64,000 nucleotides of DNA from Candidatus Eisenbacteria bacterium (GTDB lineage: Bacteria > Eisenbacteria > RBG-16-71-46 > SZUA-252), in NCBI GenBank assembly GCA_005893275.1, contig VBOW01000019.1, positions 1 to 64,000 on the forward strand, written 5' to 3'. The notes under the pieces are model-generated. The model was not told where the DNA came from and made no database searches. It saw only the letters and a program-made list of their open reading frames with translations. The position numbers were made by a program, and so were the translations under genes. Numbering within the stretch: position 1 is the first letter of the stretch; the number at the start of each line of letters is the position of its first letter. Of the stretch, positions 1-64,000 are shown piece by piece.

Positions 1-61
1 TGCCGGGGCGGTTGGTCAACGTCGTAATCCGCTGAATCTCCCTCTGGATCGTAGTTGACAT
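1..61 (-). CDS. Possible start of a gene running off the left edge
   Basis: An ATG at 61 on the minus strand opens a frame that stays open for 20 codons to the window edge (begins MSTTIQREIQ). The bases just upstream are purine-rich (AGAAG) but not a clear ribosome binding site. The fragment is too short to assign a family. It would follow the small membrane-protein gene with a gap of about 40 bases. It could be chance. Confidence 0.3.
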   Translation of the reverse strand, partial: MSTTIQREIQRITTLTNRPG

Positions 62-103
62 AATATATCTTCTACGACAAAAATTGGCTGCAAGCCAGCC
101 TGC

Positions 104-481
104 CTAGACCGGCCCCTTCCAGCGGCCGACATCCTCCGGCTCTCGATCCGCCCCTCCCGGCTCCCGCATCCGATCCCGGATTTGCTGTGTCAGGGTTGTG
201 AGCTTCTCCAGCACGTAGGTTGACTGCTTCGTGTTCTCCTCGACCGCCAGGATGACCTGAATCCATTGGGCCGTGTAGAGCAGGTAGATGAAGATGAAAG
301 CGCCGGAGGCTCCGTAGGTCAGCGTCTGGAGAAGGTCCTCCAGCGACCTCGCCACGATCGACCGGGCCAAACCCACCGGCACCACCAGCGCGACGATCAC
401 CAACACGATCCACGCCAGGACGCTCATCACCTTCGAGAGTCGCCGCAGCAGCCAAAAACGCTTTTCGGAAACGAACGCCAT
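104..481 (-). CDS. Small two-span membrane protein, unknown function
   Basis: This 125-residue protein has two clear hydrophobic segments, about residues 15-40 and 57-80. A hydrophilic C-terminal tail follows, heptad-like over residues 82-105 and ending in a charged, Gly/Pro-containing stretch. No catalytic motif is visible and I do not recognise the family. Its ATG at 481 overlaps the stop of the preceding gene in an ATGA arrangement, so the two are probably translationally coupled and may work together in the inner membrane. Confidence 0.65.
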   Translation of the reverse strand: MAFVSEKRFWLLRRLSKVMSVLAWIVLVIVALVVPVGLARSIVARSLEDLLQTLTYGASGAFIFIYLLYTAQWIQVILAVEENTKQSTYVLEKLTTLTQQIRDRMREPGGADREPEDVGRWKGPV

Positions 482-858
482 CAGAACGGAACCCGCTCTA
501 CCTGGTCACCCAGGTAGGGTATCCGCGCGACCTCGCCGTTCGCCGCCTTGGCCACGCCGAACGCTGTCAGGAGCAGCACGGCCGTCCAGGCGGCGAACTT
601 GACCAGATAGCCCACTAGCGGACCGAGGTAAGGAATCCGGCCCAGGGTCCCGTCGTAGATCCAGAAGAAAACCGTGAGCAGGATTTCCAGCAGGAAGAGC
701 AGAAACCCCTGGCGGGCGTGAAACCCGATGAACGCGTTTTCGGGGGCGCCGAGGAGTCCCAGAAAGCAGAGTCCTGGCAAATACGCGACCGCGGCGAGGA
801 GCCGTCCGCGTTTTACGTCGTCAGGGCTGATGGAATCGTATGGCGACGCGACCGGCAC
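481..858 (-). CDS. Small polytopic membrane protein, DUF4870-like
   Basis: This 125-residue protein has three hydrophobic spans (about residues 20-40, 48-68 and 80-105). The pattern around 'GFHARQGFLLF' resembles the DUF4870/Tic20-like family of small membrane proteins of unknown function. A GTG start at 858 gives the full span set, but no strong ribosome binding site precedes it, so the exact start is uncertain. It is coupled to the next gene by an ATGA overlap and lies 64 bases after the GH57 gene. Confidence 0.6.
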   Translation of the reverse strand: MPVASPYDSISPDDVKRGRLLAAVAYLPGLCFLGLLGAPENAFIGFHARQGFLLFLLEILLTVFFWIYDGTLGRIPYLGPLVGYLVKFAAWTAVLLLTAFGVAKAANGEVARIPYLGDQVERVPF

Positions 859-922
859 GAGCCAGGAATAGCACGCTCCTCGGGACGCGTCAAGGACGCC
901 GCCGCTACCCGTGCCCCGGCGC

Positions 923-3094
923 TTAGGTCGCCGACCAGTTCCGGACGTGGAAGCTGGGATCGAGCGTGGGCGTGGCGAACTCTCCGAGCCGTGGAATCAC
1001 CTCCATGGTCTGGCCCGATTGCTCGAGTGCGACGCGCCAGTGGACCGCGGTTCCGGCGGGAGCCTCGAGCCTCCTGAACGGCACCCGGATTTCGATGACC
1101 TCTCCGATCGCGTACTCCCCCGGGTCTTCCCCATCGGGCGTCCGATCCGCGCCGGCGGGGATCCACTGGAGCGCTCCGCGGGAATCCCCGTCGAGCGGCA
1201 CCCGCCCCTCCGCGGTGCGTGGAAGCGTGAAGCGAAGGAGGATCGCGCTTTTCGCCCGGCTCTCCCCCAACACCCCGTCCACTCGCACAAAGAGATCCTT
1301 TTCGCTCAACCCGAACAGCACCCGCCGCATGATCGAACGGGATCGATGATCCGCGCCCTGGTCCGATGCCGCGTCGAAAAGCTCCGCGTTCCTCCATTCG
1401 TAGAAGTGGGTATCGCGCCCGTCCAGGGTCGGCGCGATGTAGGGAACGTGCTCGCCTTCCACGCCCTCCGCCGGCGCGTCGCGAAGGCTTCGCCGTGTGG
1501 CCGCCGGGGCGGGAAGGCCGAGGAGGTTGTACGCCCGGATCAGGTGGGATCGGAACAGAGCGTCGAACTCGTCCTTGTGTGCGCTTTGATGGTCGTCGCC
1601 GTACCACCAGAGCCAATCGCTTGCCTCCGCCACCAGGATTTCTTCGTAGGCTTCCCCGACCCGCGCCTCGGGCGACCCGGCGGCTGTTTGGAAACGCTCG
1701 CGAAGCCGGCGAAGAGCCGCCCACGCTCGATTCTTCTCGGGGTGGCCGATCCACACGGAGAGGTCGGCGGCGATCCAGGAGCCGACCGGCACGTGAGGCA
1801 GCGACTCCCCCGGCGGCACGCGGGCCAGGGCCTCCCCGACCGTGACCGCCTCGATCCCCCGCTCCGACGAAAGCCGGCCGTAGAGCGCGTCCAGGAAAGG
1901 CTTCCCGTCGTCCGCATACGATTCCCAGCAGTTTTCACCGTCCAGGATCACCGTCACGAGCGGGTCGGAGGCTCCCTGCTCCCGCGCCCTCGAACCGGCC
2001 TCTCGCACGCGGGTGACGAAATCCTCCGCCGCCCGGTCGGGCTGCCAAGCCATGTAGGTGAATCCGATCCGATCGGACAGCGCCCGGTCGCGGAACACCA
2101 TCGTGATCGCTCCCCTCTCGGTGTCAATCCGGTAGGGCCGGTAGAGAGCCGCCGCCCAGCGCTCGCCGCCCGGCTCGGCGCGGCCGAGCGCACGGGCGAG
2201 AACGGCCTCATCAGAGGCGCACCACGCAAAACCGGCCTCCCGCACCAGCTCGAGCGCAGCTTGGCTGACCGCCCCCTCCGGCGGCCAGGTTCCGCGCGGA
2301 GGCGCGCCGAAGCGCCGCGTGTGGCTCTCCCTCGCGCGGCGCAAGTGATCCGCCGCGTCCTCCGGGGCACGAAAGGCTGGGACCGGAAGCAGAATCGACT
2401 GGGAGACCTCACGGGGCGAGTCGGTGCTTAGGAGCAGGGGAAGGATTGGATGGTGGTACGCCGATGTCGCGATCTCGATCTGGCCGGAGCGCGCGGCGTC
2501 GCGATAGGTTTCGATCACCCGAGCCGCGCACCCGACACCCCAATCGAGGAGCGATTGCTTCTCCGCCTCGGTGAATCCCCTCCCCTTCCGGAAGAGCGAC
2601 CGGATCGGCTCTTCCTCGCGGTATACCGGATCCACCCACGCCAGGTGAAACCACGTCTGAAGATCGCGGATCTCATCCGCGGCGAGCGGACGTTCGCGGG
2701 GCGCGCGGGCTCCCCCCTGCGTCGCGGCGGCGCGTGCCCTGAGCTCGCGGTAGCGCGCGTGGGGCTCGAGCATCCGCTCCGGGTTGACGCTGAAGAAATC
2801 CCGCGTCAGGAAACGCTGCTCTTCCGGAGTCAACGACTCCGCGGGCTTTCGGGCGAGATCGAGAAAATCGTCCGACACCCCCGCCGCGATCGCCTCGAGC
2901 TGGTCCAACAGCACGGGCGTCAGATTGAACGTGGCATGGACCCTGGGATAGCCGCGCAGGTTCGATACCATGTCGCGGTAGTCCTTCGTGGCGTGGAGCC
3001 GCGTCCAGGGCAGAAGAACTCGTCCGGTGAGGGCGTCGCGGTAGGACGGCTGGTGCATGTGCCACACCAGCGCGAGGAGGGTCGACTCCGCCAT
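923..3094 (-). CDS. Glycoside hydrolase family 57 (alpha-amylase/glucanotransferase type)
   Basis: A 723-residue GH57 retaining glycosidase acting on alpha-glucans. All signature regions are visible. HMHQP lies at residues 12-16. WPPEG near residue 270 carries the expected glutamate nucleophile, and LDGEN near residue 383 carries the aspartate acid/base. A late WWYGDDHQS region matches the long amylase-like members. No signal peptide is seen, so the enzyme is probably cytoplasmic and may serve storage-glucan turnover; glgC genes occur elsewhere in the window. The ATG at 3094, just after the upstream stop, begins the conserved N-terminus; a longer frame would overlap that gene. The exact substrate cannot be read from sequence. 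Confidence 0.9.
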   Translation of the reverse strand: MAESTLLALVWHMHQPSYRDALTGRVLLPWTRLHATKDYRDMVSNLRGYPRVHATFNLTPVLLDQLEAIAAGVSDDFLDLARKPAESLTPEEQRFLTRDFFSVNPERMLEPHARYRELRARAAATQGGARAPRERPLAADEIRDLQTWFHLAWVDPVYREEEPIRSLFRKGRGFTEAEKQSLLDWGVGCAARVIETYRDAARSGQIEIATSAYHHPILPLLLSTDSPREVSQSILLPVPAFRAPEDAADHLRRARESHTRRFGAPPRGTWPPEGAVSQAALELVREAGFAWCASDEAVLARALGRAEPGGERWAAALYRPYRIDTERGAITMVFRDRALSDRIGFTYMAWQPDRAAEDFVTRVREAGSRAREQGASDPLVTVILDGENCWESYADDGKPFLDALYGRLSSERGIEAVTVGEALARVPPGESLPHVPVGSWIAADLSVWIGHPEKNRAWAALRRLRERFQTAAGSPEARVGEAYEEILVAEASDWLWWYGDDHQSAHKDEFDALFRSHLIRAYNLLGLPAPAATRRSLRDAPAEGVEGEHVPYIAPTLDGRDTHFYEWRNAELFDAASDQGADHRSRSIMRRVLFGLSEKDLFVRVDGVLGESRAKSAILLRFTLPRTAEGRVPLDGDSRGALQWIPAGADRTPDGEDPGEYAIGEVIEIRVPFRRLEAPAGTAVHWRVALEQSGQTMEVIPRLGEFATPTLDPSFHVRNWSAT

Positions 3095-3107
3095 GACGGC
3101 GGTGCGG

Positions 3108-3809
3108 CTATCGGATCGGGGCCGAAGCGGAGAGCTCGCCCATGCCGACACCCGCCGCTCTCAGCATGTCCTGATCGACGACGGGCAGCCGCTGGATTTC
3201 CTTGTAGACCTCGATGGCTTTCTGCGTCTGGCCCGCCTTGCCCAAAGAGCGCGCCTCCGCAAGCATGGCCCGTCCGCGCTCGTTGTCGTTCACGCCGAGC
3301 TTCGCCGCCTCGGCGTACGTGGCGGCGGCCTGAACGAAGTCGCCCCGATCTTCCAGCGCCGCGGCCAGGCCCTGGAGCCCGGCGACCTTCGCGTCGCGGT
3401 CGCGTCCGGCTTTGGCGAGGTACCGGCGGAACCACGTGACCGCCTCGGCCGGCTTGCCCTGCCCCGCGTAGGCATCGCCCAAGAGCATCATGGCGTCCCT
3501 GGCCGCCCGTGTTCCCGGAGCCGAGTCCACGATCTCCCGCAGCATCTGCACCGCCGTCGGGAAGTCCTGCTGCGCCAGCGACATTTCCGCGCGGAAGATA
3601 TCACTGGACGCGCGGCTCTCCGATTGGGCGCGGGTGCGGGAGACGAAGAAGACGAGCAGGATCGCGAGCACGATCGCTCCCAAGCCAAGGAGGATCCGGG
3701 TCCCGTGCTGCTCCCAGACCTGGGTGCCCAGGAACGCGGCGGTGACGAGAGGATCTTCCTTGATTTGCCGTTTCGTCAGCTTCTGGTGCTTAACCAGACG
3801 AGTCGTCAT
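3108..3809 (-). CDS. Membrane-anchored TPR protein (YfgM-like architecture)
   Basis: A 233-residue protein with a basic N-terminal tail, one transmembrane helix at about residues 41-60, then degenerate tetratricopeptide repeats to the C-terminus (repeated AxxxLGDAYAxQGK-type helices). The layout resembles YfgM/BamD-like periplasmic TPR proteins that act as assembly or chaperone scaffolds, but no specific partner can be assigned. The ATG at 3809 is chosen because GGAG lies 6 bases upstream; a longer in-frame extension has no such site. It ends 13 bases before the GH57 start. Confidence 0.75.
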   Translation of the reverse strand: MTTRLVKHQKLTKRQIKEDPLVTAAFLGTQVWEQHGTRILLGLGAIVLAILLVFFVSRTRAQSESRASSDIFRAEMSLAQQDFPTAVQMLREIVDSAPGTRAARDAMMLLGDAYAGQGKPAEAVTWFRRYLAKAGRDRDAKVAGLQGLAAALEDRGDFVQAAATYAEAAKLGVNDNERGRAMLAEARSLGKAGQTQKAIEVYKEIQRLPVVDQDMLRAAGVGMGELSASAPIR

Positions 3810-3890
3810 GAGTTTCTCCGTTGGGCTTGAGCCCACCAGTCTACCCCGCGGGTCGAAGGCTGTCAAACCTCCCCGCTCTGGAGTGGCCCA

Positions 3891-4700
3891 CTACCCGCTC
3901 TGGCGGTCCGGGACGGCGACCAGAAGCGCCGCGGCCACGAGCGTCGCCTCGGCATCGAATGCCCGCTGCCGGATCACCGCCACGAGCTTTCGCTCCCAAT
4001 CCTCCTTGAGCTGGAGCATGCGTCCCGCCTCCCGGTCCTCGGGGCGGCGGGCGCGCCCGGCCCGCTCCTCCGCGATGAGGGAGCGATAGTGGCTGCTCAG
4101 GGTCCGCATCTCGCGGTGAAGCTCCCGCCGGGCGCGGTCCTCGTGCGGCCGCAGCTTGCGGCGGGTCCGACCCTCCAGGAGCCGAATGGCCCGGGTCCAT
4201 GTCGCCGCGAGAGCCTGCAGATCCGGCTTCGGAATCGACCCGAGCTCCGCGGCCGTGGGCGGCCGCAGGAGCGACTCGCGCGGCGCGCGCATTCCCCCGG
4301 TGCTCCCGAGCGGCAGCTCCTGGACGAGAAGCTCCTCGGGAATCTCATCGCTCCCGTAGCGAATCCTCCAATGGAGCCTCGTCCAGATCCTGGGGGCGGG
4401 CGTCGCTCCCTTGGGCCACGGCGTCGGGGCGACCCAACAGGTCACCTGGCCGTGAGACCGTCCGAGAAGGAGGATCCGCTCGGTCATCGCGGAGTCCATC
4501 TCCGCGCCGCGGGCCGCGCGGCCCGCGGGGGACGCGACCAGGCGCACGCGGTCCACGCCCAGCGAGGATTCGAGGTCGGGGGTGAGCGCAGCCTCCCAGA
4601 TCATCCCGTTTCGGGACACCGCGGCCCCGCGCGCTTCCAGGATCGAGGCGAGGATCTCCGGAAGCTCCACGCGCCGCCGGTCGGGGCTACGAGGGCCCAT
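3891..4700 (-). CDS. Conserved partner of the SNF2 helicase, unknown function
   Basis: A 269-residue soluble protein. The N-terminal half is a mixed alpha/beta region, and residues about 160-240 are highly charged and helical (many Arg/Glu), probably a coiled coil. Its ATG overlaps the last 14 bases of the SNF2 helicase gene and is preceded by GAGGTGG, so it is translationally coupled to the helicase and probably forms part of the same machine. I see no nuclease or ATPase motif. Comparable small proteins sit beside RapA-like helicases in other genomes, but no function is established here. Confidence 0.65.
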   Translation of the reverse strand: MGPRSPDRRRVELPEILASILEARGAAVSRNGMIWEAALTPDLESSLGVDRVRLVASPAGRAARGAEMDSAMTERILLLGRSHGQVTCWVAPTPWPKGATPAPRIWTRLHWRIRYGSDEIPEELLVQELPLGSTGGMRAPRESLLRPPTAAELGSIPKPDLQALAATWTRAIRLLEGRTRRKLRPHEDRARRELHREMRTLSSHYRSLIAEERAGRARRPEDREAGRMLQLKEDWERKLVAVIRQRAFDAEATLVAAALLVAVPDRQSG

Positions 4701-6684
4701 TCTGGTCCACCTCGTCGAGGAGCTTGCGATCCAGCTCCTCCACCGCTTCGTAGCGTTTCCTTCCGACCAGGAGCGCCGTCCCGAGCTTACCGAACTCCCG
4801 CTCGAGATCGCGCTCTCCCTTGGCCGCCGCCCAGATCCGGAACACCTCGTCCTCGAAGGAGCCCGCCTCCGCGTAGGGCCCGAGCACCATGTCCAGATCG
4901 CCGATGACCGTGCGGAAGAGATTGATCTTCTCGTGCACGATCTGAATCACATAGGCCTCCACGGTGTTCCTCGCGGTGAAGTTGAACACCTGCACATCCT
5001 GGGTCTGCCCCAGCCGATGGAGGCGGCCGATTCGCTGCTCGATCCGCATGGGGTTCCAGGGAAGGTCGTAGTTCACCAGATAGTGGCAGAATTGGAGATT
5101 CCGTCCTTCCCCTCCCGCCTCGGTGCTCACCAGGACCCGCGCCCGTTCCCGGAACTGCTCGACGGCCGCTTCCTTCTCCCGCAGAGAGAGAGCGCCGTGG
5201 AAAACGGCCACCTTGATGCCGAGCTGGCGCAGCGAGCGCGCCAGGAATTCCAGGGTCGCGCGGAACTGCGTGAAGATGACGAACTTCTCGCGCGATCCGC
5301 CGAGCAGCTTGGCGATCCCGTCGAACTTGGCGTTCCTCTCGATCGAGCGCGCGTGGCGCAGGAGATCTTCCATCTCCGCGCGCTCGAGGCCCGGCCCCTC
5401 CCGCGCCAAGAGCTTGCTCAGCGTGGGAATCGCGGCGAAGGTGCTCGAGCCCATCTCCTTCTGAAGCGTGAGCAGGGTGAGCTTGATCGCGCCGCGGCGC
5501 GGCTCCCGATGGGCGTGGAGGACGCGGCGCACGAACCGCGTCACGTTGTCGTACAGATCCCGCTCGGGGGACGAAAGGTCGAACAGGATGTTCGAGACCT
5601 CGCGGCGCGGGAACCGGATGGAGGTGCTCGCGCGGGTCGTCCGGATCATCGTTTCCGAAAGGAGCGCCGCGAGCCTTCCCGTGTTCTGGGGCATGCGCTT
5701 GTCCCCCCGGCGCATGAACTCCCGTCCGAACGTGCGGTAGGTTCCGAGGAGCCCGGGTCTCAACAGCTGGATCAGGTTGTAGAGCTCGTGGAGGTCGTTC
5801 TGCACGGGAGTCGCGGTCAGGAGCAGGAGGTAGCGCGGCGCGAGACGGTCCAGGAATTTCCACGCGAGCGTTTTCTGATTCTTGAGCCGATGAGCTTCGT
5901 CGACGACCACAAGATCGAACGAGGCGGCCGCGACCTTGTCCCGGTGACGGAGAAGCTTCGCCGTGTCCATCGAGGCGAGCAGGAGCGGCTCCTCCCACCA
6001 GGCGGTCCCGTGCTTCAAGACCGCGAACTCGAGATCGAACTTGCGGCGAAGCTCCTGGTCCCACTGCTCCACAAGCGATGCCGGGACCAGGATGAGCGCG
6101 CGCTGGACGAGCCCGCGGAGGAGATATTCCTTGAGAATGATCCCCGCCTCGATCGTCTTCCCCAGACCGACTTCGTCCGCGAGGAGCGCGCGTCCGCGCA
6201 TCCGGCGCAGCACGGTCATGCAGGCCTGGCTTTGATGCTCGTATTTCTGGACGTCGTGAAGGAGGTCGAGCGAGAGGAGCCGGTCGAATCCGCGGTGCAG
6301 GCTGAACCGCTCGATCCTGAGCCTCAGGTCGAAGTCTCGAGGCTCATCGTAGGGTCCGGCCGCGAGGCGGCGATACAGCTCCTCCGATCCCCCGGCGACG
6401 CGGAAGCGGGTGCGCGCGGGCACCGCGAGCCCCCCCGCCAAAGGCGCCGGCGCCGGCGCCGCCGAGAGCACCGACGGGGCCCGGGGGCGACCGGCGCCTC
6501 GCGCGGTCTCGAGCGGGTAGAGCGAGGTGAGCCTTCGGATACCGTCCGGAAACGCGATCTCGAGCACCTCGAACCCGTCCCGCTCGCGGACCTCGACGAT
6601 GAGCCCCTCGCCGAACTCGCGGTGATGGACGCGGTCTCCGACCCGGAAGCCCACGCGGGGCCCGCGGCTCTTCTCGCGAATCAT
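4687..6684 (-). CDS. SNF2/RapA-family helicase with an N-terminal UvrD-like SH3 domain
   Basis: A 665-residue superfamily 2 ATPase. ADEVGLGKT near residue 170 is motif I, VVDEAHRLKN near 263 is the DEAH box, and GEGRNLQF with RIGRLHRLGQ near the C-terminus are SNF2 motifs V and VI. It probably translocates on double-stranded DNA and remodels protein-DNA or polymerase-DNA complexes, as RapA does. Residues about 12-58 (GFRVGDRVHHREFGEG, then a beta-rich run) look like the SH3/Tudor-like tail normally found at the C-terminus of UvrD/PcrA. The ATG overlaps the stop of the upstream nuclease gene (ATGA). Longer in-frame starts encode low-complexity Arg-rich sequence and are rejected. Confidence 0.88.
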   Translation of the reverse strand: MIREKSRGPRVGFRVGDRVHHREFGEGLIVEVRERDGFEVLEIAFPDGIRRLTSLYPLETARGAGRPRAPSVLSAAPAPAPLAGGLAVPARTRFRVAGGSEELYRRLAAGPYDEPRDFDLRLRIERFSLHRGFDRLLSLDLLHDVQKYEHQSQACMTVLRRMRGRALLADEVGLGKTIEAGIILKEYLLRGLVQRALILVPASLVEQWDQELRRKFDLEFAVLKHGTAWWEEPLLLASMDTAKLLRHRDKVAAASFDLVVVDEAHRLKNQKTLAWKFLDRLAPRYLLLLTATPVQNDLHELYNLIQLLRPGLLGTYRTFGREFMRRGDKRMPQNTGRLAALLSETMIRTTRASTSIRFPRREVSNILFDLSSPERDLYDNVTRFVRRVLHAHREPRRGAIKLTLLTLQKEMGSSTFAAIPTLSKLLAREGPGLERAEMEDLLRHARSIERNAKFDGIAKLLGGSREKFVIFTQFRATLEFLARSLRQLGIKVAVFHGALSLREKEAAVEQFRERARVLVSTEAGGEGRNLQFCHYLVNYDLPWNPMRIEQRIGRLHRLGQTQDVQVFNFTARNTVEAYVIQIVHEKINLFRTVIGDLDMVLGPYAEAGSFEDEVFRIWAAAKGERDLEREFGKLGTALLVGRKRYEAVEELDRKLLDEVDQNGPS

Positions 6685-8063
6685 CGGAGCTCCCACACGT
6701 CCCCTTCGGACGGAATGTGGGGGTTCATGGCGGCGATTCCGTCGCGGAGCGCCTCGGCGCGTTCGAGGTCGGCGTGGACGATGGCGCAACCCTTGGGGGC
6801 GACGCACGACCTCGCCTGGGACACGAGCGCGTCGTGATCGGCGTGCGCGCTGAAGCCGTTCAAGACCTCGACCCCCGCCCGAAGGGTGTAGGGTTCGCCG
6901 AAGATGCGAATCTCCTCCCTTCGCTCCACGAGACGCCGCCCGAGCGTGCCTTCCGCCTGATAGCCGACGATCACGATCATGTTCTTGGGATCCTCGGCCG
7001 AGTGCTTCAGGTGATGCAGCACCCGCCCCCCTTCGCACATGCCCGAGGCCGCGATGGTGATGAAGGTTCCGGGCTTGTCGTTGAGCTTCATCGAATCCTC
7101 GGCTTCCCGCACGAGCGTGATCCGCCGAAGCCCGAGCGGGTCCTCGCCGCGCCCGATCCCCGCCACCGTCTCGTCGTCATAGACCTCCGGATGACGCTGC
7201 ACGACTTCCTGAATGTCCGTCGCCAGAGGGCTATCCACATAGATCGGGACCTCGGGGGCACGGCCCGCGAGGAAGAGCTTGTCCAGCGCGTAGACGACCT
7301 CCTGCGTGCGTCCCACCGCGAATGCGGGGATGATGATTCTGCCCTTCCGGTCGAGGGCCTGCAGGAGGACCCGGCCGAGCGCGTCCCGGAGCGATGCCTC
7401 CTCGGGGTGGCGCTTGCCCCCGTAGGTCCCTTCGATCAGCAAGTAGTCGGCCCGCGGCAGGCGCGCCGGGTCGCGAAGGATCGGCCGATTCGGGCGCCCC
7501 AGATCGCCGGAGAAGACGAGCGATCCGGCCCGGCCGTTCTCCTTCCAGCGGATCTCCGCCGACGCGGCACCCGGTATGTGCCCCGCCTCGTGAAATACGG
7601 CCTGAATTCCCTCGAGCGGCTCGAACGGCTCCTCGTAGCCGTGGGGCGCGAATTGCGCGAGCGCGCGCTCGACGTCGCCCGGCGTATAGAGCGGCTCGAT
7701 CCGGGCCTTCGAACGGCCGTGGGGGTGGCGGTTCAGGAATTCGGCGTCCTTGAGCTGGATGTGCGCCGCGTCCAGGAGCATGGCCCGGCACAGGTCTGCC
7801 GTGACTTCCGTCGCGTGGATCGGTCCGTCGAATCCCTGCTTGCAGAGGAACGGAATCGCTCCGGAATGGTCGATATGGGCGTGCGAGAGGATCATGCTGT
7901 CCACCGAGGCCGCGGCGAACGGCAGCGCGCGATTCCGCGCTTCCGCTTCGGCACGCCTGCCCTGGAAGAGGCCGCAATCGAGAAGCAGTGCCCCCGATCG
8001 GCCGGTGAGAAGATGTTTGGATCCGGTGACCGTTCGCGCGGCGCCCCAAAAGGTCACCCTCAC
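6681..8063 (-). CDS. Metallo-beta-lactamase/beta-CASP ribonuclease (CPSF-like)
   Basis: A 460-residue nuclease of the archaeal/bacterial CPSF-73-like class. The metal site shows HAHIDHSG, then VFSGDLG, and the beta-CASP part carries YVDSPLAT, AASGMCEGGR and the late NGFSAHADHD motif. These enzymes cut RNA, some also acting as 5'-3' exonucleases. The GTG start at 8063 lies 4 bases after the stop of the preceding gene and immediately opens the conserved RVTFWGAARTVTGS strand; earlier in-frame codons give unrelated sequence. It is tightly coupled to the SNF2 helicase downstream, suggesting joint nucleic-acid processing. Confidence 0.9.
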   Translation of the reverse strand: MRVTFWGAARTVTGSKHLLTGRSGALLLDCGLFQGRRAEAEARNRALPFAAASVDSMILSHAHIDHSGAIPFLCKQGFDGPIHATEVTADLCRAMLLDAAHIQLKDAEFLNRHPHGRSKARIEPLYTPGDVERALAQFAPHGYEEPFEPLEGIQAVFHEAGHIPGAASAEIRWKENGRAGSLVFSGDLGRPNRPILRDPARLPRADYLLIEGTYGGKRHPEEASLRDALGRVLLQALDRKGRIIIPAFAVGRTQEVVYALDKLFLAGRAPEVPIYVDSPLATDIQEVVQRHPEVYDDETVAGIGRGEDPLGLRRITLVREAEDSMKLNDKPGTFITIAASGMCEGGRVLHHLKHSAEDPKNMIVIVGYQAEGTLGRRLVERREEIRIFGEPYTLRAGVEVLNGFSAHADHDALVSQARSCVAPKGCAIVHADLERAEALRDGIAAMNPHIPSEGDVWELR

Positions 8064-8067
8064 GCGT

Positions 8068-8814
8068 TCAGTCTCCCGGGTACAAGTGGATTCCCGCACT
8101 GATCTGGGAAAACATCGACAGCTCCGAGTTCCCCACCTCCCCATAGCCGCGAAGCGAGAAATCGAGGGAGAACCGCGGGCGCACGAACTTCTCCACGCCC
8201 GCTCCGGCCACGAGAAAAGGGCCCTCGTTCACCCGCCTGGATTCCTTTCGGTCGTACCTCACGTTGGGGCTCGCGAACCCGATCCCGCCCAGGAGATACG
8301 GGGTCCACTCCCGCTCGCGGTGGAAAAAGACGACCGCCTCGCTCGCCACCGTGGTCACGACGAGCTGGCTATCCGTGGCGAACGGGGTCGGGCTGACCGG
8401 CAGCCCGTCGCGTCTGTTGTAGCGCTGGTTCTCAAAGGAAAACCCGAGCGCCGCCCGCGAGCTGAGCATGTAGCGAAACCGGAACGCGTATCCGAGGCCG
8501 GTGTCGAAATGATCGTTCAGCTCCGACGAGCCGCGCACGAAGCCGTAAGAAATCTGCGCTCCGAGGCTGATCGTGCCCTTGCGGAGCCTCCGCAACAGGG
8601 GCGTCGTGCGAGGGGACACGGGCGCGGGCTGCCGCCTCAACATCGTCGCAACGGCCCCGGCGCCCTCGAACCCGGCGAAGCCCGCCTGCGCGCCGGGCCG
8701 CGACAGGAGCCCTGCCGCACCCGGAACGGGAGCGGCGGGCGATGCGCCCGACGGCGAGCCGAGCCCCACGATCGCCGCGCACCCAGCCACGATTCCCACC
8801 AGCCGTACGTTCAT
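8068..8814 (-). CDS. Outer-membrane beta-barrel protein
   Basis: A 248-residue secreted protein. A signal peptide (about residues 1-27) is followed by a Pro/Ala-rich linker and then a series of alternating beta strands with aromatic belts, ending in a hydrophobic strand (ISAGIHLYPGD). The size suits an eight-stranded barrel of the OmpA/OmpW kind. AGGAGG five bases before the ATG fixes the start. It sits inside a run of DNA-repair genes, which is unexpected; the link may only be co-transcription. Ligand and role are unknown. Confidence 0.75.
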   Translation of the reverse strand: MNVRLVGIVAGCAAIVGLGSPSGASPAAPVPGAAGLLSRPGAQAGFAGFEGAGAVATMLRRQPAPVSPRTTPLLRRLRKGTISLGAQISYGFVRGSSELNDHFDTGLGYAFRFRYMLSSRAALGFSFENQRYNRRDGLPVSPTPFATDSQLVVTTVASEAVVFFHREREWTPYLLGGIGFASPNVRYDRKESRRVNEGPFLVAGAGVEKFVRPRFSLDFSLRGYGEVGNSELSMFSQISAGIHLYPGD

Positions 8815-8841
8815 CCAATCCTCCTGGTGTCGGCCTACGCC

Positions 8842-9774
8842 TCAGGCGCGCGGATGGAAATGCGAGTATTCCGAGCGCAGATAACTGCGATCCAGATGCG
8901 TGTAGATGCGGGTCGTCTCGATGGAGCGGTGACCCAGGACTTCCTGAACCACCCGCAGATCGCATCCTCCCTCCAGAAGGTGCGTGGCGCACGAATGACG
9001 CAGCGTATGGGGAGACACCGGCTGATCGATCCCGGCGGCCCGGCGATATCCGTCGAGCAGCTTCCAGTAGCCCATGCGCGAGAACCGCCGGCCGAGGCGC
9101 GTCAGAAAGATCGCGCGCTCGCTTCGGTCCTTGAGGAAATGCGCGCGCGCCGCTTCGAGATACCGAAGCAGAGCCTCCTTGGCTTTCGTGCCGAACGGAA
9201 CGATCCGCTCCCGCGACCGTTTTCCCACGCACCGGACCAGGTCCTCCGTCAGGTCCACCTCCTCCAGCGTGAGCCGGACGAGCTCGCTCACGCGCAGGCC
9301 TGTGGCGTAGGCGACCTCGAGGAGGGCGCGATCCCGCACCGAAGCCGGGTCCTCCCCGCGGGGGGCCCCGAGAAGCGCCTCCACCTGCTCCACGCTCAGC
9401 ACGTCCGGGAGCGGACGAGCCTTGCGAGGAGGCCGGACTTGAAGCGCGGGATTTTCCTCCGCGAAGCCACGCCGGCGCAAGAACTCATGAAAGGCGCGAA
9501 GCGACGCGATCTTGCGCGCGACCGTCGATGCGGCCCACCCGCGGCCGTGGACATGCGCCTCCACGTCCTCGACCTTGACCGCGGCGGCGCTCCGTTTCCC
9601 CCGCGCGACCAGGAACGCGTCGTACTGCTCCAGGTCCTGGACGTAGGCGCGGACCGTGTTGTCGCCGAACCGGCGCTCCAGGCTCAAGTGCTCCCGGAAC
9701 TGCCTCAACCGCTCTCCTAGCACGCTCCGTGCCCCACGCTTGTCCGAAGGCGGCGCGGCCGGGGTCCGCTTCAT
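8842..9774 (-). CDS. Tyrosine site-specific recombinase, XerC/XerD family
   Basis: A 310-residue Xer-type recombinase, expected to resolve chromosome dimers at dif. The N-terminal SAM-like core-binding domain spans about residues 20-110. The catalytic domain shows Arg in ATGLRVSEL, Lys in KRSRERIVPF, HTLRHS, the GHRS histidine, and the nucleophile Tyr in TRIYTHL. The length is the normal Xer size, without phage-integrase extensions. Its ATG overlaps the alkyltransferase stop (ATGA). A second Xer paralogue lies after topA, so these two may be the XerC/XerD pair; which is which cannot be settled by eye. Confidence 0.87.
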   Translation of the reverse strand: MKRTPAAPPSDKRGARSVLGERLRQFREHLSLERRFGDNTVRAYVQDLEQYDAFLVARGKRSAAAVKVEDVEAHVHGRGWAASTVARKIASLRAFHEFLRRRGFAEENPALQVRPPRKARPLPDVLSVEQVEALLGAPRGEDPASVRDRALLEVAYATGLRVSELVRLTLEEVDLTEDLVRCVGKRSRERIVPFGTKAKEALLRYLEAARAHFLKDRSERAIFLTRLGRRFSRMGYWKLLDGYRRAAGIDQPVSPHTLRHSCATHLLEGGCDLRVVQEVLGHRSIETTRIYTHLDRSYLRSEYSHFHPRA

Positions 9775-10325
9775 GCGGTTCGGCTTCCCCTCTCCCTTCC
9801 CCCTTCCCACCCGAGCTCGAGCTGCCCCCGTTCCAGCTCGAGCAGAAACCGCTTCCACCGAAGTCCGCTCGAAAAGCCGCCGATCGACCAATCGCCATGG
9901 ATGACGCGGTGACACGGGACCACGATCGGAACCGGATTCTTGCCGAGCGCGTTGCCCACCGCGCGCGCCGCTCCCGGAACACCGATCCGGACGGCCAGCG
10001 TTCCATAGGATATGACGGTGCCGTATTTCACCCGCCGCGTGATTTCCCACACCCGCCGCTCGAATGGAGACCCCTCGGCCAAATCGAGCCGCAGATCGAG
10101 CGCCGGCTCGTGCCCCGCGAAGTAGTCCTCGAGCGCCCGACGCGTCGGATCGGTCCAGCGCGGCCGCTTCACGTAGCGGATGCCGAGCGCGCGCGCTTCG
10201 CGCGCGGAGGGAGCCTCCCGTTCGCCCAGCCCGAGCCCGCGGAGCCCCGCCGAGGTCGCGAGGATCCACACCGGCCCCTGCTCGGTCGCCACACTCGCCG
10301 CCGCAACCTCGAGAATGTCCCTCAC
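9771..10325 (-). CDS. ogt: Methylated-DNA-[protein]-cysteine S-methyltransferase (Ogt/MGMT)
   Basis: A 184-residue suicide DNA-repair protein that takes alkyl groups from O6-alkylguanine onto its own cysteine. The active-site PCHRV is present, preceded by GNALGKNPVPIV and followed by IGGFSSG; RAVG and the helix-turn-helix region are intact. The GTG at 10325 overlaps the uvrC stop as GTGA, giving tight coupling to nucleotide-excision repair. No Ada-type regulatory domain is fused to it, so it is the stand-alone repair form. Confidence 0.9.
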   Translation of the reverse strand: MRDILEVAAASVATEQGPVWILATSAGLRGLGLGEREAPSAREARALGIRYVKRPRWTDPTRRALEDYFAGHEPALDLRLDLAEGSPFERRVWEITRRVKYGTVISYGTLAVRIGVPGAARAVGNALGKNPVPIVVPCHRVIHGDWSIGGFSSGLRWKRFLLELERGQLELGWEGGRERGSRTA

Positions 10326-12220
10326 GCGGTCGCCCCGTCCGCGGGACCCACTTCCCTCAAGATTCTCTCCGCCATGCGCGGGCCGATTCCGGGCACCGCG
10401 GCAATCGCGTCGACCGGTTGCCGACGGATCCGGTCCAGCGATCCGAACTTCCGGAGCAGGAGCGCGCGGCGCTTGGGGCCGAGGCCGGGAATCTGGTCGA
10501 GCGCGGAAGCGCGGGCCGCCTTGGCGCGAAGCGCGCGGTGGTAGCCGATCGCAAACCGGTGCGCTTCGTCGCGGATCCGCATCAGGAGCTTCACCGCGGG
10601 CGAGCGTCGCGGCAGAAGCAGAGAGTCGCGCCGGCCGGGAATCATGATCTCCTCGAGACGCTTGGCAAGCCCGACAAAAGGAACGCGCTCGAGCGGGCTC
10701 CCCGCGGCCGCCCGGCGCGCGGCCTCGAGCTGGCCCGCGCCTCCGTCGATCACGATCAGGTCCGCCGGCTCGATTTCCCCGGCCTCCACCCGCGCGGCGT
10801 GGCGCCCCACCGCGTCCGACATCGACGCGAAGTCGTCCTGTCCCGGCACCGACTCGATCCGGAACCTCCGGTATTCGCTCTTGAACGGCGACCCGTCGCG
10901 GAAGGTGACCATCGAGGCGACCGTGTGCCGGCCTTGGATCGTGGAAACGTCGAAGCACCGGATCCGCCGCGGCAGGTGCGGGAGCGCGAGCTCGCGTTGA
11001 AGCTCGAGCGCCTCGTCGAACTCGTTCGGCTGGAGCGGGCGATCCCCCTCCCCTTCGGATTCCCGCCCGAGGAGGAGCGAGGCGTTCCGGCGCGCCGTCC
11101 GCACGAGGGCCCGCTCCGAGGCGCCGCGCGCGATCCGCACGCGCACCGGCGCTGGCGAGATGGTCGAGAGCACTTCCTCGAGGAGCCGGAGCTCGCGCGG
11201 CTCGACCTCGAGGAGCACGCAGCCGGGAATCTGCTCCGCCCGGGTGTAGTACAGCGTGAGGAACGATCGGAGGATTTCCGCCTCGTCGGCGGCCCCCGCC
11301 CCCTGAAGCCACCGGACGTCGCGCGACAGGACCCGGCGCTCGCGCACCTTGAGGATCACGGCGCACGCGGCCTCTCCCTCGCGCGCGACCCCCACGACGT
11401 CCGCCTCCGGGCCGCCCAAGTCGACCATGCGCTGGCGCGCCAGGATCGACTCGATGCCCCGGGTTTGATCGCGGATCCGCGCGGCTCGCTCGTACTCGCG
11501 GCGCGCCACCGCCTCCCCCTGCATCTCCTGGAGCCTCCGGACGACGTCCTCACGTTTCCCCGCGAGGAAGTCGCAGAACTGGTCGACCATCGCGCGATAG
11601 TCCGCCTGCGACTGCTTCGCGATGCAGGGGCCCGTGCAGCGGCCGATGTGGAAGTCGAGGCATTCGCGGCGAGCCGCGATGTGCGCGTCGATGTCCTGAC
11701 ACGACCGCATCGGGAAGATGGTCTGCGTCATGCGGAGCAGCTCTCGCAGCGCCTTGACTTCGGTATAGGGGCCGAAGTACCGCCCCCCGTCGCGTTCGAT
11801 CCGGCGCACGAGCGACATGCGCGGGTAGGGTTCCTGCCAGGAAACGCGGATGTAGGGATACCGTTTGTCGTCCTTGAGCCGGATGTTGTAGGGGGGCTGA
11901 TGCTCGCGGACGAGGGTGGCCTCGAGCAGGAGGGCGTCCCCTTCCGACTCGACCGCGATGAAATCGAGATCGTAGACCTTGCGGACCAGCGCGGCCTGCT
12001 TCGGACCAATGAGGTCGGGGCTCTGGAAATGGGATCGGACACGCTGATCCAGCCTTTTCGCCTTCCCGACATAGAGGACGTCGCTCCCCTTCCCCTTGAA
12101 GAGGTACACGCCCGGGAGGGTTGGCAACGAGCCTATTTTCCGCTGCAGCTCCTCCGGGTTCGGGTCGGAACGGGGCGAGGCGCGCGAAAGGATGGGTCGT
12201 TTTCCGAGACGCGGGGGCAT
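10322..12220 (-). CDS. uvrC: UvrABC system protein C
   Basis: A 632-residue excision nuclease subunit that makes both incisions around DNA damage. The order is normal. A GIY-YIG domain lies near residues 30-110 (PGVYLF, VLYVGKAK), then a cysteine-containing CLDFHIGRCTGPC stretch. A UVR motif that binds UvrB follows near residue 220. The RNase H-like endonuclease domain contains CFDVSTIQG and IVIDGGAGQL, and a double helix-hairpin-helix ends the protein (IPGLGPKRR, VPGIGPRMA). It heads a coupled run with ogt and xer. An extended -10 element lies so close to the ATG that the mRNA may be leaderless. Confidence 0.96.
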   Translation of the reverse strand: MPPRLGKRPILSRASPRSDPNPEELQRKIGSLPTLPGVYLFKGKGSDVLYVGKAKRLDQRVRSHFQSPDLIGPKQAALVRKVYDLDFIAVESEGDALLLEATLVREHQPPYNIRLKDDKRYPYIRVSWQEPYPRMSLVRRIERDGGRYFGPYTEVKALRELLRMTQTIFPMRSCQDIDAHIAARRECLDFHIGRCTGPCIAKQSQADYRAMVDQFCDFLAGKREDVVRRLQEMQGEAVARREYERAARIRDQTRGIESILARQRMVDLGGPEADVVGVAREGEAACAVILKVRERRVLSRDVRWLQGAGAADEAEILRSFLTLYYTRAEQIPGCVLLEVEPRELRLLEEVLSTISPAPVRVRIARGASERALVRTARRNASLLLGRESEGEGDRPLQPNEFDEALELQRELALPHLPRRIRCFDVSTIQGRHTVASMVTFRDGSPFKSEYRRFRIESVPGQDDFASMSDAVGRHAARVEAGEIEPADLIVIDGGAGQLEAARRAAAGSPLERVPFVGLAKRLEEIMIPGRRDSLLLPRRSPAVKLLMRIRDEAHRFAIGYHRALRAKAARASALDQIPGLGPKRRALLLRKFGSLDRIRRQPVDAIAAVPGIGPRMAERILREVGPADGATA

Positions 12221-12227
12221 CCGAAGA

Positions 12228-12236
12228 ATGATACCA
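12228..12236 (-). promoter_or_regulatory. Candidate extended -10 promoter of uvrC
   Basis: On the minus strand TGGTATCAT reads as an extended -10 (TG-n plus TATCAT, five of six consensus bases). No good -35 is seen at the usual distance. The box ends 7 bases before the uvrC ATG, so transcription would begin at or next to the start codon. This is inference from sequence only. Confidence 0.45.
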
Positions 12237-12260
12237 CGCTTCCGGCCCGGGTCTCGGATC

Positions 12261-12289
12261 TTGACAGCTCTCTGATCCTCAGATACGGT
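12261..12289 (+). promoter_or_regulatory. Promoter of rpsT
   Basis: A perfect TTGACA (-35, 12261-12266) is followed 17 bases later by TACGGT (-10, 12284-12289, three of six consensus bases). It drives the plus-strand ribosomal protein gene starting at 12330 and lies back to back with the candidate uvrC promoter. The predicted leader is about 35 bases. Confidence 0.6.
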
Positions 12290-12329
12290 AACCGCTTACA
12301 CTTAGCGGAGACCCAACCAGGAGGAGCGA

Positions 12330-12584
12330 ATGCCCCGCCACAAATCGGCCGAGAAGAGAATCCACACGAACCTGCGCGACCAGAAGCGAAACTTGAACGT
12401 GAAATCCGAGCTCAAGACGCTCCTCAAGAAAGCGCGGCAAGAACCTGGAAATACACCTCTTATGCGATCCATTGTGGCCAAGCTGGACCGCGCCGTGCGG
12501 AAGGGTGTCCTCCACAAGGCGGTCGCCAACCGCCGCAAGTCGAGGCTGGCTCGGATGGTCAACCGGACGGCGCGAGCTTCCTGA
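12330..12584 (+). CDS. rpsT: 30S ribosomal protein S20
   Basis: An 84-residue basic protein of the S20 family, which binds 16S rRNA in the small subunit. The opening MPRHKSAEKRIHTNLRDQ, the Lys/Arg-rich helices and the closing HKAVANRRKSRLARMVN stretch are diagnostic. AGGAGG 6 bases before the ATG supports the start. It stands alone on the plus strand between minus-strand genes, and its last 26 bases overlap the 3' end of proS on the opposite strand. Confidence 0.95.
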   Translation: MPRHKSAEKRIHTNLRDQKRNLNVKSELKTLLKKARQEPGNTPLMRSIVAKLDRAVRKGVLHKAVANRRKSRLARMVNRTARAS

Positions 12585-14286
12585 GCTCTTCGGCGACCCT
12601 GTTCCGGCATTCGGCCGCGGCTTCTCCTACCGGAACCCGGTCGATCCGACCCGTTCGCCGGTCCCGAAGCTCCACGACCCCGTCCTTCAGCCCCTTCTCC
12701 CCGATCGTGACCCGGAGCGGTATCCCGATGAGATCGGCGTCCTTGAACTTCGCTCCGGGGCGCTCGTCGCGGTCGTCGAGCATCGACTCGATCCCCCACT
12801 CCGTAAGGCGCGCGTAGATCGCTTCCGCCGCCTCGCGCGACGGATCGTGACGGATGTTCACCGGCACCAGGTGGACGTGGTACGGCGCGACGGAATACGG
12901 CCAAACGATCCCGTTTGCGTCGTGAAGCTGCTCGATCACCGCCGCGACCGTCCGCGTGATCCCGATGCCATAGGTCCCCATCACGATCGTGCGCTCGTTC
13001 CCCTCCGAATCGAGATAACGTGCTCCCATCGCCTGTGAGTACTTGAGCCCCAGCTTGAAGATGTGCCCCACCTCGATCCCGCGCCCCACCCTCATCGGAT
13101 CGCCGCAGCGCGGGCAGCGGTCCCCCTCGCGCGCCGTCGCCAGGTCCGCCCGCTCGATCGCCTGAACGTCACGTCCCACGCGCACGTTGACCCAATGGAC
13201 GTCTCGCTTGTTCGCTCCGGTCACGTAGTTCCGGCCCTCCTGCACCGAGAGGTCCAGGATCGTACGGAGCGTTCCGGCGAGGCCGACGGGCCCGGTGAAC
13301 CCGAGCGGGCCCCCGGTCAGTCGCTCGATCTCCTCCGCCGTCGCGAGCCGCGGCGCGGGATGGCCCAGCACCCGCGCGAGCTTCGCCTCGTTGAGCTCGC
13401 GGTCCCCCGGGATCACGGCAAGGACGGGCTCTTCCCCCGCGAGGAAGACGAGCGATTTCAGGAGTCGCGACGGCTCGACCGAGAGAAACGAGGCCACCTC
13501 TTCGACGGTCTTCCGGCTCGGCGTCTCGCGCGAATCCAGCGCTTCCTCCGGCTCGGCCGGCAGGGGATCGATTTTGAATTTCGCGCGTTCCACGGAGGCC
13601 GCGTAGCCACACGGGGAGGAGAAGATCAGAGATTCGCCCGATTCCGCGGTCACCATGAACTCATGGTTGACGTCGCCGCCGATCGCGCCCGAATCCGCCT
13701 CCACGATCACGAACTCGAGCCCGCAGCGGCGGAAGACCGCGGCGTAGGCCTCGCGCATGCGATCGTACGTCGCCGCGAGCTGCGCCTCGTCGGTGTGGAA
13801 GCTGTATCCGTCCTTCATCAGGAATTCGCGCGCGCGCATGACCCCGAACCGCGGGCGGATCTCATCGCGGAACTTGGTCTGGATCTGGTAGAGGTGGAGC
13901 GGCAGATCGCGGTAGGAGCGGATGTGGTTCCGCACGAGATCCGTGATCGCCTCCTCGTGCGTGGGTCCGAGGACGTAGTCGCGCTCGTGACGGTCCTTCT
14001 GACGGAAAAGCTCCTTCCCGTATTGCTCCCACCGGCCGGTCTCCTTCCACAGCTCGGCGGGCATGAGGATCGGGAGGAGAAGCTCCTGGCCTCCTGCCTT
14101 GTCCATCTCCTCCCGGACGATCTGCGCCACTTTTCGCGTCACCCTCCACCCGAGCGGCAGGAGGGTATAAACGCCGGCGGCGAGCTTGCGCAACATTCCC
14201 GCGCGGACCATCAGCTTGTGGCTGATCAGCTCAGCGTCGGAGGGATCCTCCTTCAGCGTGGGGATGAAGGCACGCGATAGGCGCAT
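12559..14286 (-). CDS. proS: Prolyl-tRNA synthetase (bacterial type)
   Basis: A 575-residue class II aminoacyl-tRNA synthetase charging tRNA-Pro. The N-terminal catalytic core shows motif 2 (FRDEIRPRFGVMRAREF). The insertion (editing, YbaK-like) domain lies in the middle (about residues 240-390), as in bacterial-type enzymes. GIGITRTVAAVIEQ is motif 3, and the HGTP anticodon-binding domain ends the protein. Length matches the family (about 570). It closes a long minus-strand run after dapB (gap 21 bases). Its stop lies inside the coding region of rpsT on the other strand. Confidence 0.96.
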   Translation of the reverse strand: MRLSRAFIPTLKEDPSDAELISHKLMVRAGMLRKLAAGVYTLLPLGWRVTRKVAQIVREEMDKAGGQELLLPILMPAELWKETGRWEQYGKELFRQKDRHERDYVLGPTHEEAITDLVRNHIRSYRDLPLHLYQIQTKFRDEIRPRFGVMRAREFLMKDGYSFHTDEAQLAATYDRMREAYAAVFRRCGLEFVIVEADSGAIGGDVNHEFMVTAESGESLIFSSPCGYAASVERAKFKIDPLPAEPEEALDSRETPSRKTVEEVASFLSVEPSRLLKSLVFLAGEEPVLAVIPGDRELNEAKLARVLGHPAPRLATAEEIERLTGGPLGFTGPVGLAGTLRTILDLSVQEGRNYVTGANKRDVHWVNVRVGRDVQAIERADLATAREGDRCPRCGDPMRVGRGIEVGHIFKLGLKYSQAMGARYLDSEGNERTIVMGTYGIGITRTVAAVIEQLHDANGIVWPYSVAPYHVHLVPVNIRHDPSREAAEAIYARLTEWGIESMLDDRDERPGAKFKDADLIGIPLRVTIGEKGLKDGVVELRDRRTGRIDRVPVGEAAAECRNRVAEELRKLAPSG

Positions 14287-14307
14287 GGGCGTTTCTCGAG
14301 CTCCTCG

Positions 14308-15033
14308 TCAGGGACCGGCGAGCGTCTGCTCGAGGGTGTAGAGCCCGGGCGGCTTGCCGCGCAGAAAGCACGCGGCGCGGAGCGCCCCCCGCGCGAACAC
14401 AGCGCGGTCGGAGACCGTGTGAACGATTTCCAGAGTTTCCCCCGCGCCCGCGAAGATCATTCGGTGGGTGCCGGCGGCCGTGCCCGAGCGGATCGAATGG
14501 ATGCGGACTTCTCCCGGCCTCAGGAGAGCCGCCCAGGCGAGGGCGGTCCCGCTCGGAGCGTCGCGTTTCGCGCTGTGGTGATGCTCGACCAAGTCGACCT
14601 CCAAGAGGGTTCGCGCCGCGGCAGGGACCGAACGCAGCATCCCCTCGGCGACCGAGTTCCCCACGCTCAAGTTGCGCGCGCGGAGGACCGGTGCCCGGGC
14701 GCCGAGCGCCTCCACACGCGCCTCGTCCGCTTGGCCGAGGCCGGTGGTCGCGCTCAGGAAGGCGCGCGGCGAGCGCTCGAGCCAATCGAGGAGCCGGGCG
14801 GTTCCGGCGGCGAGGCTCACGTCGATCACGACGGAATCCACCGGGAGCTCACCCCGCCCCGCAAACAGGTCCTCGGGGGTCATCCACGAGCATCCCTTGG
14901 GACAGCCGAGATCATCCGGGGATCGAGCGACGCAGCCGATCAGCCTGGCCTCGGGAAACTCGGGCAGGCACGCGCGCACGGCCCGCCCCATGCGACCCGT
15001 GGCGCCGAAGAGAAGGATCGCGGTTTGAGCCAC
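14308..15033 (-). CDS. dapB: 4-hydroxy-tetrahydrodipicolinate reductase
   Basis: A 241-residue lysine/diaminopimelate pathway enzyme that reduces the DapA product with NAD(P)H. GATGRMGRAV (about residues 10-19) is the dinucleotide loop; EHHHSAKRDAPSGTAL carries the catalytic His and Lys and the substrate-binding GT. GTG at 15033 is the likely start because the nucleotide loop follows at once, although no clear ribosome binding site is present. It follows dapA by 9 bases, so two successive steps of the pathway are co-transcribed. Confidence 0.94.
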   Translation of the reverse strand: MAQTAILLFGATGRMGRAVRACLPEFPEARLIGCVARSPDDLGCPKGCSWMTPEDLFAGRGELPVDSVVIDVSLAAGTARLLDWLERSPRAFLSATTGLGQADEARVEALGARAPVLRARNLSVGNSVAEGMLRSVPAAARTLLEVDLVEHHHSAKRDAPSGTALAWAALLRPGEVRIHSIRSGTAAGTHRMIFAGAGETLEIVHTVSDRAVFARGALRAACFLRGKPPGLYTLEQTLAGP

Positions 15034-15042
15034 GCGGCGGGG

Positions 15043-15948
15043 TCAGCCGCCCGATCGCACGGGCGTCGCGACGCCGATCCGCTCCAGCGTCTGTTCGATG
15101 ACGGCGGCGGTCTCGGGCTTGACAGAGACGAGCGGCAGGCGCAGCTCTCCGGTCATCAACCCCAGGCGCATGAGCGCGTGTTTCACCGGCGCCGGGTTGG
15201 TCTCGAGGAAGAGCGCGCGGAAGAGAGGCGTGAGCTTTCGATGGATCGCCTCCGCCTCGGCGAAGCGGCCCGCGACCGCGTGCGCGTGGATCGCGCTCAT
15301 CTCCCTCGGAACGAGATGCCCCGCCACCGAGACGACCCCGCGCGCGCCGACCGCGAGCAGCGGCAGATACAGCGAGTCGTCTCCGGCCAGGATCGCGATC
15401 CCGGAGCGCGCGCGTATCGCGCTCGCCTGGTCCAGCGATCCGCTGGCCTCTTTGATCGCGGCGATGCGGGGGTGCTCGGCCAGCCTCGCGATCGTCTCGG
15501 GGGCCAGCGTGACCCCCGTCCGGGACGGGACGTTGTAGAGAACCACCGGACGGTCGACCCGGTCCGCGACCGCGCGGTAGTGGGCGAGGAGCCCCTCCTG
15601 CGTCGGCTTGCAGGAGTAGGGTGTGATGACCATGACGCCGTCCGCGCCAAAGCGGATCGCGTCCTGGGACAGCTCGATCGTTTCCGAAGTCACGGCGGTT
15701 CCGGTTCCCGCGATCACGGATGCGCGACCGCGCGCCGCGTCGACCACCGTGCGAATGACCTGCTCTCGCTCCCCGCGGGTGAGCGAGGTCGCCTCTCCGG
15801 TGCAGCCGCAAGGATACAGCGCGCGCGCCCCGGCCTCGACGAGGCGACCGGCGATCCGCGCGAGCGCTTCCCGATCCACCGAGCCGTTCCGATAGGGCGT
15901 AACCAGCGCGACGGCCAAGCCGTCGAACATTGTCTGGAGATCGGCCAT
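15043..15948 (-). CDS. dapA: 4-hydroxy-tetrahydrodipicolinate synthase
   Basis: A 301-residue class I aldolase condensing pyruvate with aspartate semialdehyde, the first committed step to lysine and diaminopimelate. The Schiff-base lysine is in AAIKEASG, the catalytic tyrosine in VLYNVPSRTG, and the substrate motif near the N-terminus reads GCTGEATSLT. AGGAG five bases before the ATG at 15948 supports the start. It follows the Ig-like lipoprotein gene by only 2 bases and precedes dapB. Confidence 0.95.
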   Translation of the reverse strand: MADLQTMFDGLAVALVTPYRNGSVDREALARIAGRLVEAGARALYPCGCTGEATSLTRGEREQVIRTVVDAARGRASVIAGTGTAVTSETIELSQDAIRFGADGVMVITPYSCKPTQEGLLAHYRAVADRVDRPVVLYNVPSRTGVTLAPETIARLAEHPRIAAIKEASGSLDQASAIRARSGIAILAGDDSLYLPLLAVGARGVVSVAGHLVPREMSAIHAHAVAGRFAEAEAIHRKLTPLFRALFLETNPAPVKHALMRLGLMTGELRLPLVSVKPETAAVIEQTLERIGVATPVRSGG

Positions 15949-15950
15949 GG

Positions 15951-17012
15951 TTACTCCTCGGGCTCCGGTGGCGGCTCCTTCACGGACGGGGCGGGCTTCA
16001 CGACCCGCTCGAGTCGGAAGTCGATGTGCTCATATTGCTCCTCGGGGAGCGCCTCCAGGAACCCTTCGCGGCGCGCTTCCGTCGGCTCGCCGGCGCGGCC
16101 GGGCAAGCGGAGCGCGCGCAGCCGGTATCGCCCGGGCGGCACGCGCAGGATGTAGTCCCCCGGGCCCGTTCGCTCGACGGTACGGATGAAGGTCGTGTCC
16201 GAATCGGAGCGGGCCTCGACCCTGAACCGGGCCGTCGAGTCGGGAGAGCTGATCTTCCCCGTCAGGGTCGCCGGCGCGCGCGGATCGACCGCAACCAGAT
16301 TGATACTATCGGCGACCGGCCGCTCCAGTGTCAACCGGATCGCGGACGGATAGCTCGCGGCAATGTCGGTCAGCGAGTCGAACGAGCCGTTTCGGTTGAG
16401 ATCGAACACGGCGTGGATCGTGAACCCCTGGCCGAGCGGGAGCCCGGACAAGGCGTACGCGGCCGCGGTGTCGGTCTCGGTCGCGTAGGACGGCTGGACA
16501 TTCGCGAAATCCGGGATTCTCCCGAGCGAATCGGGATACGCCCAGATCGGAACACCCTTGGTCGGAAGGGTCCTCGCGCGTAGGACCCCCGTGATCCGTC
16601 CGGGGGCCAGGGAGTCACCCGTCGAGAATCGGATCGTGACCGGCGAGCCGAGCGGCACGCCGTGCGTATCTTTCACTCCGGCGCTGAGAAAGGCCAAATA
16701 GGTCGTGGTCGGCCGCAACGGCGCCTCCCAGGAAACGCGGAGCTGGCGGCCGCTCCAGTGATAGGAGGGCGCGCCGGGGGGTGGGTAGATCTTGAATCCG
16801 TCCCGCACGCTCACGCGGTCCATGGGCTCGGAGAACAGGAGCTGGATCTCCACCTGGGGAGGGACACGCGTCGTGCTGTCCGCCGGAGTCGTGAGCAACA
16901 CCCGTGGGGGAACGGTGTCGATCGGACCGCCGGGCGGGAAGTCCGGCTTCGCGCATCCGCCAAGAAGCGCGGCCCCGGCGAGCGCCCCGGCGAACGCCGC
17001 GCGTCGCGTCAC
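15951..17012 (-). CDS. Lipoprotein with a bacterial Ig-like (Big_5) domain
   Basis: A 353-residue exported protein. A short signal peptide ends in a lipobox-like LLGGC (cysteine near residue 21). A Big_5-type domain follows (VPPRVLLTTPADST to about residue 125), then beta-rich carboxypeptidase-like repeats, and the protein ends in an acidic PPPEPEE tail. VFDLNRNGSFDS is a calcium-loop-like motif. GTG at 17012 overlaps the argF stop (GTGA). Proteins of this layout are common in Bacteroidota and related phyla as surface lipoproteins of unknown role. Its place between argF and dapA is probably only transcriptional linkage. Confidence 0.75.
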   Translation of the reverse strand: MTRRAAFAGALAGAALLGGCAKPDFPPGGPIDTVPPRVLLTTPADSTTRVPPQVEIQLLFSEPMDRVSVRDGFKIYPPPGAPSYHWSGRQLRVSWEAPLRPTTTYLAFLSAGVKDTHGVPLGSPVTIRFSTGDSLAPGRITGVLRARTLPTKGVPIWAYPDSLGRIPDFANVQPSYATETDTAAAYALSGLPLGQGFTIHAVFDLNRNGSFDSLTDIAASYPSAIRLTLERPVADSINLVAVDPRAPATLTGKISSPDSTARFRVEARSDSDTTFIRTVERTGPGDYILRVPPGRYRLRALRLPGRAGEPTEARREGFLEALPEEQYEHIDFRLERVVKPAPSVKEPPPEPEE

Positions 17013-18052
17013 CGCCCGCGCCGGCTCCGAGCGGGCCGGCGTCCCGAGGCGCCCGCGCGCCCCCGAGCCTTCGTCCGCGTGCCCGGCCGGGCGGACGGAC
17101 GCTTCGGCTTCGCTCCGGCCCCGCGCCCCGACGGGTCCTTCCCGACGAGGAGATCGTAGAGAATCGCCTTCTGCAGATGCATCCGATTCTCGGCCTGGGG
17201 AAAGATGATCGACTGGGGCCCCTCCATCACGTCTTCGGTGATCTCCTCTCCGCGATGCGCCGGGAGGCAGTGCATCACGAAAGCCGCGGGCTTGGCCATA
17301 CGGAGGATCGACGGGTTGATCTGATACGAGCGAAAGATCGGGAGTCGCTTCTCGCGTTCCGCCTCCTGCCCCATGCTCGCCCACACATCCGTATAGAGCA
17401 CGTCGGCTCCCTGGGCCGCCTCCGCGGCCGATCGCAGGACGCGCGCGCGTCCAGGTCCGGACTTCGCCGTCTGGGAGATCAGCTTGGGGTCGGGCTCGTA
17501 GCCCTCCGGGCAGGCGATTCGAACCTCGAGTCCGAAGAGCCTCGTGGCTTCGACCCACGAGTTAGCGACGTTGTTCCCGTCCCCGATATACGCTACGACC
17601 GCGCGGTCCAGATCGACGGCGTGCTCCTTCAGCGTGAAAAGGTCCGCGAGGATCTGACAGGGATGGAGCCAATCGGTGAGCCCGTTGATCACGGGAACGC
17701 TCGCGTGACGGGCGAGATCGTTCGCCAGGTCGTGGTCGAAGGTGCGGACCATGATGCCGTCCACGTATCCCGAAAGGACGCGCGCCACGTCGGAGACCGG
17801 CTCCCGCGACCCCATCCCGATTTCGCGCTCCGTGATGAAGATCGAGGACCCGCCGAGCTGCGTCATGGCTACTTCGAAGGAGAGCCTCGTCCTCAGGCTC
17901 GGCTTGTGGAAGATCAGGGCGAGCGTGCGTTGATCCAGCTCACGATGCCGCCGCCCCGCGCGAAGATCCGCCTTGAGCCGTGTCGCCGTCGCGAACAGCC
18001 GGTCCACGTCGGGGCGCGTGAGATCCGCAAAAGAGACAAGGTCGCGCTTCAT
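17009..18052 (-). CDS. argF: Ornithine carbamoyltransferase with a basic C-terminal tail
   Basis: A 347-residue transcarbamylase making citrulline in arginine synthesis. The carbamoyl-phosphate loop reads KPSLRTR (Leu in place of the usual Thr, a known variant), then WLHPCQILAD and MHCLPAHRGEEI. The enzyme proper ends near residue 300 (LYDLLVG); the remaining 45 or so residues are Arg/Lys/Gly/Pro-rich and have no counterpart in ordinary OTCases. An acetyl- or succinyl-ornithine enzyme is possible, but the HCLPAHRGEE motif favours ornithine. The ATG start is supported by the conserved N-terminus. Confidence 0.88.
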   Translation of the reverse strand: MKRDLVSFADLTRPDVDRLFATATRLKADLRAGRRHRELDQRTLALIFHKPSLRTRLSFEVAMTQLGGSSIFITEREIGMGSREPVSDVARVLSGYVDGIMVRTFDHDLANDLARHASVPVINGLTDWLHPCQILADLFTLKEHAVDLDRAVVAYIGDGNNVANSWVEATRLFGLEVRIACPEGYEPDPKLISQTAKSGPGRARVLRSAAEAAQGADVLYTDVWASMGQEAEREKRLPIFRSYQINPSILRMAKPAAFVMHCLPAHRGEEITEDVMEGPQSIIFPQAENRMHLQKAILYDLLVGKDPSGRGAGAKPKRPSARPGTRTKARGRAGASGRRPARSRRGR

Positions 18053-18095
18053 CTCAGGAAGGCTCCTCGGTGGGGCTCGCGGGAGAGGGTCCTGC

Positions 18096-18996
18096 TCACG
18101 CCCGTGGGTGCGCCCGGGCGTAGGCCGCTTTGAGGCGGCGCCGGGTCACATGGGTGTAGATTTGGGTGGTCCCCAGATTCTGGTGCCCCAGAAGCTCCTG
18201 GACCGCGCGCAGGTTGGCTCCCCGGTCGAGGAGATGGGTCGCGAAGCTGTGGCGCAACGCATGCGGATGGGTCGCGGTGTTGGGGCCGAGCGCGCCCAGA
18301 AAGGCGCGGATGTCCCGCTCGAGCGTGCGGGGCGAGATCGCGCCGCCGCGGCGCCCTGGAATCAGATGCCGGGTGGGCGCGGGCGTGGCGCCCATCGCGA
18401 CCCAGTATCGCGCGAGCGTATCCGCGGCCCTGGCCCCCACCGGAACCACCCTCTCCCTGCCTCCTTTCCCGAGCACCCGCGCGAGGCGCCTGCGGGCATC
18501 GAACCGGCTCCACGTGAGCCCGGTCAACTCGCTCAAGCGAAGGCCGGAGCCGTAGAGCCACTCGGCCGCGACCAGCGCCCGGAGCGCCCGCGTGTCGCGG
18601 TCTGAGACCGAAGCCGCCGCGCGGTCCATGAGCTCGTTCAAGGGAACCTCCGAAATCGCCGCCGGCAGGGGCTGGGGGGTGCTCACCCGCGGGAGCGCCC
18701 CGCGAAGGGCCGCGGTCGTCCTGCCGCGGCGCTCCAGGTAACGGAGGAAGGAGCGAAGCGCGGCCAGCGCGCGGCCGAGCGTGCGCGCCGATACGGGGCG
18801 GTTCTTGCGGCGGGCCTTCTCGAGCGAGCGCGCCGCGGCGAAGGCCGCGAGGAGCTCCGGAGTCAGATCCTCGGGGACCCTCGCGTCGCGCTTGAGTCGC
18901 GACCGCCCGAACGCGGCGAATCGGGTCAAGTCGTCGCGGTACGCGCGGAGCGTCCCCGCCGAGACCCTCCGCTGCTCCCGCAGATACTCGAGGAAC

Positions 18997-19016
<20 letters not shown>
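18096..19016 (-). CDS. xerC: Tyrosine recombinase XerC
   Basis: A 306-residue Xer recombinase. Residues about 1-110 form the core-binding domain. The catalytic set is complete: Arg in GSGLRLSEL, Lys in GKGGRERVVPV, HALRHSFATH, the histidine in GHQNLGTT and Tyr in QIYTHV. The GTG start lies 20 bases inside the 3' end of topA, and the topA-xerC order is widespread in bacteria, which favours XerC over XerD. It would act with a partner Xer protein at dif to resolve chromosome dimers. Confidence 0.9.
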
Positions 19017-21414
<2,398 letters not shown>

Positions 21415-21415
21415 G

Positions 21416-21886
21416 CTAGTGGGCCGTCGGGGGGAAGCCTGGATCCGACAGGAAGCCGTGCTCTTCGTCGAACCAGTGGATCAGCACCTCGGTCGCCAGC
21501 TCCTCCGCTTTGGCTTCGCTGTCGAGCGCGGGGCCCTCGTCTCGCGCCCGGGCCATGATCTCTTCGAACTGCTCGGGCGTCACACGCCCCGACTCGCTCA
21601 GCCGGAAGAAGTAGGTATAGGCGGGCGAGGAAAGCAGCGCCCGCTCGGGCCCGGTCGGCACGCGCACGTGCTTGCGCGGCACCTTCGCTTGGCCCGGGTA
21701 GTCCTCCCGCGAGTAGGGTTCCAACGCGCGGAAGATCATCTCGAACGCCAGGTTCACAACGTCGGCGTCATGGTGCCCCGAATCCAGGACCTGCGTGAGC
21801 TCGAGGAGGGCGTCCTCGTTCCCGTCCACGTAGGCCTTCAGCTGCTCCACGATGAGGACCATCATTTCCCGAACGTTGTCATCCAT
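21416..21886 (-). CDS. DUF494/Smg-like protein
   Basis: A 156-residue acidic, helical protein. The spacing of its helices and the late EELATEVLIHWFDEE segment resemble the DUF494 (Smg) family of unknown function, whose E. coli member also lies in a neighbourhood with topA-related zinc-ribbon sequence. AGGAGGG before the ATG makes the start firm. It sits between secA (gap 15 bases) and topA (gap 1 base), so it is almost certainly co-transcribed with both. The family assignment is by pattern only. Confidence 0.65.
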   Translation of the reverse strand: MDDNVREMMVLIVEQLKAYVDGNEDALLELTQVLDSGHHDADVVNLAFEMIFRALEPYSREDYPGQAKVPRKHVRVPTGPERALLSSPAYTYFFRLSESGRVTPEQFEEIMARARDEGPALDSEAKAEELATEVLIHWFDEEHGFLSDPGFPPTAH

Positions 21887-21901
21887 GGGCTCCCTCCTGG
21901 T

Positions 21902-24982
<3,081 letters not shown>

Positions 24983-25088
24983 TGGCTCCTTGTAGACGGC
25001 CGTACCCGGCCCGGTTCCCCGCCCCGGCCGGCGGGCTCCATGTGCGCCCCGCCAAGCCGAACAAACCCTCTCCCAACCGGATAGAGCG

Positions 25089-25119
25089 AAACCCCAGGAG
25101 CGCGAAGCTGCCGGGGTTT
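25089..25119 (-). repeat. Inverted repeat in the secA leader
   Basis: Arms AAACCCC (25089-25095) and GGGGTTT (25113-25119) can pair across a 17-base loop in the untranslated leader of secA. No T-tract follows on the minus strand, so it is a poor terminator. It could be a weak terminator for transcripts arriving from upstream or part of a regulatory leader. Confidence 0.4.
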
Positions 25120-25208
25120 TAGGGACCTCTCGAATCTCGTAAGCTAGTGGTAAGACTGGACTAAGGCTCCCCCCGGGGCCACCCGTTTACACCTCTACCC
25201 GCGAACGC

Positions 25209-25238
25209 AGTCTATGAATCCGATGCCGGGCGTGTCAA
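25209..25238 (-). promoter_or_regulatory. Promoter of the secA operon
   Basis: On the minus strand TTGACA (25238-25233) is followed after 18 bases by TAGACT (25214-25209), four of six -10 consensus bases. Transcription would begin near 25202, giving a leader of about 220 bases before the secA ATG. It would serve secA and the closely packed genes down to proS. Confidence 0.65.
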
Positions 25239-25289
25239 GGCAGATTCGACCTGCTTACATGTAGAAGGGTCCGGGCCCACCCCGGGCGC

Positions 25290-25871
25290 TCAGCGAAGCA
25301 GAAGCTCCATGGCAAAGCCGGCCGAGAGGGGGATGCGGAAATTGTCGTCGAGCGGGATCGGGAGCAGCTCGAAAATGGTCGCGGTCAGCGCTCCGACCAG
25401 CCCGACATAGAACGGGATGCCGGGCATGAGGAGCGTCAAGCCATAGCAGACGGCGAAGCAGGAGAAGCTCCCTTCGAGGGTCTTGCCCCCCAGGAGGCTC
25501 GTCTTGCCGATCGACTTCCCGACGATGGCCGCCACCGTATCGCCCAGGATGAGGAATGCGAGGGCGAGCACCGCGACCGGCTTGTCGAAGAGATGAATCG
25601 TGAGGAGCACCGCGATCAGGAGGTACGTGGACCCCAGCAGCGAGGCCTCCTCGTGATTCCTGAGAAGCTCACCGAAGAAATGCCGAAAGACGATCCGGAT
25701 TCTCGGGTTGTGGAGTCGAAACACCTCGATCGCGAGCGAGACGATCACCGAGGCCAGAAGCGCCCGCTCCCAGGTCCTCCCCCAGGACGCGGGGCTCACG
25801 TAATAGGCGATCGGAATGGAGAGCGAGGCGAGATGGATAGCTTTGCGCTTGAGCTCCGACGCTAGGAGCAC
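25290..25871 (-). CDS. Polyprenol/diacylglycerol kinase-like membrane protein (Sec59/VTE5 family)
   Basis: A 193-residue integral membrane protein with about six hydrophobic spans. LKRKAIHLASL near the N-terminus and GGKTLEGSFSC near residue 130 are the hallmarks of the CTP-dependent dolichol kinase/phytol kinase/DGK1 family, distantly related to CdsA. It probably phosphorylates a lipid alcohol such as a polyprenol, phytol or diacylglycerol; the substrate cannot be chosen. The GTG start at 25871 is supported by AGGAG 7 bases upstream. It follows the transglycosylase gene by 9 bases. Confidence 0.8.
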   Translation of the reverse strand: MLLASELKRKAIHLASLSIPIAYYVSPASWGRTWERALLASVIVSLAIEVFRLHNPRIRIVFRHFFGELLRNHEEASLLGSTYLLIAVLLTIHLFDKPVAVLALAFLILGDTVAAIVGKSIGKTSLLGGKTLEGSFSCFAVCYGLTLLMPGIPFYVGLVGALTATIFELLPIPLDDNFRIPLSAGFAMELLLR

Positions 25872-25880
25872 GCCCGCTCC

Positions 25881-28166
25881 TCAGCGCGACGGCGCCGCTT
25901 CATAGACCGCCTCATAGCGCCGCATCGCGGCGTAGGTTTGCTTCACGTACTCCCGGGTCTCCCGGTAGGGAATCAGCTCCACCCACAGGTCGTCGATCCG
26001 CGGGCGCGCCGCGAGCCAGCGCCGCACCGCCTCTTCCCCTCCGTTGTACGCCGCAGACACGGGGCGAAGGTCGCCGAATTCGCGTGTAAGCTGGCGAAGA
26101 TACATCGCGCCGAGCCGCACGTTCAGCCCGGGGTCGAGCAGCGAGTCCTCCGAGATCGCGCGCCCGGCGAGGCGGGACGCCGTCGGGACGATGAGCTGAA
26201 GCAATCCCAGCGCTCCCGCGCGCGAGCGGGCCGCGGGATTGTACCCGCTCTCCTGCCGCATGATGGTCCAGAGAAACGCCACGCTCAGGCTTTCCTCCTC
26301 GGCCGCCCCAAACACCGCCCCCGCGAACGCGGGCGGGAAGCGGAGCCTGAGATCGCGATCGATGTCCGCCTGCCCGACGCGATAAATGCCCTTCGCCTCC
26401 AGCGCGTCCACGCAGCCGTTCGCCCGAGCCTCGCTTTCCCCCATCGCGCAGGAGCGGAGCAGCTCGAGCGAGGGGTCGCGGAATCCGACGAGATCCAGAA
26501 CCCGGGCGGACGGAGGCGGAGGGAGGACCGGTCGCGCGGCGTGCTTGGCGCGCGCATCGGGAACTCCTTGCGTCGGGTCCACCGGTAGCCCGGAGAGCTC
26601 GCGCGCGCGAACGCCTTCATAGGACCAGGGGTCCAGCTCCCACGCGCGCCGGAACGCGTCGGCGGCGCGGCTGGAATCCCCCGCCGCCGAGGCGACCCAT
26701 CCGCGCCAGAACAGAACCCGCGCGTCCTCGGCGCCGGGCCCCGCGAGCGCGGAATCGGCCGCCGCGAGCGATTCCGCGCGGAGCCAGGCGATCGCTTCGT
26801 GCACCCGCACGGCCGCGGCGAGCGCCTGGGTGCGGGTCCGCGCCCGCGCCCAGCGGAGGATCAACGCCGCCTCGCGCGGCGTCTTCTGGTCCTCCCACTC
26901 GCGGGCGCGCTCCCAGGCCGCGGTCTCCCCGGTCGTGCCCGCGCTGTCCCAGGTCGCGGCGAGCACGAACGCGTTGTCGGCGGCGCGAAAGTCGTGGAGC
27001 GCACGGACCGAGCGGGCCAGGCCGAGCGCCAAATCCGCGCGCCCGCTCGACGGGGCGCCCCGGCGCGAGAGGAGCTCGCGGTACGCCGCGGCGGCCGCCT
27101 CGTACCGGCGCGCGCGATAGAGCAGAAACGCGCGGGCGGTCTCCCGCTCGGACGCGGCGGCGGCATCCGGGGGGGGCGCGCGGCGTCCTTCCATCACACG
27201 GAGCCCGAGCGGGGCTTCGCCCACGTCGGCGAGCGCCCGCACGAAGCTCATCCACTCGCGCTCGCCCAGCGCATCGAGAACCGCGCCTTGGGCCCATCCC
27301 GCCGCGCGCTTCGCCGCGGCGTAGCGGTCGGCGGTCGCGAGCTCTCCGCGCGTGGCGGCCGCGATGAGAGACCGTGCCGCGGTCGCCGTATCCCCGGTCG
27401 CCGCCGTGATCTCCGCGAGAAGGAGCGTCTCCTGATTCGTCCGCGACGGCTCCTTGGAGAGAATCGCTTTCGCGAGGAGCGACTCCCCCCCTCCCAGGAG
27501 GGCTCGCGCGAGGGTGTACCGTGCCCAAGCCCGCGCGCTGGCCGGACGCCCTTCCTTGAGCAGACGCCAACGGGCGGCCCGCGCTGCGCGCCGGGATCCG
27601 GCCGAGTCGGAGAGAGTGGCCGCGACGTAGAGCGCGGCCTCGTCCCCCGTGGAGGAGGGCTCCGAAAACGAGCCGCCGCGCGCATCGGGCGGCCAACCGA
27701 GCGATCGGAGCCCGGCCGCGGGGGATTCGAGCCTCCCCTTCGCGAGCCCGCGGAGGGATGCCAGGGATCGCTCTTCGGCGAGGGCCCCGCTCAGGAGACC
27801 GAGGGTTCGGGGCCATTCCCCGGCCTCGGCCAGATCCATCGCGACGGCGATCCATGCCTCCCTCTGGTTTCGCGGGACGTGGGCCGGCAAGGGGGTCGAG
27901 CGGAGGATGGAACGATAGCGTTCGGTCGCCAGGTCCCAGCGTCCCTGCGCATCGCGGAGCGCGGAAAGAGTTCCGCTCCAGCGCGCCCTCATCCACTCCG
28001 AACGGGCCGTCTCACGCGCGGCGCGGGCCGCGAGGATCTCGTGGGAGGACGCCGCGGATCGCGCCGGCCGCTTGGGTTGAGCGACCGCGGGAGGCAGGAA
28101 CGCGAGCGGGGCGTGCAGGAGCACGGCAATCGCCGCACCCACCCACATCCCCCGCCCGACGTTCAA
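25881..28166 (-). CDS. Soluble lytic transglycosylase, Slt70-like
   Basis: A 761-residue periplasmic murein hydrolase. A signal peptide (to about residue 29) is followed by a long alpha-superhelical U-shaped region rich in Ala and Arg. The C-terminal SLT domain (about residues 620-750) carries the catalytic glutamate in IMRQESGYNP, then ALGLLQLIVPTA and SAAYNGGEEAV. It cleaves glycan strands to 1,6-anhydro ends. A TTG start at 28166 keeps a basic residue ahead of the signal core; an ATG at 28148 is the alternative. It begins 6 bases after the M6 protease stop. Confidence 0.87.
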   Translation of the reverse strand: MNVGRGMWVGAAIAVLLHAPLAFLPPAVAQPKRPARSAASSHEILAARAARETARSEWMRARWSGTLSALRDAQGRWDLATERYRSILRSTPLPAHVPRNQREAWIAVAMDLAEAGEWPRTLGLLSGALAEERSLASLRGLAKGRLESPAAGLRSLGWPPDARGGSFSEPSSTGDEAALYVAATLSDSAGSRRAARAARWRLLKEGRPASARAWARYTLARALLGGGESLLAKAILSKEPSRTNQETLLLAEITAATGDTATAARSLIAAATRGELATADRYAAAKRAAGWAQGAVLDALGEREWMSFVRALADVGEAPLGLRVMEGRRAPPPDAAAASERETARAFLLYRARRYEAAAAAYRELLSRRGAPSSGRADLALGLARSVRALHDFRAADNAFVLAATWDSAGTTGETAAWERAREWEDQKTPREAALILRWARARTRTQALAAAVRVHEAIAWLRAESLAAADSALAGPGAEDARVLFWRGWVASAAGDSSRAADAFRRAWELDPWSYEGVRARELSGLPVDPTQGVPDARAKHAARPVLPPPPSARVLDLVGFRDPSLELLRSCAMGESEARANGCVDALEAKGIYRVGQADIDRDLRLRFPPAFAGAVFGAAEEESLSVAFLWTIMRQESGYNPAARSRAGALGLLQLIVPTASRLAGRAISEDSLLDPGLNVRLGAMYLRQLTREFGDLRPVSAAYNGGEEAVRRWLAARPRIDDLWVELIPYRETREYVKQTYAAMRRYEAVYEAAPSR

Positions 28167-28172
28167 GCGCCG

Positions 28173-31076
28173 CTACCGGAGCAGCACGACGCGGAAGCTT
28201 TGGGTCTGGCCGAGCACGTCGACTTTGGCGAAGTAGATCCCCGACGACGCTAGCTCCCCTTGGTCGGTGCGCGCGTTCCACGTCGCCCGGAACTCGCCGG
28301 GGACGAGACCGTCGGGTGCCGAATCCAGCGTTCGGACGAGCCTTCCTGAGAGATCAAACACTTTGATTTGCGGAGTCAGCCCCGGATGCGGCAGCCCATC
28401 GGGCGCGCTGAATCGGAAGCTGATCGCCGATGTGAAGCCGTGGCTCGCGCGGAAGGGATTCGGGCCGCCCCGGAGCGAGAGGACGCTGCGTGCGGGCCCC
28501 CCGTCGACCCGCGGCCCCACGGAGACGTCGTCCACGTACCAACCTTCGTAGTAGCGCGCGAGCGCGCCCGTGCTGAACAGGAACGGCTGGTTCTGCTCGT
28601 TGCTCGAGAACCGGAAGCGAACCTGGACCGGGCCCGCGTACGCGGAGAGATCCGCGACGACGCGGCGCCAGGATTGTGGCGAGCCCGAAAACACATCCGC
28701 GCCCCGGAGCGAGGCGCCCGAATCGAACGCGATCTGGTGGCCGTAGCCCCCGTCCACCGGGATCGGCTCCCACGGCCCGCCCCGAGAGGAAATCTCCACG
28801 CGGCCGCCGTCCCACGCGATCGTGCCGCCGTTCGTCTCGGCGTCGATCCAGGAGTAGAAGGCGAGCTGCGAGCCCGGCGGCAGGTAGAACATCGGCGAGA
28901 CCAGCGCCGCGTCTTCGAGATCGGCGTAGGTCTTGGCGTCGTTCGTGCCGCCCCCGGAGGGGTCGAGCGAGCTCCCCGCTTTCATGCTCGTGACGCCGCC
29001 ATGGGCGCGCGTGGCGGAGAGATGCCATTCGTCGATCGCGGTGGGCGCGACCGGCCCCGAGGACCAGGACCCGATCCCCGACTCGAAGTCCGCCAAGAGC
29101 CCGGTGCCCATCCCCACGGTCAGCGTGAACGTCTCCGTCCCGGACGAAACGCCGTCGTTCCAGCCGAGCGTGAAGTCCACCGCGTGGGGCACCGGCGTGG
29201 AGGGCGCCACCGAGAACACGAAGGGCGTCGCGGTGGCGACCGTGCCGCCGGATGCCGTCGCCGGCGCGCTCGAGCCCCCGTCGATCATCGTGATGCTCCC
29301 GTCCAACGTGCTCAAGGTCAAGGTGAGCGCGGCGGATCCCGTGCCGGCGTTATGGAGCGTCACCAGCAGCGAGTCGGTCTCTCCCCCATCGAGGATGCCG
29401 TTGCCGTTTCCGGATCCACCGTCACGCACCGTGAGGCCGCTCACGAGAAGGTACGGGCTCAGCGACACCGAGAGATCGAAGGAGGCGGTGTCGGCGTTGT
29501 CGGGGGATGCCCCGGCGATGTTGGTCATCCTGATCCCCGTGTCCGCGTTCGAGTAATCGCGCGTGCTCGGCGTCGTGCTCTGGGTCCAGGAGCGCACCGA
29601 GAGACTTCCCGGGAAAAAGTCGTTGCTGTCCCCGAAGTCCAGCGGCGACGACGACTCGAGCTCCTTCAAGCCGTCTGCCTGCACGACCGCGACCCGGTAG
29701 TGCGGGCCGGGAGGATCCGAGCAGGAGACGTTGTCGCAGTCGAGACAGTTGTCGATCAGGGTGTCGTCAACGTGATAGATCAAGAGACCCTCGCCCGGAA
29801 GAAACTCGTCCGAGCCCTCGTGGATTCGGTTCTCGACGAGGAAGTACTCGGTGCCGGGCTGCCCGTCCTTCCAGAGCTTGAGAACGCCCCCTCCCCTCGA
29901 GAGGGGGGGCAGCCGGTAGGACCCGGATTGGGCGATCACCGTCGGCTGCTCGAATCCCAGGAACTGCCGGGACCATGGATCCAGATTCCCCGGGCGAGTG
30001 CCCTGCGCGGTCGCGGGATTGAGCGGCAGATAGTTTCCGAGCGCCATCAGCGAATAGACGCCGAGACCGGTTCCGACCCCTCTCCCACAGGCGCTGAACT
30101 CGTAGAGGTCGGCGAGGCCCAGGGTGTGGCCGAACTCATGGCAGTAGGTCCCGTTCGCGTTGTCGCCCGGCCCGTAGTTGTACTCGCCGTTCATCGTGTA
30201 GAGGAAGCCGCGCACCCCGCCGAGGAGAATCCCCGGCAGGCAGTTGGGGCTGCTCGGCGGCGGGCAAGTCTGGTAGACGGCGATCCCCGCCTCGTGGGAC
30301 CAGAGCAGGTTGTCTTCCTGCGCGATCGGCGCGACCTCCGCGCCCTGGCCGGGGTGGATCACGATGACCGCGTCGACGTAGCCGTCGTCGTCCCCGCTCG
30401 AGGGAATCCCGTCGGGGCCGTCGTTGTCGAAGAAGCTCAAGTTCTGGCCGAAAGAAGAATACGCGGCCGACATGGCGTCCTCGGCGAGCCGCTGGCCGCT
30501 GCGCGGATAGGCGCTGAAGTCGAGACCCGAGGTCCCGTTCACGTAGTAGGCGTAGGAGTGGGGCATCGTGAGCCAGTCCGAGGTGACGCGCCCGGAGACG
30601 ATGAGCCTGCCGTGCGAGTTGATTCGGTAGTACTCGCGCAAGCTGATGATCCCGTCGTTCGGGTCATCGCTGAAGAAGAGACGGTTGTAGTAGCCGGGCG
30701 TCGACTTCGCGCCGTGATGGACCGCGGGGCCGAAGGGATCCGCGTCGAAATCGCAGAGCACGACGAGGATGTTCCTGTGCGCGACGCCCTCGCGCGGATA
30801 CTTGGCGAGGTTGAGCGCGAACTGGGGGTACACCCGGTCGACGCCCCACGCCCGGCTCATCTGGTAGCGCTCGGCATGCTGCGAGAGGAGCGGTTCCTGC
30901 GATGTTCCGCGCGCGGCCGCGACCACGCGGGGGGAGATCGCGGCCGCCCGCGCCTCCCGCGGCGTCGCCGTGGCAAGCACGGTCGCGGCGACCGCCGCGC
31001 AGAGGAGCGCGAGGCGCCCGAAGCGCGCCGAGCGCTGCATGCCCCGCGCGGGCAAACCGGAGTCCGATCGTTTCAC
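28173..31076 (-). CDS. Secreted M6-family metalloprotease with FlgD-like C-terminal domain
   Basis: A 967-residue exported zinc protease of the immune-inhibitor A/M6 type. A signal peptide (to about residue 44) precedes the peptidase domain. The zinc site HEFGH lies at residues 313-317, followed by TLGLADLYE. Beta-sandwich regions follow, then a jelly-roll-like concanavalin domain. The last 95 or so residues are a FlgD-like Ig module (VFDLSGRLVRTL, ASSGIYFAKVD), as used for cell-surface attachment or type IX-like sorting in FCB bacteria. The GTG at 31076 is chosen because GGGAGGT lies 4 bases upstream; earlier in-frame starts overlap guaA. Confidence 0.85.
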   Translation of the reverse strand: MKRSDSGLPARGMQRSARFGRLALLCAAVAATVLATATPREARAAAISPRVVAAARGTSQEPLLSQHAERYQMSRAWGVDRVYPQFALNLAKYPREGVAHRNILVVLCDFDADPFGPAVHHGAKSTPGYYNRLFFSDDPNDGIISLREYYRINSHGRLIVSGRVTSDWLTMPHSYAYYVNGTSGLDFSAYPRSGQRLAEDAMSAAYSSFGQNLSFFDNDGPDGIPSSGDDDGYVDAVIVIHPGQGAEVAPIAQEDNLLWSHEAGIAVYQTCPPPSSPNCLPGILLGGVRGFLYTMNGEYNYGPGDNANGTYCHEFGHTLGLADLYEFSACGRGVGTGLGVYSLMALGNYLPLNPATAQGTRPGNLDPWSRQFLGFEQPTVIAQSGSYRLPPLSRGGGVLKLWKDGQPGTEYFLVENRIHEGSDEFLPGEGLLIYHVDDTLIDNCLDCDNVSCSDPPGPHYRVAVVQADGLKELESSSPLDFGDSNDFFPGSLSVRSWTQSTTPSTRDYSNADTGIRMTNIAGASPDNADTASFDLSVSLSPYLLVSGLTVRDGGSGNGNGILDGGETDSLLVTLHNAGTGSAALTLTLSTLDGSITMIDGGSSAPATASGGTVATATPFVFSVAPSTPVPHAVDFTLGWNDGVSSGTETFTLTVGMGTGLLADFESGIGSWSSGPVAPTAIDEWHLSATRAHGGVTSMKAGSSLDPSGGGTNDAKTYADLEDAALVSPMFYLPPGSQLAFYSWIDAETNGGTIAWDGGRVEISSRGGPWEPIPVDGGYGHQIAFDSGASLRGADVFSGSPQSWRRVVADLSAYAGPVQVRFRFSSNEQNQPFLFSTGALARYYEGWYVDDVSVGPRVDGGPARSVLSLRGGPNPFRASHGFTSAISFRFSAPDGLPHPGLTPQIKVFDLSGRLVRTLDSAPDGLVPGEFRATWNARTDQGELASSGIYFAKVDVLGQTQSFRVVLLR

Positions 31077-31107
31077 GGCAACCTCCCGGAGTTGGGTCGG
31101 CATGGGC

Positions 31108-32658
31108 TCACTCCCACTCAATCGTCGCGGGAGGCTTGCTGCTGATATCGTAGACGACGCGATTGACGCCCGGGACCTCGTTCACGATCCGGGACGAGAC
31201 ACGGGCCAGGAAGGTGTCCGGGAGCCGCGCCCAGTCCGCCGTCATGCCGTCGCTCGAGGTGACCGCCCGGAGCGCCACGACCTGTTCGTAGGTTCTCCCG
31301 TCCCCCATCACCCCGACCGTGCGAACGGGAAGGAGTACCGCAAGTGCTTGCCAAACTTTGTCATAGAGCTCCGCCCTTCGGAGCTCGGTCACGAATATAT
31401 CGTCGGCGAGGGCCAGCGTCTTGACCGCTTCGGGGGTCACCGAACCCAGGATCCGTACCGCGAGCCCCGGCCCGGGAAACGGGTGCCGCTGGATGACCGG
31501 CGCCGGGAGGCCCAGCAGCCTTCCGAGCTCCCGGACTTCGTCTTTGAATAATTCCCGGAGAGGCTCCACAAGTTCCATCTTCATGTGCTCGGGAAGCCCC
31601 CCCACGTTGTGGTGAGATTTGATCTTCGCGGAGGGTCCGCGGGTGGAGGTGCTCTCGATCACGTCCGGATAGAGCGTGCCCTGCGCCAGAAGCTCGGCCC
31701 CTCCGGTCCTGTGCGCCGTTTCGTCGAACACCTCGATGAATTGGGATCCGATGATTTTTCGCTTCTGTTCGGGATCCTCGACCCCGCGCAGCGCCGAAAA
31801 GAATCGCTCCCGCGCGTCCACCGTCACGAGGTCACGATCCAAGAGCTCCCCCATGGCGCGTGAGACCTGCTCCGCCTCGCCGAGGCGCAAGAGCCCGTGG
31901 TCGACGAACACCGCGAGCACCTGACCCGGGACCGCGCGGTGAAGAAGCGCCGCGACCACGGAGGAGTCGACGCCGCCGCTCAGGGCGCAGAGGACGCGGC
32001 GCTTTCCGACCTGCGCGCGAATCCTCCCGGTCAGCTCGCTCAAGACCTGCCCCATCGTCCAGTCGCCGGAAAAGCCGCACACGTCGAACAGGAAGTTCTT
32101 GAGAATGCGGGCGCCCTGCGTCGAATGCGCGACCTCCGGATGAAACATGACCGCGTAGACGCCGCGCCCCGGATCCTCGACCGCGGCGACGTCGACCGAT
32201 TCGGTGCGCGCGAGGCGCGTGAACCCCTGGGGCATGCTTTCCACGACGTCGCCGTGGCTCGCCCAGACGCGGCTCGTCCGGTCCACCCCCGCGAGGAGCC
32301 GCCCCTCGCGCTCGACCGCGAGCGTCGCCTCTCCGTACTCGCGTCGCGAGCTCGGTCTCACCCGGCCGCCCAGGTCGCGCGCCAAGAGCTGCATTCCATA
32401 GCAGATTCCGAGCACGGGGATGCCGAGCGTGAGGATCGCGGGGTCGAGACCGGGCGCGCCCTCGTCTAGAACGCTCGAGGGGCCGCCCGAGAGCACGACC
32501 CCCTTGGGACGACGCCCCTCGATCTCGGCACGGGTGAGGCGCGGCCCCACGATCTCGGCGTAGACGCCCAACTCGCGCGCCCGCCGGGCGATGAGCTGGG
32601 TGAACTGGGATCCGTAGTCGAGGATGAGGAGCAGCTCGTGGCTCAATGGAGGAAGCAT
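31108..32658 (-). CDS. guaA: GMP synthase (glutamine-hydrolysing)
   Basis: A 516-residue enzyme converting XMP to GMP. The class I amidotransferase domain (residues about 5-195) has the nucleophile in GICYGMQLLA and the histidine in FHPEVAHS. The ATP-pyrophosphatase domain carries the P-loop ALSGGVDSSV. The C-terminal dimerisation domain begins near residue 395 and ends in KPPATIEWE. The ATG at 32658 is preceded by a G-rich site and overlaps the 3' end of purH by 16 bases. It completes a purine block purN-purC-purH-guaA. Confidence 0.96.
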   Translation of the reverse strand: MLPPLSHELLLILDYGSQFTQLIARRARELGVYAEIVGPRLTRAEIEGRRPKGVVLSGGPSSVLDEGAPGLDPAILTLGIPVLGICYGMQLLARDLGGRVRPSSRREYGEATLAVEREGRLLAGVDRTSRVWASHGDVVESMPQGFTRLARTESVDVAAVEDPGRGVYAVMFHPEVAHSTQGARILKNFLFDVCGFSGDWTMGQVLSELTGRIRAQVGKRRVLCALSGGVDSSVVAALLHRAVPGQVLAVFVDHGLLRLGEAEQVSRAMGELLDRDLVTVDARERFFSALRGVEDPEQKRKIIGSQFIEVFDETAHRTGGAELLAQGTLYPDVIESTSTRGPSAKIKSHHNVGGLPEHMKMELVEPLRELFKDEVRELGRLLGLPAPVIQRHPFPGPGLAVRILGSVTPEAVKTLALADDIFVTELRRAELYDKVWQALAVLLPVRTVGVMGDGRTYEQVVALRAVTSSDGMTADWARLPDTFLARVSSRIVNEVPGVNRVVYDISSKPPATIEWE

Positions 32659-34253
32659 CGTTCCCCCGTTAGAAGCATGGCGACCCCGCGCGATTCCGCC
32701 GCAGCGATCGATTCTTCGTCGCGAACCGACCCGCCGGGCTGCGCGATGGCCGTGATTCCCGCCTGGGCGGCCATCTCGACCGAGTCGGGAAACGGAAAAA
32801 ACGCATCCGAGCAGAGCACCGCCCCCCGGACGTCGTGCCCCGAGCGCTCCGCTTTGAAGAGCGCGAGCCGCACCGCGTCCACCCGCGACGATTGTCCCGC
32901 CCCGATTCCAAGCGTGCGTCCTTCCCGCGCGATCACGATCGCGTTCGAAACGACGTGCCGCGTAACGCGCCACGCGAATCTGAGGTCGCGCTCCTCGGCT
33001 TCCGTCGGCCGTTTCGCGGTGACCGCCATCCAGCTCTGGAGCTGTGGGGGTCCCGGCGCGGTCTCCGCGAGCAGTCCGCCGAGGACGCTGCGGGTCGCGA
33101 GCGCGTCGGCCGCGCCGCGGAGAAGATCAGGCACCTCGAGCACCATCAGATTCTTGCGCAGCTTCTCCAGACGCTCCCCCGGAACGGAAATCGTGGGGGC
33201 CAGCACGACCTCCAGAAAGAGGTTCCCGATCGCGTCGAGCGCCGCGGCGTCGAGCGGGCGGTTCAGCCCGAGGATGCCGCCGAACGCCGAGAGCGAATCG
33301 GAGGCGAGCGCGAGCCCGAGCGCCTCGGCGATCGTGGGGGCGACGGCCGCGCCCGCGGGATTCCGGTGCTTCACCACGACCGCCGCCGGCTCTTCGAACT
33401 CATGGAGGAGCAGGAGCGCGGACTCCACATCGAGAACATTATTGTAGGAGAGCGTTTTTCCTCGCAGCTGGGTCAGCGCCTCGATTCGCCCTCCCTCTTC
33501 CGGCGCATAGATCGCGCCCTCCTGCCCCGGGTTCTCCCCGTAGCGGAGCTTCTGCAGCAGGCGGTACCGTCGCTCGATCCGCTCCGGAACGCTTCGGGGA
33601 CCGGCCGCGAGCGCGGTGACGCCTCCCGAGGATGGCGCGGCCCCGGAACCGCCCGCCGAGGCGGAGGCGAGGTAGCGGGCGATCGCCGCGTCGTACGCGG
33701 AGGTCCGCTCGAACGCGCGCCGCGCGAAGGCACGGGCCAGGGTCGCCGGAATCGCGCCCCGGCCGCGGTCCAAAGCCTGGAGCACGTCCGCGTACTGGTC
33801 CGGGCCCACGACCACGAGCACATGAGCATGGTTCTTGGCCGCGGCCCGGATCAAGGCGGGCCCTCCGATGTCGATCTGCTCGAGGGCCTCCGCATCGGGA
33901 ACCCCGGCGCGCCCCACGGTTGCTTCGAAGGGATAGAGATTCACCACGACCATTTCGATCGAAACGATGCCGTGTCGATGGCGCTCGTCCTCGTCGGCCG
34001 CGAGGCCCCGCCGATAGAGAATCCCGCCGTGGACGGCGGGATGGAGGGTTTTCACGCGTCCGCCGAACAGCTCCGGGTATCCCGTAATCTCGGAGACGTC
34101 GCGCACGGAGACGCCCGCGTCCTTGAGCGCGGCCGCGGTGCCACCCGTCGAGACGATCTTGACGCCGTGGCGCGCGAGCCCGTTCGCGAATTCCACCAGG
34201 CCGGTCTTGTCCGAGACGGATAGGAGCGCGCGCCCGATCCGGATTTCATTCAC
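32643..34253 (-). CDS. purH: Bifunctional AICAR formyltransferase/IMP cyclohydrolase
   Basis: A 536-residue enzyme for the last two steps of IMP synthesis. The N-terminal cyclohydrolase (MGS-like) domain begins IGRALLSVSDKTGL and contains STGGTAAAL and VKTLHPAVHGG. The C-terminal formyltransferase domain carries KHRNPAGAAV and ends in VAMLLTGERCFLH. The GTG start at 34253 overlaps the purC stop in a GTGA arrangement and gives the conserved N-terminus directly. Length matches the family. Confidence 0.96.
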   Translation of the reverse strand: MNEIRIGRALLSVSDKTGLVEFANGLARHGVKIVSTGGTAAALKDAGVSVRDVSEITGYPELFGGRVKTLHPAVHGGILYRRGLAADEDERHRHGIVSIEMVVVNLYPFEATVGRAGVPDAEALEQIDIGGPALIRAAAKNHAHVLVVVGPDQYADVLQALDRGRGAIPATLARAFARRAFERTSAYDAAIARYLASASAGGSGAAPSSGGVTALAAGPRSVPERIERRYRLLQKLRYGENPGQEGAIYAPEEGGRIEALTQLRGKTLSYNNVLDVESALLLLHEFEEPAAVVVKHRNPAGAAVAPTIAEALGLALASDSLSAFGGILGLNRPLDAAALDAIGNLFLEVVLAPTISVPGERLEKLRKNLMVLEVPDLLRGAADALATRSVLGGLLAETAPGPPQLQSWMAVTAKRPTEAEERDLRFAWRVTRHVVSNAIVIAREGRTLGIGAGQSSRVDAVRLALFKAERSGHDVRGAVLCSDAFFPFPDSVEMAAQAGITAIAQPGGSVRDEESIAAAESRGVAMLLTGERCFLH

Positions 34254-35152
34254 CGGTCGCGCGGGCTCCCTACGATCGTGGCGAGCGCTTCCTCGTATCG
34301 CCGGCTCGTCTTCTCGATGACTTCTTCCGGAAGGCGCGGCGGCGGCGGATTCCGATCCCAGCGGATCGAGTCGAGATAGTCGCGGATCCCTTGCTTGTCG
34401 AAGCTGTCCTGAGCCACTCCTTCGCGGTACCCGGCGGCCGGCCAATACCGCGAGGAATCCGGGGAGAGCGCTTCGTCGATCCAGAGGGCTTCCCCTTCGC
34501 GCTCTCCGAACTCGAATTTGGTGTCGGCCAGGATGAACCCGCGCTGGAGCGCGTATGCGGAGGCGGCGCGGTAGATCGCGAGGCTCGTCTCCCGGAGCTT
34601 CTCGGCCACCGAAGCGCCGACGATTGAGGCCATCCGTTCGAACGTGATGTTCTCATCGTGCCCCTCGCTCGCCTTGGTGGCGGGAGTGAAGATCGGCTCG
34701 GGCAGCTTGGAGGAGAGCTTGAGCCCCGGCGGGAGCTTGACGCCGCAGACTTCGCCGGTCGCCTGGTACTCCTTCCATCCCGAGCCGGCGAGATAGCCGC
34801 GCACGACGCATTCGACATCGTATCGCTTCGCCCGCCGGACCAGCATCGACCGTCCCTCGAGGAGCGCTCCGTGCTTCGAGAAGGGCTCCGGGAAGGAAGC
34901 CACGTCGGTCGTGAGGTAATGGCTCGGGGCCAGGTCGCGGAGCTTCTCGAACCAGAAGCGGGAAATCTGCGTGAGAACACGCCCCTTGCCAGGAATCCCC
35001 TCGCCCAGGACGACGTCGTAGGCCGAGACCCGGTCGGTGGCCACGATAAGAAGCGTCTCCCCCAGGTCGTAGATGTCGCGGACCTTCCCGGAGTAGTCGG
35101 GCTTCCGTCCCGGGATCGCTATCTGCTGGAGCGCGCGCTCCACCGCTTTCAT
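34250..35152 (-). CDS. purC: Phosphoribosylaminoimidazole-succinocarboxamide synthase
   Basis: A 300-residue SAICAR synthetase joining CAIR and aspartate with ATP. YSGKVRDIYDLG near residue 20 is the ATP-binding signature; DRVSAYDVV and the late LADTKFEFG signature are intact. It is of the longer type, with a C-terminal extension of helices. GGAGG 8 bases upstream supports the ATG at 35152. It begins 1 base after the purN stop and is coupled to purH. Confidence 0.96.
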   Translation of the reverse strand: MKAVERALQQIAIPGRKPDYSGKVRDIYDLGETLLIVATDRVSAYDVVLGEGIPGKGRVLTQISRFWFEKLRDLAPSHYLTTDVASFPEPFSKHGALLEGRSMLVRRAKRYDVECVVRGYLAGSGWKEYQATGEVCGVKLPPGLKLSSKLPEPIFTPATKASEGHDENITFERMASIVGASVAEKLRETSLAIYRAASAYALQRGFILADTKFEFGEREGEALWIDEALSPDSSRYWPAAGYREGVAQDSFDKQGIRDYLDSIRWDRNPPPPRLPEEVIEKTSRRYEEALATIVGSPRDR

Positions 35153-35153
35153 G

Positions 35154-35816
35154 TCATTTCCTCCGCTCGGCGCCGGCCGGCACACGCGGCGCCGGGCGCT
35201 CGGGATCGATCGTGACCCGGCGGCCCTCGCGGCGGACCGCCCCGCGCTGGATCAATCGGATGGCCTCGACGTACAGGCGATGCTCGAGGGGAAGCAGCCG
35301 ATCCGAGAGGCTCTTCTCCGTGTCGCCGGGCAGCACGTCCAAGGGCACCTGAAGCAGAATCGGCCCGGTGTCGATGCCCGAGTCCACGAAATGGACGGTC
35401 GCCCCGGTCACCCGAACGCCGGCCTCGATGGCTTGCCGCTGGGCGTTGAGACCGCGGAACGCGGGAAGCAGCGCCGGGTGCACGTTCAGAACCGGCGCGG
35501 GGACACGATCGAGAAACTCCGCGCCGAGCAGGCGCAAGAAGCCACAAAGCGCGATCAACTCGGCTCGATCCTCGCGGACGGTCTGGAGGAGCATCCGCTC
35601 CGCTTCCGGATCCAGGCGGGCGCCCTTCGTCACCGGCGCGAGGACCAGGGTCGCCACGCCCAGGGCCCGGGCCTCTTCGAGCGCCGCGGCGTCGGGGCGG
35701 TCGCTCACGACGCGAACCACTTCTCCCGAGATCCGGCCGTCGCGCGTGGCCTCGATCAGGTTGACCGCGTGGGTCCCCCGTCCCGAAGCCAGAACAAGCA
35801 GCCGCAGCGACTTCAC
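35154..35816 (-). CDS. purN: Phosphoribosylglycinamide formyltransferase
   Basis: A 220-residue folate-dependent transformylase of purine synthesis. LVLASGRGTHAVNL is the phosphate loop. NVHPALLPAFRG supplies the catalytic Asn and His, and TVHFVDSGIDTGPI supplies the Asp. GTG at 35816 opens the conserved first strand, but no clear ribosome binding site is present. It follows comEC by 55 bases and precedes purC. The C-terminal tail (RPAPRVPAGAERRK) is a little longer than usual. Confidence 0.94.
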   Translation of the reverse strand: MKSLRLLVLASGRGTHAVNLIEATRDGRISGEVVRVVSDRPDAAALEEARALGVATLVLAPVTKGARLDPEAERMLLQTVREDRAELIALCGFLRLLGAEFLDRVPAPVLNVHPALLPAFRGLNAQRQAIEAGVRVTGATVHFVDSGIDTGPILLQVPLDVLPGDTEKSLSDRLLPLEHRLYVEAIRLIQRGAVRREGRRVTIDPERPAPRVPAGAERRK

Positions 35817-35871
35817 CCACCCACGTATACCATCGGGGGCGGGCCTTCTCAAGGGGATTGTCCCGAAGGGG

Positions 35872-38385
35872 TTACCGCGGGAGCGCGTCCCAACGCACCA
35901 GCTCGGGCGCGGGATGCGCCCGCGTCGACACCCAGGCGCCTTGCGGAGCGAAGGTGAGGCGGATCGCACCCTCCCGATCGGTACGAAGGACCCGCGCCCC
36001 GCGAAGCAGGTAGCGGCCCACGGTGGAGCGGTCCGGGTGGCCGAAGCGGTTTCCTTCGCCGCAGGAGATGAGGGCGATTCGAGGGCGCGTGGCCGCGATC
36101 CAGGCCGAGTCGCTCGAGGTCCTGCTTCCATGGTGCGGCACCTTCATCACGTGACAGAGGATCCGTTGGCGAAGAAGCGCAGCCTCGGCTTCCCGCTCGA
36201 CGTCCCCGGCGAGGCAAGTTACCGCGCCCCCCATGCTGAGAAAGGAGACCAGCGACCGGTTGTTTTCCTCAGCGTTCGCCGAGCGCGCGGCGGGGAGCCC
36301 GCGGTCCCCCCCGAGAATCCGAAGCCTCGATCCGTTTCCCAGGGCGAGGCTCGTATCGGCCCGGATGGGGACGGGCGCCGCCCGGGAGCGCGCGAGCCCG
36401 GACCGGATCGCCCCCCGCCACGCGCCGGCGGGGTCGCGTCCATTCTCGAAGAGCAGGCGTAGATATCCGCGCCCCGCGAGCCACGCGAGCCCGCCGTAGT
36501 GGTCGCGATGCGCGTGCGTGAGAAGAGCGACGTCGACGCGCGTGATTCCTTCTGCCCGGAGCGCCGGCTCCACCGCGAAGCGCCCCTCGTCGCGCGACCC
36601 GGTCGAAGGACCGGCGTCGACCAGGATCGAAGCGCCGGCCGCATGCGCCACCACCGCGTCGCCCTGGCCGACATCGAGCATGAGCAGCCATGAGGAGCGC
36701 TCCCCGATCCGGGGATAGGGCGCGAAGGGAGCGGCCCACGCAAGAACGAGGGCGGCCAGGGCGCACCATCGCGCCGTTCTTCGATCGCGGGGCCGCCGCC
36801 CGATTCGCGCGTGCTCCCACGCGGCCGCGGCCACGAGGAGCGCTCCGAGGGTCGCCGCGATCGCCGCGGCCGGAGGAAGGGCGCGCGTCGGGAGGGGCGG
36901 GATCACCGCGGCGACGCGCGCCGTGAGCCAGAGCATGAGGAGGCCGGAGACCTCGACCGCCCCTGCCGCGGCCCGCCCGAGACCCGGGAACAAGAACGCG
37001 CCTCCGAGGTGCACGAGGAGCGCGGCCATGAAAGCGCCGCAGAGCGGAATCACCGCCACATTGAGAGCCAGCCCCGCGACCGGCACCGCCCCGAATTGCA
37101 GCGCCTGGATCCCGAGCGTCCCCGCTTCGGCGAAGGCGCTCTGCTGCGCGAGCGAGAGAAGCCCTCGCGCCGCGCCCCGCAGGCGCGCGAAACGTCCGCG
37201 GGCGCCGGGAGCCTCCGGAATGGGAAGACGCAACCCGCCGGAGGCCGCGAGCCCCAGGACGGCGGCGAAGGAGAGCTGGAAGCCCGGATCCGCGAGCGCT
37301 CCCGGATCGCCGAGATGAAGCAGGAGCCCCGCCAGTCCCCACGCCGCGAAGGGCCGGACCGCCGAGCCGCGCACCCGCCCGGCCCTCATCGCGGTCCAGA
37401 GGATCGCGGAGCGGACCGCGGATGCGGGCGCACCGACGAGGAGCACATAGCCCCAGAGCGAGACGAGCTCGATCCAAAGCGCGGGCCCGGGAGGGAGCCT
37501 CAGCGCGACCGCGACCATGGCCACGATGCCGGCGAGGACGCAGACGTGCAGCCCCGAGATGGAGAGGATATGGATCGTTCCTCCGTCGCGGAAGGCATCG
37601 CGGATCGAGGGAGCGATTCCCGAGCGATCTCCGAGCGCCATCCCTCGCGCGAGCGCCGCGACCGGGGGGCAGAGATCGCGCGAGAAGAGCCTCGCCAGCC
37701 GGTGGCGCAGGAGCCCGCCCCAGGGAATGCCCGGATCGGGCGGCCCCGCGAGCACGCTCACGGTCGCGGGGTCGACGTCCACCACGCCCGCAATGCGGAG
37801 CCGCTCGAGCCACCGCCCCGGCGAGGTGCATCCCGGATTGCGCGCGTCCTCCGGCGGACGATACCTTCCCTCGAGGCGCACCCAGAGGCCCGGCGTCGCC
37901 CACCCGGGGGGGAGCCCGTCCTCGCTCCACCGGAGGAGAAGAGCGGACCGGCACGGCGAGGATGCGCGCCCGACCCGCGCACGGGTCGCCTCGAGCACGA
38001 GGGCCGGCTGCGCGGCGTCGGCCGCGACGGAGTCGAGCACACGCCCCTCGACCTCGATCGGAATGGCGCGGGGATGGACCGGAAGCGGGGCGGAGGCGAG
38101 GTCGGCCTCGGCGGCGAGCGCTCCGCCGGCGGTCAGGAGCGCCGCGATCCCGGCCGCGGCCTCGAGGCGCCGGAGCCACACCTCCGCGGGGACCCGCGCG
38201 CGGTATCGGCTCCCGGCACAACCGGCGCCGATCGAGAGCGCGGCGAGACCGAGCGCCCCCGCGCGCAGCGGGTCTTCGAGGGCGGCGGGAATCGGAGCGC
38301 CCGCGGTGAACGCGTGCCCGAGCAGGAGACAGAGCCAAAGCGAAACCGGCGCGGGAACGCTGAGGAACGGCAGAATCGGCCGCAT
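35872..38385 (-). CDS. comEC: DNA internalisation competence protein ComEC/Rec2
   Basis: An 837-residue polytopic inner-membrane protein expected to form the channel for single-stranded DNA in natural transformation. An N-terminal membrane and OB-like region precedes the competence domain, which includes GDRSGIAPSIRDAFRDGG and HILSISGLHV. About ten membrane spans follow. The C-terminal metallo-beta-lactamase domain (LDVGQGDAVV, LTHAHRDHYGGL) is expected to degrade the non-entering strand. All three canonical parts are present, so uptake competence is plausible; other com genes are not in the window. Confidence 0.92.
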   Translation of the reverse strand: MRPILPFLSVPAPVSLWLCLLLGHAFTAGAPIPAALEDPLRAGALGLAALSIGAGCAGSRYRARVPAEVWLRRLEAAAGIAALLTAGGALAAEADLASAPLPVHPRAIPIEVEGRVLDSVAADAAQPALVLEATRARVGRASSPCRSALLLRWSEDGLPPGWATPGLWVRLEGRYRPPEDARNPGCTSPGRWLERLRIAGVVDVDPATVSVLAGPPDPGIPWGGLLRHRLARLFSRDLCPPVAALARGMALGDRSGIAPSIRDAFRDGGTIHILSISGLHVCVLAGIVAMVAVALRLPPGPALWIELVSLWGYVLLVGAPASAVRSAILWTAMRAGRVRGSAVRPFAAWGLAGLLLHLGDPGALADPGFQLSFAAVLGLAASGGLRLPIPEAPGARGRFARLRGAARGLLSLAQQSAFAEAGTLGIQALQFGAVPVAGLALNVAVIPLCGAFMAALLVHLGGAFLFPGLGRAAAGAVEVSGLLMLWLTARVAAVIPPLPTRALPPAAAIAATLGALLVAAAAWEHARIGRRPRDRRTARWCALAALVLAWAAPFAPYPRIGERSSWLLMLDVGQGDAVVAHAAGASILVDAGPSTGSRDEGRFAVEPALRAEGITRVDVALLTHAHRDHYGGLAWLAGRGYLRLLFENGRDPAGAWRGAIRSGLARSRAAPVPIRADTSLALGNGSRLRILGGDRGLPAARSANAEENNRSLVSFLSMGGAVTCLAGDVEREAEAALLRQRILCHVMKVPHHGSRTSSDSAWIAATRPRIALISCGEGNRFGHPDRSTVGRYLLRGARVLRTDREGAIRLTFAPQGAWVSTRAHPAPELVRWDALPR

Positions 38386-38439
38386 GCAGGCACCGTCCCC
38401 GGGGAGGGTGAAGCGCGCGCGGCAGGAGGCTAGGCCGCG

Positions 38440-40671
38440 TCAGTCTTTGACGGGGACGGAATAGATCTCGGAGTAGATCTCTCGGCCCGTGGCGCCCACG
38501 GCCTTGAAGTAGAGCTTCACTTGGCGCGCCGAGTTGCGGAGCACTTCGGGGGGGAGCAGCGCCGCGTAGGATTTCGAGGCTTCATCGATCCGGGTCATCC
38601 GGCGCGGCTGAAAGGTCCCGCCCGGAGGCGCCGCGTAGAGCCATAGCACCATGGATTGATACGACTCCCCTTCCGGGAGCGCGATCGTGAGCGGAAGCGG
38701 ATTCGCGCGCGAAACGGAGGACGGGGCCGAGAACCGGAGCGGCTCTTCGGAATGAGTGCCGAACTCCGCGCTCAGGAACTGCTCGCCTCCCGGCTTCACG
38801 TCGAGCACGGAGATCTGCGGCGGAAATCCCCTGCGAACGACGCGGAAGCTGTGCGTTCCGGGTTTGAGATCGACGGAGAGAGGTGTGACCCCTCGCATCT
38901 CGCCGTCCGCCCAAACCGGATCGCCGCGCCCGGCCTCGAATCCCGCGTCGGTCAAGAGCGCGCTCCGGATGGTCACGCGTCCCTTCGGAGGGATGGCGCC
39001 GGCGCTGCCGGTGAGCTCGACGTGGGTGCCCTGCAGAACTTCGACCTCCTGCGCGCTCGTGTTGAGCCCCGGGCCGCCGAAGCGAACCAAGTGCCGGCCC
39101 ACGACAAGGCTTTCCAGCACCACCGGAGTCGACCCTACGTACGCCCCGTCCACGTACACGTCGAGGACCCGGGCTGGATCCGACGAGCGAAACCCAACCG
39201 AGCCCAGAAGGCGCGGGCGAAGCGTCGCCCGGCCGCCGGGTATCACGACCACGGAATCGAGACGCGTGCCGTACACGCCCCAATCCATCTCGACACGATG
39301 CCTCCCGGGCGCGACCGAGACGTCGGTGGCAGGCGTGCGCGGCTCAATCGGCACACCGTCGACCTTGACCGCGGCCCCCGGGGGATCGGAGAAGAGATCC
39401 AAATTCCCACCGGTGCCCAGCGGCGTCGCCGCCTGCTGAACCTTCGCGGGCGGTGTGCCGAGAATCCCGGGCAGAATCGCGCGAAGGAGAAGTGCGAGAG
39501 CGACGATGGCGAGCGCTCCCCCTCCCCAGAGCGCGATCCATTCATACCACGGCCGCTGCTCGCCGAGCGCTCCGTAGGACGGCCAGCTCGGAAGTCCCAC
39601 CGGGCGGCTCGAAATCGGCGCCGCCTCTTCCTCCGAGGGTTCCGCTCCCGCAACGGCCTCGCCTTCCGAGTCGCCGGCGCGGCGCGCTCCGTTCGCTTCC
39701 ACTCCGCTTTCGGGAGGTGCGCCGGTCTCCTGAGCCGCGCCGGTCTCCTGAGCCGCGTTCACCACGTCCGCGGCAAGCGCTCGTCCCGCCTCCGCGCGAA
39801 CCGCGGCGGCGTAGCTTTCCGGCACGGATCTCTCCAGCGCTCCGATTCTCTCGGCGGGCTCGATCGGTTCAAGCTCGAGCGGCGCAATTTCTTCCGGCGC
39901 TTCAGCGCCGCCCGGCGGCACCGCGGCCGCGGCGCCGGGAGGCTCCGGCGGCCGCGCCACAATCGTCGCCGAGACCGCGGCCCCTGAAGCGGGCTCGATC
40001 ACCGGGCGCACACCCGGGCCTCCGCCCGAGCGAACCGCGATCGCGACCCTCCCGTTCTCCGAGCTTCCCGCGCTCGCGGTCCGGAGCAGGGAGACGAGGT
40101 CGCGGGCGGAAGCGAGATCCCGGGCAAGCAGGCTCAGCTCGCCCTCGCGAAGCGAGTGCGTCGAGAGGATGTAGCAATCCCCTTCCTGCGTAACCAGCGG
40201 AATCATTTCGAGCTTCACCTGCGCTTCGGATCCGAGCGATCCGGCGGGAGGTGCCGTTCCACGTTCCGAGACGTTGCGGCCGAGACGCGAGAGCACCCCC
40301 GAGCGGAACCGATAGCAGGGACAATCCCCGGCGATCAGAGCCATTCCTTCCCCGTCGGTGATCAGGACCAGCAGCACCGAGATCCACGTGCGCTCGCGAT
40401 CCGGACGGGACATCAGCTCCGCATGAACGGCGCGCAGCGTCGAGATCGCGCGGCGCAGCGGAGGCTCATCGGAATCTCCCTGCGGCGCGAGGGCGAGCGA
40501 GAGCTTCTCTTTCACCCAGATCGTCGGGTCGATCACGTCGGAGAAGCTCATCGCGCCGCGCGCCACAAAGGCGAAACCCCGTTCGGGATCCAGGTGCGCG
40601 AGCGCTCCCTCCCGGTCGGGGCTCCTCACGAGGCCTTGGATGAGGACCTGCGTCGAGACCGCGGTTTTCAT
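38440..40671 (-). CDS. Membrane protein: PP2C-like cytoplasmic domain plus PEGA repeats
   Basis: A 743-residue protein. Residues about 1-215 resemble a PP2C/SpoIIE-type phosphatase sandwich (IAGDCPCYRFRSG, GDCYILSTHSLREGEL), but the full metal-ligand set is not evident. An acidic Ala/Pro/Glu-rich linker follows, then one transmembrane helix at about residues 375-403. The outer part carries PEGA-type beta repeats (DVYVDGAYVGSTPVVL) and ends in a beta domain. The ATG at 40671 lies almost at the predicted transcription start. It is the first gene of the run that includes comEC and the purine genes. Function is unknown. Confidence 0.75.
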   Translation of the reverse strand: MKTAVSTQVLIQGLVRSPDREGALAHLDPERGFAFVARGAMSFSDVIDPTIWVKEKLSLALAPQGDSDEPPLRRAISTLRAVHAELMSRPDRERTWISVLLVLITDGEGMALIAGDCPCYRFRSGVLSRLGRNVSERGTAPPAGSLGSEAQVKLEMIPLVTQEGDCYILSTHSLREGELSLLARDLASARDLVSLLRTASAGSSENGRVAIAVRSGGGPGVRPVIEPASGAAVSATIVARPPEPPGAAAAVPPGGAEAPEEIAPLELEPIEPAERIGALERSVPESYAAAVRAEAGRALAADVVNAAQETGAAQETGAPPESGVEANGARRAGDSEGEAVAGAEPSEEEAAPISSRPVGLPSWPSYGALGEQRPWYEWIALWGGGALAIVALALLLRAILPGILGTPPAKVQQAATPLGTGGNLDLFSDPPGAAVKVDGVPIEPRTPATDVSVAPGRHRVEMDWGVYGTRLDSVVVIPGGRATLRPRLLGSVGFRSSDPARVLDVYVDGAYVGSTPVVLESLVVGRHLVRFGGPGLNTSAQEVEVLQGTHVELTGSAGAIPPKGRVTIRSALLTDAGFEAGRGDPVWADGEMRGVTPLSVDLKPGTHSFRVVRRGFPPQISVLDVKPGGEQFLSAEFGTHSEEPLRFSAPSSVSRANPLPLTIALPEGESYQSMVLWLYAAPPGGTFQPRRMTRIDEASKSYAALLPPEVLRNSARQVKLYFKAVGATGREIYSEIYSVPVKD

Positions 40672-40680
40672 TGCTTCTGC

Positions 40681-40709
40681 ACAATATGGTCGCCGCCGAA
40701 TGGTGTCAA
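40681..40709 (-). promoter_or_regulatory. Promoter of the PEGA/comEC/purine run
   Basis: On the minus strand TTGACA (40709-40704), a 17-base spacer and TATTGT (40686-40681, four of six -10 bases) form a strong promoter. The predicted start site falls within a few bases of the ATG at 40671, so the message is leaderless or nearly so. Confidence 0.7.
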
Positions 40710-40780
40710 CTCGACGTTCTACCCGTTGATGGCATATCGCTTGCATAGTTAACGGGGCGACGACCGCCAGGGATGGGCAA

Positions 40781-40798
40781 GACCCCTCGCCAGGGGTC
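40781..40798. repeat. Perfect short hairpin in the divergent promoter region
   Basis: GACCCCT and AGGGGTC pair perfectly over 7 bp with a 4-base loop. No T-tract follows on either strand, so it is not a standard terminator. It may be part of a control region or an operator. Confidence 0.4.
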
Positions 40799-40826
40799 CG
40801 GGATACCAAGAATCAATCACTTGGCG

Positions 40827-40841
40827 CTTGCAATTTGCAAG
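40827..40841. promoter_or_regulatory. Candidate operator palindrome
   Basis: CTTGCAATTTGCAAG is a perfect palindrome (7-base arms around one base) in the shared upstream region, about 135 bases before the transglycosylase start and 155 before the PEGA start. Its symmetry suits a dimeric repressor or activator. No cognate regulator is encoded nearby. Confidence 0.4.
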
Positions 40842-40975
40842 TACGGAACGTAGCCTGCGCGGACTGCACCGCAGGGTCTTGCGCAATATCACCCGATGTC
40901 CATGGTCCGGCGGACCGCTCCACGACGAGGCCTCAAGTCCGCAGGGCAATATTCACTCAACCCACGGAGGCCCCG

Positions 40976-42418
40976 TTGACGATCCGATGCAACTCCATCG
41001 CGCGAATTTCCGCTGCCGCGATACTGCTCGTCGCTCCCTGGCGGGCGGAAGCGGCCGCGTTCGGACCCGACATGCCGGCGTGGATGAGTCCGGCCGCCGA
41101 GCGGGCCGCGGAGAAGACGATCGTGCCCCCGCCCGAGCCGACCCCGAACGCCGACGCCCAGGACCCGTTGGATCCGATCCGCGCGAGCGTCTCCAAAGCC
41201 GAGGATCAGGTCCAGTCGGGCCGTCCTTCCGACGCCCTCTCCACGATTGAGTCCGCGCTCAAGGCGCTGGACCAGGTGCCGCAGTCCCATCCGGGAGCCG
41301 CCGCGTTGCGGGAGGAGCTCGGGGAGCTCAAGGATCGCTGCGACAAGCTGAACGACTCGCAGGCCGCGCTCGAGACCGACGACGGGCCCGACGGGGAGGG
41401 AACGGCCCCGCAGAAGCTCCGGCCGGTCAAGGCCGAAAAGAACGAACGCGTGGACAAGTGGATCGACTTTTACACGGGGCGCGGGCGGGATCAGTTCCAG
41501 CTCTGGCTCGTGCGTTCGGGCAGCTATATGGATCTCCTCACCCGGAATCTGCGGGCGGAGGGCGTCCCCGAGGAGCTGGCGAATCTCGTCTTCGTCGAAA
41601 GCGGATTCAACATGCACGCGCGCTCGATGGCGCGCGCGGTGGGACCCTGGCAGTTCATCCGCGGCACGGCGAAGATCTTTGGTCTCAAGATGACGCCGTA
41701 CGTCGACCAGCGACGCGATCCCGAGCTCGCGACGCGCGCCGCGGCACGGTATCTCCGCCGGCTCTACGGGATGTTCGACGGGAGCTGGCCCTTGGCGCTC
41801 GCCGCGTACAACAGCGGCGAGGGAACCGTGCAGCGGGCGATCCGCCGGCAGGGAACCGATGATTACTGGTCCCTCCGTCTGCCGCGAGAGACCCGGGAGT
41901 ACGTGCCCCAGTTCCTCGCGGCGATGGAGATCGCCTCCGATCCGGACCGGTACGGGTTCGAGCTTCCTCCCAACTCGCCGTTCCGGTTTGATGAAGTCCT
42001 GATCCGCGGTCCGGTCGACCTGAAGCTCGTGTCCAACCTGACCGAGATCCCGATCGACGATCTGGAGGCGCTCAATCCGATGTTCGTGCGCCACCGCTCC
42101 CCCGCCGGCAAGGACGGCACGCCGATCCGTGTGCCGCACGGCAAGGGAGACGATGTGCAGACCGTGCTCCAGACCAGCTACAAGCCGAAGCCCCTGACGA
42201 GGGCGGAGCTTCGTGAGGCCGCCCGCGCTCAGAGACACGAGCTCAGGCACTATCCCCGCCGCCACCGCGGCCGCCACAGCACGCACCTCGTGCGGCGCGG
42301 CGAGACGCTATCCGAGATCGGCAGACGCTACGGAAAAGCCCCCGCGACGCTGGCGCGCCTGAACCGCCTTTCCGACGCGAGCCAGGTGCGGGCGGGGCAA
42401 AGACTGAGGCTTCAGTAG
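40976..42418 (+). CDS. MltD-like lytic transglycosylase with C-terminal LysM
   Basis: A 480-residue exported murein hydrolase. A signal peptide (to about residue 28) and an acidic helical region come first. The SLT domain (about residues 175-320) has the catalytic Glu in VFVESGFNMHA and then VGPWQFIRGTA and AAYNSGEGTV. A LysM module ends the protein (HLVRRGETLSEIGRRYG). It binds and cleaves peptidoglycan glycan strands. TTG at 40976 is the start because GGAGG lies 5 bases upstream and the signal peptide begins there. It is one of few plus-strand genes in the window. Confidence 0.9.
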   Translation: MTIRCNSIARISAAAILLVAPWRAEAAAFGPDMPAWMSPAAERAAEKTIVPPPEPTPNADAQDPLDPIRASVSKAEDQVQSGRPSDALSTIESALKALDQVPQSHPGAAALREELGELKDRCDKLNDSQAALETDDGPDGEGTAPQKLRPVKAEKNERVDKWIDFYTGRGRDQFQLWLVRSGSYMDLLTRNLRAEGVPEELANLVFVESGFNMHARSMARAVGPWQFIRGTAKIFGLKMTPYVDQRRDPELATRAAARYLRRLYGMFDGSWPLALAAYNSGEGTVQRAIRRQGTDDYWSLRLPRETREYVPQFLAAMEIASDPDRYGFELPPNSPFRFDEVLIRGPVDLKLVSNLTEIPIDDLEALNPMFVRHRSPAGKDGTPIRVPHGKGDDVQTVLQTSYKPKPLTRAELREAARAQRHELRHYPRRHRGRHSTHLVRRGETLSEIGRRYGKAPATLARLNRLSDASQVRAGQRLRLQ

Positions 42419-42422
42419 CCCC

Positions 42423-42444
42423 GCGTCCGGCCCGCCCCGGACGC
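42423..42444. terminator. Hairpin between convergent genes
   Basis: GCGTCCGG and CCGGACGC form a perfect 8-bp stem with a 6-base loop in the short gap between the plus-strand transglycosylase and the minus-strand glgC. The position suits a bidirectional terminator. Neither side is followed by a T-tract, so it may act through pausing or with Rho. Confidence 0.5.
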
Positions 42445-42457
42445 ATGGCCGTTCGAT

Positions 42458-43735
42458 TCAGTGCGCGACGTTGAGCTCCCGCTCCATCACGTCGCCGCTC
42501 GCGACCGTCGCGCGCGTGAAATCCTCCTCGATCAAGTTTGCCGAGATCCGACAGTTCCGGCCGATCGTCGTTCCTTCGGGGATCCGGGTCTCTTTTCCCA
42601 CGATGGTGATCCCCGAGCTCAAGTGCTCGGGACACGAGCGATTCGGCGTCCGATCCTCTCCGAACCCAATCCGCGCCCTGGGGCCAACGTGAACCCGCTT
42701 GTCCAAGATGACCTGATTCAGCTCGGCGTCCGGCCCGATCCACGACTCCCCCATCACGATGGAATCGGACACCAAGGCGCCCTCCTCGACCACGGCTCCC
42801 GGGAAGAGCACGGAGCGCTCCACGGTTCCGTTCACGATCGTGCCGTGGGTCACGATGGATGCGCGAACCCTCGCGCGCGTGCCGATCCTCGCGGGAGGGA
42901 ACTCGGTGCTCGGCGTGAAGATCGGCCATCGAGGGTCTTCGAGCGGGAACGGCGGATCCGGACTCAGGAGCTGCAGGTTCGCGCGGTAGTAGGAATCGAG
43001 CGTTCCGATGTCCTGCCAGTACCCCCCGTGGCGGAAGCCCAAGACCCTTCCGTGCGCCACCATCGCGGGCAAGATGCTCTTCCCGAAATCGTGCGCGGTC
43101 TCCCGTTCGGCGTCGGCGCGGAGGACGTCGTAGAGGGATGCCGTGCGAAACACGTAGACCCCCATCGATATCTGCCCCGAGGGCGGAACGGCGGGCTTCT
43201 CGAGGAAGCCCCGGATCCAGCCCGCGTCGTCCGTTTCCACCACGCCGAACCCGCGCGCCTCCTCGAGTGATACTTCGGCGATCGCCACCGTGGCGTCCGC
43301 TTCGCGAGCCAGATGCGCTTCGATCATCGCCCGGTAGTCCATCCGGTACACGTGATCGCCGGATAACACGAGGATGTGCTCCGCCTCGCGCTCCTCGACG
43401 CGGATCCAATTCTGGTAGACCGCGTCCGCGGTTCCACGGTACCAGTCTGTCTCCGCCCACCCGCGGAAGGGCTGCAGAAGCTCCACGCCGCCTCGTTTCC
43501 GGTCGAGGTCCCACGGCCGGCCGATGCCAATGTGGTCTCTGAGGCTCAGCGGGCGGTACTGGGTGAGAATCCCGACGTCGAAGATCCCCGAATTGACGCA
43601 GTTGGAAAGGGAGAAATCGATCATTCGATACTTTCCGCCGAACGGAACCGCCGGCTTCGCCCGCTTTTCCGAGAGGAGGCAGAGCCGGCTGCCCAGGCCG
43701 CCCGCGAGGATCATCGCGTAGGAGACGAAGCTCAA
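42458..43735 (-). CDS. glgC: Glucose-1-phosphate adenylyltransferase
   Basis: A 425-residue ADP-glucose pyrophosphorylase, the first step of bacterial glycogen synthesis. The nucleotide loop LAGGLGSRL and [14 protein letters not shown] near the N-terminus are intact; [23 protein letters not shown] and FLEKP follow. The C-terminal left-handed beta-helix region (about residue 280 on) carries allosteric and subunit contacts. The TTG at 43735 overlaps the upstream stop as TTGA and has GGAG 6 bases before it. It is translationally coupled to a degenerate paralogue, suggesting a two-subunit enzyme. Confidence 0.93.
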
Positions 43736-45039
43736 GGCACGCTCCGAGGCTGGACGCGGGTCGGCTGAGCGCGCCCCAGGCCGCCCGGCCGGATGACCGA
43801 ACCCGACGGAACCTCGCGGGAGGGGAAATCGGCCGCCGAAACTCCGATTTCGATCAGCGTATTGGTCCCGATCCGCGCGCCCTCGGGGATCCGGGATCCC
43901 TTCCCGATCACGCAGAGACCCGAGGCGAGATCGCGTGGAAACTCGCGGTTCGGCGTCCTCTCCCCGTAGCCCAGCGTGGCATCAGGCTCGATCACGACGC
44001 GCTTGTCCACGATCGCGCGCTTGAGGCGCGCGCCGGGTGCGATCCGAGTGTCGTGCATCACGATCGACTCCTCGACGAGGGCCCCGGCCCCCACGTGGAC
44101 TCCAGGAAAGAGGACCGACCTCGAAACCTCCCCTTCCACCCGCGAGCCGTGCGAGATCAGGCTCTGGGTCACGACCGCATCCCGTCCCAGCACCGCCGGG
44201 GAGCGATCCTCGCTCGGCGTGTAGATCAGCCAGTCGGGATCGTAGAGATTGAGCGGCGGCACCGGCCGGACCAGGTCCATGTTCGATTCATAATAGGAAT
44301 CCACCGTGCCGATGTCGCGCCAGTAGCCCCGCTGCGGATAGGCGAAGACCCGTGCCCCCGCGGCAATCATCGGCTGGATCACGTCGTGGACCAGATCGGG
44401 ACCCTCCTCGCCGCGATTCAGGCGCGCCATGAGCTCCCGCGCGCGGAAAACGTAGAGCGCCGCCGACACCACGCGTCCCCCCGGGCGCTTCGGCTTCTCC
44501 TCGAGCGCCGACACGCGCCCGCTCCGGTCCGCGTGGACGTAGCCATAGCGCTCCGGCTCCTCGGTCGGCGCGTGGGCCGTCACGAGCGTCAAGGCGGCGT
44601 CCCGTTCCTCGTGGAACCGGATCAGCTCGGCGTAGTCCATCTTGTACACGAGATCGCCCGAGAGGACCAGAATGTGGCGCGCCTGGGCGTCTTCGATCAC
44701 GTTTCGGTTCTGCACCAGGGCGTCCGCCGTTCCGCGGTACCAGTTGGTCTCGCGTTGGCGAACGTAGGGTTGGAGCAGGCGCACGCCGCCGTCCCGCCGG
44801 TCGAGGTCCCACGCCCGGCCGATGCCGATGTGGCCCTGCAGCGAAAGGGGGGCGTATTGGGTCAGGATCCCGATCCGGGAGAGGCCGGAGTGGACGCAGT
44901 TCGAGAGCGTGAAGTCGATGACGCGATACTTGCCGCCGTACGGGAGCGCCGACGCGGTGCGGATACGGCCCAGCGCGTGCAGGGCGTCGCTCTTTCCCCC
45001 CGCGAGCACGAGAACCAAGATGGGGGGAACCGCGGTCAC
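43732..45039 (-). CDS. GlgC-like paralogue with degenerate nucleotide loop (GlgD-like)
   Basis: A 435-residue protein alignable with the neighbouring GlgC throughout ([39 protein letters not shown], beta-helix C-terminus). The catalytic loop is ruined: the usual GxGxRL after LAGG reads GKSDAL, and the AKPA lysine is replaced within RTASALP. By analogy with GlgD of Bacillus it is probably a non-catalytic regulatory subunit for GlgC; that role is inference. A GTG start is preceded by a GGGGGAAG site. It follows the PorV-like gene by 30 bases and is coupled to glgC. Confidence 0.82.
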   Translation of the reverse strand: MTAVPPILVLVLAGGKSDALHALGRIRTASALPYGGKYRVIDFTLSNCVHSGLSRIGILTQYAPLSLQGHIGIGRAWDLDRRDGGVRLLQPYVRQRETNWYRGTADALVQNRNVIEDAQARHILVLSGDLVYKMDYAELIRFHEERDAALTLVTAHAPTEEPERYGYVHADRSGRVSALEEKPKRPGGRVVSAALYVFRARELMARLNRGEEGPDLVHDVIQPMIAAGARVFAYPQRGYWRDIGTVDSYYESNMDLVRPVPPLNLYDPDWLIYTPSEDRSPAVLGRDAVVTQSLISHGSRVEGEVSRSVLFPGVHVGAGALVEESIVMHDTRIAPGARLKRAIVDKRVVIEPDATLGYGERTPNREFPRDLASGLCVIGKGSRIPEGARIGTNTLIEIGVSAADFPSREVPSGSVIRPGGLGRAQPTRVQPRSVP

Positions 45040-45069
45040 GCCGCTTCCCCCGACAAACGCCGGCTCGAC

Positions 45070-46101
45070 CTAGAAGCGGTAGGAGCCGGAGACGCGATGG
45101 CTCGCGTCGAGATCGCGGTGATCGAGGTAGGCGTAATCCATGCCGAATTTTCGGTACCGAAGCCCGGCACCGGCCGTGAAGTTTTGCGCCTCGAAGCCGG
45201 CTCGGAGCGCCAACCGCCGCTCGAACCAGTATTCCAGCCCGGGATGGAACTCGAAGGTGACGCCGCCCAGGTGCGCCTGGCTGGAAAGCCTCTCATCGGA
45301 GAATCCCACCTGCACGTCCAGCGCGGCGGTGAGGAGATGCCGCCGATCCTGGAATCCACGCGACTTGGCCGCTCCGAGGCGTAGCGACGGGGCGATGAAC
45401 TCGCCCGTCCCGGTATTCCAGAGGATCCGCGTCGTGGTCGCATCACGGAGCGTCGCCCCCACCGAAAAACCGTTGCGCCCGACATAAAGCAATCCGAGGT
45501 CGATTCCGAAGCCGTTCGAGCGGAGACTGTCCCCGAGCCACTGGCGGATGTACTTGAAGTTTCCCCCGAGGGAGAGTCCGGATCGGACATCGCGAGCATA
45601 GCTGAAAATAAGCGCGACGTCGTTATCGCTGTCGAACACGAACCGGCTCTCGTCCACGACGAGGAGATCCTCGGGATAGTCGAATTTGCCGTTTCCGTTT
45701 TGGTCGATGATCTGGAGCCCGCGCGTGTCGGGAATGTCGTCGACGCCGAGCCGCACGAGCGAGATGGAAATGGCCTGTTTCGGCTTCCCCGGGGAACCCA
45801 CCGGCATCACGTACGACAGGAAATCATATTGAACGATCGAGCCGAATTGCTCGGCGTGCATCGCGGTCACCTGGCGCTCCCCGAGGGTCGCGAGGCCTGC
45901 CGGGTTCCAATACGAGGCGGTGCCGTCGTCGGCGAGGCCGACGAAGGCGCTCCCCATCCCGAGGGCGCGCGCGCCGACCCCGATTCGAAGGAATTCGCCT
46001 GCGTAACGCGTGGCCCAGGCGACCCCTGGAGCCGAGGCCGCCGAGCAGACCGCGACCATCGCGATGGCGAAGAAACATCTCGGAATCATGGGTAGCCGCA
46101 T
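45070..46101 (-). CDS. PorV/PorQ-family outer-membrane protein
   Basis: A 343-residue exported barrel protein. A signal peptide (to about residue 30) precedes FLRIGVGARALGMGSAFVG and ASYWNPAGLA, the hallmarks of the PorV/PorQ (UPF0164) family related to FadL. PorV is an outer-membrane shuttle of type IX secretion in Bacteroidota. An inserted loop DQNGNGKFD resembles a calcium-binding EF-hand loop. It fits the FlgD-tailed M6 protease in this window. The ATG at 46101 is chosen for the signal peptide; a second ATG lies 4 codons downstream. Confidence 0.82.
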   Translation of the reverse strand: MRLPMIPRCFFAIAMVAVCSAASAPGVAWATRYAGEFLRIGVGARALGMGSAFVGLADDGTASYWNPAGLATLGERQVTAMHAEQFGSIVQYDFLSYVMPVGSPGKPKQAISISLVRLGVDDIPDTRGLQIIDQNGNGKFDYPEDLLVVDESRFVFDSDNDVALIFSYARDVRSGLSLGGNFKYIRQWLGDSLRSNGFGIDLGLLYVGRNGFSVGATLRDATTTRILWNTGTGEFIAPSLRLGAAKSRGFQDRRHLLTAALDVQVGFSDERLSSQAHLGGVTFEFHPGLEYWFERRLALRAGFEAQNFTAGAGLRYRKFGMDYAYLDHRDLDASHRVSGSYRF

Positions 46102-46195
46102 CACGCGTCGCCGGCCGTCGGGGGGTTGGAAGGGATCAGGACGACCGGTTCTACCCCAGCTGCGAGGGCGGGTTCCTCGCCCCTTCCGTCGGCCG

Positions 46196-46633
46196 TCACC
46201 GGGCGGCGGACCGCCGCTTGCTCGTTCCCGCATCCTCGGATCCGCGGGGCGCCGTAACCCGCCTCATGGATCGCCACACGACGTACTGCTCCACCAGGAC
46301 CCTATCCTCCTCGGAGATGTCGGTGAAACAGCAGGCCAGCTCGAACTTGCGCTTCTGGCGGGGCCGCTCGATCTCCGCGGCGCGCACAATCACGCCCTGG
46401 CACTGCACGATGCGCTCGCGCCTGAGCCTTCGACCAAACGGCGGGAGCAGCAAAGTCAACGCCACCTTCGTCAGCGGCGCCAACGCGACCTTGCTCTGAA
46501 ACTGGAGGCCCTCGGCGGACAGGTTGATGCTCTCGGTTGTGAGCACCGAGGCTTCGCCGCTCAAACCCGCGATCTGCATCGCGAGCTTTGCCACGACCCT
46601 CGGCGCCCCGCGGCGCTCCCTCGTCTTGGACAT
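46196..46633 (-). CDS. PilZ-domain protein
   Basis: A 145-residue protein with the pattern of the c-di-GMP-binding PilZ domain. RERRGAPRV near the N-terminus supplies the arginine-rich switch (RxxxR), and NLSAEG supplies the D/NxSxxG motif. It probably senses c-di-GMP and acts on motility, secretion or exopolysaccharide; the target is unknown. The ATG at 46633 is supported by AGGAAGG just upstream. It follows rnr by 35 bases. Confidence 0.8.
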   Translation of the reverse strand: MSKTRERRGAPRVVAKLAMQIAGLSGEASVLTTESINLSAEGLQFQSKVALAPLTKVALTLLLPPFGRRLRRERIVQCQGVIVRAAEIERPRQKRKFELACCFTDISEEDRVLVEQYVVWRSMRRVTAPRGSEDAGTSKRRSAAR

Positions 46634-46668
46634 GACCCTTCCTCCCACGCGGCCCGGGGCCGCCCGAT

Positions 46669-48645
46669 TCAGCGGCGCCTGCCTTTGCGGCCTGCGCCAA
46701 CCTTACGCCGCAAACGTTCCGGACGTTTCGCCCGTCGCTCCGCGCGCGTCCGGAGCCCGAGCTCGATCTCCCGCCGCTCGAGATCCGCGCGGGCGATCAC
46801 GACGTCCACCGAGTCCCCCAACCCAAAGCGGTGCCGGGTCCGCTTGGAGCGAAACGAGAAGCCGTGCTCGGCAAGGGACAACGACGGATCACCGATCGCC
46901 CGTTTCGGCAAGAACCCTTCAATGTTCCACCCTTCGAGGAAAACGAAAAGCCCTCCCGGGGTGAGCCCCACGATTGTCCCTCGGGCTTCTTCCCCCAACC
47001 GCTGCAAGGCGTACCGAACGGCCTTCAGCTTTAGGACCCCGCGCTCGGCATCGTCCGCCGTCATTTCGGTCGCGGAAATGTGCGACGCCACCCCGGCGCT
47101 CATCGCTTTCGAAGCGAAGGTCCATGGATCGCCGCCGGGACGCTTGTGCCCGTCGAGAAGATAGCGCTTCACGATTCGATGATTGGCGAGATCGGCGTAA
47201 CGGCGGATTGGAGACGTGAAGTGCGCGTAACCTCGCATCCCCAATCCGAAGTGGCCGACGTCCACGAGATCGTAGCGCGCCTTCTCGAGGGCCCGAAGCA
47301 AATAAAGGTTCACGATCCGGTCGCGCGTCGTCTTCCCTGACGTCGCCCACCTGCGGAGCTGTTTCGCCTCCGTCACGAGGGGCGCGGGTCCCGAACGGCC
47401 CAGGTACCGGGCCGCCTCGAAAAACGCACGTAGTTTATCATACCGCGGGCGCTCGTGAACCCTATAGAAAAAGGGCAGCTCGTGCGCGAGAGCACGGCTT
47501 CCGACGATGCGATTCGCCAGCAGCATGAATTCCTCGACCAGCTCGTGCGTGGGGAGCCGCCTCACCTCTTCGAATGCGATCGCCTCGCCGCGCGAATCCA
47601 GCCGCGCGCGCACTTCGGGAAGATCGAGGTCGAGCCCCCCTTCCTCCATGCGGCGGCGCTTGAGCCCTCGGGCGAGGCGATCGAGCAGGCTGAGCGCGGC
47701 GGGGATCCCTCCGCCCCCTTCCCCGAGGAGCCGCGCGGCCTCGGGATAGGAGAGGGAGGCCGCGCTCCGGATGACGCCGGTCACAACGCGGCTCTTTCCG
47801 ACCCGTCCTTCCTCGTCGATCTCCACGACGACGCTCACGGTGAGGCGGTCCTTGCCTTCGACCAGACTGCAGAGGCCGCCGGAGAGCGCCTCGGGGAGCA
47901 TCGGATAGGTTGTATCGGCGAGGTAGGCACTGTTGCCGCGCGCCTGGGCCTCGGTGTCGAGCGCGCCGCCGCTCCCGACGTAGTGGCTCACGTCCGCGAT
48001 GTGGACGCCGATTTCGTGCACTCCTCCCGACGAGGCATGCACGGAGAGGGCATCGTCGTGATCCTTGGCGTCCTCGGGATCGATCGTGAGCACGAGGTCG
48101 CGCCGGAAATCGGCCCTTCCCTGGGATGCGTGCGCCACGGACGATTCCGCGAATCCCGCCGCCTCCTCGAGGGCCTCCGGGGCGAACTCGGTCGCGATTC
48201 CTTCCTCGAGGGCGACCACGAAGCTGTCTTCCCGCGGATCGTCGATCCCCAACGTGGCGACGATCGACCCCTGGAGCGGCTCGGGCGGGGTGCGCTTGAG
48301 CCGGACCACCACACGCCCGCCCCGCGAGACCGAGGCTCTGCCATGAAGCGCGAGGAGAACCTCCCTCGGGTACTCGGGCCGCTCCGGCAGAAGAAGCGTC
48401 ATGCGGCCGCGGGGCTCGATGCGCCCGACGATCCCCGACTGGCCCCGCTCGAGCACTTCCACGATCTCGTGGGCGTCCCCTTCGCGCCTCGTCTCCAGAA
48501 AGCTCGCGACCACGAGGTCCCCGTGCAGGGCCGCGCCCATGGCAAAGGGCGGGATGAAAAGATCGTCCTCCCCTTCCCCCACCCGCACGAATCCGTACCC
48601 GAAACGGGTTCTCTCCAGGCGGCCAACGCGCGGGCGGGTCGTCAT
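46669..48645 (-). CDS. rnr: Ribonuclease R (RNase II/R family)
   Basis: A 658-residue 3'-5' processive exoribonuclease. An N-terminal cold-shock-like OB region precedes the RNB catalytic domain (from about residue 180). Its acidic metal ligands lie in IDPEDAKDHDDAL, with HFTSPIRRYADL near residue 465. A C-terminal S1 domain (GTIVGLTPGGLFVFLEGW) and a basic tail follow. It degrades structured RNA. RNase II is the alternative; the basic tail and overall layout favour RNase R. No ribosome binding site is seen before the ATG. Confidence 0.92.
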   Translation of the reverse strand: MTTRPRVGRLERTRFGYGFVRVGEGEDDLFIPPFAMGAALHGDLVVASFLETRREGDAHEIVEVLERGQSGIVGRIEPRGRMTLLLPERPEYPREVLLALHGRASVSRGGRVVVRLKRTPPEPLQGSIVATLGIDDPREDSFVVALEEGIATEFAPEALEEAAGFAESSVAHASQGRADFRRDLVLTIDPEDAKDHDDALSVHASSGGVHEIGVHIADVSHYVGSGGALDTEAQARGNSAYLADTTYPMLPEALSGGLCSLVEGKDRLTVSVVVEIDEEGRVGKSRVVTGVIRSAASLSYPEAARLLGEGGGGIPAALSLLDRLARGLKRRRMEEGGLDLDLPEVRARLDSRGEAIAFEEVRRLPTHELVEEFMLLANRIVGSRALAHELPFFYRVHERPRYDKLRAFFEAARYLGRSGPAPLVTEAKQLRRWATSGKTTRDRIVNLYLLRALEKARYDLVDVGHFGLGMRGYAHFTSPIRRYADLANHRIVKRYLLDGHKRPGGDPWTFASKAMSAGVASHISATEMTADDAERGVLKLKAVRYALQRLGEEARGTIVGLTPGGLFVFLEGWNIEGFLPKRAIGDPSLSLAEHGFSFRSKRTRHRFGLGDSVDVVIARADLERREIELGLRTRAERRAKRPERLRRKVGAGRKGRRR

Positions 48646-48704
48646 CGGGGATGAGGAGGGCGCTTAACGAAGTTTCGCCGGCGCTCGTGCGGCGGGGAGG
48701 AACG

Positions 48705-48744
48705 CGCGGCCCGGTCATCGCATGAAGGGACGAGCCGGGCCGCG
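48705..48744 (-). terminator. Hairpin downstream of the bS22-like gene
   Basis: CGCGGCCCGG (48705-48714) and CCGGGCCGCG (48735-48744) form a perfect 10-bp stem with a 20-base loop. It lies 44 bases after the minus-strand bS22-like gene and before rnr. Only a short CGTTCCT follows on the minus strand, so it is a weak intrinsic terminator at best. Confidence 0.45.
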
Positions 48745-48787
48745 TGGAACGTCGAGCCCGAGGGAGTGCGCACCGGGGCTTCTGGGG

Positions 48788-48883
48788 TCAGCGGTTTTTC
48801 TTCTTGTGACGATCGCGGCGAAGGCGCTTCTTACGCTTGTGGGTCGCAATCTTCTTGCGTTTGCGCTTCTTTCCGCTTCCCAT
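48788..48883 (-). CDS. 31-residue basic ribosomal protein-like (bS22/COX24_C family)
   Basis: A tiny gene: MGSGKKRKRKKIATHKRKKR followed by 11 more residues rich in Lys and Arg, then a stop. The KKxATHKRKKRLRRxRHKKK pattern is that of the AURKAIP1/COX24 C-terminal domain family, whose bacterial members (bS22) and mitochondrial relative (mS38) bind the small ribosomal subunit near the decoding site. AGGAG lies 5 bases before the ATG, strong evidence that it is translated. It sits 28 bases after an HU-type gene. The ribosomal role is from family knowledge. Confidence 0.85.
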   Translation of the reverse strand: MGSGKKRKRKKIATHKRKKRLRRDRHKKKNR

Positions 48884-48911
48884 CGGTCTCCTATCGGGTA
48901 TCGGCCCGCGC

Positions 48912-49187
48912 TCAGCCGCGCACCGCACCTTTGAGTTCGTTGGATGCCTTGAAGACGGGCACGAGCTTGGCGGGAACCATGACCTCCGCTCCGCTGCGGG
49001 GGTTTCGCGCCTTGCGCGCTTTGCGCTCGCGCACCTTGAACGTGCCGAAACCTCGAATCTCGATATGCTTTCCTTCGCTCAACGCCCGCGAAATCGCGTT
49101 CAACAGCTGGTCCACGATCGTTGCCGTCTCGCTCTTGGAGATCCGAGTCTTACCCGAGATCTCGTCTACCAGATCTGCCTTCGTCAA
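48912..49187 (-). CDS. HU/IHF-family DNA-binding protein
   Basis: A 91-residue histone-like protein that bends and compacts DNA. The opening TKADLVDEISGKT helices and GFGTFKVRERKARKARNPRSG, containing the DNA-contacting arm, are diagnostic; the arm proline lies in ARNPRSG. TTG at 49187 is the start, supported by AGGAGGAG 4 bases upstream. It lies between sppA and the bS22-like gene. HU and IHF subtypes cannot be separated by eye. Confidence 0.93.
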   Translation of the reverse strand: MTKADLVDEISGKTRISKSETATIVDQLLNAISRALSEGKHIEIRGFGTFKVRERKARKARNPRSGAEVMVPAKLVPVFKASNELKGAVRG

Positions 49188-49205
49188 GGGCTCCTCCTGC
49201 TTCCG

Positions 49206-49222
49206 GGCGGCCTCAAGCCGCC
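49206..49222 (-). repeat. Hairpin in the HU-gene leader
   Basis: GGCGGC and GCCGCC form a perfect 6-bp stem with a 5-base loop, ending about 8 bases before the HU ribosome binding site. No T-tract follows. It may stop sppA transcripts weakly or tune HU translation. Confidence 0.4.
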
Positions 49223-49269
49223 AAACCGTTCAGGGGCGCACTCTAGCACCGCGTGGGACACCCCGTCAA

Positions 49270-50154
49270 TTAACGCAGCCGATACTCGAGGCGCGGACCC
49301 GATTGGCTGAGCGCCGGGATGAAGTGTAACTTTTCCTCGAAGAAGTCCATCAGCGACACGCGGCGTCTCTCCTTCCGCACCACGACCGGGCGGCCCTCGA
49401 TGCGGGCCATGCTCGCGGCGAGTTGGATCGCGTCGTTCAAATCCCCCAACCGATCCACGAACCCGTAGTCCAGAGCCTGGTCCCCCGAGAAGATCCTTCC
49501 GTCCGCGTAGGGAAGGATGTCGCGTCGGTCCAGGCTTCGCCCCTCGGAGATCGCGTCCACGAATTGCTCGTACACGTTCGAAAGGACGCCCTGGAGCAGC
49601 TCGCGCTCCTCGAAGCTCATCGGACGGGACATCGATCCGATGTCCTTGAACTTGCCGGTCTTCACGACCTCGAAGCGCAGCCCTACCTTTCGGAAGAGCT
49701 CCTCGGTGTTGGGGAAGCTCATGATCACGCCGATGCTCCCGGTCAGGGTTCCCGGGTTCGATACGATCGAGTCGGCCGCGCAGGCGACATAGTAGGCTCC
49801 GGAGGCCGCCACCCCGCCCATGGACGCCACGACCGGCTTGTCATCCTCCCGGACCTTCCGGACCGCCTCGTAGATCTCTTGCGAAGCCGCGACCCCGCCC
49901 CCGGGGCTATCCAGCCTCAGAACGACCGCGCGCACGCTCGAGTCGCGCCGCATGCGCTCCAGCTGGTCGACGACGCTCTCGGAGGATTCGATATCTCCGA
50001 TGATCTCGACCAGGCCCACGCGCCTGCTCAGCGGCCCGAGGGAGAATCCCTCTTTTTGGAAGGTGAGATTGACGATCAGGAAGGCGAGGCTCACGGTCGC
50101 AACCGTGCCGACGAAGAGGACGGCACAGCCCACGAGCCAGCGTTTCACGGCCAT
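49270..50154 (-). CDS. sppA: Signal peptide peptidase SppA
   Basis: A 294-residue membrane-anchored serine protease degrading cleaved signal peptides. One N-terminal membrane helix (about residues 7-30) precedes the ClpP-like fold. The catalytic Ser lies in GGVAASGAYYVA and the Lys in TGSIGVI-to-KTGKFKDIGS; LRLDSPGGGV is the oxyanion-region motif. It is the short single-domain type found in Gram-positives and many others. GGAG lies 8 bases before the ATG at 50154. It is the first gene after the large non-coding region. Confidence 0.93.
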   Translation of the reverse strand: MAVKRWLVGCAVLFVGTVATVSLAFLIVNLTFQKEGFSLGPLSRRVGLVEIIGDIESSESVVDQLERMRRDSSVRAVVLRLDSPGGGVAASQEIYEAVRKVREDDKPVVASMGGVAASGAYYVACAADSIVSNPGTLTGSIGVIMSFPNTEELFRKVGLRFEVVKTGKFKDIGSMSRPMSFEERELLQGVLSNVYEQFVDAISEGRSLDRRDILPYADGRIFSGDQALDYGFVDRLGDLNDAIQLAASMARIEGRPVVVRKERRRVSLMDFFEEKLHFIPALSQSGPRLEYRLR

Positions 50155-50196
50155 TCGGCGTTCTCCGGATACCCCGCGCGTCGGGCGATGCCTGGT

Positions 50197-50225
50197 ACGC
50201 TAACAAAGCCCCCGAAGGAATTCAA
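50197..50225 (-). promoter_or_regulatory. Candidate sppA promoter
   Basis: On the minus strand TTGAAT (50225-50220), a 17-base spacer and TAGCGT (50202-50197) lie after the terminator and about 40 bases before the sppA ATG. The -10 match is poor (three of six), so this is tentative. Confidence 0.35.
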
Positions 50226-50242
50226 TCGACGCGACTTGAGGG

Positions 50243-50527
50243 CAAGCAAAACGGGGCGCCCGGTGCTCCGGACGCCCCGTGCCGGCCTCGCGGCCGAAAG
50301 AACTGCTCCCCGCTGGTGTCGCGCACCTAGTGCCAGTGAAACTGCGTCGTCTCGTCGAGGGGATCAGCTCAGGACCAGGCGATTCTCGCGAGCACCGCAG
50401 GGAACATGTGGCGCAGTGCGTATGTGTCCTGGTTCTAGAGCAATCCCCGTACCCGGGAGGGTCTACGCGGTGGCCAGAGGCAGGCATTCGGGCTCGGAAA
50501 TTCGCGTGGCTGTAATTAGTTAAAACA
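50243..50527 (-). ncRNA. Candidate structured RNA of unknown class
   Basis: A segment of about 285 bases with a candidate promoter at one end and a strong intrinsic terminator at the other. It can fold into a long arm at 50448-50359. From outside in, this has GGGGAT/ATCCCC, GCT/AGC, a 7-base bulge, CAGGAC/GTCCTG, and a terminal 8-bp stem with a 12-base loop. A 5-bp GCGA-tetraloop hairpin lies at 50296-50283, next to the terminator. I find no tmRNA, RNase P, SRP or common riboswitch signature. A 6S-like RNA is conceivable from the rod shape. It could also be a long, terminated leader of sppA. Confidence 0.45.
50246..50280 (-). terminator. Strong intrinsic terminator
   Basis: On the minus strand ACGGGGCG(T)CCGG and CCGG(G)CGCCCCGT form a 13-bp stem with one T-G wobble and an AGCA loop (50280-50251), followed at once by TTTGCTT. 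This is the best intrinsic terminator in the window. It lies about 370 bases beyond the gpmI stop, which suggests it ends a separate transcript. Confidence 0.75.
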
Positions 50528-50533
50528 AAGAGG

Positions 50534-50562
50534 CTTATGATATCGCCCTAATGTCGTGTCGA
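50534..50562 (-). promoter_or_regulatory. Candidate promoter of the structured RNA
   Basis: On the minus strand TCGACA (50562-50557, five of six -35 bases), a 17-base spacer and CATAAG (50539-50534, four of six -10 bases). The predicted start is near 50527, inside an AT-rich patch that is unusual for this GC-rich sequence. The -35 overlaps the foot of the preceding hairpin. Confidence 0.4.
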
Positions 50563-50579
50563 GGGGCTTGAACCCCTCG
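50560..50579 (-). terminator. Hairpin after gpmI
   Basis: CGAGGGG and CCCCTCG form a perfect 7-bp stem with loop TTCAAG. A second, mutually exclusive stem (CTCGC/GCGAG, 50590-50576) overlaps it. The T-arm-like look (GGTTCAAGCC) is not part of a tRNA. It lies about 75 bases after the gpmI stop and has no T-tract, so termination is possible but unproven. Confidence 0.4.
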
Positions 50580-50652
50580 CTTCAGGCGAGGAGGCCCGGC
50601 CGCACCCTCCGACCGTCCCGCGGGCGCGACACGTGGGTAGGATGGCTCAGAT

Positions 50653-52212
50653 TCAGGGGGCAATTGCCCCAGCGGACTCCGATACGAGGAGCGATTTTCC
50701 CGTCATCTCGCCCGGCGCCGGGATTCCCATGAGGGAAAGCAAGCTCGGCGCCACGTCGGCCAGGATCCCACTCCGGAGGGAGTAGCCGCCCGGCCCCACG
50801 AGCAGGATGGGAACGGGGTGCATCGTGTGCGCCGTGTGCGGGCCGCCTGTATCGTAGTCGATCATCTGGTCGGCGTTCCCGTGATCGGCGGTCACGAGCA
50901 CCGTCCCCGACCGGCGGCGCACAGCTTCGATGAGACGTCCCAGGCAGGTGTCCACCGTCTCCACGGCTTTGACGGCTGCTTCGATCACGCCGGTGTGGCC
51001 GACCATGTCGGCGTTCGCGTAGTTCAGGACGAAAAACCCGTAGGTCGAATCGGAAAGCCGCCGGACCGCCTCGTCGGTCACTTCGAAGGCGCTCATCTCG
51101 GGCTTCAGGTCGTACGTGGCCACCTGGGGGGATGGGATAAGGACGCGATCCTCCCCTTCGAAGGGCACCTCCTCGCTTCCGTTGAAGAAGTAGGTCACGT
51201 GGGCGTACTTTTCGGTCTCCGCGATTCGAAGCTGACGGATCCCCTCCCGGCTGATCACCTCGCCGAGCGTGTTGCGCAGCGGCTCATCCGTGAACAGCAC
51301 CGGATACGGGAAGGTCTCGTCGTAGGAGGTCATGCAGACGTAATCGAGGTCGAGCGGGCGGGGCCGTGGAAAGGCGTCGAAGGAAGGGTCGGCGAGGGCA
51401 CGGGTCAGCTGCCGCATCCGGTCGGGGCGGAAGTTATACGCGATCACCGTGTCCCCCCGGGCGATGCTCCCGTCGTCGCCCGGCCGTTCGATCACGGTTG
51501 GCATGACAAATTCATCGCTCTCCCCGCGCGCGTACGCCTGATCGAGCGCCGATCGGGCGCTCTCGGCTTTCAGCCCCTCCCCCAGAACCATCGCGCGGTA
51601 GGCCAGCTCCGTCCGGGGCCACCGCTTGTCGCGGTCCATGGCGTAGTATCGACCGCCAACGGTCGCGATCCTTCCGCGGCCGATCTCTCGAAAAACCGAC
51701 TCGGTCGATTCGAGATCCGCCCTGGCCGACCGCGGCGGGACGTCCCTGCCGTCCAGGATCGCGTGGACGCGCAGACGCGAGATTCCCGACCCCGCGGCGA
51801 TCCGGAGCAATGCGTGCAGGTGGCGGATGTGGCTGTGCACGCCGCCGGGAGAATGAAGCCCGACCAAATGGAGCGCGGCGTCTCGCCTCTTCGTCCGCTC
51901 GAGGGTCTTCCGGAGAACCCCGTTTCGAGCGAGCGACCCGTCCCCGATCGCGGCATCGATGCGGGTCAGGTCCTGGTACACGATCCGGCCGGCCCCGAGA
52001 TTCAGGTGCCCCACCTCGGAATTTCCCATCTGACCGGAGGGGAGACCCACCGACTCCCCCCAGGTGACGAGCGTCGCATGAGGACAGGTCCGCGTCAGCC
52101 TGTCCATGGTCGGCGTGCGCGCCATCTTCACCGCGTTTCCCTCGGCGCGGGGGTTCAACGCCCACCCGTCGAGAATGATCAGCCCCGCGAGCGGGATCGA
52201 GGAAGAGGACAT
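50653..52212 (-). CDS. gpmI: 2,3-bisphosphoglycerate-independent phosphoglycerate mutase
   Basis: A 519-residue alkaline phosphatase-superfamily enzyme interconverting 3- and 2-phosphoglycerate in glycolysis, using two Mn ions. The N-terminal metal site lies in LIILDGWALN, the nucleophile Ser in GQMGNSEVGHLNLGAG, and late metal ligands in NYANADMVGHTG and TADHGNADQM. Length is normal (about 510). The ATG follows the cspA gene by about 80 bases. It is followed downstream by the non-coding RNA region. Confidence 0.96.
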   Translation of the reverse strand: MSSSSIPLAGLIILDGWALNPRAEGNAVKMARTPTMDRLTRTCPHATLVTWGESVGLPSGQMGNSEVGHLNLGAGRIVYQDLTRIDAAIGDGSLARNGVLRKTLERTKRRDAALHLVGLHSPGGVHSHIRHLHALLRIAAGSGISRLRVHAILDGRDVPPRSARADLESTESVFREIGRGRIATVGGRYYAMDRDKRWPRTELAYRAMVLGEGLKAESARSALDQAYARGESDEFVMPTVIERPGDDGSIARGDTVIAYNFRPDRMRQLTRALADPSFDAFPRPRPLDLDYVCMTSYDETFPYPVLFTDEPLRNTLGEVISREGIRQLRIAETEKYAHVTYFFNGSEEVPFEGEDRVLIPSPQVATYDLKPEMSAFEVTDEAVRRLSDSTYGFFVLNYANADMVGHTGVIEAAVKAVETVDTCLGRLIEAVRRRSGTVLVTADHGNADQMIDYDTGGPHTAHTMHPVPILLVGPGGYSLRSGILADVAPSLLSLMGIPAPGEMTGKSLLVSESAGAIAP

Positions 52213-52293
52213 GCCCGGAGGGTATCACAGCCCCAAGACGCGATCGGTCGGAGAAACGCTCCGTCCGCGGGCGCGGCCAGGATTCCGACTCGC

Positions 52294-52497
52294 CTACTTC
52301 TTGGTGACGTTCGCGGCCTGAGGACCCTTGGGGCCTTGCGTCACCTCGAAGGAGACCTCGTCCCCTTCCTTCAGGCTTCGAAAGCCGTCGCCGACAATGG
52401 CGCTGTAGTGAACGAAGACGTCGGGACCGCCCTGGCGTTCGATGAACCCGAACCCTTTCGCTTCGTTGAACCACTTCACACGGCCTGTTTCAGGCAT
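52294..52497 (-). CDS. cspA: Cold-shock protein
   Basis: A 67-residue single-stranded nucleic-acid-binding OB-fold protein. [18 protein letters not shown] carries RNP1 (KGFGFI) and DVFVHYSAI carries RNP2. It acts as an RNA chaperone. An AGGAGG lies 11 bases before the ATG, slightly farther than usual. Whether it is cold-induced cannot be seen; no long cold-box leader is present because the upstream gene ends only 6 bases before it. Confidence 0.94.
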
Positions 52498-52503
52498 GGC
52501 GGG

Positions 52504-52959
52504 TCAATCCTCCTTTCGCCGAGACAAAACCTGTGCCGCTACCGTGCAGACGATCGAAACCGCGCAGGCGAACCACACCGGCGCGATCCAAGGTTTGGGC
52601 ACGAGAAACACGACATCCAAATCCCCCGCATGCGCCGGGAACCCCGTCCAGACCTTGAGAAACACGTAATAGAAGAGATCCCAGAGCCCGAAGACCCACA
52701 GGCCGCGCGCGATCCCCACGCGAAGGGACGGGCGGCCGAGAAATGAGACCGCGCCGATCATGATGAGCGTTGCGATCTCGCGCCATTGCTCGAGCCTCAG
52801 CCCCGGCTCCGGGATGACGTGAAACGGGGGCCCCCACCCCTCGGGGTAATAGAGCCTCTTCAGCGTCACGACGCACGCCGCTTCGACGAACGCCATCGCC
52901 AGGGCGTAGATTGTGAGCGCGATCCACCCCACGCGCCTCCTGGGCGGGACCGTCGTCAC
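52504..52959 (-). CDS. Four-span membrane protein, unknown function
   Basis: A 151-residue integral membrane protein with hydrophobic spans near residues 11-30, 60-78, 83-103 and 121-142. Conserved-looking features include FVEAACVVTLKRLYYPEG between spans 1 and 2 and LWDLFYYVFLKVWTGFP near span 3. I do not recognise the family with confidence. GTG at 52959 overlaps the stop of the lipoate ligase-like gene (GTGA), so the two are coupled. No catalytic motif is evident. Confidence 0.7.
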   Translation of the reverse strand: MTTVPPRRRVGWIALTIYALAMAFVEAACVVTLKRLYYPEGWGPPFHVIPEPGLRLEQWREIATLIMIGAVSFLGRPSLRVGIARGLWVFGLWDLFYYVFLKVWTGFPAHAGDLDVVFLVPKPWIAPVWFACAVSIVCTVAAQVLSRRKED

Positions 52960-53780
52960 AAGCCTCGCGCCCGCGGGCCCGTGAAGACGGCGGGCTCCTC
53001 TTCAAGGCCGAGCATCGAGAACGGAGCCTCGACAAGGCACACCCCGAACCGCGCCGCGACCGCCTCGGCGAGCCGGTCGGCGAGGTCCTGTGCAAGCCGG
53101 TCCGCGAGCCCGGCGGCGTGCGACGGGAAGCCGAGCAGCTCTCCGATCGAGCGCGCGCCGGACGCGAGCGATGCCTCGGCCTGCGCTCCGTCCGACCGGA
53201 AGGAGACGATCTCGCGGTGGCGCGCGGACAGCGGAACCGAGGCATGGCAGAGCGCCCCGGTGCGCGAGAACCGCGAAGCGAGCCCCGCGACCTTGTACCC
53301 CGCGGCCCCGACCTCTCCCGACTCGATGCGGGCGAAGCACGGGGCCTCGCCGGGTCTCGCGGGCGCGGGGCGTGGCGTCGCCGCGTCGACCCGCGCCGCG
53401 TTCACGCCGCATCCGCGAAGCGCTTCGGCCAGCGCCTCGGCCGCCTCGTTCGCGAATCCACGAGGCGTCAAACGCCAGGGTCCCGGGAGGGTCGCCGCAA
53501 GCGCGAAGGTGACCTCCTCCCAATGGAGAACCGCGTTCCCCCCCGTCGGGCGCCGCGCCACGGCGATCCCTTCCCGCGAGAGCGCGCGCTCATCCCACCC
53601 CGCGGGAAAGGGCTCGCTGCGTCCCAGGCTCAAGGTCGGGCGATCCCACCCGTAGGTTCGAAACACGAGCCGCGCGGGCCCCAGCGACACCCAGTCGAGG
53701 AGCGCCGCGTCGGCGGCCATCTGCCAGGATCCGGACGCGAGGCGATGTGGGAGTCGGTAGGCGGCGTGCGGCGCATCCAA
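52956..53780 (-). CDS. Lipoate-protein ligase A family protein
   Basis: A 274-residue BPL/LplA/LipB-fold protein that moves lipoyl or octanoyl groups onto target lysines such as that of GcvH. RRPTGGNAVLHWEEVTFA is the family signature and GYKVAGLASR supplies the expected catalytic lysine. Length suits LplA or LipM without the extra C-terminal domain. Glycine cleavage genes (gcvH, gcvPA, gcvPB) lie about 7 kb upstream in the same orientation, a natural client. The TTG start is uncertain: GGAG is 10 bases away. Ligase and transferase activities cannot be separated by eye. Confidence 0.82.
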   Translation of the reverse strand: MDAPHAAYRLPHRLASGSWQMAADAALLDWVSLGPARLVFRTYGWDRPTLSLGRSEPFPAGWDERALSREGIAVARRPTGGNAVLHWEEVTFALAATLPGPWRLTPRGFANEAAEALAEALRGCGVNAARVDAATPRPAPARPGEAPCFARIESGEVGAAGYKVAGLASRFSRTGALCHASVPLSARHREIVSFRSDGAQAEASLASGARSIGELLGFPSHAAGLADRLAQDLADRLAEAVAARFGVCLVEAPFSMLGLEEEPAVFTGPRARGL

Positions 53781-53795
53781 GGCGAGTGACTCCCG

Positions 53796-54440
53796 CTAGA
53801 GGTGGAGAACCCCCAGCCAGTCGTGGAGGAGAAACATGACGCGGCCGATCAGGAGGGAGATTCGCGCCATCACGGTGTACCCGTACGAGGCGCCGAAGCT
53901 CACCATCAGGAAATAGACCCCCAGCCGCGCCGTTCCTCCCAGCGCTCCTTTGTGCTCCTTCGAGAAGAAGAAAAAGATGAGCGTGCAGAGGAGCCCGACC
54001 ACGAGAAGCCAATTCCCGATCGTGGTCCCCGCATGACCCGGCACCCAGAGCGGAAGAATGGTTCCGTGGACCTGCTCCACGAAGTCCCCCTGTCCGAACC
54101 CCGTGATGCGGAGCGCGGGGTAGACGCCCAGGATGAGCGCGATGGACCACCGAGAGAGCCAGCCTCCCTTCGGGAAGAAGCGCGAGAAGAGCAGGATTCC
54201 GAGCACCAGCGGAATCAGGAGCAGATAGTGCCGGTTTCTCCCAAAGTCGTGGAACAGAGGGTCGAGCAGATTCGGCTTGACGACGGAGTAGTAATTCAGC
54301 ACGACGTAGTATCCGGCCGAGATGCCCACGAACAGGTGCTCGCAGAGCTTGTACGCCGGGTTGTCCTTGTAGAGGAAGCTGAAGATCCCGAGCGTGAGGA
54401 GCGCCGCGATCCAGACTCCGATGTCGTGGCTTAGGTGCAT
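53796..54440 (-). CDS. Six-span membrane protein of the GlmL-linked cluster
   Basis: A 214-residue polytopic membrane protein with about six spans and a conserved-looking loop FLYKDNPAYKLCEHLFVG near the N-terminus. The C-terminus ends in a short amphipathic tail (HDWLGVLHL). The ATG at 54440 has a purine-rich AGAGGTAGGGG upstream; longer in-frame starts give low-complexity sequence. It begins 8 bases after the preceding cluster gene. I recognise no catalytic motif. It is the last member of the eight-gene set described under findings. Confidence 0.75.
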   Translation of the reverse strand: MHLSHDIGVWIAALLTLGIFSFLYKDNPAYKLCEHLFVGISAGYYVVLNYYSVVKPNLLDPLFHDFGRNRHYLLLIPLVLGILLFSRFFPKGGWLSRWSIALILGVYPALRITGFGQGDFVEQVHGTILPLWVPGHAGTTIGNWLLVVGLLCTLIFFFFSKEHKGALGGTARLGVYFLMVSFGASYGYTVMARISLLIGRVMFLLHDWLGVLHL

Positions 54441-54448
54441 GGCCGCCC

Positions 54449-55282
54449 CTACCTCTTCTCCGCCGATCGCTGCGGCAGGACGGCGAGATTGCCGAGAAGG
54501 ATCATGAAGGCGATGAACACGTGGGCGAGGGATTGGGCGTCCATCCCGTGGGTCGCGAGCCCCGGATGGCTCACGAGGACCTCGTACTCCGCCGCACCCG
54601 CCATCCCCCCCAGGAGCCCCTGGAGCTGTCCCGCCTGCAAGTAGGGGTAATACTCGGGCGCGCTCACCGCGGTGACCCCGGCCACCATCGGCACGTGGTA
54701 CCGCGATACGATCTGCTGCACCCATTCCTTGGTCCCGGGGAAACCCGCGCTGATGCTCACGAGGAGCGCGATCTGGCTGAAGTTCTCGATGCCCTTCATG
54801 ACCGGGATCCGGCTCACCGGAATGCCCCGGCGGTCGGCCGGAAACGTGCGCGGGATACTGCTCCCCATTTGCGACATGACGACTTCGTTTCCCGACTTGA
54901 ACCCGAGGTTCACGTAATCGTAGCTCTCGCGCTTGTGATACTCCTCGCCCGCGATGTGCAGGACGCGATCGGCGAGGGGCGGACCCCCGGGATAGAGCTC
55001 GACGGCGATGATCTTGATGTTCCGCGCCATGAGATGCCGGGCGGCGGCCAGGTGCATCGGATAGTTTTCGGCGATCGTGCCGGGATCGTAGTCTCCGGCG
55101 AGGAGCACCGTCGCGCCCGCCGGCAGCCGCTCGATCGCGTCGAAGAAGCCGCGGGAGGGAGGGCTCGGCTTGACCGGCGCGATGTGGAACCCGGTCAGGA
55201 GCGGCACCACGACGAGTAGACCGATCGCCAGGAAGATCCAGCGCCGGTCCAGACGGCGGAGATCCGCGAGCGACGGGCTCAC
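54449..55282 (-). CDS. Membrane-anchored Rossmann-like protein of the GlmL-linked cluster
   Basis: A 277-residue protein with a membrane helix near residues 13-32 and a second near residues 253-272. Between them is an alpha/beta domain beginning ATVLLAGDYDPGT and continuing IKIIAVELYPGG, which looks like a Rossmann-type fold facing the non-cytoplasmic side. GSSIPRTFPADRRG near the middle is unusual and may be a binding loop. The GTG overlaps the stop of the preceding gene (GTGA), with GGGGAGGG upstream. Function unknown. Confidence 0.72.
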   Translation of the reverse strand: MSPSLADLRRLDRRWIFLAIGLLVVVPLLTGFHIAPVKPSPPSRGFFDAIERLPAGATVLLAGDYDPGTIAENYPMHLAAARHLMARNIKIIAVELYPGGPPLADRVLHIAGEEYHKRESYDYVNLGFKSGNEVVMSQMGSSIPRTFPADRRGIPVSRIPVMKGIENFSQIALLVSISAGFPGTKEWVQQIVSRYHVPMVAGVTAVSAPEYYPYLQAGQLQGLLGGMAGAAEYEVLVSHPGLATHGMDAQSLAHVFIAFMILLGNLAVLPQRSAEKR

Positions 55283-55917
55283 GTGCCCTCCCCTTCCGAG
55301 CCGTACGTCCGCTCGATCCCGAGGATGATCCGAAAGCCGGTGGCCATCACGCCCAGCGCGGCCCCCATGAGGATTCCGCGCTTGGCGGCGTTCTGCGGAA
55401 CGTTCATGAGCCATTCCGCCGCCTGAGGCAGGATCGGATGGATCGCGTTGCCGATCGGGACCCGCCCGAGCATCAGGATGAACGCGGCCACCGCGAGCAG
55501 GAGCGCCTCGAACGTGCGGACGCGGAACGCCCGGAACGCGGCCGACGCGATGAAGAACGCGAGGAGCGAAAACATGGTTGCGGACATGGCGGAGTAGAAG
55601 GTGTTGTAGATCCAGGAGAAGCGCGTCCCGTCGTTCAGGTATTTCGTTCCTTCCGAGAAACCCACCGCCATCGTGATCAGGACCCCGGCCACGAGCGCGA
55701 CCTTGTAGGGCCAGTCCCTCGAGCGCGCGCCGATCTGCTTCAAGTTGATCCGCATCACATTGGCCATGCCGAGAACGTAGGTGAAGGCCACGACGATGAT
55801 CACCCACTGCTGGATGTCGTCGTAGGTCGTTCGGATCGCGGGGTGCGGGACGAAGAAGCCGATGAGCACGAAGATTCCGGCCGCCATGGAGATGAGACGA
55901 GGGATTTCGCGCTTCAT
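55279..55917 (-). CDS. Polytopic membrane protein of the GlmL-linked cluster
   Basis: A 212-residue membrane protein with six or so spans. A short basic N-terminus precedes span 1 (ISMAAGIFVLIGFFV). Loops carry MRINLKQIGARSRDWPYK and a GTRFSWIYNTFYSAM segment before span 4. No enzymatic motif is seen. It is linked by GTGA overlap to the Rossmann-like gene and lies 10 bases after the DUF6754-like gene. Probably a structural part of a membrane complex. Confidence 0.72.
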   Translation of the reverse strand: MKREIPRLISMAAGIFVLIGFFVPHPAIRTTYDDIQQWVIIVVAFTYVLGMANVMRINLKQIGARSRDWPYKVALVAGVLITMAVGFSEGTKYLNDGTRFSWIYNTFYSAMSATMFSLLAFFIASAAFRAFRVRTFEALLLAVAAFILMLGRVPIGNAIHPILPQAAEWLMNVPQNAAKRGILMGAALGVMATGFRIILGIERTYGSEGEGT

Positions 55918-55927
55918 GGCTCCGCCC

Positions 55928-57073
55928 TCATTGGGTGGCGAAGAACTCCGCCAGCCAGGAATGGCCCATGGCCAGGAGCACGGATCCGACCACGATCGTG
56001 ATGACGAGGAGGATCTTCACCGTGTCCGAGGCCTTGAGGCTTCCGAGAAGCTTCGCGTCCTTCGAGAGGTACGCGCTCGCCGCGTAGTACTCTTCACCGA
56101 TGAGGGTGTAATCGCACGCGACGACAAAGAAGGGGAGCTGGTGAACGTTCGCGGTGCCGGCGATCTGGATCGCCCCGATCTCGTGCCCTGTTTCGGCCAG
56201 GAGGAGGGATTCGGCAAAGAAGGCGCCCAGGAACAGGTTCGCCGCCGGCCGCTCGCGAAGCATGATCCCGTTCACCGCGGCGACGTACGCGAACTGCTCG
56301 GTGGTGATGTACCGCACCTGGTCCGACCGGTAGGCGTCGATCTTGCCCACGTCGGAGTAGGCGCCCTTCACCACCTCGTCCGCCACGGTGTACACGGCGG
56401 GAGAGGGGGTCGGCACCAGGAACGGCGTCTCGTACTTGGCGGCCATGCGTGCGACATTTCCGAGGATGATCATGCTCGCGATCGTCTGGATGTCGTCGAT
56501 GTCCTGGACTCCGGGCACGTAGAGAACGCCCTTCCCCATCTCGGTCGACCGCCCGATCGCCTCCTCGATCGCGTTGAGTCCTGCGATGGTTCGGAACGTC
56601 CACTTCTTCCCGCGCTCGGCCTGCGAGATGTAGTAGAGCACCAGCCCGAAAAAGAGGACGATCACGGCCGCCACGTTTGTTTTCGCCGTATCGAACCAGC
56701 TCGGACGCGCCGTCGCGGGCGGCGACTCGTCGGAACGGAAGCCCGTCTCAGCCAGCGCCGCGAGCCTGTACCGGTAGGGGACGCCGTTCCGGGCCGTCTC
56801 GTCCGTAAAGGCAGCCTGGTCCCCGCCGATCGTGTCGATCGGGGCGAAGGGCTTCCCCGGCTCGGAGCGAAGCACGACCCACTGGGCCGGCGGGTTGGGA
56901 GGCGGGCGCCAGCTCAGCGCGATCCTCGCGCCGCCGTCGTTGGGAATATCCGCCGCCTGGAGGGGAAACGCCGTCAGAGCGGATGGGAAAAGAACGAGGG
57001 ATAGAGCGAGAATCGAGGCTGCGGCGTTCGTCGCGCGGCCCAACGGGAATCGCGCGGGCGGCGTCAGCGGCAT
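55928..57073 (-). CDS. DUF6754-like membrane protein with an extracytoplasmic Fn3-like domain
   Basis: A 381-residue protein. An N-terminal signal/anchor helix (about residues 13-37) precedes a short beta domain resembling fibronectin type III (IALSWRPPPNPPAQWVVLRS, then YRYRLAALAE). A transmembrane helix near residues 125-145 follows, then a large soluble domain (IAGLNAIEEAIGRSTEMGKG, YVPGVQDIDDIQTIASM), and a last helix near the C-terminus. The soluble part matches the DUF6754 pattern as I remember it. ATG at 57073 has GGAG 6 bases upstream. Function unknown. Confidence 0.7.
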   Translation of the reverse strand: MPLTPPARFPLGRATNAAASILALSLVLFPSALTAFPLQAADIPNDGGARIALSWRPPPNPPAQWVVLRSEPGKPFAPIDTIGGDQAAFTDETARNGVPYRYRLAALAETGFRSDESPPATARPSWFDTAKTNVAAVIVLFFGLVLYYISQAERGKKWTFRTIAGLNAIEEAIGRSTEMGKGVLYVPGVQDIDDIQTIASMIILGNVARMAAKYETPFLVPTPSPAVYTVADEVVKGAYSDVGKIDAYRSDQVRYITTEQFAYVAAVNGIMLRERPAANLFLGAFFAESLLLAETGHEIGAIQIAGTANVHQLPFFVVACDYTLIGEEYYAASAYLSKDAKLLGSLKASDTVKILLVITIVVGSVLLAMGHSWLAEFFATQ

Positions 57074-57214
57074 CCAGTCTCCGCCGCGCGGGAGCGGCAT
57101 GCCGGGAATCGGGCCGAGGCGAACACGCCGATGCGGATCCTCATGGGTTGGACCGGCGATTGGGCTGACCCGAACGGTAGGCGGAAGGCCCATCGATGTC
57201 AAGCCGCAAGCGGC

Positions 57215-58342
57215 TCACGACTCGATCATTTCGACGTTCGCGCGCGGAAGGAGCACCCGCGACCCGTTGCCGAAATCGACCTCGAGGACGCGCACCTTTG
57301 CCTCGGTCTCCAGCGGCATCAGCTCGGGCGGGAGCGCCGTGACCCGGCCGATCCTCCCGAAATAGGGTTGGCGGATGACCCGGACGGTGTCCCCCGGCTT
57401 GAGCCCTTCCTCCACCGAGCTGTCGCCTCCGTCGCGGGGCGACCCCTCATCGAGACGCGGTGCCACGATCTCCGGCCGGAGTACGCCCGCGCGGATCTGC
57501 GTCGCGCCGCTCACGGACACGCGCCGGCCCTCGCACGAGCGAAGAAGGTCGAACGTCCGGGCGGCCATCGGGATCGAGCCGAACCCCTCCGTGACGATGA
57601 GCGTGATCCCGATCTCCTCCGAGCCCGTAATGGCGACCCCCAGGTCGTACCCCAGGAGCTCTCTCAAGTCGTGATCGTCGAATCCGCCGATGACCACCGC
57701 CTTGACCCCGTGCGCGATCGCCTTGCGAAGGACGGCCGTGGTGACGTACGCGCCCCCCACGAGGATCTTTCCGCGGCACGGCTCCCCGATCGCCTTTTCG
57801 TCGAGCGGCTCGCCCGGATTCGGGGCGCACACGCGAAGCTCCCCGCACGCTTCGCCTCCCACGCCGAAGATGCCTTGGATGAAGGTGCCCTGCGTCTCCA
57901 CCGTGACGCCCGAATTGGGATGGATCTCGGCGATCGTCCCGTCGACGTAGGCGTCCACTTCGACGGGGATCGGCTCCTCGCGCAGGAGGACCTGCCCGGT
58001 GACCTTCGAGACACTTTCGATCGTGCCCCGGACCGGAGCGTGGACCTTGGAGCGGAAGAGCCCGAAGAAGGAACGGCTCTCGGCGAAGACTTCTCCCTTG
58101 TCGATCTTCGAGCCGGGGGGTTTGGTGAGGCATTCCTCGACGTCCTCCGGCAGCACGCCCAGGAGGTTCGCCACGTTCACCGTCTGCACGTTCCCGGGCA
58201 GCTCGGTCCGCGCGACGATGGTTTCCGCGGCGACCCGCTGGCCCAGGGAGACGAGCACCTCGCCGGGAAGCGGGAGCTTTCGCTCGCGCGCGAGCTTGGT
58301 GAACGACGAGACCTTGAGCCCCGGCGTGTAGGAGTGCGCCAC
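57215..58342 (-). CDS. Sandwich-hybrid/KOW protein of the GlmL-linked cluster
   Basis: A 375-residue soluble protein. Two segments look like halves of barrel-sandwich (lipoyl-type) domains: LPGEVLVSLGQRV near residue 25 and KVHAPVRGTIESV near residue 100. A middle alpha/beta region includes GVKAVVIGGFDDHDL and TLIVTEGFGSIPM. The C-terminus is a KOW/SH3 module (LKPGDTVRVIRQPYFGRIG). No cysteine clusters or Walker motifs are seen. GTG start; 3 bases after the GlmL-like stop. It may be an adaptor that binds the ATPase or a nucleic acid, but nothing decides this. Confidence 0.72.
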   Translation of the reverse strand: MAHSYTPGLKVSSFTKLARERKLPLPGEVLVSLGQRVAAETIVARTELPGNVQTVNVANLLGVLPEDVEECLTKPPGSKIDKGEVFAESRSFFGLFRSKVHAPVRGTIESVSKVTGQVLLREEPIPVEVDAYVDGTIAEIHPNSGVTVETQGTFIQGIFGVGGEACGELRVCAPNPGEPLDEKAIGEPCRGKILVGGAYVTTAVLRKAIAHGVKAVVIGGFDDHDLRELLGYDLGVAITGSEEIGITLIVTEGFGSIPMAARTFDLLRSCEGRRVSVSGATQIRAGVLRPEIVAPRLDEGSPRDGGDSSVEEGLKPGDTVRVIRQPYFGRIGRVTALPPELMPLETEAKVRVLEVDFGNGSRVLLPRANVEMIES

Positions 58343-58345
58343 GGC

Positions 58346-60208
58346 TCAGGCCCTCGCCGCCAGCGGCGCCAGCTCCCCCACCGAGACCTTCGAGGCGTCT
58401 CGGGGCGGGTAGATCCCGAGCGCCTCGTTCCACTGGTTCAGCTTCGCGATTCGCGCCGGGCGCGCCTCGGGAAGGCGAAACGGCTGGCGGCCGCGGCAAT
58501 CGAAGACGAGCCCCACCACGCCCCCCTTGAGCGAGACCACGCGCTCTCTCCCTTTGCCTTCCCCGACGTCGAGCCCCTTCTCCGGGCGGAGCGACGCCTT
58601 GGCGGTCTCCCCCAGGCCGAGCGGAACGAGACGCAAGGACCCGTACGGAATCGAGAACTCCTCGGTCTTCCCGCCCGGGAGCGTGAGGGTCACGCGGAGC
58701 GCGGTCGTCGCCTCCTTTCCGGGCCCGACCGGCGCGACGCTGCTCCCCAGGCGGATCAAACAGTCCTTCTCGAACACCTCCTTGGCGGCCCGCGGGTGCA
58801 CGGTCGACAGCACGCCGAGCTGAGGCATCATGAATATCGAATCGACCGCGAGCTCCGTGATGTGCTCCGGAAGGAAGGCGTCGAGCATCATGAGCGCGGC
58901 CTGAGCGCGGCGCGGCGCGTGCGATAGGACCCCGCCGCTTCCGACGAGGAGATCCAGGTGATCGAGGCGGACCAACGTCTCGCCGCTCGCCGTCTGCTCG
59001 AATGTGTCGGAGATCGTGCGCTCCTGCTGCACGCCTTTCAGCCCCACCGCGAGCGATTTGTGCTGCTCGAAGGCGAGCCGGAGGGCCTCCCGCGCGATCG
59101 CCTGCTCGATGATGAGCTCCTCGAGCGACTGGGGAATCGTGGTCGGGCGGATCATCTTGTTCTTGATCCGGTTTCTCAGATCGCGCTCCTCGATCTCGAA
59201 GGGGACCCATCGCAAGATGTTCGGGAGCCCCGCTTCCGCGAGCACGTTGGAGACGCTGTAGCTCATTCCGAGATTCGCGCTCACCGTTCGGTTGAAGACC
59301 CCCTGGAACACCGAGAAGACGTCGGTCGTGGCGCCCCCGATATCGACGCCGATGACCTGGATCCCCTCTTCCCGCGCGATGGTCTCGATGATGAGCCCAA
59401 CCGCACCCGGCGTCGGCATGATCGGGACCGGGGTCCAGGTCATGAGCTTCCGGTAGCCGGGGGCGTGCGCCATGACATGCTCCATGAAGAGATCGTGGAT
59501 CTTGTCTCGGGCCGGGCCCAGGTTCTCGCGCTCGAGCACCGGCCGGAGGTTTTCGGTGATCACGAGGGCGACCTTCTTTCCCAGCCGCTCGCGTACGATG
59601 TCGACCGCGTTCTTGTTCCCGGCGTAGATCACCGGAAGCTCGTAGCCGGCGCCGAGCCGCGCCTTGGGATCGGCGGCGGCGAGAAGCTCGGCCATCTCGG
59701 CTACGTGGGACGTGGTGCCTCCGTCCACCCCCCCCGAGAGGAGGATCATGTCGGGCCTCAGATGGCGGATCCGCTTGATCTTCTGGTGCGGGAGCCGTCC
59801 GTCGTTGCTCGCGATCACGTCCATCACGATGGCCCCCGCGCCCAGCGCCGCGCGCTGGGCGCTCTCGCCGGTCATGCTCTTCACGACGCCGGAAACCATC
59901 ATCTGGAGCCCGCCTCCGGCGCTCGACGTGGAGAGGTACAGGTCCACCCCCTCGCCACCGCGCTGGGGCGTGAGGATCCGCTCCCCGTCCAGGATCTTCC
60001 GCCCGGCAAGCTCCTCCACTTCCATGATCGCGTTCAGCACGCCTCGTGTGACGTCCTCGAACGGCGCTTCGACCGTGGTCGGCGCTTCCCCTCGGACGAT
60101 GAGCCGGTACTCCGGCCCGCGCTTCTCGATCAGGATCGCTTTCGTGGTGGTGCTGCCGCAATCGGTCGCGAGAATGGAGTTCAAGGTTTCGGGGTCGATC
60201 GAAGTCAC
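58346..60208 (-). CDS. MutL/GlmL-family ASKHA ATPase
   Basis: A 620-residue protein of the glutamate mutase L family, an ASKHA (actin/Hsp70-like) fold. Phosphate-1 motif TDCGSTTTKAILIE near residue 15 and VDIGGATTDVFSV near residue 285 are typical; LLSGGVDGGTT and VGSGGVLSHAP also fit. GlmL is thought to protect or reactivate B12-dependent glutamate mutase, but no mutase subunit is in this window. It is not the DNA mismatch-repair MutL. The GTG overlaps the following gene's stop as GTGA, and membrane genes follow, suggesting a different client. Confidence 0.85.
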   Translation of the reverse strand: MTSIDPETLNSILATDCGSTTTKAILIEKRGPEYRLIVRGEAPTTVEAPFEDVTRGVLNAIMEVEELAGRKILDGERILTPQRGGEGVDLYLSTSSAGGGLQMMVSGVVKSMTGESAQRAALGAGAIVMDVIASNDGRLPHQKIKRIRHLRPDMILLSGGVDGGTTSHVAEMAELLAAADPKARLGAGYELPVIYAGNKNAVDIVRERLGKKVALVITENLRPVLERENLGPARDKIHDLFMEHVMAHAPGYRKLMTWTPVPIMPTPGAVGLIIETIAREEGIQVIGVDIGGATTDVFSVFQGVFNRTVSANLGMSYSVSNVLAEAGLPNILRWVPFEIEERDLRNRIKNKMIRPTTIPQSLEELIIEQAIAREALRLAFEQHKSLAVGLKGVQQERTISDTFEQTASGETLVRLDHLDLLVGSGGVLSHAPRRAQAALMMLDAFLPEHITELAVDSIFMMPQLGVLSTVHPRAAKEVFEKDCLIRLGSSVAPVGPGKEATTALRVTLTLPGGKTEEFSIPYGSLRLVPLGLGETAKASLRPEKGLDVGEGKGRERVVSLKGGVVGLVFDCRGRQPFRLPEARPARIAKLNQWNEALGIYPPRDASKVSVGELAPLAARA

Positions 60209-60591
60209 GGACGTTCCTTTCCCCGCTTGCGCGCACGGCGCTCCGCACGGTCGCGCTCGCGCTGCTCCGCTTCGCGCGCCCGGGCCTCGTCGTCGCGCGC
60301 CTCGATCCTGACGAGCAGCGCCTCGAGGTTTTCGCGCCGCTCCATCAGGAGCGCGAAGCGCTCGTAATCCTGAACGTTGAAAAAGGCCCGCACCATCGGT
60401 TCGAAAAAGTGAAGCGCCTGGCTCCCAAGGAACGAGAGCGGTTTCACGCTCTCGAGAAAGAAGATGGCCGGAACCGTCATGCGGTGGCGGACGATCAGGA
60501 CCGCGAGGCGGTCCAGGAGCGCCTCATCTTCCGGCGCTCGGGGCGGACGCTTTTCGCCGTCCTTGGCCCCGGCGCCCGGACCCGGGCTCAC
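60205..60591 (-). CDS. Small charged protein of the GlmL-linked cluster
   Basis: A 128-residue protein if GTG at 60591 is used; a TTG at 60630 would add 13 residues. A conserved-looking central patch VPAIFFLESVKPLSFLGSQ is followed by LHFFEPMV, then a long charged coiled coil (REAEQRERDRAERRARKRG). The first half overlaps the previous gene by 68 bases, so the true start may be shorter. The pattern suggests a peripheral membrane or adaptor protein. Function unknown. It overlaps the GlmL-like start (GTGA). Confidence 0.6.
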   Translation of the reverse strand: MSPGPGAGAKDGEKRPPRAPEDEALLDRLAVLIVRHRMTVPAIFFLESVKPLSFLGSQALHFFEPMVRAFFNVQDYERFALLMERRENLEALLVRIEARDDEARAREAEQRERDRAERRARKRGKERP

Positions 60592-61042
60592 CCCCGTCTT
60601 CGACGGAGGTTTTGAGCTTCGATTCCACAAACGCCACGACCCGATCTCGATTTCCTCCGAAGGGAAGCCGCACGCCGCGGTACGCCTCGAGCCAGCTTCG
60701 CTTCTCGAAGGGGCTCAGAAAGACCCCGTTCCGGTCGAGGGTCGCGCGCCGCATTTCGGCCCACGGCCTCGTCCTCACGACCCCGAGCGTCCTCACCTCG
60801 ATCGCGTCGGGCGTGAGCCGGTACTCGGTTTTCGCAATGAAGGAGCCGACCGATCCAAGCACAAAGAGCGGGGCCGCCACCCCCAGGACCCGGTCGCCGG
60901 TCCCGTGCGCGATCACAACCCCGAGCACGACAAGCGAGGCCAGCAGCACGGCCGCCGCCCAAGGTTTCTCCCGCGCCGGCCAGACGGACCATTCGAGCGA
61001 ACCCGCCGCGCCAGGGGGGACGCTCCGCTCAGGCTCCGCCAC
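60524..61042 (-). CDS. Two-span membrane protein with a bacterial PH-like domain
   Basis: A 172-residue protein with two membrane spans (about residues 27-46 and 51-68), then a beta domain beginning TEYRLTPDAIEVRTLGVVRT that fits the bacterial pleckstrin-homology pattern. Its C-terminal tail is Gly/Arg-rich. The GTG overlaps the end of gcvPB by 14 bases, so the cluster is joined transcriptionally to the glycine cleavage genes. It probably anchors or senses at the inner membrane; no ligand can be assigned. Confidence 0.68.
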   Translation of the reverse strand: MAEPERSVPPGAAGSLEWSVWPAREKPWAAAVLLASLVVLGVVIAHGTGDRVLGVAAPLFVLGSVGSFIAKTEYRLTPDAIEVRTLGVVRTRPWAEMRRATLDRNGVFLSPFEKRSWLEAYRGVRLPFGGNRDRVVAFVESKLKTSVEDGGEPGSGRRGQGRRKASAPSAGR

Positions 61043-62498
61043 CCTCGGCCTCGAGGTCCCGCCACGTCAGCGTCAGCTTCCGCGCCGCGCGCGCCTCGTC
61101 CAAACGCTTGACCGGCGTCTTCGTCGGCGCGCGCTTCACCAGCTCCGGATCCTCTTTCGTCTCGCGGTCGATTGCGAGGAGCACGTCCGCGAAGGCGTCC
61201 AGGCTCGCCTTGGTCTCCGTTTCGGTCGGCTCGATCATCAACGCCTCGTCGACGATCAGCGGGAAATAGGTCGTGGGAGCGTGCATTCCGAAATCCAGGA
61301 TCCGCTTCGCCAGATCCAGGGCCCGCACGCCCCGCGCTTTCTGGCGCGTGGCCGAGAGAACGAACTCGTGCATGCAGAAGCCCTCGTGCGACGGGTCGTA
61401 CGCTTCCTTGAGCCGGGCCTTGAGGTAGTTCGCGTTCACGATGGCCTCGCGGCTCACCTCCGCGAGACCCTCCGCGCCCAGGCTCTTCACATAGCAAAGC
61501 GCCCGCACGACCATCCCGAAATTGCCGTAATAGGAGTGGACCCGGCCGATCGAGCGCGGCCGGTCGTAGTTCCACCGGTACCGGTCTCCCACCCGTTCCA
61601 GAACGGGGGCGGGAAGGTAGGGCGCGAGATCCTCACGCACGCAGAGCACTCCGCCTCCCGGCCCGCCGCCGCCGTGCGGCGTGGAAAAGGTCTTGTGGAG
61701 GTTGATGTGCGCGAAGTCGAATCCCATCGAGCCCGGATTCGCGAGCCCGACCATCGCGTTCAGATTCGCGCCGTCCAGGTAGAGCAGGCCGCCGGCGGCG
61801 TGCACGATCCGCGCGATCTCACCCACGTTGCGCTCGAAGATCCCGAGCGTGTTCGGGTTCGTGAGCATGAGCGCCGCCGTTTTTCCGGAGACCCCACGTT
61901 TCAACGCCTCGATATCCACGCAGCCGTCGGGACCCGAGGGAACCGTCACGGCCCGGTACCCGACCTGGTTCACCGTGGAAGGATTCGTGCCATGCGCCGA
62001 ATCGGGCACGATCACCTCCTCGCGGGGATCACCGCGTTCCGCATGATAGGCACGGGTCATGAGGATCGCGGTCAGCTCGCACTGAGCGCCGGCCGCCGGC
62101 TGCGTGGTGACCGCGGGCATCCCCATGATGACCTTCAACCGCTCGTGAAGCTCCCATACAACCGCCAACGCGCCTTGGGAGAGCTCCTCGGATTGGAGGG
62201 GATGGATCGCTTGAAGTCCCGGCATTTGAGCTACTTCGTCGTTCAGCTTCGGGTTGTACTTCATGGTGCAGGACCCTAGCGGATAGATGGCCTTGTCGAT
62301 GTGATGGTTCAGCACCGAGAGGTTGACGAAGTGGCGCACGGCGGCCGGCTCCGAAATCTCCGGAAGCGCGGGGGGCTCGCCCCGCAGCCGCTCACGCGGC
62401 AGAAGCCGTTCGGCACCTTCGGCCGGGATGTCCAGCGGTCCGAGCCTGGGGCCGCGGTGCCCCTTCACCGAGAGCTCGCGCAGCGTCAGCTCCGGCAC
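61029..62498 (-). CDS. gcvPB: Glycine dehydrogenase (decarboxylating) subunit 2
   Basis: A 489-residue PLP-dependent P-protein half that decarboxylates glycine and loads the aminomethyl group onto GcvH lipoate. The PLP lysine lies in HINLHKTFSTPHGGGGPG; YPLGSCTMKYNPK and PDSAHGTNPS are conserved substrate and PLP contacts. GTG at 62498 is the start, with GGAGGAGG upstream, and overlaps gcvPA by 13 bases. With gcvPA it forms the split bacterial P-protein. Confidence 0.95.
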   Translation of the reverse strand: MPELTLRELSVKGHRGPRLGPLDIPAEGAERLLPRERLRGEPPALPEISEPAAVRHFVNLSVLNHHIDKAIYPLGSCTMKYNPKLNDEVAQMPGLQAIHPLQSEELSQGALAVVWELHERLKVIMGMPAVTTQPAAGAQCELTAILMTRAYHAERGDPREEVIVPDSAHGTNPSTVNQVGYRAVTVPSGPDGCVDIEALKRGVSGKTAALMLTNPNTLGIFERNVGEIARIVHAAGGLLYLDGANLNAMVGLANPGSMGFDFAHINLHKTFSTPHGGGGPGGGVLCVREDLAPYLPAPVLERVGDRYRWNYDRPRSIGRVHSYYGNFGMVVRALCYVKSLGAEGLAEVSREAIVNANYLKARLKEAYDPSHEGFCMHEFVLSATRQKARGVRALDLAKRILDFGMHAPTTYFPLIVDEALMIEPTETETKASLDAFADVLLAIDRETKEDPELVKRAPTKTPVKRLDEARAARKLTLTWRDLEAEGGGA

Positions 62499-63874
62499 GC
62501 GGCCTCCTCCACCGGCTTCGGGGCCGGATGCCGCGCCCATTCCGCGAGCGCCTCGACGTAGCGATCCATCTCCTCGCGCGTTCGCTTCTCGGTGGCCGCC
62601 ACCAGAAGGTCCCGGGACCGCGCGCGATCGAATCGGGAAAGAGGAACCCCCGCCAGAATGCGCCGCTTCTCGGCCGCGTGGAGGAAATCGGTCGCGGGTC
62701 CGGGCAAGCGCAGCACGAATTCGCGGAAGTAGGGTGCGTCCCCGTTGGCCAGCGAAACTCCGGGCACCTGGGCCGCGCGCCGCGCGAGGTAGTGTGCCTT
62801 CTCCAAGGATTGCGTCGCGACGTCGCGCATGCCCTGCGCGCCGAGGAGCGCCAGGTGGATGGTGTTGGCGAGCGCCATCAGACCTTGGTTCGTGCAGATG
62901 TTCGAGGTAGCGCGCTCGCGGCGGATGTGTTGCTCGCGGGTCTGAAGCGTGAGCACGAACCCGCGGCGCCCGTCCTGGTCGACGGTGGCGCCGGCGAGCC
63001 GGCCCGGCAGCCGCCGCACGTCCGCCTTTCGGATCGAAAAGAAACCGACGAGCGGGCCTCCGTACCCCATGGGAACGCCGAGCGGCTGGCCCTCTCCGAC
63101 GACGATGTCGGCCCCGTCGCGTCCCGGAGGCTGGAGCAGCGCCAGCGCGACCGGGTCCGCGACCGCGATCGAATACGCCCCGGCCGCGTGGGCGGCCTGG
63201 GTGAGCGCGGCTCCGTCCTCGACGATCCCTTCGAAGTTCGGCTGCGCCCAGAGCACCGCCGCGACTTCCGGCGAGAGCATGCGCTCGAGCGCCGCCCCCG
63301 GGGTGACTCCCTGCTCCAGGGGAAGATCGCGCACGTCGAACGAGCCCGCCGACGCGTACGTTCGAAGCACCTCGCGGAAATGGGGATGAGCTCCTTGGGA
63401 GACGAGCACGACGCGCCGGCCGGTCGCGCCGGTCGCCAGGTGAGCCGCCTCCGCGCACGCGGTCGCGCCGTCGTACATGGAGGCATTGGCGACCTCCATT
63501 CCGGTCAGCTCACAGATCATCGACTGGTACTCGAAGATGGTTTGGAGCGTTCCCTGGGAAACCTCCGGCTGGTACGGCGTGTAGGCTGTCGCGAACTCCG
63601 ATCGAGACGTGAGGGAACGGACCGCGGCCGGGATGAAGTGGTCGTAGATCCCGGCGCCGAGGAAGCAGGCGTAATGATTCGCGTCCGCGTTCGCCTCGGC
63701 CCATTGCGCGAACCGGCGCGTGATCTCGTACTCGGCGAGCGGCGGATCGAGCGGCAGCGGGCCCTGGACCCGGAACTCGGGCGGAATCGACGCCCACAAC
63801 GCTTCGGCGCTCTCGGCGCCGATCGTACGCAGCATGTCGCGGCGCTCCGCCTCGCTTCGCCCGACGAAGCTCAT
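62486..63874 (-). CDS. gcvPA: Glycine dehydrogenase (decarboxylating) subunit 1
   Basis: A 462-residue partner of gcvPB, the non-PLP-binding half of the P-protein. FLGAGIYDHFIPAAVRSL and AYTPYQPEVSQGTLQ near residues 70-110 are highly typical, as is NICTNQGLMALA later. ATG at 63874 overlaps the gcvH stop (ATGA). Length is normal (about 450). Confidence 0.95.
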   Translation of the reverse strand: MSFVGRSEAERRDMLRTIGAESAEALWASIPPEFRVQGPLPLDPPLAEYEITRRFAQWAEANADANHYACFLGAGIYDHFIPAAVRSLTSRSEFATAYTPYQPEVSQGTLQTIFEYQSMICELTGMEVANASMYDGATACAEAAHLATGATGRRVVLVSQGAHPHFREVLRTYASAGSFDVRDLPLEQGVTPGAALERMLSPEVAAVLWAQPNFEGIVEDGAALTQAAHAAGAYSIAVADPVALALLQPPGRDGADIVVGEGQPLGVPMGYGGPLVGFFSIRKADVRRLPGRLAGATVDQDGRRGFVLTLQTREQHIRRERATSNICTNQGLMALANTIHLALLGAQGMRDVATQSLEKAHYLARRAAQVPGVSLANGDAPYFREFVLRLPGPATDFLHAAEKRRILAGVPLSRFDRARSRDLLVAATEKRTREEMDRYVEALAEWARHPAPKPVEEAACRS

Positions 63875-64000
63875 GCGTGCGCTCCCAGCGCTTTCTCGTA
63901 GGCCTCCGCGCTCAGGAGCGAATCGACCTCGGCGGGGCTCGCGACCCGGATCCGGATCATCCAGCCCTTCTCGTACGGGGATTGATTGATCAGCGCGGGA
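63871..64000 (-). CDS. gcvH: Glycine cleavage H protein, C-terminal part
   Basis: The last 42 residues of GcvH enter from the right edge. They include LINQSPYEKGWMIRIRV, the highly conserved region after the lipoylated-lysine domain, and end in EAYEKALGAHA. The lipoyl-lysine itself lies outside the window. The stop overlaps the gcvPA ATG. The lipoate ligase-like gene at 52956-53780 may supply its cofactor. Confidence 0.9.
   Translation of the reverse strand, partial: PALINQSPYEKGWMIRIRVASPAEVDSLLSAEAYEKALGAHA

Follow-up and report, generated by a model that had tools for sequence, protein, structure and literature searches.

Genomic Context and Borders of the Locus

The window analyzed here comprises 64,000 nucleotides of the Candidatus Eisenbacteria contig VBOW01000019.1 (positions 1 to 64,000), and the locus examined lies on its minus strand between gpmI (nt. 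52212–50653) upstream and sppA (nt. 50154–49270) downstream, the latter given as context only and both named by sequence recognition. An initial annotation had placed a candidate structured RNA at nt. 50243–50527, with a promoter-like element, a rod-like fold, and a strong terminator. The minus strand of this 285-nt interval does fold better than shuffled sequence (z −2.89); the extent needed revision, as only ~104 bases are conserved family-wide (nt. 50407–50304; blastn against 58 related genomes). A permissive Rfam search matched 6S RNA to nearly the same bases (nt. 50406–50303). Two independent methods therefore give the same borders for what we term the mini-6S RNA, a structured RNA of 101 nt (nt. 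50405–50305) that takes up about one third of the interval originally proposed. Covariance models of the RNA match these same 101 nt in the window.

Upstream of this RNA, on the same strand, lies a match to the sigma-54 (RpoN) −24/−12 promoter (GGGTACGGGGATTGCT, nt. 50454–50439) with 10 of the 12 consensus positions and an exact GG-N10-GC. Going by the geometry of such promoters, transcription is expected to start near nt. 50428, ~12 nt past the C of the −12 element, which would give the RNA a short 5′ leader (nt. 50428–50406). On the downstream side, the GCGA-loop hairpin already noted in the initial annotation is present as a GNRA-loop hairpin (CGGCC-GCGA-GGCCG, nt. 50296–50283) between the mini-6S RNA and the terminator; similar hairpins occur in the relatives G003, G004, and G005, though not everywhere among those compared. 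The strong terminator was equally borne out, consisting of a 13-pair stem (nt. 50280–50251) with a loop of four, followed by TTTT (whole element nt. 50280–50247, minus strand). Further downstream, promoter-like boxes (TTGAAT-17-TAGCGT, nt. 50225–50197, minus strand) were read from the sequence ahead of sppA, and similar boxes are seen in the aligned loci of family f1. Just past the gpmI stop codon, we also noted a perfect dyad (CGAGGGG-TTCAAG-CCCCTCG, nt. 50560–50579) without a T run, which may mark the end of the gpmI transcript or protect it.

Conserved Fold and Covariation

The 101-nt core folds better than its shuffles (z −3.51, 0/200) and comprises a closing stem of 8–9 bp, a second helix, a 5′ asymmetric bulge, a middle helix, a short helix of the GGCU/AGUC type, and a small apical loop starting with GAUC, to which some lineages add an apical hairpin of 3–6 bp, as read from their sequences. 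In an alignment of 17 sequences (A2), 92.6% of cells are paired and 18 of the 35 pairs show two-sided changes, with 0/500 shuffles as high and with slid-partner controls (34–50% paired) far below the true pairing. The corresponding values for 39 sequences (A3) are 87.9% and 22 of 35 pairs, again with 0/500 shuffles as high and slid controls far below, and these, like those of A2, lean towards the proposed structure because both alignments were fitted to the fold derived from the first nine copies. Unconstrained RNAalifold on A3 returned 25 pairs in essentially the same helices. The mini-6S RNA is a real, conserved structured RNA.

Compensatory changes in relatives were found in the pairs of this conserved fold; the two stems originally proposed for such a test are not part of it. 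The first (50448/50359) is absent from the conserved fold, and its strand at nt. 50448 overlaps the sigma-54 −12 element, ahead of the expected start site. The second (50431/50370) is likewise absent, the CAGGAC at nt. 50431 reading GATGGAC in G003 and TCCGGAC in G001, the nearest relatives.

Since families f1 and f2 both have the locus downstream of gpmI, it might be read as nothing more than the terminator region of that gene, folded by chance. In the window, gpmI already ends at nt. 50653, and the covariation, together with the presence of the RNA in other genomic contexts across four phyla, rules out a simple gpmI terminator, which the initial annotation had also thought an unlikely reading; with the promoter pattern described below also against it, the probability left to a chance fold is negligible.

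Relationship to 6S RNA

The Rfam 6S RNA family (RF00013) matches the window at 27.9 bits, below its gathering score of 46.4, in an alignment spanning model positions 1 to 187 in which ~95 central model positions are replaced by 15 bases. The covariance-model search suggested earlier thus points to 6S RNA as the sole sensible family; no other Rfam family fits the window RNA, and none reaches its gathering threshold. The initial annotation had seen no signature of tmRNA, RNase P, SRP RNA, or the common riboswitches, and a search for tRNA and tmRNA found none in the window. Relatives of the RNA behave similarly against RF00013, with matches in G008 (34.1 bits, 3.0e-5), G115 (29.2 bits, 3.9e-4), G006, and G009, and even the best of these (G008, G115) fall under the gathering score. 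Full-length 6S RNA is also encoded in the window's own genome, on a different contig (G000:C45:16546-16727, 80.6 bits), which makes the short RNA a second gene of 6S-like kind.

The resemblance holds in both directions. The closing-stem motifs CCCUGC..UG..CGUG and CACGGC..GCGGGG are common to the mini-6S and full-length 6S RNAs of the same genomes, and a covariance model built from short copies only (R3) recovers 10 of 32 full-length 6S loci with correct strand and ends (E < 0.2 in 165 kb), including that of the window's genome (21 bits, E 0.0086). The mini-6S RNA further carries CUGAGCUGAU at RNA nt 34–43 (nt. 50372–50363, minus strand), in register with CUGAGCCGAU at nt 35–44 of E. coli ssrS (L153), where it resembles the end of the 6S pRNA template (CUGAGCCGAU44). 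In E. coli, this stretch of ssrS is the template of the pRNA, which starts at this motif. The sequence GGCUGAUC, or one near-identical to it, is present in nearly all 39 aligned relatives, and by analogy the pRNA equivalent from the mini-6S RNA would be AUCAGCUCAGGACCAGG, compared to AUCGGCUCAGGGGACUGG in E. coli.

On these sequence grounds, the mini-6S RNA and the closing-stem half of 6S RNA are homologous. Common to it and 6S RNA (SsrS, RF00013) are the sequence and structure of the closing stem, CUGAGC(C/U)GAU equally far from the 5′ end, and the reciprocal model matches, whereas the mini-6S RNA differs in its length (101 nt versus about 180–200 nt), its sub-cut-off score, the absence of the apical arm with its mimicry of the −35 region, and a reduced bubble; in free folding, the open bubble is mostly an apical loop of 15–20 nt, much smaller than in 6S RNA. 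The RNA also has a sigma-54 promoter and coexists with full-length 6S RNA. We have not filed it as 6S RNA because its score, length, and apical arm depart from those of RF00013, and judged from its sequence it is best named a 6S-derived mini-RNA. The earlier suggestion of a 6S-like RNA was accordingly sound as to kinship, with the qualification that this is no ordinary 6S RNA, being a second copy of half the length. No database family describes the mini-6S RNA.

A Sigma-54 Promoter Pattern

The promoter-like element of the initial annotation also survives in altered form, as the promoter supported upstream is of the sigma-54 type, and a scan of the 5′ end of the window RNA gave no promoter of the sigma-70 type. 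Sigma-54 control was suggested by the sequences that precede an initial 17 loci, and 39 loci fetched afterwards served as a held-out set. Sites were scored against a fixed consensus (TGGCACG-N4-TTGCW) within 160 nt upstream, with GG and GC required and at least 9 of 12 positions matching. By this measure, 16 of the first 17 loci and 36 of the 39 held-out loci carry a site (52/56), a pattern spread over ten families of four phyla, in which the loci are related and the counts not independent. Dinucleotide shuffles yielded 3.1–3.4% and the antisense strand 2/56. Two positions outside the filter are kept as well, A5 and T13 each in 52/52 sites. The exceptions comprise three f8 loci with only 8/12 matches and G009, whose site lies ~177 nt upstream. 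6S RNA is a growth-phase regulator of the sigma-70 polymerase and is made from ordinary promoters; upstream of the full-length 6S genes with complete flanks, the sigma-54 site was found in 0/28.

The genome of the window encodes rpoN (PF04552, one match) and gives 22 matches, some weak, to the activator domain PF00158; among the genomes examined, RpoN is present in 17/18 and activators in 6/6. A −24/−12 element, RpoN, and an AAA+ activator, all features of a sigma-54 unit, are found for the window. We saw no shared enhancer motif upstream of the mini-6S loci, and dyads occur near some f1 promoters. A short motif, ACAACYGAATA, is conserved just upstream of the mini-6S RNA in L095, L097, L100, L116–L119, L127, and several f8 loci; in these several other lineages it follows the sigma-54 site and precedes the closing stem, it is absent from the window, and is possibly a processing or initial-transcript signal.

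Small RNAs under RpoN control, as proposed for the mini-6S RNA, are known (CrcZ, GlmY, and Qrr); unlike the mini-6S RNA, these are unrelated to 6S RNA and not directed at polymerase. Given that a sigma-54 driven sponge such as CrcZ exists and that GAUCCCC, in the accessible loop, hardly varies among the 39 aligned relatives, the RNA could be a small RNA that acts in trans or sponges a protein and has given up its dealings with RNA polymerase. We consider this improbable, as the invariant positions coincide with the 6S motifs of the closing stem and template region and 6S RNA is the only Rfam family to score.

Distribution among Genomes

A covariance model built from nine copies (R1) found the mini-6S RNA in 17 of 47 genomes of the class, and later models (R2, R3) extended this range. 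R2 added 15 class genomes (E ≤ 9e-9), for a total of 32/47, and six genomes outside the phylum, while R3 recovered the RNA in 7/7, 8/8, and 17/20 genomes of three other phyla. Among the weak R2 matches (G011, G012, G039), only that in G012 is plausible by eye. The covariance model thereby finds the mini-6S RNA in uncultured phyla where Rfam gives nothing above threshold. A full-length 6S match accompanies the mini-6S RNA in 28 of the 32 class genomes. In two f80 genomes (G115, G256), the mini-6S locus is the sole Rfam 6S match, and full-length 6S RNA was not found in either genome.

Termination and Gene Neighborhood

The mode of termination varies across the group: in family f6, a T run directly follows the closing stem of the mini-6S RNA, and in L097 and L116, the closing stem is extended and then followed by a T run. 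The next gene also differs by lineage, being sppA in f1, a 6-phosphofructokinase in f2 and an oligopeptide-type transporter in f6 (both named by sequence recognition), and a formiminotransferase in f225. In f3, f8, f11, f80, and f146, microcompartment genes follow ~0.1–0.4 kb downstream on the same strand, and in f110 they lie within ~5.5 kb. Five families, drawn from three or more phyla, have the mini-6S RNA directly upstream of operons with BMC, EutN, PduL, and aldehyde dehydrogenase genes (L071, L069, L068, L072, L095, L097, L137–L145), an arrangement that suggests a functional or ancestral link between the two.

This proximity favors a cis-acting leader or attenuator of the downstream operon, a role the initial annotation had envisaged for sppA and which microcompartment genes would take elsewhere. 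A cis leader would be expected to keep a constant downstream gene; here, the downstream genes vary, and many loci, the window's included, have a terminator or T run after the RNA. In f80 and some other lineages, sigma-70-type boxes stand ahead of the following gene, and sppA has promoter-like sites of its own, which is why we disfavor an sppA leader. Moreover, none of the nine f1 genomes, the window's included, contains BMC-domain genes, and eight of the nine keep the RNA. We therefore regard a cis-acting leader as highly improbable, and the microcompartment link as a hint and not a requirement; dependence of the RNA on a microcompartment operon is ruled out by these same f1 genomes.

Proposed Mechanism and Comparison with Known RNAs

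We favor, with moderate confidence, a stand-alone small RNA gene whose product is a sigma-54-controlled mini-6S RNA that occupies RNA polymerase. Sigma-54 RNA polymerase, activated by an enhancer-binding protein, would transcribe the short leader, the 101-nt mini-6S RNA, and the terminator. The RNA retains the downstream-duplex mimic and the pRNA start motif while having lost the −35-mimicking apical arm, and would most likely enter the active-site channel of RNA polymerase and block it temporarily. Release would come when the polymerase copies the mini-6S RNA into a pRNA, which would begin AUCAGCUCAGG. A sigma-54 signal would in this way supplement full-length 6S RNA with another brake on transcription, one of lesser strength or different selectivity, which suggests that RNA polymerase is subject to an RNA brake made by a stress-type sigma factor for itself.

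Because its open bubble is much smaller than that of 6S RNA, the polymerase might bind the mini-6S RNA poorly or differently. The proposed occupation of the polymerase and release by pRNA synthesis are nonetheless supported by work on a truncated B. subtilis 6S-1 RNA, in which a 78-nt man-made version without the −35 arm was bound ~10-fold more weakly by sigma-A polymerase and the pRNA cycle still ran (PMC8876501). The artificial 6S78 and 6S82cp RNAs of that study resemble the mini-6S RNA in having a bubble with short flanking helices, no −35 arm, and a similar size, and differ from it in being man-made, the mini-6S RNA being natural and conserved, with its own promoter type and terminator. 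If the mini-6S RNA is indeed their natural counterpart, the parts required of a 6S RNA would become directly testable.

A different partner may also be envisaged, in which the 6S-derived RNA would bind core polymerase, like Ms1, or the sigma-54 holoenzyme, and not the housekeeping holoenzyme. Loss of the −35 arm removes the contact with sigma-70 region 4, Ms1 shows that a 6S-like RNA can bind core only (PMC9130861), and a full-length 6S RNA is usually at hand in the same genomes. Against this, the RNA retains the pRNA-template motif in its register, which fits use of the active site with a promoter-like complex, and we consider such a change of partner unlikely, if less so than the loss of polymerase binding. 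Ms1 itself, a 6S-like RNA that binds polymerase (PMC9130861), differs from the mini-6S RNA in being longer, core-binding, and found in Actinobacteria only, and has no Rfam sequence match to the window RNA. The 6S-Flavo RNA (RF01685) is similarly a divergent 6S-type family outside the description of RF00013 (PMC2864571); unlike the mini-6S RNA, it is restricted to Bacteroidetes, and it gave no match to the window RNA up to E 10.

Returning to the occupation of polymerase by a sigma-54-controlled mini-6S RNA, such a decoy, if confirmed, would link two sigma classes. The B. subtilis 6S-2 RNA and the pair in the Bacillus cereus group are, to our knowledge and unlike the mini-6S RNA, near full length and not driven by sigma-54. 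They do share with it the standing of a paralogue beside the main 6S RNA (PMC8876501, PMC7726162). In the part of the open-licence full-text literature consulted, whose silence is weak evidence of absence, no 6S RNA driven by sigma-54 or truncated in nature is described as far as we found, the closest precedent being a weak ChIP peak of NtrC at E. coli ssrS, unconfirmed by gel shift (PMC4066584). We judge the chances to be evenly balanced that the locus represents an undescribed RNA class in at least four phyla, namely a minimal 6S RNA that occurs naturally, has no −35 arm, and is made only on sigma-54 activation, with direct leverage over housekeeping transcription and often coupled to microcompartment operons.

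Additional Short 6S-Like RNAs

Two further arrangements were noted among the genomes. G318 carries two mini-6S copies of the sigma-54 type (C135:14744-14840 and C166:153-250) in addition to a full-length 6S RNA. In L120–L125 (G390–G395), a second short 6S-like RNA of ~112 nt is found at locus position ~300–413; its promoter is of the sigma-70 type (e.g., TTGACA-17-TACAAA) and not sigma-54, and two of its copies match Rfam 6S RNA weakly, at 32.4 and 24.3 bits.

Follow-up and report, generated by a model that had tools for sequence, protein, structure and literature searches.

A MutL/GlmL-family ASKHA ATPase, an adaptor and a DUF6754 membrane quartet belong to one undescribed system spread over little-studied bacterial phyla

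Eight adjacent genes in an Eisenbacteria genome, among them one for an ATPase of the MutL/GlmL family, encode components that constitute one system, a conclusion well supported by the genome-wide co-occurrence of the parts. This machine is spread over many little-studied bacterial phyla, and its ATPase is kin to an enzyme-repair factor and no longer tied to that enzyme. How the system works is a more balanced question: we give an even chance to a model in which a shared motor of the ATPase g3 and the adaptor g4 docks on membrane quartets (g5-g6-g7-g8) via the DUF6754 domain and powers conformational changes in them, with transport as the likeliest purpose. The features of the array within the window (the whole 64,000-nt stretch of DNA analysed) are as follows.

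62486..63874, minus strand: gcvPA, glycine decarboxylase subunit 1 (Pfam GDC-P, E 1e-124)
61029..62450, minus strand: gcvPB, glycine decarboxylase subunit 2, start approximate (Pfam GcvP2_C, E 4e-26, and GDC-P)
60524..61042, minus strand: g1, two-span protein whose basic C-terminal (PH-like) part is predicted cytosolic; no Pfam match; overlaps the gcvPB stop
60205..60591, minus strand: g2, small conserved protein with the core ...VPAIFFLESVKPLSFLGSQALHFFEPMV... and a charged C-terminus; neighbours g3-g4 or g5-g8
58346..60208, minus strand: g3, ASKHA ATPase of the MutL/GlmL type, bearing a C-terminal domain of ~135 aa (Pfam MutL, 425 bits)
57215..58342, minus strand: g4, putative adaptor with barrel-sandwich hybrid, RraA-like alpha/beta and KOW/SH3 domains (AlphaFold pLDDT 85.7; Foldseek)
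55928..57073, minus strand: g5, signal/TM, FN3 (predicted periplasmic), TM, DUF6754 (predicted cytosolic) and TM (Pfam DUF6754, E 2e-111)
55279..55917, minus strand: g6, quartet member, six-span membrane protein (hydropathy)
54449..55282, minus strand: g7, two TM and a domain of ~215 aa that is predicted to face outwards (hydropathy; no Pfam or PDB relatives)
53796..54440, minus strand: g8, polytopic, 4 strong and ~6 probable spans, final quartet gene (hydropathy)
52956..53780, minus strand: lplA-like lipoate-protein ligase, immediately 3' of g8 (Pfam LplA-B_cat, E 3e-15)

All eight genes that a first-pass annotation had placed side by side on the minus strand at 53796-61042 were present with their gene calls confirmed, as were the GTGA overlaps it described (at g2/g3 and g6/g7) and its very short gaps (3 nt at g3/g4, 10 nt at g5/g6 and 8 nt at g7/g8). 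The g4/g5 spacing varies from ~20 to 140 nt with the start codon picked, and an alternative upstream TTG start of g2 is possible at 60630. The array exceeds the eight genes of that annotation, extending to gcvPA-gcvPB upstream, where gcvPB overlaps g1 by 14 nt, and to lplA downstream, 15 nt from g8. Among the family calls made earlier, MutL/GlmL for g3 and DUF6754 for g5 were borne out by Pfam and the sandwich/KOW assignment of g4 by its structural model, and the six spans proposed for g8 are only probable. The six genes other than g3 and g5 gave no match above curated cut-offs in Pfam or NCBIfam. Hydropathy analysis gave two hydrophobic segments in g1, three in g5 (a signal and two spans), six in g6, two in g7, and four strong segments together with weaker ones in g8. 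The named locus closest in g4 belongs to an Eisenbacteria MAG (82% identity in g4), and g1 homologues are located 5' of g2-g3 across many phyla. Beyond the array, an SppA-like S49 peptidase is encoded a few genes 3' (window 49270-50154), and a 151-aa membrane-like ORF at 52504-52959 overlaps the end of lplA. In a genome of 0.9 Mb and 98% completeness (G265; L335), the order g3-g4-g2-g5-g6-g7-g8 is retained right after cdsA-like and diacylglycerol-kinase-like genes.

GlmL is thought to reactivate glutamate mutase, and the array's ATPase had been read as GlmL-type and, at the same time, as unconnected to that enzyme. The first reading held in part. g3 shares with GlmL and Or-4 the Pfam family (PF13941, E 4e-127) and the ASKHA ATP-binding motifs, which are intact and conserved, but in the comparison with the GlmL and Or-4 models (NF040745, NF040744 and TIGR01319) it scored 228.7 bits against the NCBIfam GlmL equivalog, below the cut-off of 475, and 214 bits where the cut-off is 600. 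It also carries the extra ~135-aa C-terminal domain, which true GlmL lacks, and its partners are g4 and DUF6754, whereas true GlmL is partnered by mutE. Phylogenetic analysis placed the short forms (true GlmL and Or-4, ~450-510 aa) in one clade (support 100/100), apart from the long and fused forms; g3 is thus in a clade separate from GlmL/Or-4. The second reading stands: none of the 47 genomes of the phylum had MutE over the cut-off, and among 252 genomes full-strength MutE never lay beside g3. It was found there in G158, G182, G193 and G285, in each case adjoining a short true GlmL. G193 (L353 and L333) serves as an internal control since it carries two ATPases: contig 25 has the short GlmL with MutE, and contig 19 has the long g3 together with g4 and a quartet. 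Six genomes had the short form without DUF6754, and none had the long form without it. Profile searches of the PDB with g3, g7 and g8 returned nothing usable.

The distribution of the parts across genomes carries the case for a single system. Within the phylum, MutL was present in 44 of 47 genomes and DUF6754 in 45 of 47. Beyond the phylum, g3, g4 and DUF6754 were searched for in a set of 226 genomes that were each at least 90% complete, and this set contained 56 with both g4 and DUF6754, four with DUF6754 alone, none with g4 alone and 166 with neither (Fisher p 9e-49, uncorrected for relatedness); the long-form ATPase scored against DUF6754 gave identical counts. A further 39 genomes were chosen for their g4, which was mostly unlinked, and all 39 had DUF6754, with MutL over the cut-off in 37. 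Together, the 39-genome and 226-genome counts indicate that the parts co-occur even when their genes are scattered. The exceptions were few: a complete genome (G053; L280) carried an isolated g4 and three DUF6754 genes with no detectable MutL, and may rely on a different ATPase; G115 had DUF6754 and a divergent MutL without g4; and G139, G157 and G282 had DUF6754 only. Co-occurrence had been proposed as a check on the first-pass annotation, and the parts do travel together, with gene order and presence kept across many phyla. The pattern that would have spoken for coincidence, an ATPase in the company of mutE/mutS while the other genes scatter, was not what we found, as scattered genes still co-occur genome-wide. 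The proposal that an undescribed membrane system is what the ATPase works for is upheld by its co-occurrence with g4 and DUF6754.

The AlphaFold model of g4 (pLDDT 85.7) compared by Foldseek showed a barrel-sandwich domain like those of GcvH and biotinyl proteins and a C-terminal KOW/NusG domain, with a middle part modelled as RraA-like alpha/beta. Individually, these domains resemble the barrel-sandwich hybrid of GcvH and of the RnfC/NqrA N-terminal domain, the KOW domain of NusG/Spt5 and the RraA fold; g4 differs from GcvH, RnfC, NusG and RraA in that it lacks the lipoyl-lysine feature and its family matches fall under curated cut-offs. No protein outside this system was found to combine these domains. 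A lipoylated or biotinylated g4 was ruled out, as FxGLF occupies its hairpin and the swinging-arm position lacks a conserved lysine. When a relation to Rnf/Nqr was examined, the RnfC_N match was weak and below cut-off, the rnfC model gave 12 bits against a cut-off of 246, and there was no further Rnf match. HHalign detected no homology between g4 and g7, nor between g5 and g7.

A second class of MutL protein, of 845-1015 aa, is a natural fusion in which a g4-like part that lacks KOW comes after the MutL domain. The g4 profile matched all eight of the long paralogues examined, and HHalign aligned the two at a probability of 100% with 32% identity over 262 columns. The existence of these fusions shows that the ATPase g3 and the adaptor g4 function together. 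When 12 such proteins were placed in a tree, the fused forms grouped together (97/91) next to the long form. Their loci (L223, L250, L252-L257 and L354-L359) lie in genomes with several quartets, and fusion-bearing genomes were richer in DUF6754 genes (mean 4.0 vs 1.8, p 6e-4).

The genes g5-g6-g7-g8 are a fixed quartet. Their order was conserved in 88 of 92 places, and their evolutionary distances co-varied (r 0.64-0.83), with none of 500 permutations giving values as high. On a quick quartet tree, linkage of the quartet to g3-g4 had switched at least 14 times, which is expected if the link is useful and not obligatory, and g1/g2 accompany g3-g4 in some loci and the quartet in others (L067, L335). 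Genomes held from one to ten quartets, usually alongside a single g3-g4 pair. DUF6754 was present in one copy in 44 of 86 positive genomes and in two to seven copies in the other 42, with ten in an additional genome; the Eisenbacteria genome itself has one ATPase and three DUF6754 genes. The single eight-gene unit built around the ATPase that had been envisaged at first did not survive these results: the system is modular, with g3-g4 (and g1/g2) as one module and, as the other, an independent quartet whose duplications do not involve the ATPase.

Within the quartet, the FN3 domain of g5 was recognized both by PDB profile and by Foldseek and was well modelled; the DUF6754 half had pLDDT <50 over much of its length and was too poor for fold assignment. 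Charge distribution predicted topologies with the g5 FN3 domain and the ~215-aa g7 domain outside and DUF6754 in the cytosol. A search of 22 g7 homologues yielded no consistent Pfam family, and a profile search yielded no PDB relative of g7. With no family match for g6, g7 or g8, homology gives no support for transport. Models of anti-phage systems (PADLOC) gave only a weak generic 2TM match, to g6. DUF6754 proteins of ~940 aa also occur (L332:5904-8735), in which a long N-terminal extension is partly Ig-like by weak match.

In the model we favour, the eight genes would form a two-part inner-membrane machine. Its first part would be the cytosolic motor of g3 and g4, helped by g1 and g2; in its second part, the quartet, DUF6754 would act as the cytosolic dock, the outer face would carry FN3 and the large domain of g7, and the membrane core would consist of the polytopic proteins g6 and g8. 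ATP binding and hydrolysis by g3 would be relayed through g4 to DUF6754 and thereby cycle the quartet between conformations; a single motor would work for one or more quartets, and these probably differ in the clients they handle. The model starts from what was observed, namely which components exist and co-occur, that g3 pairs with g4, that the quartet is a unit and that copy numbers are asymmetric. From this we infer docking via DUF6754, sharing of the motor and ATP-driven conformational work. That the cycle most likely transports or extrudes an envelope-related substrate is a guess, as is the substrate. The genome without MutL (G053) and the three genomes with DUF6754 alone count against the model.

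The closest 'works like' comparison is with the group-II ECF transporters, which combine an ATP-hydrolysing motor with a separate, exchangeable substrate-translocating membrane unit (PMC10368641). The likeness lies in one ATPase with several membrane units, some encoded elsewhere, with physical sharing in the present system putative. The differences are that g3 is an ASKHA and not an ABC ATPase, that four proteins make up the membrane unit here, that there is no sequence relation, and that transport here is a guess; none of the eight genes matched an ABC ATPase or EcfT above cut-off.

A different reading of the same parts is that g3 acts as a scaffold like PilM or FtsA, its nucleotide state setting the assembly or position of the complex without a power stroke or transport. 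In PilM-PilN and GspL platforms an actin-like cytosolic protein is bound to small membrane proteins, and the PilM-PilN layout comprises an actin-like protein, an adaptor and bitopic proteins. The ASKHA fold of g3, together with an adaptor and membrane proteins that it would bind, recalls this layout, and the FN3 and outer-face domains suggest envelope architecture. The membrane parts, however, have no homology that we found to those platforms and no recurring pilus or secretion genes nearby, and standalone quartets likewise had no recurrent neighbours, pilus and division genes included. A multi-copy quartet with one ATPase also suits a shared motor better, and we consider the scaffold unlikely.

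The neighbours of the array bear on two further readings. Upstream of g3, on the same strand and within 3.5 kb, gcvPB was found at 25 of 49 loci (those with g3 and at least 3 kb upstream; a few genomes were counted twice, so the fraction is approximate). These loci came from Eisenbacteria, Fermentibacteria, TA06 and other lineages, with further cases in distant genomes, and in several phyla gcvT-gcvH-gcvPA-gcvPB lies 5' and lplA 3' of the cluster. This linkage reflects either an old operon arrangement or a functional connection. By analogy with GlmL, to which g3 is homologous, g3-g4 might be a chaperone that reactivates an enzyme, either the P-protein of glycine cleavage or a membrane enzyme that g5-g8 would form, and the gcvPB linkage, with lplA 3' in some loci, fits such a role. 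About half of the loci nevertheless have no gcv link, and the obligate partner of g3 is DUF6754. The P-protein uses pyridoxal phosphate as its cofactor, and we know of no need for a reactivase in its case. A reactivase is, on this evidence, rather improbable.

The same linkage could instead indicate a metabolic role and not transport, the complex feeding or draining one-carbon or lipoyl/acyl metabolism at the membrane. The gcv genes upstream and lplA downstream in several phyla point this way, as do the resemblance of the g4 sandwich to GcvH and the occurrence of lipid genes nearby: accA, accD, cdsA and a lipid kinase adjoin in single lineages, and fabD/fabH in unrelated loci. Those lipid neighbours were, however, chosen by eye with no control, the gcv link is absent from Zixibacteria, Poribacteria and most WOR-3 loci, and the FxGLF-bearing sandwich has no swinging-arm lysine. 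We regard a functional link to gcv/lplA as slightly more doubtful still. Separately, lone g4 genes in WOR-3/Stahlbacteria (L102, L106, L107 and others) are followed by a ~290-aa protein and accA, and at L363 a lone g4 is followed by accD; a lipid link is possible for this neighbourhood. That the genes are unrelated chance neighbours, as certain loci with g4 alone might suggest, is contradicted by the whole-genome co-occurrence of scattered parts and by the g3-g4 fusions, and is extremely improbable.

Among the open-access papers searched, DUF6754 was not mentioned, no paper was found describing this gene set, and those on GlmL or 'glutamate mutase L' held nothing relevant; Pfam has the families and not the system. 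That it represents an undescribed class of ASKHA-driven inner-membrane machine (not ABC, P-type or AAA), in which one motor powers several different quartets and which has a central envelope or transport function in numerous uncultured phyla, including a lineage whose genome is 0.9 Mb, we propose only tentatively, at somewhat less than an even chance. If the motor model is true, g3 would, as far as we know, be the first ASKHA-type ATPase shown to power a membrane complex. Many GlmL-family matches are probably unrelated to glutamate mutase, which calls for a correction of annotation; the presence of a GlmL-family protein is therefore not evidence of B12-dependent glutamate fermentation. The conservation of the system suggests that it probably serves a core cell function and, if the motor model is right, it would be an unnamed core system of phyla that include Eisenbacteria, Fermentibacteria, Zixibacteria, WOR-3 and Poribacteria.
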